Below are positions 1-28,230 of a stretch of DNA of 28,230 bases, in pieces (the stretch's first letter is position 1; each line of letters starts with the position of its first letter). Both the position numbers and the translations under genes were made by a program. The stretch spans positions 1 to 28,230 of IMG/VR virus record IMGVR_UViG_3300025425_000121. One strand, 5' to 3'. Below the pieces are notes generated by a model. That model worked only from the letters and a program-made list of their open reading frames with translations. It made no database searches and was not told where the DNA came from. The DNA is from a virus.

Positions 1-10
1 ATTAGGATAA

Positions 11-17
11 CTAAATA
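11..17 (+). promoter_or_regulatory. Possible variant late -10 box (CTAAATA) before gene 13
   Basis: CTAAATA differs from the last seven bases of the T4 late box (ATAAATA) only at its first position. The 14-base string CTAAATAGTATTAT recurs exactly at 19665-19678, directly at the start of another gene. By T4 late spacing, transcription would begin near base 23, leaving a short leader with an AAGG ribosome-binding site at 25-28 before the ATG at 37. CTAAATA also occurs by chance inside coding sequence (about 4420), so this is weak evidence. Confidence 0.3.
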
Positions 18-36
18 GTATTATAAGGAAAAAATT

Positions 37-843
37 ATGGCTGTACCAAATACAAAAGCTACTTTAAAAGAATACTGTCTAAGATCATTAGGTAAACCTG
101 TGATTGATATAAACGTTGATGACGAACAAGTAGATGATAGAATAGACGAAGCAGTACAATACTTTTGCCAATATCATAGTGATGGTGTTGAAAGAATGTA
201 TTTAAAATATGAAGTGACAGCAGCCGATATAACTCGTATGACTGCTGATACATCTGAATCGGTTACTGAGAATAGTGTTACGACTACTTGGAAACAAGGA
301 AATAACTTTCTTATAGTTCCTGAAACTGTTATCTCTGTTGTCAATGTATTTCCTTTATCTGATAGAGCAAATTTAAATATGTTTGATGTTAGATATCAAT
401 TAAGATTAAATGACCTGTATGATTTTTCATCTACAAGTATTGTTCATTATGAAATGACAATGAAACATTTAGATTTCTTAGATCACATATTAGTAGGAGA
501 AAAACCTATGAGATTCAATCATCTATCAAATAAGTTATTTCTTGATATGGATTGGAATCGTGATATCACAGCAGGTGAATTTTTAATCTTTGAAGTGTAT
601 AGAAGATTAGATCCTGCAACAAGTACAGATATGTTTGATGATCTTTATCTAAAAAGATATACAACAGCATTAATCAAAAGACAATGGGGACAAAATCTGT
701 CTAAATTTAATGGCACAGCAATGTTAGGTGGAGTGACACTTAACGGACCTGAGTTATTTTCAACGGCAATTGCAGAACAACAAAAACTTGAAGAAGAAAT
801 AAGATCAAATTATGAAGAACCTGCACATATGCAACAAGGATAA
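37..843 (+). CDS. 13: Neck protein gp13 (head completion)
   Basis: A 268-residue protein matching the T4 gp13 family, somewhat shorter than T4 gp13 (about 309). In T4, gp13 and gp14 form the neck that seals the DNA-filled head and lets the tail join. The start of the protein (LKEYCLRSLGKPVIDINVDD, then an acidic DDRIDEA stretch near residues 30-38) is the typical opening of marine T4-like gp13. The C-terminus is acidic and glutamine-rich. An AAGG sits about eight bases before the ATG. It is followed after three bases by a homing endonuclease and then by genes 14 and 15, which is the neck-gene order and supports the name. Identification is by remembered family resemblance and synteny. Confidence 0.9.
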   Translation: MAVPNTKATLKEYCLRSLGKPVIDINVDDEQVDDRIDEAVQYFCQYHSDGVERMYLKYEVTAADITRMTADTSESVTENSVTTTWKQGNNFLIVPETVISVVNVFPLSDRANLNMFDVRYQLRLNDLYDFSSTSIVHYEMTMKHLDFLDHILVGEKPMRFNHLSNKLFLDMDWNRDITAGEFLIFEVYRRLDPATSTDMFDDLYLKRYTTALIKRQWGQNLSKFNGTAMLGGVTLNGPELFSTAIAEQQKLEEEIRSNYEEPAHMQQG

Positions 844-846
844 AAA

Positions 847-1401
847 ATGGACGCCTTTGTATACTCTTTAACAAATCAAAATAATGGAAACAAATATGTT
901 GGATACCATAAAGGGTCTGAGCATGATGGTTACATTTGTTCCTCTAAATCTGAAAGATTTTGGGCTGATTACGAAAAGGACGACTTTACCAGACAGATTA
1001 TTGCTAAAGGTACTGTAGAGGAGTGTGTTGCTTTAGAACTGAAAATACTTCAAAATATTGATTTAACAAGTGATGAGTGGTATAATAATTCTGCTGGCGG
1101 CGGTATTATTTTTACAAAAGAAGTTAGAGATAAAATGTCTAAATCTATTGCTTTATCTCATAAAACAAGAACTCATTATGCAAGTGGTTGGAAAGGAAGC
1201 GACCAAATGAGGAAGAAATTGAGTATAGCCCAGAAAAGTTTCGCTGCCTCTTTAACAAAGGAAGAAAGAAAAAAACATTATTTACATAAGAACAATCCAC
1301 ACAAACAAAATAATTCAATTACAGAATGTCCTAATTGTGGAAAAAAAGGACAATATAGAGCCATGAAAAGATGGCACTATGATAATTGTAGAGAGATATA
1401 A
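847..1401 (+). CDS. Free-standing GIY-YIG-type homing endonuclease with zinc finger (between genes 13 and 14)
   Basis: A 184-residue protein with a diverged GIY-YIG nuclease domain at residues 4-88: VYS (5-7) replaces GIY, YVG (17-19) replaces YIG, glutamates lie near 60-64, and YNNSAGGG (79-86) matches the usual YN-x(2-4)-GG end of the domain. Residues 92-130 hold two NUMOD3-like DNA-binding repeats (RDKMSKSIALS, RKKLSIAQKS). The C-terminus is a zinc finger with C161, C164, H177 and C181, common in phage homing endonucleases. The gene has a good AAGGA site and ends in TAATG, sharing one base with gene 14. Its role is presumably to cut the junction in endonuclease-free relatives and spread itself. 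It is not a virion gene despite its position. The degenerate GIY motif leaves activity uncertain. Confidence 0.85.
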   Translation: MDAFVYSLTNQNNGNKYVGYHKGSEHDGYICSSKSERFWADYEKDDFTRQIIAKGTVEECVALELKILQNIDLTSDEWYNNSAGGGIIFTKEVRDKMSKSIALSHKTRTHYASGWKGSDQMRKKLSIAQKSFAASLTKEERKKHYLHKNNPHKQNNSITECPNCGKKGQYRAMKRWHYDNCREI

Positions 1402-2171
1402 TGGTTACAAACGTTTATTTCAGCACTGGTACAACTTCAGAACAGAACCTCTATGAGGATTTGCTGATAGAACAGCTTAAGATATATGGTCAAGATGTTT
1501 ATTACCTACCAAGGAAGATAGCAAATAAAGATACTATCTTTGGTGAGGACCCTGCTTCATCTTTTGATGACTCGTACATCATAGAAATGTATGTTGACAA
1601 CACAGATGGTTACATGGGTGAACAAGAGATAATCAAAAAGTTTGGTTTAGAATTAAGAGATGATATTAAGTTTACTGTATCTAAATTGAGATGGGAAACT
1701 TTAATATCTAACAATAGTGATTTACAGAATACAACTAGACCTAACGAAGGTGATTTAGTTTATTTCCCTACTACAAAAGCATTCTTTGAAATACAGTTTG
1801 TTGAACACGAACAACCTTTCTATCAACAAAGTGCTTTACCTGTTTACAAATTATCTTGTACTAAATGGGAATACAGTTCTGAAAGACTTGATACAGGCAT
1901 TACAACTATTGACGCTACAGAAGACGCATTAACAACTGATACTATGGCATTCCAATTCTCTTTAGAGAACGAAACAGGAGCATTTGTTATAGAAAGTAGT
2001 ATTGGTGCTATTGATTATCTTATCAATGAAGACTTTACAATGGCAACACAACAACCTGTGGATCAAGGACAAGCATTTGAAACAGCTGCAGGAACAAACA
2101 CATCATCTACAGCAGATGACATATTAGATTTTAGCGAAAAAAACCCGTTTGGAGAAGTTGATGACTATTAA
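1401..2171 (+). CDS. 14: Neck protein gp14 (head completion)
   Basis: 256 residues, the same length as T4 gp14. The N-terminal region (NVYFSTGTTSEQNLYEDLLI, then IYGQDVYYLPR and FGEDPASSFDDSY) is the hallmark of this family. With gp13 it forms the neck connecting head and tail. Its ATG overlaps the stop codon of the upstream endonuclease (TAATG), so translation is probably coupled. Its last codons (GEVDDY, stop) are overlapped by the start of the next endonuclease. A near-identical EVDDY-stop coding tail appears again at 2813-2830, evidence that this end of the gene was rebuilt by recombination when the second endonuclease arrived. Confidence 0.9.
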   Translation: MVTNVYFSTGTTSEQNLYEDLLIEQLKIYGQDVYYLPRKIANKDTIFGEDPASSFDDSYIIEMYVDNTDGYMGEQEIIKKFGLELRDDIKFTVSKLRWETLISNNSDLQNTTRPNEGDLVYFPTTKAFFEIQFVEHEQPFYQQSALPVYKLSCTKWEYSSERLDTGITTIDATEDALTTDTMAFQFSLENETGAFVIESSIGAIDYLINEDFTMATQQPVDQGQAFETAAGTNTSSTADDILDFSEKNPFGEVDDY

Positions 2172-2736
2172 CAATAGGTGTGATTTAGTGTATAATATTT
2201 ACAAAATAACTAACACAATAAATGATAAATTTTATATTGGGGTAACTAAATCCAAATATAGATTTTCACAACATATGTCCTCAGCATTTAGAGGAGAGAA
2301 GAATAGGCCCTTATATAATTCAATAAGAAAATACGGAAGAGATAATTTTAAGTATGAAATTTTAGAAAGTGGAAATGATTACGAATATGGATGGCAAGTA
2401 AGAGAACCTTATTATATAAAAAAATTAAAACCACAATATAATTTAACTTCGGGTGGCGATGGTATTAGAGATTTTACAATGCCACGAGATATAGTTGAAC
2501 AAGTTGCTAAAAAAAATACAGGCAAAAAAAGAACTATGGAAACAAGACAAAGAATTTCACAGGCACTTAAAGGAATGACTATACCTGAAGAAGTTAAAAA
2601 GAAAATGAGTATTTCTGCTTTAAATGCTGAAAATATAAAACAAAGAGCAAATCACTTAAATGAAAAATTAAAATGTAAGAAGTGTGGTTTAGAAACAAAT
2701 ATTGGTAATATTAAGCGTTACGGACACATAGTATAA
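2161..2736 (+). CDS. Free-standing GIY-YIG homing endonuclease (between genes 14 and 15)
   Basis: A 191-residue GIY-YIG nuclease from the ATG at 2161. The open frame extends to a TTG at 2149, but GGAG at 2151-2154 is well placed for 2161. The domain is classic: NIY (12-14), YIG (25-27), R34, H38, catalytic glutamate E82 (REPYYIKKL), and YNLTSGGDG (93-101). NUMOD3-like repeats follow (residues about 118-160: KKNTGKKRT, RQRISQALKG, KKKMSISALN). The C-terminus has CKKCG and a GNIKRYGH stretch like the zinc finger of other phage endonucleases, but the protein stops before a final cysteine, so the finger may be incomplete. The gene overlaps the last 11 bases of gene 14. Its right flank is the recombination scar at 2737-2830. 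Confidence 0.92.
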   Translation: MTINNRCDLVYNIYKITNTINDKFYIGVTKSKYRFSQHMSSAFRGEKNRPLYNSIRKYGRDNFKYEILESGNDYEYGWQVREPYYIKKLKPQYNLTSGGDGIRDFTMPRDIVEQVAKKNTGKKRTMETRQRISQALKGMTIPEEVKKKMSISALNAENIKQRANHLNEKLKCKKCGLETNIGNIKRYGHIV

Positions 2737-2755
2737 TGAAAGAAGGAAAACAATA

Positions 2756-2830
2756 ATGTTTGGAGCTCACTTTTACCACAAACAAATTCGCAATACTGTA
2801 ATTGCGTTCAGGGAGGTTGACGATTATTAA
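2756..2830 (+). pseudogene. Chimeric scar: first 18 codons of a diverged gene 15 fused to the last codons of gene 14
   Basis: A 24-codon open frame. Its first 18 codons (MFGAHFYHKQIRNTVIAF) repeat the start of gene 15 at 3006 (MFGQHFYHKQIRNTVIAF). Its last codons (EVDDY, stop) repeat the end of gene 14 at 2154-2171. Over the 54 bases of gene 15 match I count nine differences, all but one codon synonymous. That points to import from a related phage rather than a fresh local duplication. The CAATAATG before the ATG is shared with 3001-3008. The frame ends TAATG into the 58-residue frame at 2830. It is most likely a by-product of the endonuclease insertion and not a functional protein. Confidence 0.8.
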
Positions 2831-3006
2831 TGAGAGATAGACATTTACAATTAAAAGAACATTACAATAAAACTTTGAAAGAAGAAAGAGCAAAATTACT
2901 TTTTAAAAATCTTCGAAAAGAAGTTAATTCTGGTGCAAATGGTACACAAGATTATATAATTAAAGAAGGACCTAATAAAGGTAAGATTGCAGATAAAGGA
3001 CAATAA
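2830..3006 (+). CDS. Small unknown protein between genes 14 and 15 (58 aa)
   Basis: A 58-residue open frame starting at an ATG that overlaps the preceding stop (TAATG) and ending in a TAATG that overlaps the start of gene 15. This tight two-sided coupling, and the good GGGAGG ribosome-binding sequence at 2811-2816, argue that it is real. The protein is basic and lysine-rich, with a predicted helix over residues 5-32 (LQLKEHYNKTLKEERAKLLF) and a glycine-rich end (GPNKGKIADKGQ). I do not recognise it. Since a gene 14-like tail lies immediately upstream, it may be the original neighbour of gene 14, now separated from it by the endonuclease cassette. Confidence 0.6.
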   Translation: MRDRHLQLKEHYNKTLKEERAKLLFKNLRKEVNSGANGTQDYIIKEGPNKGKIADKGQ

Positions 3007-3818
3007 TGTTTGGACAACACTTCTACCATAAACAAATTCGTAATACTGTAATAGCATTTGGTACGATATTTAATAATATCAATATCAAACGTTTGGATTC
3101 TAGCGGGAATCCTTTACAAAACATTAAGATACCTTTGTCTTATTCTCCTAAAGAAAAGTTTATTGCGAGATTGGAACAAAACGCAGACTTAACCGGATCA
3201 GATTCAAGTGTGGCGATTACTCTACCTCGTATGGCCTTTGATGTTGTCGGATACAGTTATGATCCTTCTCGTAAATTAAATAAGAATCAAAAGATTACTG
3301 CGGTTACAACTAATGCTGATACAACAAAATTAAATACTCAATACTCTCCTGTACCTTATGATGTAAGTATTGAATTAAATGTTTTCACTTCTAATTCAGA
3401 TGATGGTTTACAAATCATAGAACAAATACTTCCATACTTTCAACCTGACTATACTGTGACTATGATTGAAAATAATACAATGGGAACAAAAAGAGATATA
3501 CCATTTATATTAGAAAGTGTTGATTATGAAGATACTTATGCTGGTTCATTAACAACTACAAGAAGAATAACTTACACATTAAAATTTACAGCAAAAATAT
3601 ATCTATATGGACCGTTAAGTACATCAGCTGTAATTAAAAAAGTTTCTGCTGACCTATATGAAACTACAGCTAATAACAGTCCATATCGTAGTGAAAGAGT
3701 TACGGTTACACCAAACCCAAATAGTGCTGATAAAGATGACGCATACACATATACAACCACTTTAGATTTCTTTAATGATAGTTTAAACTATGATGAAGAA
3801 ACTGGTAGTGATACATAA
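3006..3818 (+). CDS. 15: Tail sheath stabiliser and completion protein gp15
   Basis: 270 residues, very close to T4 gp15 (272). In T4 this protein forms the hexameric ring at the head-proximal end of the tail, capping sheath and tube and docking to the neck. The start (HFYHKQIRNTVIAFGTIFNN) and middle (PLSYSPKEKFIARL; QIIEQILPYFQPDYTVT) are characteristic of marine T4-like gp15. The C-terminal 40 residues are acidic and low-complexity. It lies after genes 13 and 14 and before the terminase genes, the expected order. Its start overlaps the upstream small frame (TAATG). A diverged copy of its first 18 codons sits 250 bases upstream. Confidence 0.92.
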   Translation: MFGQHFYHKQIRNTVIAFGTIFNNINIKRLDSSGNPLQNIKIPLSYSPKEKFIARLEQNADLTGSDSSVAITLPRMAFDVVGYSYDPSRKLNKNQKITAVTTNADTTKLNTQYSPVPYDVSIELNVFTSNSDDGLQIIEQILPYFQPDYTVTMIENNTMGTKRDIPFILESVDYEDTYAGSLTTTRRITYTLKFTAKIYLYGPLSTSAVIKKVSADLYETTANNSPYRSERVTVTPNPNSADKDDAYTYTTTLDFFNDSLNYDEETGSDT

Positions 3819-3843
3819 TATATAATAACAAAAGGTTTTTAAA

Positions 3844-4278
3844 ATGAGTAATATTGATGATAAGTTAAATGAAGTACTAAACATCGCTGAAGAAGTACTA
3901 GAATCAAAAGAAGAAAAGAATCCTTTAGAGATAGTAAAAGATAAACCTGTTGTAATTGCACCAGATAATGATGTAGAAGCAGACTTTGAAACTGGTAGAG
4001 GAGAACTTTATAAGTTATTAGAAAAAGGTAATGAAGCAATAGACGGAATACTTGCATTAGCAAAAGAAGGTGAGCATCCTCGTGCATATGAAGTGGCAGG
4101 TCAGCTAATCAAAACTCAAAGTGAGATTGCACAAAATCTATTAGACTTACAAGATAAATTAAAAAAGATTAAAGATGTAAAAGGTGAGAGTCCAAAAAAT
4201 GTGACTAATGCCTTATTTTTAGGAAGCACAACCGAATTACAAAAAATGTTAAAGAATAATAAGGATAAAAAATCCTAA
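3844..4278 (+). CDS. 16: Small terminase subunit gp16
   Basis: 144 residues, a little shorter than T4 gp16 (164). The small terminase forms a ring that recognises concatemeric DNA and regulates the gp17 motor. The protein is helix-rich and highly charged. The central stretch (GRGELYKLLEKGNEAIDGIL, about residues 49-68, then HPRAYEVAGQLIKTQSEIAQNLLDLQDKLKKI) is the conserved core of this family in marine T4-like phages and would form the coiled-coil oligomerisation region. It is preceded by an AAGG about 12 bases upstream and followed by gp17 after 29 bases. The name rests on sequence pattern and position. Confidence 0.88.
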   Translation: MSNIDDKLNEVLNIAEEVLESKEEKNPLEIVKDKPVVIAPDNDVEADFETGRGELYKLLEKGNEAIDGILALAKEGEHPRAYEVAGQLIKTQSEIAQNLLDLQDKLKKIKDVKGESPKNVTNALFLGSTTELQKMLKNNKDKKS

Positions 4279-4307
4279 GTTTAATTGGAAAGAGGGTAAG
4301 TTTAAAA

Positions 4308-5183
4308 ATGAGTGAAGAACAAAAATCCTATCTCGGAAATCCGAACCTCAAGAAGGCACATACTAAATCACGATTTACTCCTAAACAAGTAGATGAAGTG
4401 ATGAAGTGTTTAGAGAATCCTAAATATTTCATAGAACACTATTTAAAAATTGTTACCATTGATAAAGGTCTAGTACCTTTTGAGATGTATGACTTTCAGC
4501 GGAAGATGGTAGATACTTTTCACGACAATAGGTTTACGATATGTAAATTACCTAGACAGAGTGGAAAGTCAACTATCATTGTCTCCTACCTCTTACATTA
4601 CGTTTTGTTTAACGATAATGTGAATGTTGCAATACTCGCCAACAAATCTTCTACGGCAAGGGATTTACTAGGGCGATTGCAACTTGCTTACGAATACTTG
4701 CCGAAATGGATGCAACAAGGCGTACTCAACTGGAATAAAGGATCACTTGAATTAGAAAACGGAAGTAGAATCGTTGCGGCTTCAACTTCATCAAGTGCTG
4801 TTCGGGGAAGTACTTTTAATATTATATTTCTTGATGAGTTTGCATATGTACCTAATAATATAGCTGAAGAATTTTTTAGTTCAGTATATCCTACAATTTC
4901 ATCTGGTAAAACATCAAAGGTTATGATTGTATCTACACCTCACGGAATGAATATGTTTTATAAGATGTGGATGGATGCTGTTAATAAGAAAAGTACTTTT
5001 AAACCTATTGAAGTACATTGGTCAGAAGTACCTGGTCGTGATGAGGCATGGAAAGAACAAACAATTAAAAATACAAGTGAGTCACAGTTTCAAACCGAGT
5101 TTGAATGTGTTTATGGTGATACAATGGTTGAAACAGAAGATGGTAAAATAAAAATAGAAGATTTATATAAAAGGTTGGCATAA
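4308..5183 (+). CDS. 17: Large terminase gp17, N-terminal half (ATPase) fused to a 25-residue N-intein
   Basis: A 291-residue product: residues 1-266 are the N-extein (terminase ATPase) and 267-291 the N-terminal part of a split intein. ATPase motifs visible are Walker A PRQSGKST (82-89), Walker B NIIFLDEFAY (171-180) and the coupling motif VSTPHG (208-213), as in T4 gp17, the motor that packages DNA into the prohead. The extein stops at FQTEFE, directly before Cys267. The intein part starts CVYGDTMVETEDGK, a classic block A, and ends at a TAA that overlaps the ATG of the next gene. The missing nuclease half is encoded there. Protein trans-splicing would join 266 and 283 residues into a 549-residue terminase. 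Confidence 0.95.
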   Translation: MSEEQKSYLGNPNLKKAHTKSRFTPKQVDEVMKCLENPKYFIEHYLKIVTIDKGLVPFEMYDFQRKMVDTFHDNRFTICKLPRQSGKSTIIVSYLLHYVLFNDNVNVAILANKSSTARDLLGRLQLAYEYLPKWMQQGVLNWNKGSLELENGSRIVAASTSSSAVRGSTFNIIFLDEFAYVPNNIAEEFFSSVYPTISSGKTSKVMIVSTPHGMNMFYKMWMDAVNKKSTFKPIEVHWSEVPGRDEAWKEQTIKNTSESQFQTEFECVYGDTMVETEDGKIKIEDLYKRLA

Positions 5184-5494
5184 TGTTTAGAACTAATACA
5201 AATAATATAAAAATATTAAGTCCAAATGGATTTTCTAATTTTAATGGTATTCAAAAGGTTGAAAGAAACCTTTATCAACACATTATCTTTGATGATGATA
5301 CTGAAATAAAAACTTCCATTAATCATCCTTTTGGTAAAGATAAAATATTAGCAAGAGATGTAAAAGTAGGAGATTATTTAAATAGTAAAAAGGTATTATA
5401 TAATGAGTTGGTTAATGAAAATATATTTTTATATGATCCTATAAATGTAGAAAAAGAAAGTTTATATATTACTAATGGTGTTGTTTCTCATAAT
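5106..5494 (+). mobile_element. Naturally split intein in the large terminase (25-aa N half, 104-aa C half)
   Basis: N half: codons 5106-5180, from catalytic Cys1 through block A (GDTMVETEDGKIKIEDLY). C half: codons 5183-5494, 104 residues from its own ATG, with block B TSINHPF containing the conserved T-x(3)-H, block F ESLYITNGVV, and the terminal SHN with penultimate His and last Asn. The +1 extein residue is Cys (5495-5497). Joining the exteins restores TEFE-CEFLGS, which reads through the terminase without a gap. The break lies after only 25 residues, far from the usual endonuclease insertion site, and there is no endonuclease domain. From memory the lengths and residues match the AceL-TerL intein described from Ace Lake metagenome data. 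I could not run a search to confirm identity. Confidence 0.95.
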
Positions 5495-6346
5495 TGTGAA
5501 TTCTTAGGTAGTGTTGATACACTTATCAATGCACAAAAATTAAAAACAATGGCTGTCGTAGACCCAAAAAGAAGTCCAGGTGGACTAGATGTTTACGAAA
5601 TGCCAATAAAAGATCATACTTATGTCATCACAGTTGATGTCGCAAGAGGTGTTCAAAATGATTACTCTGCTTTCGTAGTTGTTGACTCAACGCAGGCGCC
5701 ATATAAAATTGTCGCAAAGTATAGGAACAATGATATTAAACCTATCGTGTTTCCTAACATATTAAAGAAAGTAGCGGATCATTATAATAAGGCATATGTT
5801 CTTATAGAGATAAACGATTTAGGACAACAAGTAGCAGACGCAATGCAATTTGAACTAGAATACGATAACATGATGATGGTTACACAAAGAGGTCGTGCAG
5901 GTCAAGTATTGGGTGGCGGCTTTAGTGGTAGAGGTAATCAACTAGGCGTGAGAATGACTAAAGGTACTAAAAAAATTGGAACTTCAAATCTAAAAAGTCT
6001 GATAGAAGGTGATAAGCTAATCATTAATGACTTTGATATTATTTCAGAACTATCAACATTTATTTCAAAAGGTAAATCTTTTGAAGCTGAAACGGGTTCG
6101 CATGACGATTTAGTAATGTGTCTAGTTATCTTTTCTTGGTTGGCTAACCAAAGATACTTTAAAGAATTAACAAATGTTGATGTACGAGGTCAAATGTTTA
6201 CAGATCAAAAGAACGCAATTGAGGCTGACATGGCACCTTTTGGGTTTATAGACAACGGATTAGACGATCCTGAGGGGTTAGATAATGGATATTTTGATGA
6301 CGCAGGTGTGTTGTGGCAGCCTGTCACTTATCGTAAAGGCGAATAG
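5183..6346 (+). CDS. 17: 104-residue C-intein fused to large terminase gp17, C-terminal half (nuclease)
   Basis: A 387-residue product: residues 1-104 are the C-terminal part of the split intein, and 105-387 the C-extein beginning Cys105-EFLGS. The extein is the RNase H-fold headful nuclease of gp17, which cuts the DNA concatemer. Acidic residues expected at the metal site are visible in VITVDVARG (D152), in LIEINDLGQQ and in SHDDLVMCL. Its ATG overlaps the stop of the N-terminal gene (TAATG) and there is no independent ribosome-binding site beyond an AAAAGG at 5169-5174, so production of the two halves is probably coupled. The intein stretch is visibly richer in A and T than the terminase around it. 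Confidence 0.95.
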   Translation: MFRTNTNNIKILSPNGFSNFNGIQKVERNLYQHIIFDDDTEIKTSINHPFGKDKILARDVKVGDYLNSKKVLYNELVNENIFLYDPINVEKESLYITNGVVSHNCEFLGSVDTLINAQKLKTMAVVDPKRSPGGLDVYEMPIKDHTYVITVDVARGVQNDYSAFVVVDSTQAPYKIVAKYRNNDIKPIVFPNILKKVADHYNKAYVLIEINDLGQQVADAMQFELEYDNMMMVTQRGRAGQVLGGGFSGRGNQLGVRMTKGTKKIGTSNLKSLIEGDKLIINDFDIISELSTFISKGKSFEAETGSHDDLVMCLVIFSWLANQRYFKELTNVDVRGQMFTDQKNAIEADMAPFGFIDNGLDDPEGLDNGYFDDAGVLWQPVTYRKGE

Positions 6347-6362
6347 TAGAGTTTTTAGAACA

Positions 6363-6370
6363 TATAAATA
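6363..6370 (+). promoter_or_regulatory. T4-type late promoter for the sheath gene
   Basis: A perfect TATAAATA, the T4 late -10 element read by the gp55 sigma factor. It lies in the 80-base gap between genes 17 and 18. The predicted start at about 6376 gives a 50-base leader containing the palindrome TTAATTAATTAA (6403-6414) and an AAGGAG site (6413-6418) nine bases before the ATG at 6427. Confidence 0.8.
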
Positions 6371-6426
6371 TCTACAAAAGGGTTATAACTAATAAAACAA
6401 ACTTAATTAATTAAGGAGAACATAAT

Positions 6427-8418
6427 ATGGCTTTTCAAGTATCACCAGGAGTTCTCGTTACTGAAAAGGATTTAACTAATATCGTACCAGCAGTTGCTAC
6501 TAGCTCTGGCGGTGTTGTTATTACAGCAGAAAAAGGACCAATCAGCGAAATCACTACGATTTCTTCTGAACAAGAGTTACTTGATACATTTGGGAAACCA
6601 AATTCATCTAACTTTGAAGAATGGTTTACGGCTGCTAACTTTTTAGGATACGGAAACAATCTGAAAATAGTACGTCCAATTACAGGTTGCGTTAATGCAG
6701 CAGTTTCTGGAACGGCAGTACTAATAAGAAATACATCACACTACTTAACTTCATATGCAGACGGATCAGGTTCTGTTGGCTCTTATGCTGCAAGAGAAGC
6801 TGGAACATTAGGAAACGCTTTAAAAGTTTCTGTATGTACAAATGTTAATGCTTTTGGACCACAAGACACAGGTGCTGCTGGCGCAGGTGCTGTGAATGAC
6901 GCTGCTGCTGCAATTGGTGACACAACAATTACTGTTGATGATGGCGCTTTATATCAAGTAGGTGATCTAATAGAATTTGGAGATGCTGCAGGCGCTTATA
7001 CTGCTACACCTTCTGGATTTTACTACAAAATAACAGCAATATCAACTCACCTTTTAACAATCGCAAGATTTAATCCTCAAACCGGTCTTACTGAAACTGG
7101 TGGATTAAGACACGCTGTTGTTGATAACGCTTTAAATAGAAGACATTGGGAATATTACTTTAACTTTAATAACGCTCCAACTACTACAGATGACGTATCT
7201 AATGCTGGTGGTTCACTTGATGAACTTCACATTGTTGTTGAAGATGAGTCTGGTGCAATTACAGGAACTGCAGGAACAATGTTAGAAAAATTTGAAGGTC
7301 TATCACAGGCTTCAGATGCTAAAACTTCCGAAGGTGCTAGTAATTACTACGTTGACGCAATCTATCAAAGATCAAAGTACATTTACTGGATGGATCACGA
7401 AACAACACTTGCAGATGCTGGTTCAGCAAAAGCTGCTCAAACATTTGACCAAGTAGGTTCAAGTGCATTTGCTGTATTCACTTCTTCACTTTCAAGTGGT
7501 ACGGATGATTACTCTGCAACTAATGCTGAGATTGCTACTGCATATGATTTATTTTCTGATGCTGAATCAGTTGATGTATCATTATTAATGTGTGGACCTT
7601 CTCAAACAAGTGCTGACGCTACTGGAGACACTAAGGCTACTGCTGTTATGGACATTGCAACAAACAGAAAAGATTGTGTTGCTTTCATATCACCTGCAAG
7701 AGCTGATGTAGTGGATCTTACAAGTGCTATCACTCAAACTGCAAATGTTAAAGCATTTGCTGATGGTTTACCATCATCAAGTTATGCAGTAATTGATAGT
7801 GGTTACAAATATATGTACGACAAATACAATGACACTTATAGATATGTTCCATTAAATGGAGATATTGCTGGTCTTTGTGCTAGAACTGACAATGTTGCAG
7901 ACGCATGGTTTTCACCAGGTGGATTCAATAGAGGTCAAATTAGAGGTGCTGTTAAATTAGCATTCAATCCAAACCAAACTCAAAGAGATGAACTATACAG
8001 ATCAAGAGTAAATCCTGTTGTATCATTTCCTGGACAAGGTACTGTATTGTTTGGTGATAAAACTGCTCAAACTAAACCTAGTGCTTTCGACAGAATAAAT
8101 GTTAGAAGATTGTTTATCGTATTAGAAAAGGCAGTATCTACTGCTTCTAAATTCCAACTATTTGAGTTCAATGATGAATTCACTAGAGCGAATTTTAGAA
8201 ATCTAGTAGAACCTTTCCTAAGAGATGTACAAGGTCGTAGAGGAATAACAGACTTTGCTGTTGTTTGTGACGATACTAACAATACTGGAGATGTTATCGA
8301 TAGAAATGAATTCAGAGCTGATATCTATATCAAACCTGCTCGTTCTATCAACTTTATTCAACTTAACTTTGTTGCTACTCGAACAGGCGTTGCCTTTTCT
8401 GAAGTAGTTGGCGCATAA
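6427..8418 (+). CDS. 18: Tail sheath protein gp18
   Basis: 663 residues, almost exactly T4 gp18 (659). It forms the contractile sheath around the tail tube. The N-terminus (FQVSPGVLVTEKDLTNIVPA) and the block GPISEITTISSEQELLDTFG are standard for phage sheath proteins. The C-terminal third (SPGGFNRGQIRGAVKLAFNP; VLFGDKTAQTKPSAFDRINV; RRLFIVLEKAV) is the conserved polymerising core. The middle, about residues 95-400, is alanine-, threonine- and glycine-rich and less conserved, as expected for surface-exposed domains. It has its own late promoter and a strong AAGGAG site, fitting a highly expressed structural gene. Gene 19 follows after 22 bases. Confidence 0.95.
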   Translation: MAFQVSPGVLVTEKDLTNIVPAVATSSGGVVITAEKGPISEITTISSEQELLDTFGKPNSSNFEEWFTAANFLGYGNNLKIVRPITGCVNAAVSGTAVLIRNTSHYLTSYADGSGSVGSYAAREAGTLGNALKVSVCTNVNAFGPQDTGAAGAGAVNDAAAAIGDTTITVDDGALYQVGDLIEFGDAAGAYTATPSGFYYKITAISTHLLTIARFNPQTGLTETGGLRHAVVDNALNRRHWEYYFNFNNAPTTTDDVSNAGGSLDELHIVVEDESGAITGTAGTMLEKFEGLSQASDAKTSEGASNYYVDAIYQRSKYIYWMDHETTLADAGSAKAAQTFDQVGSSAFAVFTSSLSSGTDDYSATNAEIATAYDLFSDAESVDVSLLMCGPSQTSADATGDTKATAVMDIATNRKDCVAFISPARADVVDLTSAITQTANVKAFADGLPSSSYAVIDSGYKYMYDKYNDTYRYVPLNGDIAGLCARTDNVADAWFSPGGFNRGQIRGAVKLAFNPNQTQRDELYRSRVNPVVSFPGQGTVLFGDKTAQTKPSAFDRINVRRLFIVLEKAVSTASKFQLFEFNDEFTRANFRNLVEPFLRDVQGRRGITDFAVVCDDTNNTGDVIDRNEFRADIYIKPARSINFIQLNFVATRTGVAFSEVVGA

Positions 8419-8440
8419 CCCATAGAAGGAGAAATATAAA

Positions 8441-8968
8441 ATGCCAAATATAAATGACTTTAAATCTCGTCTAAAAGGTGGTGGTGCAAGAGCCAATCAG
8501 TTTAAGGTAACTTTACCTTTTCCTGGATACGCTTCTGTTGGAGGAGAAACATCTGATCTTGCTTTTTTATGTTCTGCAACTGGTTTACCTGGTCAAACAC
8601 TAGGTCAAATCGCTGTTGACTTTAGAGGAAGAAAACTTAATATCGCTGGGGATCGAACTTTTGAACCTTGGACAATTACGGTATTAAATGATACTGACTT
8701 TAAATTGTACAGAGCATTTGAAAGATGGATGAATGGTATAAACAACATGACTGACAACGAAGGTATTGCTAATCCTAGTGATTACCAAGTTGATGGTTTT
8801 GTTGACCAATTAGACAGAAACGGATCAACTCTTAAATCATACACTTACAGAGGATTGTATCCTGAGACATTGGCACCGATTCCATTGAATTATGCAACAA
8901 ACGATATTATAGAAACGTTTGATGTAACACTTAGATACCAATACTTTGAAACAGACACAACTACATAA
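8441..8968 (+). CDS. 19: Tail tube protein gp19
   Basis: 175 residues (T4 gp19 has 163). It polymerises into the inner tube through which DNA passes. Conserved features are the ARANQFKVTLPFPG start, FLCSATGLPGQT (residues about 43-54), VDFRGRKLNIAGDRTFEPWT with the diagnostic GDRTF, VLNDTDF, and the ending ETFDVTLRYQYFE. An AAGGAG precedes the start. It lies directly between the sheath and portal genes, as in T4. A second protein with a similar overall pattern is encoded at 15737. Confidence 0.95.
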   Translation: MPNINDFKSRLKGGGARANQFKVTLPFPGYASVGGETSDLAFLCSATGLPGQTLGQIAVDFRGRKLNIAGDRTFEPWTITVLNDTDFKLYRAFERWMNGINNMTDNEGIANPSDYQVDGFVDQLDRNGSTLKSYTYRGLYPETLAPIPLNYATNDIIETFDVTLRYQYFETDTTT

Positions 8969-9006
8969 TAACAATACAACGTTAAATCGAAAAGGAAAAT
9001 TATAAT

Positions 9007-10560
9007 ATGGTTAAACTACTTGGATTCGAGATAACAAGAAAAGATAATGATCTGGAGAAACCGGCGGAGGCCAAACAGGCCTTCACCATCCCTTCTCCAG
9101 ATGACGGTACAACTACTATATCTGCTGGCGGTTATTTTGGTCAATACTTGGATATGGAAGTTACTGCCAAAAACGACTTTGATTTAATCAAAAGATATCG
9201 TGAGATCAGTCAACATCCTGAATGTGATACTGCGATAGAAGATATAATCAATGAGGTTATCATATCTAACGAAAGAGATTCAGCTGTTTCTTTATCACTA
9301 GATAAACTTGCTATTTCTGATAATATAAAAACAAAAATTAGAGCAGAGTTTGATGAAGTTTTAAGACTATTAAACTTTGACGAAAAAGGATTCGACATCT
9401 TTAAAAGATGGTACATTGACGGAAGAATTTACTTCCACAAGGTGATCGATCCAACTAGTCCTAGAAAAGGAATTAGTGAAGTTAGATATATCGATCCTAG
9501 AAAGATTAAGAAGGTTCGAGAGATAACTAAGAAAAGAGATTCTAAAGGTAAAGGAATTGAAGTTGTAGAACAAACAGCAGAATGGTTTGTTTACAATGAA
9601 AAAGGAATGTCATCAGCAACTTCAAATGCTGGTATAAAGATTTCTGTTGATTCAATTACTTATGTTACATCTGGTGTTGTAGATCAAACTAGAAATATGG
9701 TTATGGGTCACTTGCACAAAGCAATCAAACCTACTAATCAATTAAGAATGATCGAAGACGCTGTTGTTATTTACAGAATAGTAAGAGCACCAGAAAGACG
9801 AGTATTCTATGTTGATGTTGGAAACTTACCTAAAGTAAAAGCAGAAGCATATCTAAGAGATGTGATGGCGAGATATAGAAACAAACTTGTTTATGACGCT
9901 TCAACAGGTGAGATAAGAGATGACAGAAAACATATGTCAATGCTTGAAGACTTTTGGTTACCTCGTAGAGAAGGTGCAAAAGGAACTGAGGTATCTACAT
10001 TACCTGGTGGACAAAACCTAGGTGAAATTACAGATGTTCAGTACTTTCAAAAGAAACTTTACAAGGCATTGAATGTACCAATTTCAAGAATGGAATCAGA
10101 AGCAGGTTTCAATCTTGGTAAGGCTGCTGAGATAACTAGAGATGAATTAAAGTTTACTAAATTCATTCAAAGATTAAGAAAAAGATTTACTGCTGTCTTT
10201 AGTGATGTATTAAAATCACAATTAGTCTTAAAAGGTGTTATCACAATTGAAGACTGGCAAAAAATTCATAGTCATATTCAATATGATTTCTTAAAAGATG
10301 GATATTTTGCTGAGTTAAAAGAAGCGGAAATAATGAGAGAAAGATTAAGTCTTGCTCAAGAAGTAAGTCCGTATGTTGGTAAATACTACTCGGTAGACTA
10401 TATAAGAAAAAAAGTGTTAAGACAAAGTGATGAGGATATAATTGAAATTGATAATCAAATCGCTACTGAAATAAAACAAGGTATCATTGCTTCACCTGAA
10501 GGACAAAACATGGACGGAGACGACAATAATACTGATATAAATATAGGAGAAAATGAATAA
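9007..10560 (+). CDS. 20: Portal vertex protein gp20
   Basis: 517 residues (T4 gp20 has 524). It forms the dodecameric portal at the unique head vertex, nucleates prohead assembly and is the channel used by the terminase. Recognisable blocks are RYREISQHPECDTAIEDIIN (about 61-80), IDGRIYFHKVIDP, YIDPRKIKKVREI, IVRAPERRVFYVDVGNLPK, and TLPGGQNLGEITDVQYFQKK followed by LNVPISRMESEAGFNLGKA, all typical of T4-like portals. Codons 18-30 (about 9058-9096) are noticeably richer in G and C than the rest. The last codons contain a TATAAATA sequence (10536-10543) that could serve the prohead core genes. Confidence 0.96.
   Translation: MVKLLGFEITRKDNDLEKPAEAKQAFTIPSPDDGTTTISAGGYFGQYLDMEVTAKNDFDLIKRYREISQHPECDTAIEDIINEVIISNERDSAVSLSLDKLAISDNIKTKIRAEFDEVLRLLNFDEKGFDIFKRWYIDGRIYFHKVIDPTSPRKGISEVRYIDPRKIKKVREITKKRDSKGKGIEVVEQTAEWFVYNEKGMSSATSNAGIKISVDSITYVTSGVVDQTRNMVMGHLHKAIKPTNQLRMIEDAVVIYRIVRAPERRVFYVDVGNLPKVKAEAYLRDVMARYRNKLVYDASTGEIRDDRKHMSMLEDFWLPRREGAKGTEVSTLPGGQNLGEITDVQYFQKKLYKALNVPISRMESEAGFNLGKAAEITRDELKFTKFIQRLRKRFTAVFSDVLKSQLVLKGVITIEDWQKIHSHIQYDFLKDGYFAELKEAEIMRERLSLAQEVSPYVGKYYSVDYIRKKVLRQSDEDIIEIDNQIATEIKQGIIASPEGQNMDGDDNNTDINIGENE
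10536..10543 (+). promoter_or_regulatory. Possible late promoter inside the end of gene 20
   Basis: A perfect TATAAATA lies in the codons for DINI at the end of gene 20. The predicted start near 10549 would give a 14-base leader for the gene at 10563, with GGAG at 10546-10549 at its edge. The box could be a codon coincidence. Confidence 0.45.
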
Positions 10561-10562
10561 TT

Positions 10563-10859
10563 ATGCCAAATGATAATGTAAAAGATATGGTCAACTCACT
10601 TGCAGGTGGAGATAACATCAAAGCTCAAGACGCATTTAAGAATGCTTTGTCTGATAAAATAGGACAAGCACTTGATGATAAAAGACAAACAGTTGCTGCG
10701 GACTGGTTGAATAGTGCTCAAGATCAACAAGCAATAAAAGACGCTGCAGGATTAGATGATATTGGTGGTGTAAATACACCAGGACAAGAACCTGTGTCAC
10801 CAGAAGTAGAAATAGATCAAGGTGGAGAAGATGAACCAACTGTCGTTCCAGAAGTTTAA
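10563..10859 (+). CDS. Probable prohead core protein (gp67/gp68-type position)
   Basis: A 98-residue protein directly downstream of the portal gene, where T4 carries the small prohead core genes 67 and 68. The N-terminal half is helical (AQDAFKNALSDKIGQALDDK, about residues 21-40), a pattern I associate with small core proteins of marine T4-like phages. The C-terminal 35 residues are acidic and proline-rich, ending PEVEIDQGGEDEPTVVPEV. In T4 such core proteins are cut by the gp21 protease and the fragments stay in the head. It begins two bases after gene 20 and overlaps the next gene by 29 bases. The assignment to gp67 or gp68 specifically is uncertain. Confidence 0.6.
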   Translation: MPNDNVKDMVNSLAGGDNIKAQDAFKNALSDKIGQALDDKRQTVAADWLNSAQDQQAIKDAAGLDDIGGVNTPGQEPVSPEVEIDQGGEDEPTVVPEV

Positions 10860-11085
10860 AAAAACTCTTACAGAGTTAAAGGAAGACAGTCCTAAGGAAA
10901 CTGAGGAGTTTAAGAAATTATCTCCTGCGGCGAAACAGGCGGTTAAAGATGTATTTACTTTGTTAGGTAATACTAAGGGGGAGATCATAAGTAAGGTCGA
11001 TGGTATTATCAAACAAGTAGCAAAAAAAAGAAACGTTAAAGTGTCTGATATAGAAGATTACTTTGATAATGAAATATTAAATTAA
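10831..11085 (+). CDS. Small charged helical protein, possible prohead core component
   Basis: 84 residues from the ATG at 10831. A GTG at 10822 is also in frame, but AAGGTGGAG (10819-10827) better serves the ATG. The protein is almost wholly charged helix: FQKFKKTLTELKEDSPKETE, then AAKQAVKDVFTLLG and an acidic end (DIEDYFDNEIL). It overlaps the upstream core-like gene by 29 bases in another frame, so translation is likely coupled. Position between portal and protease suggests a head assembly role such as that of gp68, but I see no diagnostic motif and the link is positional. Confidence 0.5.
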   Translation: MNQLSFQKFKKTLTELKEDSPKETEEFKKLSPAAKQAVKDVFTLLGNTKGEIISKVDGIIKQVAKKRNVKVSDIEDYFDNEILN

Positions 11086-11097
11086 GGGGAATAAAAA

Positions 11098-11526
11098 ATG
11101 ACTGTAGCTACAAGAACATTAAAAGATACAAAATTATCCACAGGCGGCGGCGCACAAGGTGGTCTGGTTACTGTAATGGCAACTATGAATGATAACACAA
11201 CTGCTAACACTTTAATTTTAGACGCAAGTGGATTAGCTGGACATGCCAACGGTGCTAAACTATCTATCAATAGAGCATGGTGGGCATTGATACAAGGTAC
11301 TGCTGACGATAACACTGGTTGGGTAGGAATTGAATTCAAAGGTGCTTCTGCTGATACTGTTGCAATTAACTTTGCTGGAACAGGTCACTATGATGGTACT
11401 GCTGGAAAAATTGAAAACAACGCAACTAATACAACTGCAACTTCTGGAGATATTGAGTTAAGTGCTTATGGTGTTTCTGGATATGTTATACTAGAATTAA
11501 GAAAAGAATCAGGCTTTACTGCTTAA
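11098..11526 (+). CDS. Putative virion surface or decoration protein, copy 1 of three related genes
   Basis: A 142-residue protein rich in Gly, Ala, Thr and Asn with alternating hydrophobic residues, as expected for a secreted-type beta sandwich, although it has no signal peptide. Landmarks shared with the genes at 11535 and 11882 are an aromatic pair after a short strand (INRAWWALIQG, about 57-67), a GHYDG turn, NNATNT, then a strand ending VILELRK. It lies inside the head assembly cluster and has a GGGG ribosome-binding site, so a structural role is likely. T4 has no counterpart at this position. I do not know its exact function; head decoration is inferred from context and composition. Confidence 0.55.
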   Translation: MTVATRTLKDTKLSTGGGAQGGLVTVMATMNDNTTANTLILDASGLAGHANGAKLSINRAWWALIQGTADDNTGWVGIEFKGASADTVAINFAGTGHYDGTAGKIENNATNTTATSGDIELSAYGVSGYVILELRKESGFTA

Positions 11527-11534
11527 TTTTTATT

Positions 11535-11882
11535 ATGACAATTAAGAATACGTTGGTTGTAGATAACACTTCTAAACACATTGTTAAGTCGCAAGGTATT
11601 GGAGGTGAAATCGACCAAGTGATAGTTGATGCTGAAAAACTTACAGGTGGTACAAACAAATCACTAGTAAGTTTAATTGAATGTTATTATTTAATAGAAG
11701 GCACCGGTACACTAACATTAAGTGCCTCTAGTGAAACAAACGATTTGACTTTGACTGGTAAAGGTAAGTACGGATTACGACCCGATCAATTAAAGTTTGG
11801 TAACGATAAACAAATATTATTAACGACTGACTCAAATGTAGAGAGTTATTTGTTAGTAAGTGAATTTAGGAGAAATAACTAA
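11535..11882 (+). CDS. Putative virion protein, diverged copy 2 of three related genes
   Basis: 115 residues, beta-rich, beginning MTIKNTLVVDNTSKHIVK. It follows the same outline as its two neighbours but is shorter: an aromatic pair (LIECYYLIEG, about 47-56), alternating strands (TGTLTLSASSETNDLTLTG), a GKGKYG turn, then a final strand ending LLVSEFRRN. The similarity is in layout more than residue identity, so common descent is probable but not certain. The gene starts nine bases after the previous stop and shares one base with the next gene (TAATG). No signal peptide or known motif is seen. Confidence 0.5.
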   Translation: MTIKNTLVVDNTSKHIVKSQGIGGEIDQVIVDAEKLTGGTNKSLVSLIECYYLIEGTGTLTLSASSETNDLTLTGKGKYGLRPDQLKFGNDKQILLTTDSNVESYLLVSEFRRNN

Positions 11883-12301
11883 TGGCTGACGTAGTAACAA
11901 GTCAAACGATAGTAGATACATCTGGTACAAAGACCGTGATGAAATTTACTAATATGAGTGATGGATCAGGTGAAACACTTGTGACTAAAATGGATGCAAG
12001 TGCTTTGACTTTCATGACCGAAGACGCCACTAAAAGTATTGCAAAGATTTGGTGGGCAATTAATACTACCAATGGTAAATCTGGAGTAGAATTATTATGG
12101 GCAGGTAGCGGAACAAGTTCTGTTGACAAAACCATAGGTTTCTTTTCTGGAAGAGGTTATCACGATTACTATACTTCAGGTAATAGTATTCCAAATAACG
12201 CAACACTAACAGCAAACACAAGTCCTGCTGGTGATGTATTACTTTCAACAAAAGGATTCGTTGCAGGTGATAACTATACTATCATTATTGAAGTAAGATA
12301 A
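11882..12301 (+). CDS. Putative virion surface or decoration protein, copy 3 of three related genes
   Basis: 139 residues. It opens MADVVTSQTIVDTSGTKTVM, an opening I associate loosely with uncharacterised marine phage structural proteins. It aligns by eye with the gene at 11098: IAKIWWAINTT against INRAWWALIQG, GYHDYYTSG against GHYDG, IPNNATLTANTSPAGDVLLS against ENNATNTTATSGDIELS, and YTIIIEVR against YVILELRK. Its ATG overlaps the previous stop, so the two genes are probably co-translated. A beta-sandwich decoration protein is my best inference. It could also be a fibre or whisker-like component encoded in the head cluster. Confidence 0.55.
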   Translation: MADVVTSQTIVDTSGTKTVMKFTNMSDGSGETLVTKMDASALTFMTEDATKSIAKIWWAINTTNGKSGVELLWAGSGTSSVDKTIGFFSGRGYHDYYTSGNSIPNNATLTANTSPAGDVLLSTKGFVAGDNYTIIIEVR

Positions 12302-12302
12302 T

Positions 12303-12476
12303 ATGACAGATAACGCAAGAGCGATATTAGAAAGAATTGTAGGTACTAAAAGTAAAAGTCAACTTGCAGAAAAATTTAGATTGGCATTTGCTGAAAAGTA
12401 TAAAATTAAACAAGAAGAAGTTAAACAAGGAATTGTAGATAAAGTTTACAATAAAAACAAGGTGGAGAGAACATGA
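12303..12476 (+). CDS. Small basic unknown protein upstream of the prohead protease (57 aa)
   Basis: A 57-residue open frame starting one base after the previous stop codon and overlapping the gene 21 start by four bases (ATGA), which supports translation. The protein is helical and lysine-rich: NARAILERIVG, then a QLAEKFRLAFAEKYKI stretch and KQGIVDKVYNKNKV. It contains no cysteine or recognisable motif. It may be a small core or scaffold accessory protein given its place in the head operon, but this is positional inference only. Confidence 0.55.
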   Translation: MTDNARAILERIVGTKSKSQLAEKFRLAFAEKYKIKQEEVKQGIVDKVYNKNKVERT

Positions 12477-13111
12477 AACTAATAACAGAAACAATAGAAG
12501 ATATCGAAGTATTAACAGAAGCAAATGCGTCTGGTGTTAAACAATACAAGATAAGAGGTGTCTTTATGCAAGCGGATATTAAGAACCGTAATGGTCGTGT
12601 TTATCCAGTAGATACGCTTACTAAAGAAGTTGTAAGATACAACGAACAATTTATAAACAAGAAACGTGCTTTCGGTGAACTTGGACATCCAGATGGACCA
12701 ACAGTTAACCTAGAAAGAGTTTCGCATATGATTACTAGTCTAAAATCTGAAGGTAAAAACTTCATAGGTGAGGCTAAGATAATGGATACGCCGTACGGTA
12801 AAATCGTTAAGAATTTAATTGACGAAGGTGCTCAATTAGGTGTATCATCAAGAGGTATGGGATCAATATCTAACGGAACTGTTGGAAGAGATTTCTATCT
12901 TGCTACTGCGGCTGATATAGTTGCAGACCCAAGTGCTCCAGACGCTTTCGTAGAAGGTATCATGGAAGGCAAAGAGTGGGTGTGGGACAACGGTGTACTG
13001 AAAAGTATGGAAGTTGAACAATACAAACAAAAGATAGAAAATACTAAGCGTGCTAAATTGGCTGAAGTAAAAGCTTCTATTTTTAACGACTTTTTATCTA
13101 AACTTAAATAA
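12473..13111 (+). CDS. 21: Prohead maturation protease gp21
   Basis: 212 residues, identical in length to T4 gp21. This serine protease, of the fold shared with herpesvirus assemblins, digests the scaffold and trims capsid proteins before packaging. The catalytic His is in FGELGHPDGP (H72) and the nucleophile in LGVSSRGMGS (S125 or S126), both in the standard family context. GVFMQADIKNRNGRVYP (about 29-45) is the typical N-terminal block. It lies immediately before the scaffold and capsid genes it processes. The start codon overlaps the stop of the 57-residue gene, with AAGGTGGAG (12459-12467) as ribosome-binding site. Confidence 0.95.
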   Translation: MKLITETIEDIEVLTEANASGVKQYKIRGVFMQADIKNRNGRVYPVDTLTKEVVRYNEQFINKKRAFGELGHPDGPTVNLERVSHMITSLKSEGKNFIGEAKIMDTPYGKIVKNLIDEGAQLGVSSRGMGSISNGTVGRDFYLATAADIVADPSAPDAFVEGIMEGKEWVWDNGVLKSMEVEQYKQKIENTKRAKLAEVKASIFNDFLSKLK

Positions 13112-13157
13112 CCTACGCAACTTTAGTTTAAAGCGTATTGTTTAAGATGATAAAACA

Positions 13158-13165
13158 TATAAATA
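13158..13165 (+). promoter_or_regulatory. T4-type late promoter for scaffold and capsid genes
   Basis: A perfect TATAAATA in the 104-base gap between genes 21 and 22. The predicted start near 13171 is followed by three tandem AAATTT units (13176-13193) and an AAGGAG site (13204-13209) before the ATG at 13216. An imperfect hairpin (ACGC-aa-CTTT against AAAGCGT, 13115-13136) lies just upstream and might weakly terminate the preceding transcript. Confidence 0.75.
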
Positions 13166-13215
13166 ATAATAACTGAAATTTAAATTTAAATTTTTAATAA
13201 TCAAGGAGAGACCGA

Positions 13216-14277
13216 ATGTCAGACTTAAAAAAAGACGTAGAGAAGTTGGAAGAGGTTAATGTTGCGGTTAAAGACGCAGCTCCAGCTGAAACTACTCATC
13301 TTAAAAGTGACGCAGTAGATATGGGTACTCCAGTTGTAAAACCAACTGATAGTAATCCAGACGCTGCTTCTAAGGCAAAACAAAACACATCGGATCCAGC
13401 TAAGAAAAGTGCTAAGGATGGTTCTTTACCAAACGATAAAAAACCTAGTACATCTGTTAAAGAAGAAGAAGTTGAAGTTGAAGGCGAACAAATCGCTGAA
13501 GCTGAAACTACTGAAACTGAAATGGAAATTGACTTATCTGCTGATGTTAAAGCATTAGTTTCATCTGACGCTGATTTATCTGAAGAATTCAAAGATAAAG
13601 CTGCTACGATTTTTGAAACTGCTGTTAAGACGAGAATTAAGGAACAAACTAAAATCCTTGAGGCAAGATATGAAGAAAAACTTTCAGTAGAAACTGAAAC
13701 AGTAAAAGAAGCTATGGTCGAAAAAGTTGACTCATACCTAAACTATGTTGTTGAAGAATGGATGAAAGAAAATGAATTAGCAGTTGAAAGAGGAATTAGA
13801 ACTGAAATTGCTGAGGACTTCATTACTGGTCTTAAAGACTTATTCAAAGAACATTACATTGATGTTCCTGAAGAAAAATACAATGTACTAGACGACTTAA
13901 CTAACCAGACTAAAACTCTTGAAAGTAAGTTGAATGAACAAATTTCTAAAAATGTTGATTTAACTAAAAAACTTTCTGTTGCTGATAAAACAAAGGCTAT
14001 TGATGAAGTGTCAAAAGACTTGGCTGATACAGAAAAAGAAAAATTCGAGAAAATGGCTGAGAATGTTGAGTATGAAAGTGCTGACAAGTTTAGAGAGAAG
14101 TTAGAAACTATTAAAGAATCTTATTTCCCTAAATCTAAAATTGCTGAATCTACATCTAAAGATGAAGTTGACGCAGTTGCGGCTAACGCTCCTAGTGATT
14201 TCACTAGTGGCAAATCCGATGCTATGGCTGCATATACAGCCGCTATTACACAAAACCTTAAATCTAACAAGATTTAA
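13216..14277 (+). CDS. 22: Prohead core scaffold protein gp22
   Basis: 353 residues, longer than T4 gp22 (269). The major internal scaffold around which the gp23 shell forms; it is degraded by gp21 afterwards. The protein is acidic and nearly all helix. The first 110 residues are a low-complexity lysine-, serine- and glutamate-rich region (KEEEVEVEGEQIAEAETTET). Residues 115-250 contain the conserved core, including YEEKLSVETETVKEAMVEKV, SYLNYVVEEWMKENELAVER and GIRTEIAEDFITGLKDLFKE, which are diagnostic of T4-like scaffolds. The C-terminus ends in a small-residue region. Position between protease and capsid confirms it. The extra length is in the N-terminal low-complexity part. Confidence 0.93.
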   Translation: MSDLKKDVEKLEEVNVAVKDAAPAETTHLKSDAVDMGTPVVKPTDSNPDAASKAKQNTSDPAKKSAKDGSLPNDKKPSTSVKEEEVEVEGEQIAEAETTETEMEIDLSADVKALVSSDADLSEEFKDKAATIFETAVKTRIKEQTKILEARYEEKLSVETETVKEAMVEKVDSYLNYVVEEWMKENELAVERGIRTEIAEDFITGLKDLFKEHYIDVPEEKYNVLDDLTNQTKTLESKLNEQISKNVDLTKKLSVADKTKAIDEVSKDLADTEKEKFEKMAENVEYESADKFREKLETIKESYFPKSKIAESTSKDEVDAVAANAPSDFTSGKSDAMAAYTAAITQNLKSNKI

Positions 14278-14305
14278 TTAATTAAAATAAATAGGAGAGA
14301 TAAAA

Positions 14306-15643
14306 ATGTATCTTACTGAAAACTTACAAGAAAAATGGCAGCCAGTATTGGAGCATCCTGATTTACCAAAAATCAATGACGCATACAAAAGAGCTGTAAC
14401 AACTGTTATCTTGGAAAACCAAGAAAGAGCTACAAGAGAAGACTCAGCATTTATGACAGAAGCAAGTCCTGCTAACTTTAGTGGAACTATGCCTGACACA
14501 GGTGGAGTTGGTAAATGGGATCCGGTTTTAATATCACTAGTTAGAAGAGCAATGCCTAACCTTATTGCTTATGACGTTTGTGGTGTACAACCGATGACTG
14601 GACCTACTGGTCTTATCTTCGCTATGAAGTCAAGATATGGTTCTCAAGCAGGTGCTGAAGCATTATTTGACGAAGCTGATACTTCATTCAGTTCAACGGA
14701 TGCTGCTGGCGGATCTGGATCACCGGACGACCAAGCTGGTACTAACCCGTCAATACTTAACGATTCACCTGTAGGTACTTACACTACTGGTTCTGGTATG
14801 ACTACTGCACAAGCAGAAACTTTGGGTGATGGTACAGATGAGTTTGCTGAAATGGCTTTCTCAATCGATAAAGTTACGGTTACTGCTAAATCAAGAGCTC
14901 TTAAAGCTGAATACACTATGGAACTTGCTCAAGACTTAAAAGCAATCCACGGTTTAGACGCTGAAACAGAACTTGCTAACATTCTATCTTCTGAAATCCT
15001 TGCGGAAATCAATAGAGAAGTTGTTAGAACAATCTACAGCCACGCAAGAGCGGGTGCTCAAGTTAATACTACTACTGCTGGTACGTTTGACCTTGACACA
15101 GACTCTAACGGTAGATGGTCAGTTGAGAAATTCAAAGGACTATTATTCCAATTAGAGAGAGATGCTAATGCGATTGGTCAACTAACAAGAAGAGGAAAAG
15201 GTAATATAATTATCTGTTCAGCTGATGTTGCTTCTGCACTTCAAATGAGTGGTGTATTAGATTACGCTCCTGCTCTTTCTACTAACTTAAACGTTGATGA
15301 CACAGGAAATACTTTCGCTGGTGTATTGAATGGTAAATTTAAAGTTTACATTGATCCATATAGTGCAAACATTTCTGCTTCGCAATTCTACGTTGTAGGT
15401 TACAAAGGTTCTTCACCATACGACTCTGGACTATTCTATTGTCCTTACGTGCCATTACAAATGGTAAGAGCAGTTGGTCAAGATAGTTTCCAACCAAAAA
15501 TTGGATTCAAGACTAGATATGGAATGGTTCAAAACCCATTCGCAACGACTAATGGTACTGGTGCTTTAGACAATAGTGGTGCTGTTGCTGCTGCTGATAC
15601 AAACATCTATTACCGTAGAGTTAAGGTATCAAATATAATGTAA
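14306..15643 (+). CDS. 23: Major capsid protein gp23
   Basis: 445 residues (T4 gp23 has 521; marine relatives are often shorter). It builds the hexamers of the head. Typical blocks are GVGKWDPVLISLVRRAMPNL (about 67-86), YDVCGVQPMTGPTGLIFAMK, AEMAFSIDKVTVTAKSRALK, AEYTMELAQDLKAIHGLDAE, RRGKGNIIICSADVASALQM and the C-terminal VQNPFATTNG. The gp21 maturation cut is likely after E52, in FMTE-ASPANFSG, which approximates the I/L-x-E rule with Met at the first position. The gene has an AGGAG site and is followed by a strong terminator. The leader carries TTAATTAATTAA (14274-14285), also seen before gene 18. Confidence 0.96.
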   Translation: MYLTENLQEKWQPVLEHPDLPKINDAYKRAVTTVILENQERATREDSAFMTEASPANFSGTMPDTGGVGKWDPVLISLVRRAMPNLIAYDVCGVQPMTGPTGLIFAMKSRYGSQAGAEALFDEADTSFSSTDAAGGSGSPDDQAGTNPSILNDSPVGTYTTGSGMTTAQAETLGDGTDEFAEMAFSIDKVTVTAKSRALKAEYTMELAQDLKAIHGLDAETELANILSSEILAEINREVVRTIYSHARAGAQVNTTTAGTFDLDTDSNGRWSVEKFKGLLFQLERDANAIGQLTRRGKGNIIICSADVASALQMSGVLDYAPALSTNLNVDDTGNTFAGVLNGKFKVYIDPYSANISASQFYVVGYKGSSPYDSGLFYCPYVPLQMVRAVGQDSFQPKIGFKTRYGMVQNPFATTNGTGALDNSGAVAAADTNIYYRRVKVSNIM

Positions 15644-15680
15644 GGAAACTTTCTACTTCTACAGTAGAGACAATATATTA

Positions 15681-15708
15681 AAAGGCGGCTTTCGGGTCGC
15701 CTTTTTTT
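15681..15708 (+). terminator. Rho-independent terminator after gene 23
   Basis: Stem AAAGGCGGC (15681-15689) pairs with GTCGCCTTT (15696-15704), including one G-T pair, around a six-base loop TTTCGG, followed by a run of seven T (15702-15708). It is the clearest terminator in the window and closes the head gene block 38 bases after the capsid stop codon. Confidence 0.92.
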
Positions 15709-15723
15709 GGTCTAAAAAACCGT

Positions 15724-15731
15724 TATAAATA
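15724..15731 (+). promoter_or_regulatory. T4-type late promoter abutting the start codon of the tube-like gene
   Basis: A perfect TATAAATA lies only five bases before the ATG at 15737. With T4 late spacing (box at -13 to -6), transcription starts at 15737, the A of the ATG. No ribosome-binding site fits between them. It sits just after the gene 23 terminator, so the downstream gene is its own unit. Confidence 0.7.
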
Positions 15732-15736
15732 GTAGT

Positions 15737-16327
15737 ATGACAGAAACAAACGCAAACCTTAGACAACCTAGTGTAATGGACTATGCAAGTCCTATTCAGT
15801 TTAGATTCAAAATGAACAAATTACCTAATGTTGAATTCTTTGTACAAACTGCAAATATACCTGGTATTGCCTTAGGTTCAACAAGTTTTGAAACACCATT
15901 AAAAGATATTGCTGGCATTGGTGATAAGGTTACATATCAAACTTTAGATATATCGTTTCTGGTAGATGAAAATTTAAATAACTATAAAGAACTACATGAC
16001 TGGATTATAGGTTTAGGTTTTCCACAAGACCATAATCAATTTAAATCTTTACAGGCAATAGGTTCTGATAGATTTCCAGGTTCAACTGCAAGTTCATCAC
16101 CAACAGGAACATCTATTAAACAACCACTTTCTGAAGGTGGTATGTATTCAGACGCAACTTTAACAGTATTAAATAGTAAAAACATTGCAAAAACTGAGAT
16201 AAGATTTCAAAATGTATTTCCTTTATCTTTAGGAGCAATATCTTATGATATCAAAGCAAGTGATGTAGATTATATACAGGTGCAGGCAAGTTTCAATTAT
16301 ATGTATTACGAAATAGTACAGTTATAA
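15737..16327 (+). CDS. Tail-tube-like structural protein (second tube-fold protein)
   Basis: 196 residues with the outline of a phage tail tube protein: an N-terminal FRFKMNKLPNVEFFVQTANI strand pair, PGIALGSTSFETPLKDIAG, a central strand (TYQTLDISFLVDENLNNYKE), LHDWIIGLGFP helix, and a C-terminal region (RFQNVFPLSLGAISYDIKAS, then VQASFNYMYYEI) that parallels the GLYPETLAPI and ETFDVTLRYQYFE end of gp19 here. The fold is shared by gp19, gp48 and gp54 in T4, so it may be a tube paralogue, a tube initiator or a terminator protein. It is transcribed alone between a terminator and the next gene, from a late promoter. Exact role unknown. Confidence 0.6.
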   Translation: MTETNANLRQPSVMDYASPIQFRFKMNKLPNVEFFVQTANIPGIALGSTSFETPLKDIAGIGDKVTYQTLDISFLVDENLNNYKELHDWIIGLGFPQDHNQFKSLQAIGSDRFPGSTASSSPTGTSIKQPLSEGGMYSDATLTVLNSKNIAKTEIRFQNVFPLSLGAISYDIKASDVDYIQVQASFNYMYYEIVQL

Positions 16328-16355
16328 GACAACAAAATATATAGGATGACTTTTG

Positions 16356-17141
16356 ATGAATACTTTAACATGGATCGACAAGGCCGTCTGCCTAGGTAAT
16401 GGGCAATCAAGACAAGGTCTAAACCTCAACAAGATGAAAGACTATGCAACTGTAATAGGTTGTAATGCAATCTATCGTGATTTCACGCCTGATATATTAG
16501 TAGCATTAGATTCAAGAATATCACACGAGATATATCGTAATGCAAATCTCAAAGATATGAAAGTATATCTAGGTTACTGGACACCTGTTCCTATATTTGT
16601 TGCGAAAGAAATGATGAAAACAATGGCAGACAAAACTAATATTGTTTGGAATGATAGTGAAGAAGTTGTTTATCACGGTGCTGATGGAATATTCACACTT
16701 ATAAGGGGGCATAATTTAGGTATAACTTATATCACAGGTGTTTCTAAAGAAGATAAAATAATAAACATTGAACCAGATGTAGATGGTTTCGCATATGCAA
16801 CAGGTAGTCGATCAGTACATTTGGCTTGTGAGTTAAATGCCAAAGAAGTTTATATAGTAGGACATGATCTATATTCTAATGACAATAAAATTAATAACTT
16901 ATATGCAGGTACAAAAGGTTATGGCGATAAAGACGCTATGGCAATGAATCCAAATAATCCAGATGAAACATTTAACTGGATACTACAACATAAGAATACA
17001 TTTGATAAGTTTTCAGATGTTCAGTTTTACAAGGTAAACAAGGGTAATTTAAAGACTGCCTCTAAAATATCTGAGTGGTCAGACTGTACTAATCTAAAAT
17101 ATATAACACAAGAAGAAATGACTCAATCGCTTTACAATTAA
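16356..17141 (+). CDS. Rossmann-like protein of DUF115/sialyltransferase-like appearance
   Basis: 261 residues from the ATG at 16356, with AGGA at 16343-16346. A TTG at 16353 is also in frame. Features are a nucleotide-binding-like loop CLGNGQSRQGLNL (about 12-24 from the ATG), then VIGCNAIYRDFTPDILVALD, and ATGSRSVHLACELNAKEVYI followed by VGHDLYS near residues 145-170. This GNGxSR, GCNA, D and VGxD arrangement resembles DUF115-type and sialyltransferase-like proteins found in marine phages, which suggests transfer of a sugar or phosphate group, possibly to a surface glycan or nucleotide. I cannot name the substrate. It follows the tube-like gene by 28 bases and precedes uvsY. Confidence 0.5.
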   Translation: MNTLTWIDKAVCLGNGQSRQGLNLNKMKDYATVIGCNAIYRDFTPDILVALDSRISHEIYRNANLKDMKVYLGYWTPVPIFVAKEMMKTMADKTNIVWNDSEEVVYHGADGIFTLIRGHNLGITYITGVSKEDKIINIEPDVDGFAYATGSRSVHLACELNAKEVYIVGHDLYSNDNKINNLYAGTKGYGDKDAMAMNPNNPDETFNWILQHKNTFDKFSDVQFYKVNKGNLKTASKISEWSDCTNLKYITQEEMTQSLYN

Positions 17142-17159
17142 TCAAAAAGGTGATATAAT
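17131..17159 (+). promoter_or_regulatory. Sigma70-like promoter with extended -10 before uvsY
   Basis: TTTACA (17131-17136), 17-base spacer, TATAAT (17154-17159) with TGA before it, making an extended -10. The predicted start is around 17164-17166, the latter being the A of the uvsY ATG. The same design occurs at 20233 and 25412. The -35 lies inside the end of the upstream gene. Confidence 0.75.
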
Positions 17160-17165
17160 ATATAC

Positions 17166-17594
17166 ATGACATTAGAAGAATTACAACAATCAGTAGATAG
17201 AGATTTTAAATTAGATGACACAGAACTAGACGCCGAGTCAATTAAGATACCTCTATTACATAATAAGTATCTACAATATTTTAATAAGTTTTCTTTACTA
17301 TTGAAGAAATCTGAATATGAACATAAGACTATGATAAGAGATAAATGGGAATACTACACAGGTAAAGCGGACTCGGCAGTATATCTATTAAAACCTTTTG
17401 ATATAAAAGTATTAAAGTCAGATGTGCATATCTATATGGATTCAGATTCAGATTTACAAAGAGCAGATCAAAAAGTGGCTTATCAAAATCAAATCGTTAA
17501 GTACCTTGAACAAGTTTTAAGAAGTATAAACAATAGAACATTTTTAATTAAAAACGCTATTGAATGGAAGAAGTTTACTAGCGGTGCAATATAA
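17166..17594 (+). CDS. uvsY: Recombination mediator UvsY
   Basis: 142 residues (T4 UvsY has 137). UvsY loads the UvsX recombinase on single-stranded DNA coated with gp32 during recombination-dependent replication. The pattern IPLLHNKYLQYFNKFSLLLK (about 29-48), then RDKWEYYTGKADSAVY, LKSDVHIYMDSDSDLQ and the C-terminal helix SINNRTFLIKNAIEWKKFTS is the standard UvsY architecture. It has no ribosome-binding site and sits right at a strong promoter, so its mRNA may be leaderless. It overlaps the start of the oxygenase gene by 11 bases. UvsX and gp32 are not in this window. Confidence 0.93.
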   Translation: MTLEELQQSVDRDFKLDDTELDAESIKIPLLHNKYLQYFNKFSLLLKKSEYEHKTMIRDKWEYYTGKADSAVYLLKPFDIKVLKSDVHIYMDSDSDLQRADQKVAYQNQIVKYLEQVLRSINNRTFLIKNAIEWKKFTSGAI

Positions 17595-18126
17595 TAATTT
17601 TCGTATAACGGTACCAAATAATATCTGTGATAGAATAATAAAAGATAATGAGTCACTAGATATTATAGAAGCAACTATTGAATCTGGTAATAACGATAAG
17701 AGTAGAAGAAGCTCTAAAATATCATGGGTACCTCAGAATAAATTTCCAAAAGAACTTAAAAATTATATTAATACAGCTAACAAAACATTTAATTTTTCAT
17801 TAAAAGAATTCGAATCTTTACAATATACTAGATATAAAAAAGACGATCATTATAATTGGCATACAGATACTCATAGTAAACCTTATAGAAATGGTATGAT
17901 TAGAAAATTAAGTTTTACATTATGTTTAAATGATGAATTTGAGGGTGGTGATTTTAAAATATGTGTACCACATCCAATAGTAGATAAGACAACAGAAGAA
18001 ACAATTAAACTTAAAAAAGGTGAAATGATTATCTTTCCTAGTCATACATGGCATAAGGTAGATAAAGTAACCAAAGGTATCAGGAAATCACTCGTAGGTT
18101 GGGTCGTAGGAAAACTATGGATATAA
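17584..18126 (+). CDS. 2-oxoglutarate/Fe(II)-dependent oxygenase (prolyl hydroxylase-like)
   Basis: About 180 residues if it starts at GTG 17584 (VQYNNFRITV), with GGAAGAAG at 17565-17572 as ribosome-binding sequence. The frame stays open upstream to a TTG at 17560. The double-stranded beta helix core is clear: YNWHTDTHSK gives the HxD iron ligands, LNDEFEGGDFKI is the standard following strand, FPSHTWHKVDKVTKGIRKSLVGWVVG supplies the distal His and the Arg that binds 2-oxoglutarate. Such oxygenases are common in marine T4-like phages and might hydroxylate protein or modify nucleic acid; the target is unknown. It overlaps uvsY and precedes uvsW. Confidence 0.85.
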   Translation: MQYNNFRITVPNNICDRIIKDNESLDIIEATIESGNNDKSRRSSKISWVPQNKFPKELKNYINTANKTFNFSLKEFESLQYTRYKKDDHYNWHTDTHSKPYRNGMIRKLSFTLCLNDEFEGGDFKICVPHPIVDKTTEETIKLKKGEMIIFPSHTWHKVDKVTKGIRKSLVGWVVGKLWI

Positions 18127-18130
18127 GCAT

Positions 18131-18138
18131 TATAAATA
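18131..18138 (+). promoter_or_regulatory. T4-type late promoter for uvsW
   Basis: A perfect TATAAATA. T4 uvsW is itself a late gene, so this placement fits known regulation. The predicted start is 18144, which is the A of an ATG opening a 16-codon frame (18144-18194) that overlaps the uvsW start at 18169 in a different frame. No good ribosome-binding site precedes 18169. Confidence 0.75.
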
Positions 18139-18168
18139 TAAGTATGAAAACATTGAACATACATTTAT

Positions 18169-19668
18169 ATGACTTACAATCAAGACAATTCTAATCTCCT
18201 CATTATAGAAAAAAAGAACGAAGTTTACATTACGGTTGAGTGCGACTCTGGTGTACAACGAGAGATATCAGAATTCTTTACTTTCTATGTACCAGGATAT
18301 AAATTCATGCCAGCATTTCGTAATCGAATGTGGGATGGAAAGATAAGATTATTCTCACAGAAAACTAAAGAAATTTACTTTGGTCTATATCCATACATTA
18401 AGGCATTTGCTGAAGAAAGAGGTTATAACATAGTCGCTGGTAAAGATGTAGATATAGAGAATAAAGTTGATAGAGATGTTGTTATTAAATTTTCAAATAG
18501 TTTAGGTCAAAAATTTGAAGCAAGAGATTATCAGATAGACGCAATATACCATAGTTTAAAACGCAATAGGACGCTTCTGGTGAGTCCTACAGCATCCGGT
18601 AAGTCATTCATCATATATTCTTTAATACGTTACTACAGTCATCTAATCAAGGATAACCCTAACAATCGAATACTACTAATCGTACCTACGACATCATTAG
18701 TGGAACAAATGTATACCGATTTTGAATCGTATGGTTGGAATGTAAAGAGATATTGTCATAGATTATATAGTGGATACTCTAATCAAACAGATAAGAAAGT
18801 ATTAATATCTACATGGCAAAGTCTATACAAGTTGCCAAAAGAATACTTTGAGCAATTCGGTGTTGTATTTGGTGATGAAGCTCATCTATTTAAATCAAAA
18901 TCATTGACAGAAATTATGACTAAACTAGTTGATTGTAAATATCGTATTGGTCTTACAGGAACATTAGATGGTGCTCATACACATAAGTTAGTATTAGAAG
19001 GACTATTTGGTGCCGTTAATAAGGTAACTACAACTAAAAAATTAATGGATAAGAATCAGTTAAGTAATCTTGTTGTGAGATGTCTAATACTTAAACATAG
19101 TGAGTCAAATGCAAAGATCATATCAAAAGGTAAGTATCAAGACGAGATAGACTATCTGGTTGGCAGTACATCAAGAAATAATTTCATTCGTAATCTAGCA
19201 CTTAAACTGAAAGGTAATACTTTAATATTATTTCAACTCGTAGAGAAACATGGTAAGAATTTACATAAGATTATTGAAGATAAGGCAGAAGAAGGTCGAA
19301 AGGTTTTTTATATATATGGCGGAGTTGATACGGAAGAACGAGAGAAGGCTAGATCAATAGTTGAAACAGAAAACAATGCTATTATTGTTGCAAGTTATGG
19401 AACATTCTCTACTGGTATCAATATTAAAAATTTACACAATATAATCTTTGCAAGTCCATCAAAGAGTAGAATAAGAAATCTACAATCAATCGGTAGAGGT
19501 CTAAGACTAGGTGATAATAAAGTTAATGCAACTCTATATGATATATCGGATGATTTAAGTTATAAGTCTAAAGAGAATTATACGCTAAAACACTTCCAGG
19601 AAAGAATAAGTATATACACAGAGGAAGAGTTTGAATACGAGATACATAACATTAACCTAAAAGACTAA
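18169..19668 (+). CDS. uvsW: UvsW RNA-DNA and DNA helicase
   Basis: 499 residues (T4 UvsW has 503). A superfamily 2 helicase that unwinds R-loops and branched DNA, helping shift replication from origins to recombination. The N-terminal domain carries FFTFYVPGYKF and RMWDGKIRLF (about 36-62), the conserved UvsW start. Helicase motifs are SPTASGKS (139-146), IVPTTSLVEQM, GDEAH (235-239), LTGTLDG, TLILFQLVEKHG, and the C-terminal STGINIKNLHNIIF with QSIGRGLRLG (motif VI). The family and late promoter agree. The annotated ATG is the only one possible, since an in-frame stop lies 15 bases upstream. It lacks a clear ribosome-binding site. Confidence 0.95.
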   Translation: MTYNQDNSNLLIIEKKNEVYITVECDSGVQREISEFFTFYVPGYKFMPAFRNRMWDGKIRLFSQKTKEIYFGLYPYIKAFAEERGYNIVAGKDVDIENKVDRDVVIKFSNSLGQKFEARDYQIDAIYHSLKRNRTLLVSPTASGKSFIIYSLIRYYSHLIKDNPNNRILLIVPTTSLVEQMYTDFESYGWNVKRYCHRLYSGYSNQTDKKVLISTWQSLYKLPKEYFEQFGVVFGDEAHLFKSKSLTEIMTKLVDCKYRIGLTGTLDGAHTHKLVLEGLFGAVNKVTTTKKLMDKNQLSNLVVRCLILKHSESNAKIISKGKYQDEIDYLVGSTSRNNFIRNLALKLKGNTLILFQLVEKHGKNLHKIIEDKAEEGRKVFYIYGGVDTEEREKARSIVETENNAIIVASYGTFSTGINIKNLHNIIFASPSKSRIRNLQSIGRGLRLGDNKVNATLYDISDDLSYKSKENYTLKHFQERISIYTEEEFEYEIHNINLKD

Positions 19669-19671
19669 ATA
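19665..19671 (+). promoter_or_regulatory. Possible variant late box (CTAAATA) at the Sm-like gene
   Basis: CTAAATA ends five bases before the ATG at 19677, the same distance as the TATAAATA before the gene at 15737, so T4-type spacing puts the transcript start on the ATG itself. The 14-base CTAAATAGTATTAT is repeated at 11-24 before gene 13. The first position departs from the T4 consensus, and the box overlaps the end of uvsW. Confidence 0.4.
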
Positions 19672-19676
19672 GTATT

Positions 19677-20126
19677 ATGACTAAAGTTAAAACAGATTAT
19701 CGTATGGTTAGACTAACTGATGGTAGCACTATCATGGGTTCGATTACAGTTGATAAAGACTTCTTACGAATCACAAATGCATTAGAATTAAAAACCATAC
19801 AAAGAAATACAGAATTTGGTTCTAAAGAAGATTCTACACTTGCACCTTGGTTGCCATTTACAGATGATAAAGTATTCATTATTCCTAAAGATAAGGTTAT
19901 GATTATTACCCAAGCGGACGATCATATATCCCATTACTATGAGGTTATATTAAACAAACTAGAAAAGACTAAATCTAAACCTGTTCTTTCTCCTCAAGAA
20001 ATGGAAAAGATATTTAGTTTAGCGGATCAAATGGAAAAAATGCAGGCACTACAGTCCTCACAAGAAGAAGTGGATTGGGATAAAGAAGACCTATTTGAAC
20101 TATTTGGTAAGAAAACTATCCATTAA
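19677..20126 (+). CDS. Sm-like (LSm-fold) conserved phage protein
   Basis: 149 residues. The N-terminal 80 residues read like an Sm fold: MVRLTDGSTIMGSI (about 9-22, an Sm1-like strand pair), LRITNALEL, a polar loop, then LAPWLPFTDDKVFIIPKDKV followed by MIITQAD. This arrangement (V/L-R-L-x-G, then APWLPF and an I-x-K-D-x-V strand) recurs in an uncharacterised protein of marine T4-like phages. The C-terminal half is a charged helix (SPQEMEKIFSLADQMEKMQA) ending in acidic residues. RNA binding or a regulatory role is possible but unproven. The ATG lies eight bases after the uvsW stop with no ribosome-binding site. Confidence 0.55.
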   Translation: MTKVKTDYRMVRLTDGSTIMGSITVDKDFLRITNALELKTIQRNTEFGSKEDSTLAPWLPFTDDKVFIIPKDKVMIITQADDHISHYYEVILNKLEKTKSKPVLSPQEMEKIFSLADQMEKMQALQSSQEEVDWDKEDLFELFGKKTIH

Positions 20127-20168
20127 AATATAGCTATATAGCTGGTTCTCTAAGCATCTACATATGCA

Positions 20169-20196
20169 AGTATAACATAGATACCAGAATAGTCAA
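20169..20196 (-). promoter_or_regulatory. Possible leftward sigma70-like promoter
   Basis: On the minus strand: TTGACT (complement of 20191-20196), 16-base spacer, TATACT (complement of 20169-20174) preceded by TGT, an extended -10. Transcription would start near 20162 and run left across the palindrome at 20132-20143 and into the 3' end of the Sm-like gene. No leftward gene is seen, so a short or antisense RNA is the only obvious product. Chance occurrence in AT-rich DNA is possible. Confidence 0.35.
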
Positions 20197-20232
20197 GCGT
20201 ATTACAAAAACAATTTAATTAATACAACCTGC

Positions 20233-20261
20233 TTTACATTTAGATATAAAAATGATATAAT
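20233..20261 (+). promoter_or_regulatory. Sigma70-like promoter with extended -10 before gene 55
   Basis: TTTACA (20233-20238), 17 bases, TATAAT (20256-20261) preceded by TGA. It is the same hexamers and spacing as the uvsY promoter. The predicted start near 20268 leaves about a 20-base leader before the ATG at 20289. It would place the late sigma factor under host-type early or middle control. Confidence 0.75.
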
Positions 20262-20288
20262 TAGATATATTAATCAGAAAGATAAATT

Positions 20289-20804
20289 ATGGAAAAAACA
20301 AAAGCAAAACTGAAACCACATTATGTAGATAATAAGAAGTTTTTAGTTGCTATGATAGAACACAGAGAAAAAGTCCAGAAGGCAGAAGACAAGAAACGAA
20401 AAGCACCAATGGTGACTAACTATATAGGTGAGTGTTTTTTGAAGATCGCTAATCACTTATCTTACAGACCGAATTTTATAAACTATACTTATCGTGATGA
20501 CATGATATCAGACGGTATAGAAAACTGTTTACAGTACATGAGAAACTTCAACCCAGAGAAATCTAGTAACCCATTTGCATACTTCACACAGATTATATAT
20601 TATGCATTTATTCGTAGAATACAAAAAGAAAAGAAACAGCAAGATGTTAAGGCTAAACTAATTGCAAGTTCTGGTACTGAAATGATGTTAGATACATTAA
20701 CTGGCGATGACGCTCAATATAAAAATCAGATGTTAGAGTTTTTACAAAGAAATGTATTGCCAAGTGAACCGAAAGAACCAAAAAAAGTGAAGAAGAAAAA
20801 GTAA
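20289..20804 (+). CDS. 55: Late-transcription sigma factor gp55
   Basis: 171 residues (T4 gp55 has 185). A minimal sigma70-family protein that directs RNA polymerase to TATAAATA late promoters. Region 2 is visible: NYTYRDDMISDGIENCLQYM (about 65-84), RNFNPEKSSNPFAYFTQIIY and AFIRRIQKEKKQQ, matching the sigma pattern of DL-x(n)-G, F-x(n)-AYFT and I-R-R. In T4 the C-terminus binds the sliding clamp through a hydrophobic-acidic motif; here the protein ends in a strongly basic tail (EPKEPKKVKKKK), with QMLEFLQ just before. Four perfect TATAAATA boxes in this window have the right placement to be its targets. Confidence 0.92.
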   Translation: MEKTKAKLKPHYVDNKKFLVAMIEHREKVQKAEDKKRKAPMVTNYIGECFLKIANHLSYRPNFINYTYRDDMISDGIENCLQYMRNFNPEKSSNPFAYFTQIIYYAFIRRIQKEKKQQDVKAKLIASSGTEMMLDTLTGDDAQYKNQMLEFLQRNVLPSEPKEPKKVKKKK

Positions 20805-20808
20805 TTAT

Positions 20809-21888
20809 ATGCTAATCGCCCTGCTAAATGATACTCACTTTGGTGTGAGAAACGATAGTATGATTTTTGATGACTTTCTACATAAGTTCTATGAAGAAGT
20901 ATTTTTTCCATATGTGGATAAACATAATATCAAAACACTTATTCATTTAGGTGATGTAGTTGATAGAAGAAAATATATTAATTTTAGAGTTGCTGATAAC
21001 TTTAAAAAGAAGTTCTTACAGAAACTATGGGATAAGAAGATTGATACTCATATCCTTATAGGTAATCACGATATCTATTTCAAGAATACAAACAGCGTAA
21101 ATGCATTACAACAGTTATGTACTGCACCTGACGGTGTCAACGAGCCTTGGATATACGAAGAACCTAAAGTTGTAAACTTTGATGGTCTTGATATATTAAT
21201 GCTACCTTGGATAAATCCTGAAAATCAAGAACATTCATTTAATATGTTAAATACAGCAAAGGCAGATGTTTGTATGGCACACCTAGACTTAAATGGTTTC
21301 TTTATGCATGAGAACATAACACAAACGCACGGTTACGATAAGAGTATTGTAAAAAGATTTGAGAAAACAATCTCAGGACATTTTCATTCTAAAAGTGATG
21401 ATGGTCAGATATTCTATTTAGGTGCTCAATATGAAATGACATGGTCAGATTACGGTCAAACAAAAGGGTTTCATATATTTGATACTGATACGAGAGAGTT
21501 AGAGTTTATACTTAATCCTAATACTATATTTGAAAAGTTAATGTACAATGATACAGAAACAAACTATGATAATTTTGATATAAGTTCTCTACATAATAAA
21601 TTTGTGAAACTTATAGTTGTCAGTAAGAAAAACAATGAGATGTTTGATAGATTGCTTGATAGATTATATAATAAAATAACTGTACACGAGTTAAAGATAT
21701 TAGAAGATTACTCCGATCTAAACGCCAACCTAGTAAGTGATGATGTTGCTGACGGCACAGAAGATACAATGACACTTGTAAATAACTTTGTAGATCAATT
21801 GCCTGTTGATTTAGATAAGAACAAATTAAAGAGTATGATTAAAGAAACATTTTTAGAGGCACAAGATACGGATATACCAATCAAATGA
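20809..21888 (+). CDS. 47: Recombination endonuclease subunit gp47 (Mre11/SbcD-like)
   Basis: 359 residues (T4 gp47 has 339). The metallophosphoesterase nuclease of the gp46/47 complex, which resects DNA ends for recombination-dependent replication and degrades host DNA. Metal-binding motifs in order are LNDTHFG (6-12), HLGDVVDRR (46-54), IGNHD (84-88), MAHLD and ISGHFHSKS (the H-x-H end motif). The C-terminal part is helical, with LDRLYNKITVHELKILEDYS. It starts four bases after gene 55 and overlaps the MT-A70 gene by four bases (ATGA). Its partner gp46 follows after that inserted gene. Confidence 0.95.
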   Translation: MLIALLNDTHFGVRNDSMIFDDFLHKFYEEVFFPYVDKHNIKTLIHLGDVVDRRKYINFRVADNFKKKFLQKLWDKKIDTHILIGNHDIYFKNTNSVNALQQLCTAPDGVNEPWIYEEPKVVNFDGLDILMLPWINPENQEHSFNMLNTAKADVCMAHLDLNGFFMHENITQTHGYDKSIVKRFEKTISGHFHSKSDDGQIFYLGAQYEMTWSDYGQTKGFHIFDTDTRELEFILNPNTIFEKLMYNDTETNYDNFDISSLHNKFVKLIVVSKKNNEMFDRLLDRLYNKITVHELKILEDYSDLNANLVSDDVADGTEDTMTLVNNFVDQLPVDLDKNKLKSMIKETFLEAQDTDIPIK

Positions 21889-22418
21889 TATCATTACCAA
21901 ATAAAAAATACAACATAATCTATGCTGATCCGCCTTGGCACTTTAAACATTGGAACGATAAAACCGTAACAAGAAAAGTGCCCTATGATATAATGTCAAA
22001 AGAAGAAATTTATAATTTACCAGTTCAAGATATTGCAGATAAAGATTGTATGCTATTTTTGTGGGTAACTTTTCCAAAATTACTTGAAGGAATAGAAACA
22101 ATAAATAAATGGGGTTTCACTTACAAAACTTGTGGATTTAATTGGATTAAAAAAAATAAGAAAGCTGATAGTTTTTTTTGGGGTTTGGGATATTGGACAA
22201 GAAGTAATAGTGAACTTTGTTTGATAGGCACTAAAGGAAAACCAAAACGAAAATCAATGGGAGTTCATCAAGTTGTTTATGAAAGAATTAGAGAACATAG
22301 TAGAAAACCAGATAGAATAAGAAATGATATAATAGAACTATGTGGTGATCTACCTAGAATAGAATTATTTGCTAGACAAAAAACTAAAGGATGGGATGTG
22401 TGGGGTAATGAAGTATGA
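21885..22418 (+). CDS. MT-A70-type DNA adenine methyltransferase between genes 47 and 46
   Basis: 177 residues, N6-adenine methyltransferase of the MT-A70 family. The catalytic DPPW is at 15-18 (IIYADPPWHF). Family landmarks follow: PYDIMSKEEIYNLPVQDIAD, MLFLWVTFPKLLEGIETI, WGFTYKTCGFNWIKK, LGYWTRSNSELCLIGTKGKP and KPDRIRNDIIELCGDLPRIE followed by LFARQKTKGWDVWGNE, the usual C-terminal end. It overlaps both neighbours by four bases (ATGA at each end), so it is fully integrated in the recombination operon. Likely role is methylation of phage DNA against restriction, or marking of DNA that gp46/47 should not resect; the latter is speculation. No cognate restriction enzyme is seen. Confidence 0.93.
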   Translation: MISLPNKKYNIIYADPPWHFKHWNDKTVTRKVPYDIMSKEEIYNLPVQDIADKDCMLFLWVTFPKLLEGIETINKWGFTYKTCGFNWIKKNKKADSFFWGLGYWTRSNSELCLIGTKGKPKRKSMGVHQVVYERIREHSRKPDRIRNDIIELCGDLPRIELFARQKTKGWDVWGNEV

Positions 22419-24127
22419 TACATTTTAAAAAGATAAGATATAAAAACTTTCTATCAACAGGTCAACAGTTTATAGAAGTACAACTAGATAGGTCATCTAA
22501 GACATTGGTTGTTGGTGAAAATGGTGCCGGTAAATCAACTATGCTAGACGCATTATGTTTTGGTCTATTTCAGAGAGCATTTAGAAATATTAAAAAAGAT
22601 CAGATGGTCAATAGTATCAATGAGAAAGATTGTGTGGTAGAGGTAGAGTTTCTAATCGGTCAGAATGAATATAAGATTATTAGAGGTATCAAGCCTAACA
22701 TTTTTGAGATATGGTGTAATGGTATAATGTTAAATCAAGACGCTGCCGTAAGAGATTATCAAAAACATTTAGAAACAACAATATTAAAACTAAACTTTAG
22801 ATCATTCACACAGGTTGTTATATTAGGTAATGCCTCGTTTGTTCCTTTCATGCAATTAAGTTCCAGACATAGAAGAAATGTTGTAGAAGAAATACTAGAC
22901 ATAGAGATATTTTCTAAAATGAATTTCATGCTTAGAACAAAAGTTCAGGCACAAGATGAATTAATCAAACAATCAGATTTTAATTCTCAACTAATAGAAG
23001 GTAAGATAGATTCTCAAAAGAAACACATAGAAGATTTAAGTGGTAACAATCAACAATTCATTGATAAGAAAAAACTAGAGATACAAAAAGCACAGACAGA
23101 CATAGATAACTATCAATTAGATATAGACAGAGTATCTGCTGAGAAGATTGCTTTACAGAATGAGATAATAGATGAAACTAAAATCAATAACAAGTATAAA
23201 CAACTTCATAATATGGAGGCTAAGTTAGAAAATACTTGTAGTAAACATAAGAAAGACTTGAAGTTCTTTGAAACTCATAACGATTGTCCTACTTGTCAAC
23301 AAACTATTGATGAGGCATTTAAAACAAGTATAATTGATAAGAAGAGGAACAAGGTTGTTGAGATTGATAGTGCTATGGGTCAGTTAGTGAAAGAGATTAC
23401 AACTACTGAAACTAGATTATCAAAGATCAATGAAACAATGGTTGCCATAAGAGAGAAAGAGTTATTAATTAATAGATACGAAACATCTATATCAGAAATA
23501 AATAAATATATCATTGATAAACAGAATGAGATAGATGAGTTATCAGATGACAAGTTTACAACAGGTGTTGCAACCGGTCAACTTACAGAATTACAAGAAC
23601 AACTGACAGAGGCAGAGTCAACTAAAGTTAAACAAAAAGAACATAAGATTTACCTAGATACTGCACGATATCTTATGCAAGATACAGGTATCAAGACAAA
23701 GATTATTAAACAATATCTGCCAATAATGAATCAATTTATTAATAAGAACCTAGCAGATATGGATTTCTTTGTTAATTTTACACTTGATGAGGAGTTTAAT
23801 GAAACAATTAAATCTAGGCACCGTGATGTGTTTAACTATAATTCATTTAGTGAAGGTGAGAAGTTAAGAATAGACTTGTCAATACTATTTACTTGGCGAG
23901 AGATTGCTAAGATGAAAAACTCTATGAATACAAATCTATTAATATTAGATGAAATATTTGATAGTTCATTAGACGCTTCAGGTACAGATGAGTTTATGAG
24001 AATACTAACCAACAAACTAGCAAAAGAAAATGTTTTTGTTATTTCACACAAGGGCGATACTTTAATAGATAAATTTCCCTCAATTATTAGGTTCGAGAAA
24101 TATAAAAACTTTACAAGGATGGCATAA
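22415..24127 (+). CDS. 46: Recombination endonuclease subunit gp46 (Rad50/SbcC-like)
   Basis: 570 residues (T4 gp46 has 560). An SMC-type ATPase partner of gp47. Walker A is VGENGAGKST (33-42), the Q-loop region contains FRSFTQVVILGNASFVPFMQ, a zinc hook CPTC (C291 and C294) sits at the apex of a long coiled coil (about 170-440), the ABC signature is FSEGEK (478-483), and Walker B is NLLILDEIFD (about 507-516), then VISHKGD. All required residues are present. It is coupled by ATGA to the methyltransferase upstream and by one base (TAATG) to the deformylase downstream. Confidence 0.96.
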   Translation: MIHFKKIRYKNFLSTGQQFIEVQLDRSSKTLVVGENGAGKSTMLDALCFGLFQRAFRNIKKDQMVNSINEKDCVVEVEFLIGQNEYKIIRGIKPNIFEIWCNGIMLNQDAAVRDYQKHLETTILKLNFRSFTQVVILGNASFVPFMQLSSRHRRNVVEEILDIEIFSKMNFMLRTKVQAQDELIKQSDFNSQLIEGKIDSQKKHIEDLSGNNQQFIDKKKLEIQKAQTDIDNYQLDIDRVSAEKIALQNEIIDETKINNKYKQLHNMEAKLENTCSKHKKDLKFFETHNDCPTCQQTIDEAFKTSIIDKKRNKVVEIDSAMGQLVKEITTTETRLSKINETMVAIREKELLINRYETSISEINKYIIDKQNEIDELSDDKFTTGVATGQLTELQEQLTEAESTKVKQKEHKIYLDTARYLMQDTGIKTKIIKQYLPIMNQFINKNLADMDFFVNFTLDEEFNETIKSRHRDVFNYNSFSEGEKLRIDLSILFTWREIAKMKNSMNTNLLILDEIFDSSLDASGTDEFMRILTNKLAKENVFVISHKGDTLIDKFPSIIRFEKYKNFTRMA

Positions 24128-24840
24128 TGACAGAAAAACTAACACCAGAGAAAATAGAAGAAATCGCTAAGAATTTTGAGAACATACAAAGTGGTAAAGT
24201 TCCTTTAATCAAAAGTGAAAAAGAAGAAATTAAACTAGACTATGGTAGTTTAGATCAATTAAGACCTGAAGATAAACCAAAGGCACCAGAGAAAAGATTA
24301 CTGCCTTTAATACCACCTAGTGATCCTAGATTGTTAATGCAAATTGCACCATTCATAGATGACACTTTGAAAGAGTTTGATTTCAAAGATAGAGTTGATC
24401 TATCAAAAGTAATGTATGATAGTATGGTTAAATATGGTGGACTTGGATTATCTGCTAATCAAGTAGGACTACCGTATCGTATGTTTATCATGGGTGGACA
24501 TCCTCAGATAGAAAACGGTAAATTAAGATCAGTTTTTAATCCATTAATTAATGATGTTAGCGAAGAAACAGTAAACTTCAAAGAAGGCTGTTTGTCTTTT
24601 CCATTCTTATTCTTATCTATCAATAGACCTAAGTGGTGTTCTGTAAAATATACAGATCAACATGGGAAAGAGATAGAAGAAACTTTACATGGTATGCCAG
24701 CAAGAATATTTCAACATGAAAACGAACACATGAACGGATATGTATTTACTGATCTAGTGAGTAAGTTTAAACTAGAACTTGCTGAAAAGAAAAGAATAAA
24801 AATGATAAAAGAGTTTACAAGGAATAGAACAATAAGATAA
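24127..24840 (+). CDS. def: Peptide deformylase with N-terminal extension
   Basis: 237 residues, longer than typical bacterial deformylases (about 170). The enzyme removes formyl groups from new proteins. The three signatures are present: GLGLSANQVG (105-114), EGCLSFP (153-159) with the metal-binding Cys, and QHENEH (196-201) giving the HExxH motif, with Asn-Glu in place of the common Ile-Asp or similar. Residues 1-55 form an added charged stretch (KSEKEEIKLDYGSLDQLRPE) absent from standard enzymes. Phage-encoded deformylases are known in marine phages; why they are kept is unsettled. The start overlaps the gene 46 stop, and the next gene overlaps its stop. Confidence 0.93.
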   Translation: MTEKLTPEKIEEIAKNFENIQSGKVPLIKSEKEEIKLDYGSLDQLRPEDKPKAPEKRLLPLIPPSDPRLLMQIAPFIDDTLKEFDFKDRVDLSKVMYDSMVKYGGLGLSANQVGLPYRMFIMGGHPQIENGKLRSVFNPLINDVSEETVNFKEGCLSFPFLFLSINRPKWCSVKYTDQHGKEIEETLHGMPARIFQHENEHMNGYVFTDLVSKFKLELAEKKRIKMIKEFTRNRTIR

Positions 24841-25067
24841 TGTCTATACCAAAACAAAAATATAAAGAGTTAAAAGCATATTATGACTTTCAAAGAAAAG
24901 TACAATACAATAAAGAGAAGTTAAGAAAAGCAGTAAACTTTATGTTAGATGATCCTGAGGCTCTCTTTGAGGATATATGGGGTAAAATGAAAGAAGAAGA
25001 AATGATAGAGGCACCGAAAGGTTGGGTGCCACAAGACGATAAATTAAAAATAGAAGGAGAAGAATGA
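24840..25067 (+). CDS. Small unknown protein (75 aa)
   Basis: 75 residues, charged and helical at the start (KQKYKELKAYYDFQRKVQYN), then MLDDPEALFEDIWGKM and a C-terminal APKGWVPQDDK. I do not recognise it. It is coupled to the deformylase by TAATG and to the next gene by a four-base ATGA overlap, which supports that it is translated. No membrane segment, cysteine or metal motif is present. Confidence 0.6.
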   Translation: MSIPKQKYKELKAYYDFQRKVQYNKEKLRKAVNFMLDDPEALFEDIWGKMKEEEMIEAPKGWVPQDDKLKIEGEE

Positions 25068-25393
25068 CTAATTTTAAAGACAATTCTGGTTTAGAAGAAT
25101 TTAAACCTAAATCATCTCAAGCTGAAAGAGATGAACAAATGAAAAAGTTCCTAGAAAAAGGTGGCAAAGTTGAGAAATTAAAACCAGGTTACCCTATTAA
25201 CGTAGGTAGTTTTGAAAGAAATAACAAACCTGCATTTTCAAAAGAAGATATAGAAAAAGGTATTACTGGTAAAGCACCTATGCCTAATTATAATACATAC
25301 AAAAAAGGTTCATATCACGATTTTGACGTTGGTGGGGACAATAGACCTGTATGGATCAGACCTAATAAAAACGAACCACCAACAAAAAAATAG
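25064..25393 (+). CDS. Small unknown protein (109 aa)
   Basis: 109 residues, polar, rich in lysine, glycine, proline and asparagine, and probably poorly structured: FKPKSSQAERDEQMKKFLEK, then GGKVEKLKPGYPINVGSFER and a C-terminal GGDNRPVWIRPNKNEPPTKK. An AAGGAGAAG ribosome-binding site (25054-25062) precedes the ATG. It is the last gene before the promoter at 25412, so it ends the operon that starts at gene 55. Function not recognised. Confidence 0.6.
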   Translation: MTNFKDNSGLEEFKPKSSQAERDEQMKKFLEKGGKVEKLKPGYPINVGSFERNNKPAFSKEDIEKGITGKAPMPNYNTYKKGSYHDFDVGGDNRPVWIRPNKNEPPTKK

Positions 25394-25411
25394 ACTTTAG
25401 CGTGTCATTGC

Positions 25412-25440
25412 TTGACCAGGACAATCATCTATGATATAAT
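25412..25440 (+). promoter_or_regulatory. Sigma70-like promoter with extended -10 before a methyltransferase
   Basis: TTGACC (25412-25417), 17 bases, TATAAT (25435-25440) preceded by TGA, nearly the full consensus. The predicted start (25446-25448) coincides with the ATG at 25448, so the transcript would be leaderless. The TGATATAAT block is identical to those at 17151 and 20253. Confidence 0.8.
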
Positions 25441-25447
25441 AGTACAT

Positions 25448-26080
25448 ATGATAAAGAATTTATATATTGAAGACTGTTTAAAGACATTAGAACGAAAACT
25501 TGATTATGATTATGTAGTTACCTCACCACCTGATTTTGATGAGTTAAAAAAAGACACTAAAGATAGTAGTTGGACTTACTTAGATTTTATAAATTCTTTC
25601 GCTAAAGAGTTGAATCCTAAAGGCAACTTTGTTTCAATATGCATTAGTGATAGAAAGAGTCAAGGTCAAGTCATATCAAAATCTTCAATAGTAATAGAAG
25701 CGTTTAAAAGTTTAAAATACACTTTACATACCCACAAGATATGGGTTAAATCAATAAACACAGATATGTTCAGAATGAATTATCAACATTTATTAACTTT
25801 CAGTAGAAACAGCTATAGAAGAAAATTAATTAATGATTTTAGACCAGATGTTTTTGTTATCAATCAATCAAAATGGAATAATTACAGTTATGGTATGCCT
25901 GTAAGAATAATAGAATTACTTGTAAAAAATTATACAGATAAAGATGATATTGTTTATGATCCTTTTATGGGATCAGGAACGACAGCTGAGGCTTGCGTTA
26001 ATACTAATAGACAATGGATAGGTTCAGAAATAAATGAAGAATATGCTAAAGAATCTATGGAAAGAATAAAATCACTATGA
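25448..26080 (+). CDS. DNA methyltransferase with C-terminal SAM motif and unusual SPPD catalytic box
   Basis: 210 residues from the ATG at 25448. The frame is open upstream to TTG 25412, but that stretch is the promoter. Beta-class layout: catalytic box VVTSPPDF at 23-30 and SAM-binding motif DPFMGSGTTAEAC at 171-183, followed by WIGSEINEEYA. The catalytic box normally reads S/D/N-PP-Y/F/W; here Asp follows SPP, with Phe one place later. The TSPP form is typical of N4-cytosine enzymes, but the base cannot be deduced. It may have altered activity. It overlaps the next gene by four bases. Confidence 0.85.
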   Translation: MIKNLYIEDCLKTLERKLDYDYVVTSPPDFDELKKDTKDSSWTYLDFINSFAKELNPKGNFVSICISDRKSQGQVISKSSIVIEAFKSLKYTLHTHKIWVKSINTDMFRMNYQHLLTFSRNSYRRKLINDFRPDVFVINQSKWNNYSYGMPVRIIELLVKNYTDKDDIVYDPFMGSGTTAEACVNTNRQWIGSEINEEYAKESMERIKSL

Positions 26081-26358
26081 ACACACAAATAAACAAAGTC
26101 ACACCAGCACACGGACTATCATGGTATCTTAAATGGTTATCATCTATAATACTTATTCATGCTATGGCATTTACCTCGTTAGATATGTATCCTTATAATA
26201 TGTACTTACAATTTGCAGGAGTTACAGGTTGGTTCTTTGTAGGTATGATGTGGCACGATAGAGCATTGATTGTTTTAAACGCTATAGGTCTAGTATTTCT
26301 AGGCATGGGTATAATCAAATACTTGCTTAAATGTACAGATTGTATGATACCTCTATGA
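26077..26358 (+). CDS. Small membrane protein (93 aa)
   Basis: 93 residues with three likely membrane segments: WLSSIILIHAMAFTSL (about 20-35), YLQFAGVTGWFFVGMMW (43-59) and LIVLNAIGLVFLGMGIIKYL (64-83). The end carries a CxxC (CTDC). The arrangement WYLKW at the start and MWHDRALIVLN in the middle resembles an uncharacterised small membrane protein found in marine phages. Function unknown. It overlaps the methyltransferase before it and the 35-residue hydrophobic peptide after it, both by four bases. Confidence 0.75.
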   Translation: MNTQINKVTPAHGLSWYLKWLSSIILIHAMAFTSLDMYPYNMYLQFAGVTGWFFVGMMWHDRALIVLNAIGLVFLGMGIIKYLLKCTDCMIPL

Positions 26359-26462
26359 TAAAAATTATAAAAACTATGATATATGATTTATTAAACGAAC
26401 CTTTAATTTTAGCTATAATAATTGTATTCATAACATTAATAATATTAAACCTTGCTATATGA
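26355..26462 (+). CDS. Tiny single-span membrane peptide (35 aa)
   Basis: An open frame of 35 codons linked by ATGA overlaps to the membrane protein before it and the methyltransferase after it. It starts MIKIIKTMIYDLLNEP, then one strongly hydrophobic segment LILAIIIVFITLIILNLAI to its end. Positive charges precede the segment, so the C-terminus would face out if inserted. The exact fit between two overlapping genes argues for real translation. It could also serve chiefly to couple translation of its neighbours. Function unknown. Confidence 0.55.
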   Translation: MIKIIKTMIYDLLNEPLILAIIIVFITLIILNLAI

Positions 26463-27547
26463 CAGACGAATTAATTTTACAACAAGTACATGATGAATGG
26501 AAACAAAGAGGTTTCCCTTACTATCCTAAAGATAAGAAATGGCGTGATAACATATTCAATCAGTTAGTAAATTTCAAAAGAGATACCTTAGTCGATAGAA
26601 AGAATAAGATCATAGGTCAAGCCGCACATGGTCTTAATCTTGCATGGTCTTATATGGAACATTCATGGGGAATCAAATGTGGTAAGATGAAGACACCTAT
26701 GGAGATATGGCATGATGAAAAACATCTTAAAAAAGGATTAAACAAAATACTAACAGGTACTTTCTTTACTAAAAAAGCAGCACATTCAATTACAGAATCA
26801 GATATGCGATCTATGTTAAGAAGATACACAGGTACTCAAATGGTTTCTAACTTTAGACCTACGGCGGCCGCAGCAATGTATGATATCTTTGTAGATAAAG
26901 AAAGTCCACTTGAAGGCACAGAGGCAGGTACAGTATGGGATCCTAGTATGGGTTATGGTGGTAGACTATTAGGGGCGATATCTGCTGGCGTTAATTACAT
27001 AGGTACTGATCCTTGTATACCTACATACGAAGGATTAGAAAAGATTAGAGATGAGTATGGTCACAAACATCTATCATATACATTATTAAGACAAGGTAGT
27101 GAAACATACATACCTGAAGATAACTCATTAGACTTTGTATTCACAAGTCCACCTTACTTTGGTTGGGAAGCATATGGCGATGAGCCAGAACAATCAAGTA
27201 TTAAGTTCTCTACAAGTGATATGTGGAGAGAGAAGTTTTTACTTCAAACTATTAAGAACGCTTATAAAGGTCTTAAATCAGATAAGTTCTTAGGATTGAA
27301 CGTTGCAAATACAAAACAATATAAAACGTTTGAAGAGGATACAGTTGATCTTGCTAAACAAGCAGGGTTTACACATACAGATACATGGTGGTTATCATTA
27401 TCTACACAACAAGGCGGTTCTGCCGTTTCTACATTAGACGGAGATATTACTGAAACTAAACAGAAACAACAATATATGGGTGAATACAAAAGACCAGATG
27501 TATCAGGTCGTAAGTTTGAACCTGTTTTTATATTCAAAAAGTGTTGA
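26459..27547 (+). CDS. DNA methyltransferase with TSPPY box and N-terminal extension
   Basis: 362 residues. The SAM-binding motif (VWDPSMGYGGRLLGA, 159-173) comes before the catalytic TSPPY (229-233, then FGWEAYGDEPEQ), the opposite order to the enzyme at 25448. Residues 1-150 are an extension of unknown fold (WKQRGFPYYPKDKKWRDNIF; AHGLNLAWSYMEHSWGIKCG) that may recognise DNA. SMGYGG departs from the common F-x-GxG motif but keeps the glycines. The modified base cannot be deduced; it could be adenine-N6 or cytosine-N4. This type occurs in marine T4-like phages. It overlaps the 35-residue peptide by four bases and is followed by a terminator-like hairpin. Confidence 0.85.
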   Translation: MTDELILQQVHDEWKQRGFPYYPKDKKWRDNIFNQLVNFKRDTLVDRKNKIIGQAAHGLNLAWSYMEHSWGIKCGKMKTPMEIWHDEKHLKKGLNKILTGTFFTKKAAHSITESDMRSMLRRYTGTQMVSNFRPTAAAAMYDIFVDKESPLEGTEAGTVWDPSMGYGGRLLGAISAGVNYIGTDPCIPTYEGLEKIRDEYGHKHLSYTLLRQGSETYIPEDNSLDFVFTSPPYFGWEAYGDEPEQSSIKFSTSDMWREKFLLQTIKNAYKGLKSDKFLGLNVANTKQYKTFEEDTVDLAKQAGFTHTDTWWLSLSTQQGGSAVSTLDGDITETKQKQQYMGEYKRPDVSGRKFEPVFIFKKC

Positions 27548-27586
27548 TTTTACTAATGTTCTTGTTTCGTTCTTTCTTATATATGC

Positions 27587-27614
27587 AAAAAACCTAGTAT
27601 TTACTAGTCTTTTT
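27587..27614 (+). terminator. Probable terminator after the methyltransferase gene
   Basis: An A-rich run, hairpin CTAGT (27594-27598), loop ATTT, ACTAG (27603-27607), then TCTTTTT (27608-27614). The core stem is only five pairs, but flanking A and T runs can extend it after a two-base mismatch. It lies 40 bases after the stop codon and just before a promoter. Confidence 0.6.
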
Positions 27615-27619
27615 AGTGC

Positions 27620-27648
27620 TTGACTTTTGTATCAAAGTATGGTACCAT
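27620..27648 (+). promoter_or_regulatory. Probable sigma70-like promoter for the metallopeptidase gene
   Basis: TTGACT (27620-27625), 17 bases, TACCAT (27643-27648) preceded by TGG. The -35 and extended TG are good and the spacing is the same as in the other three promoters, but the -10 is weaker. The start near 27655 would leave about six bases before the ATG at 27661, with no room for a ribosome-binding site. Confidence 0.5.
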
Positions 27649-27660
27649 AAGTTATACATT

Positions 27661-28230
27661 ATGAAAAAAAATAAATCACAACTTGCTAAACTTCTTGCAA
27701 CAGAAAATATTGAAGTACAAGAGAACGCTGTAAAGACTGCTTCTTTTGATGTAAAAAACAGAGTCTTAACAATCCCTACTTTAAAAGAAGAACATAAATC
27801 CAAACACGTTTATGATATGTTAGTCGGTCATGAGGTTTCTCATGCACTACATACACCTGCTGATGGCTGGATGAAAATGTCTGATAGATCAGATGAGTTC
27901 AGATCATTTGTAAACGTTATTGAAGACGCCAGAATTGATAAACTTATTCAAAAGAAATACCCTGGTTTAACGAATGACTATCTATTAGGTTTCAAAAAGA
28001 TGTACAAAGATAACTTCTTCGGTACAAAAGGTAGACAACAATCAGAATATGCATTGATTGATAAGATCAATATGTATTACAAATCATCTAAAACTTTAAA
28101 CTTTAATTTTAATAAAAAAGAGAATCACTTTGTAAAACTAGTTGACGCTTGTAAATCATTTGCTGATGTACAAAAACTTGCTGAAGATATACTAGGCTAT
28201 TGTAAAGAAGAACTTAAAAAGAATCCTGAA
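27661..28230 (+). CDS. HExxH metallopeptidase-like protein, partial (cut by window end)
   Basis: 190 codons open to the last base of the window with no stop, so the gene continues beyond. Zinc motif GHEVSHALH (56-64) gives H57, E58 and H61; NVIEDARIDKL (85-95) has the glutamate that could be the third ligand. This pairing, HEVSHALHTP then an F-x-N-V-I-E-D-A-R segment, resembles large phage peptidase-like proteins with a C-terminal von Willebrand factor A-type or CobT-like region, found in marine T4-like phages. The C-terminal domain cannot be checked here. It lies behind its own promoter and a terminator. Confidence 0.8.
   Translation, partial: MKKNKSQLAKLLATENIEVQENAVKTASFDVKNRVLTIPTLKEEHKSKHVYDMLVGHEVSHALHTPADGWMKMSDRSDEFRSFVNVIEDARIDKLIQKKYPGLTNDYLLGFKKMYKDNFFGTKGRQQSEYALIDKINMYYKSSKTLNFNFNKKENHFVKLVDACKSFADVQKLAEDILGYCKEELKKNPE

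What the first reader, a model, noticed from the sequence alone, without database searches (positions are those of the whole stretch)
5106..5494. Atypically split intein interrupting the large terminase of a T4-like phage
Block A with Cys1 ends at a stop codon after only 25 residues. The remaining 104 residues, with the block B T-x(3)-H, terminal His-Asn and +1 Cys, start the next gene. The two exteins join without loss into a full terminase of 549 residues. From memory this matches the described AceL-TerL intein (25 + 104 residues, Ace Lake metagenome), so the intein is probably known, but here it is placed in its surrounding phage genome. Packaging, and so virion production, would depend on protein trans-splicing.
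Basis: partly seen in the sequence, partly recalled or inferred. Interest (0 to 1): 0.85.

Follow-up and report, generated by a model that had tools for sequence, protein, structure and literature searches.

The report
Split intein left by endonuclease loss
A virus of bacteria has its DNA-packaging motor gene cut in two by a known self-splicing element (AceL-TerL), and comparison with related viruses indicates that the cut is a scar left when a selfish DNA-cutting gene was deleted from inside it; sister viruses deleted the same gene in another register and carry the element in one piece.

Summary
Two other assemblies give identical DNA. The joined exteins (549 aa, 62.2 kDa) align without a gap to intein-free TerL of Pelagibacter phage HTVC008M. 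Size, host gene and nucleophiles match published AceL-TerL, so the intein is known.

New here is its setting. In a scan made with the C-half alone, 77 of 79 scorable contigs show a homing-endonuclease gene (HEG), or its tail, between the intein halves. The window allele equals such an allele minus about 609 nt, keeping 14 nt of the HEG's 3' end. Seven HEG-less alleles have seven different junctions; one is in frame, giving a contiguous intein in three assemblies. Intein DNA is 91-97% identical where the exteins are only 66-86%, so the element moves laterally.

In 44 of 45 HEG alleles the 20 nt before the HEG's T4-type late promoter match terL best exactly at the intein insertion site. This is the I-TevI operator layout, so autorepression is predicted. 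Trans-splicing in the phage and repressor binding are inferred, not shown.

The parts
4308..5105 (+). TerL N-extein (266 aa, ATPase domain)
   Evidence: Terminase_6N 4.9e-23; phrog_5989 8.9e-62; aligns to HTVC008M TerL
5106..5180 (+). IntN, 25 aa, Cys1 at 5106-5108; stop TAA 5181-5183
   Evidence: translation; 80% identical to the start of the contiguous L003 intein
5169..5182 (+). Scar: 14 nt (1 mismatch) shared with the 3' end of the HEG in L002; it supplies the last IntN codons (L, A), part of the stop and the ribosome-binding region of the next gene
5170..5174 (+). AAAGG, Shine-Dalgarno-like, 8 nt before the ATG of the C-terminal gene
   Evidence: sequence; function inferred
5183..5494 (+). 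IntC, 104 aa, own start codon overlapping the IntN stop (TAATG); block B TSINH, C-terminal SHN
   Evidence: CatC 6dsl E = 6.5e-41
5495..6343 (+). TerL C-extein (283 aa, RNaseH-like nuclease domain), Cys+1 at 5495-5497
   Evidence: Terminase_6C 5e-17; T4 gp17 structures
3844..4278 (+). Terminase small subunit, upstream neighbour
   Evidence: phrog_445 4.2e-43
6363..6370 (+). TATAAATA, T4-type late promoter box before the tail sheath gene; one of five in the window, all on the + strand (also 10536, 13158, 15724, 18131)
20289..20804 (+). gp55-type late sigma factor, which would read TATAAATA promoters
   Evidence: phrog_234 8.3e-60

Best explanation
The window holds the AceL-TerL split intein (or an allele indistinguishable from it) in its phage genome. 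Two overlapping genes are translated separately; IntN (25 aa) and IntC (104 aa) associate, form one HINT fold and ligate the terminase halves through Cys1 and Cys+1 into a 549-aa packaging ATPase-nuclease. The split arose because a homing endonuclease gene (GIY-YIG type, in one sister HNH type) once lay between the halves. Deletion of about 609 nt, probably at A-runs shared by the two sides, removed the gene, its late promoter and a homing-site copy in front of it, and left 14 nt of its 3' end, which now give IntN its last residues and stop and provide the translation start region of the second gene. Sister phages lost the gene at other junctions; one loss was in frame and restored a contiguous, presumably cis-splicing intein. 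In HEG-bearing relatives the element spreads between phages by cutting empty terL genes, and the copy of the terL site beside the HEG's late promoter most likely acts as an operator by which the endonuclease represses itself, as with I-TevI. Shown: sequences, junctions, identities, positions. Inferred: splicing in the phage, cleavage of terL by the HEG, repression.
For: Anatomy and reading frames; two further identical assemblies. HEG between the halves in L002, L007, L010, L021, L023, L024 with homing-endonuclease family matches. A HEG-based scan gave 144 hits; nearly all of the 75 loci profiled from it carry terL split at the same site. The scan made with IntC alone gave 67 contigs with a HEG-sized gap, 10 cut contigs whose printed translations end in the HEG C-terminus, and 2 HEG-less. 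Junctions: window = 67 nt (3 mismatches) from Cys1 plus 14 nt (1 mismatch) of the L002 HEG end in a 77-nt stretch; L157 keeps 39 nt exact of the HEG tail; L003 22 nt exact; L020 12 nt exact. Mobility: window vs L007, IntC 93.6% but exteins 72.4% and 65.9%; L020 vs L021, IntC 97.8% vs 79.1% and 70.8%; IntC dS 0.05-0.31 against N-extein dS from 0.87 to saturated. Contiguous L003 intein: model pLDDT 93.8, best fold match CatC 6dsl then gp41-1. Operator: the 20 nt before the late promoter match terL best at the intein site in 44 of 45 alleles, register -4 or -3; TATAAATA in 42 of 45 against 66 of 4937 background windows that include those 42; I-TevI precedent in PMC2988022.
Against: No experiment on this phage. 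The published AceL-TerL letters could not be compared by tool, and IMG sample names are not shown, so Ace Lake origin is not tested. L004, L189 and L009 keep little or no HEG tail, so their route is less certain. The consensus operator alone is not unique in 13.5 kb of HTVC008M DNA; the case rests on per-allele, position-specific matches, and the alleles are related, so 44 of 45 is not 44 independent trials. The contiguous alleles rest on assemblies with A-runs at the junction, although three contigs agree.
Confidence: 0.87

Rival explanations
1. The short split allele (or the contiguous one) is ancestral and the HEG inserted into it later in the sister phages.
For: The HEG stop codon lies inside the IntC start, so a HEG that inserted upstream could have acquired its last residues from pre-existing intein DNA.
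Against: HEG-less alleles are two of 79 in the IntC-based scan and otherwise cluster inside one clade whose outgroups carry the HEG; L020 is sister to HEG-bearing L021 with support 100/99. L157 keeps 39 nt of HEG coding sequence. The HEG C-terminal W and V are invariant in the six aligned HEGs from divergent groups.
Confidence: 0.08
2. The stop and restart are a sequencing or assembly frameshift in a contiguous intein.
For: Closely related contigs (L003, L006, L011) have one open frame, and homopolymer indels do occur in some contigs (L011, L028).
Against: Two other contigs are 100% identical across the junction. The contiguous alleles differ by 16 nt, not by one base. The 25 + 104 intein was characterised as split (PMC11766414).
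Confidence: 0.01
3. The halves are joined during translation by a frameshift at TATAAAAGG, giving a contiguous intein rather than a trans-splicing pair.
For: The IntC frame is open upstream from 5171 (KVGIMFRT...), so a shifted ribosome would make a product much like contiguous L003.
Against: TATAAAAGG is not a canonical slippery heptamer. The C-half has its own ATG with an AAAGG 8 nt upstream. AceL-TerL fragments are reported to trans-splice (PMC11766414).
Confidence: 0.03
4. The homing-site copy before the HEG promoter in relatives is a passive relic of how the HEG was captured and has no regulatory role.
For: No binding data; a relic would show the same resemblance.
Against: It is kept, in the same register, in alleles whose endonucleases are only 45% identical, directly against an invariant late promoter box, and it is absent from the HEG-less window type, L003, L004 and L020.
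Confidence: 0.25

Closest known systems
AceL-TerL split intein (Thiel et al. 2014, doi 10.1002/anie.201307969; listed in PMC11766414)
   Same: 25 + 104 residues, Cys1 and Cys+1, large terminase host, atypical split near the N-end
   Different: No difference found. The published letters are not held, so identity was not tested; the phage context and HEG-deletion origin are what is added here
GOS-TerL (Bachmann and Mootz 2015) and the consensus intein CatC (6dsl)
   Same: Same family and atypical split; CatC is the best sequence and fold match
   Different: GOS-TerL is 37 + 115 with Ser1 (PMC11766414); Cat is engineered
Fractured genes: split inteins with a HEG between the halves (Dassa et al. 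2009; AceL-NrdHF in PMC7891396)
   Same: HEG-bearing relatives L002, L007, L021 and others have this arrangement
   Different: The window allele has lost the HEG; L003, L006 and L011 lost it in frame and are contiguous; L007 has an HNH nuclease domain on the same C-terminal part that L002 joins to a GIY-YIG-type one
I-TevI operator over a late promoter in the td intron (Edgell et al. 2004, reviewed in PMC2988022)
   Same: Homing-site-like DNA at a TATAAATA late promoter directly before the endonuclease gene
   Different: Here inside a split intein rather than a group I intron; binding and repression untested; lost in the window allele

Membership tests
Class 1 split intein | Cys1, block B T-x(3)-H, C-terminal His-Asn, Cys+1 | tested here: met
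Class 1 split intein | Intein halves on two separate ORFs whose exteins join without loss | tested here: met
Class 1 split intein | HINT fold | tested here: met
   IntC matches 6dsl; contiguous sister L003 modelled at pLDDT 93.8 and matches inteins. The window pair itself was not modelled
Class 1 split intein | Trans-splicing activity | not testable with these tools
   reported for AceL-TerL in PMC11766414
AceL-TerL | 25 + 104 residues, TerL host, Cys1/Cys+1 | tested here: met
AceL-TerL | Letter-for-letter identity and Ace Lake origin | not testable with these tools
   published sequence not held; IMG sample names not shown; identity only from memory
Fractured gene with HEG between intein halves | HEG present between the halves | tested here: not met
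   absent in the window; present in relatives
I-TevI-like autoregulated HEG (relatives only) | Homing-site-like sequence at the late promoter before the HEG | tested here: met
   44 of 45 and 42 of 45 alleles; not in the window, which has no HEG
I-TevI-like autoregulated HEG (relatives only) | Endonuclease binds the site and represses the promoter | not testable with these tools
   needs a gel shift or reporter

The most novel reading that the evidence does not exclude
Natural atypically split inteins of the TerL family are remnants of HEG-carrying fractured genes. Deletion of the HEG repeatedly leaves either a permanently split pair (window) or, when in frame, a re-fused cis-intein (L003 type). 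While present, the HEG is controlled by a copy of its own terL target placed at a late promoter, so the I-TevI style of autorepression extends to endonucleases inside split inteins.
Probability: 0.72. Interest if true: 0.68.

Novelty: already known. Interest (0 to 1): 0.52.

Why it matters
AceL-TerL and its consensus Cat are protein-labelling tools whose odd split site had no explanation that I know of; here it follows from where a HEG sat. The allele series (HEG-bearing, HEG-less split, HEG-less contiguous) shows an intein leaving the split state, which makes that route directly testable with natural pairs. The homing-site copy at the late promoter names the predicted endonuclease target and predicts self-repression, both simple to test.

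Tried and rejected
A first idea that the pre-HEG element was a 28-nt extein copy with a 12-nt deletion was dropped: its second half (ACTTATAAAT) is the late promoter box, not extein. Single-sequence folding of the L003 intein failed (pLDDT 29) and was redone with an alignment. No IntC relative in genome contigs. No relative of the L002 HEG in INPHARED phages. The consensus operator scanned over HTVC008M was not unique, so per-allele tests were used instead. The label count is not used because L007, which has an HNH-type HEG, was put in the HEG-less group by mistake; only the topology is cited. Frameshifts in L011 and L028 were put down to homopolymer errors. The TAATG arrangement as an assembly error was rejected.

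Full report
Observation. The window carries terL as two overlapping ORFs, 4308-5183 and 5183-6346, with TAATG at 5181-5185. The first ends in a 25-residue IntN beginning with Cys1, the second begins with a 104-residue IntC ending in SHN followed by Cys+1. Removing the intein gives 549 residues, 62.2 kDa, 68.6% identical to intein-free HTVC008M TerL with no gap at the splice point. IntC matches CatC, the consensus engineered from this intein family, at 6.5e-41. Two other contigs are 100% identical to the window across the junction. The window is a 28,230-base virus record with T4-type genes: small terminase, sheath, portal, major head protein and a gp55-type late sigma factor.

Known identity. 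PMC11766414 lists AceL-TerL with 25 and 104 residues, Cys1/Cys+1 and a cold optimum, citing Thiel et al. 2014. The published letters are not in the library, so identity was not tested; from memory it is the same sequence. The intein in the window is therefore treated as known.

Relatives. Scans of IMG/VR with IntC found alleles in several states. L002, L021 and L010 types have a GIY-YIG-type HEG between the halves, L007 an HNH-type one. The window type, L004, L020 and L009 are split without a HEG. L003, L006 and L011 have one open frame through IntN and into IntC. HEG identity rests on homing-endonuclease families for L002 and L010 and on HNH_3 for L007. L002 and L007 share their C-terminal part (77% over residues 84-195 of L002) but not the nuclease part (alignment). 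A HEG-based scan gave 144 relatives, of which the best 80 were kept, and nearly all of the 75 loci profiled are terL genes split at this site. Because that scan is biased towards HEG carriers, a second was made with IntC only: 67 contigs have a HEG-sized gap, 10 are cut but show the HEG C-terminus in the printed translations, 2 (L157, L189) are HEG-less, 1 could not be scored.

Origin of the split. Each HEG-less allele was compared with its nearest HEG-bearing relative. The window stretch of 77 nt from Cys1 to the IntC ATG is covered by 67 nt from the IntN side (3 mismatches) and 14 nt from the L002 HEG 3' end (1 mismatch), overlapping in A residues; L002 has 686 nt there, so about 609 nt are missing. 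L003 is covered by 73 nt and 22 nt exact (30 with one mismatch) of L007; L020 by 68 nt and 12 nt exact of L021; L157 keeps 39 nt exact of the HEG tail of L165. L189 and L004 keep little or none, L009 none. The seven HEG-less alleles have seven different junctions, so repeated loss is likely; microhomology at A-runs is an inference. HEG-bearing alleles surround the HEG-less ones in the IntC tree, with L020 sister to HEG-bearing L021 at 100/99. The start region of the C-half gene lies in the HEG 3' end, which may be why deletions tend to keep it (inference).

Re-fusion. L003, L006 and L011 have 93 nt from Cys1 to the IntC ATG, a multiple of three without a stop, giving a contiguous intein of 135 residues. 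An alignment-based model has pLDDT 93.8 and a HINT fold whose best matches are CatC and gp41-1. L011 carries a one-base homopolymer deletion further on, probably an error.

Mobility. Intein DNA is far more similar than the flanking exteins: window vs L007 93.6% (IntC) against 72.4% and 65.9%; L002 vs L007 96.5% against 71.9% and 68.7%; L020 vs L021 97.8% against 79.1% and 70.8%. IntC dS is 0.05-0.31 where N-extein dS runs from 0.87 to saturated. This is the signature of lateral spread.

Operator-like element. All 45 distinct HEG alleles examined have, between the IntN stop and the HEG start, a sequence of the type TGTGAGTTTTTTGGATTATAAATA. TATAAATA is the T4 late-promoter box (established knowledge); it is present exactly in 42 of 45, against 66 of 4937 background windows that include those 42. 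It occurs five times in the window itself, all on the + strand and each shortly before a gene. When the 20 nt before the box are slid along the joined terL of the same phage, on both strands, the best match (ties allowed) is the intein insertion site in 44 of 45 alleles, always in register -4 or -3. The alleles are related, so this is not 44 independent events, but alleles with endonucleases only 45% identical keep it. I-TevI has the same layout, with 15 of 20 identities between homing site and operator at a late promoter, and was shown to repress itself (PMC2988022). Self-repression is therefore the favoured reading and a passive relic the rival. The element is absent from the window because it went with the HEG.

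Verdict. The finding is real and the intein already known. The surroundings explain the atypical split as a HEG-deletion scar, show a natural return to a contiguous intein, and suggest an I-TevI-like control of the HEG in relatives. Splicing in the phage, cleavage of terL and repression remain to be shown.

Noticed in passing
L131:1890-3953 and L134:1901-3964: A first intein near Walker B of terL is one open frame through an HNH endonuclease ORF encoded in another frame (L131:2563-3324): 0 stops over 254 codons, 15.5 expected on permuting synonymous codons, none of 2000 permutations open. Apparent dual coding of an intein and its endonuclease.
   Followed up: partly
L079:985-5067: terL in three pieces: a split intein at Walker A with a 348-aa ORF between its halves, plus the split intein at the window's site, so two trans-splicing steps would be needed.
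   Followed up: partly
L120:2047-3945: terL with an apparently contiguous, LAGLIDADG-like intein at Walker A as well as the HEG-bearing split intein at the window's site.
   Followed up: no
L041:846-3062 (Vibrio phage VP-1): N-extein, IntN and a GIY-YIG endonuclease form one annotated ORF, with IntC on the next.
   Followed up: partly
L042:1007-3856 (Yersinia phage TG1): terL annotated as two genes split near Walker B by an intein with a TnsA-like or endonuclease-I-like ORF in between.
   Followed up: partly
L043:2504-3832 (Campylobacter phage CPX): IntC plus terminase C-half next to unrelated neck and portal genes; the N-half presumably lies elsewhere in the genome.
   Followed up: no
window 847-1401 and 2149-2736: Two further GIY-YIG-type endonuclease genes just upstream of the terminase genes.
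   Followed up: partly
window 21885-22418, 24127-24840, 25412-26080, 26459-27547: Three methyltransferase-like genes and a peptide deformylase.
   Followed up: no
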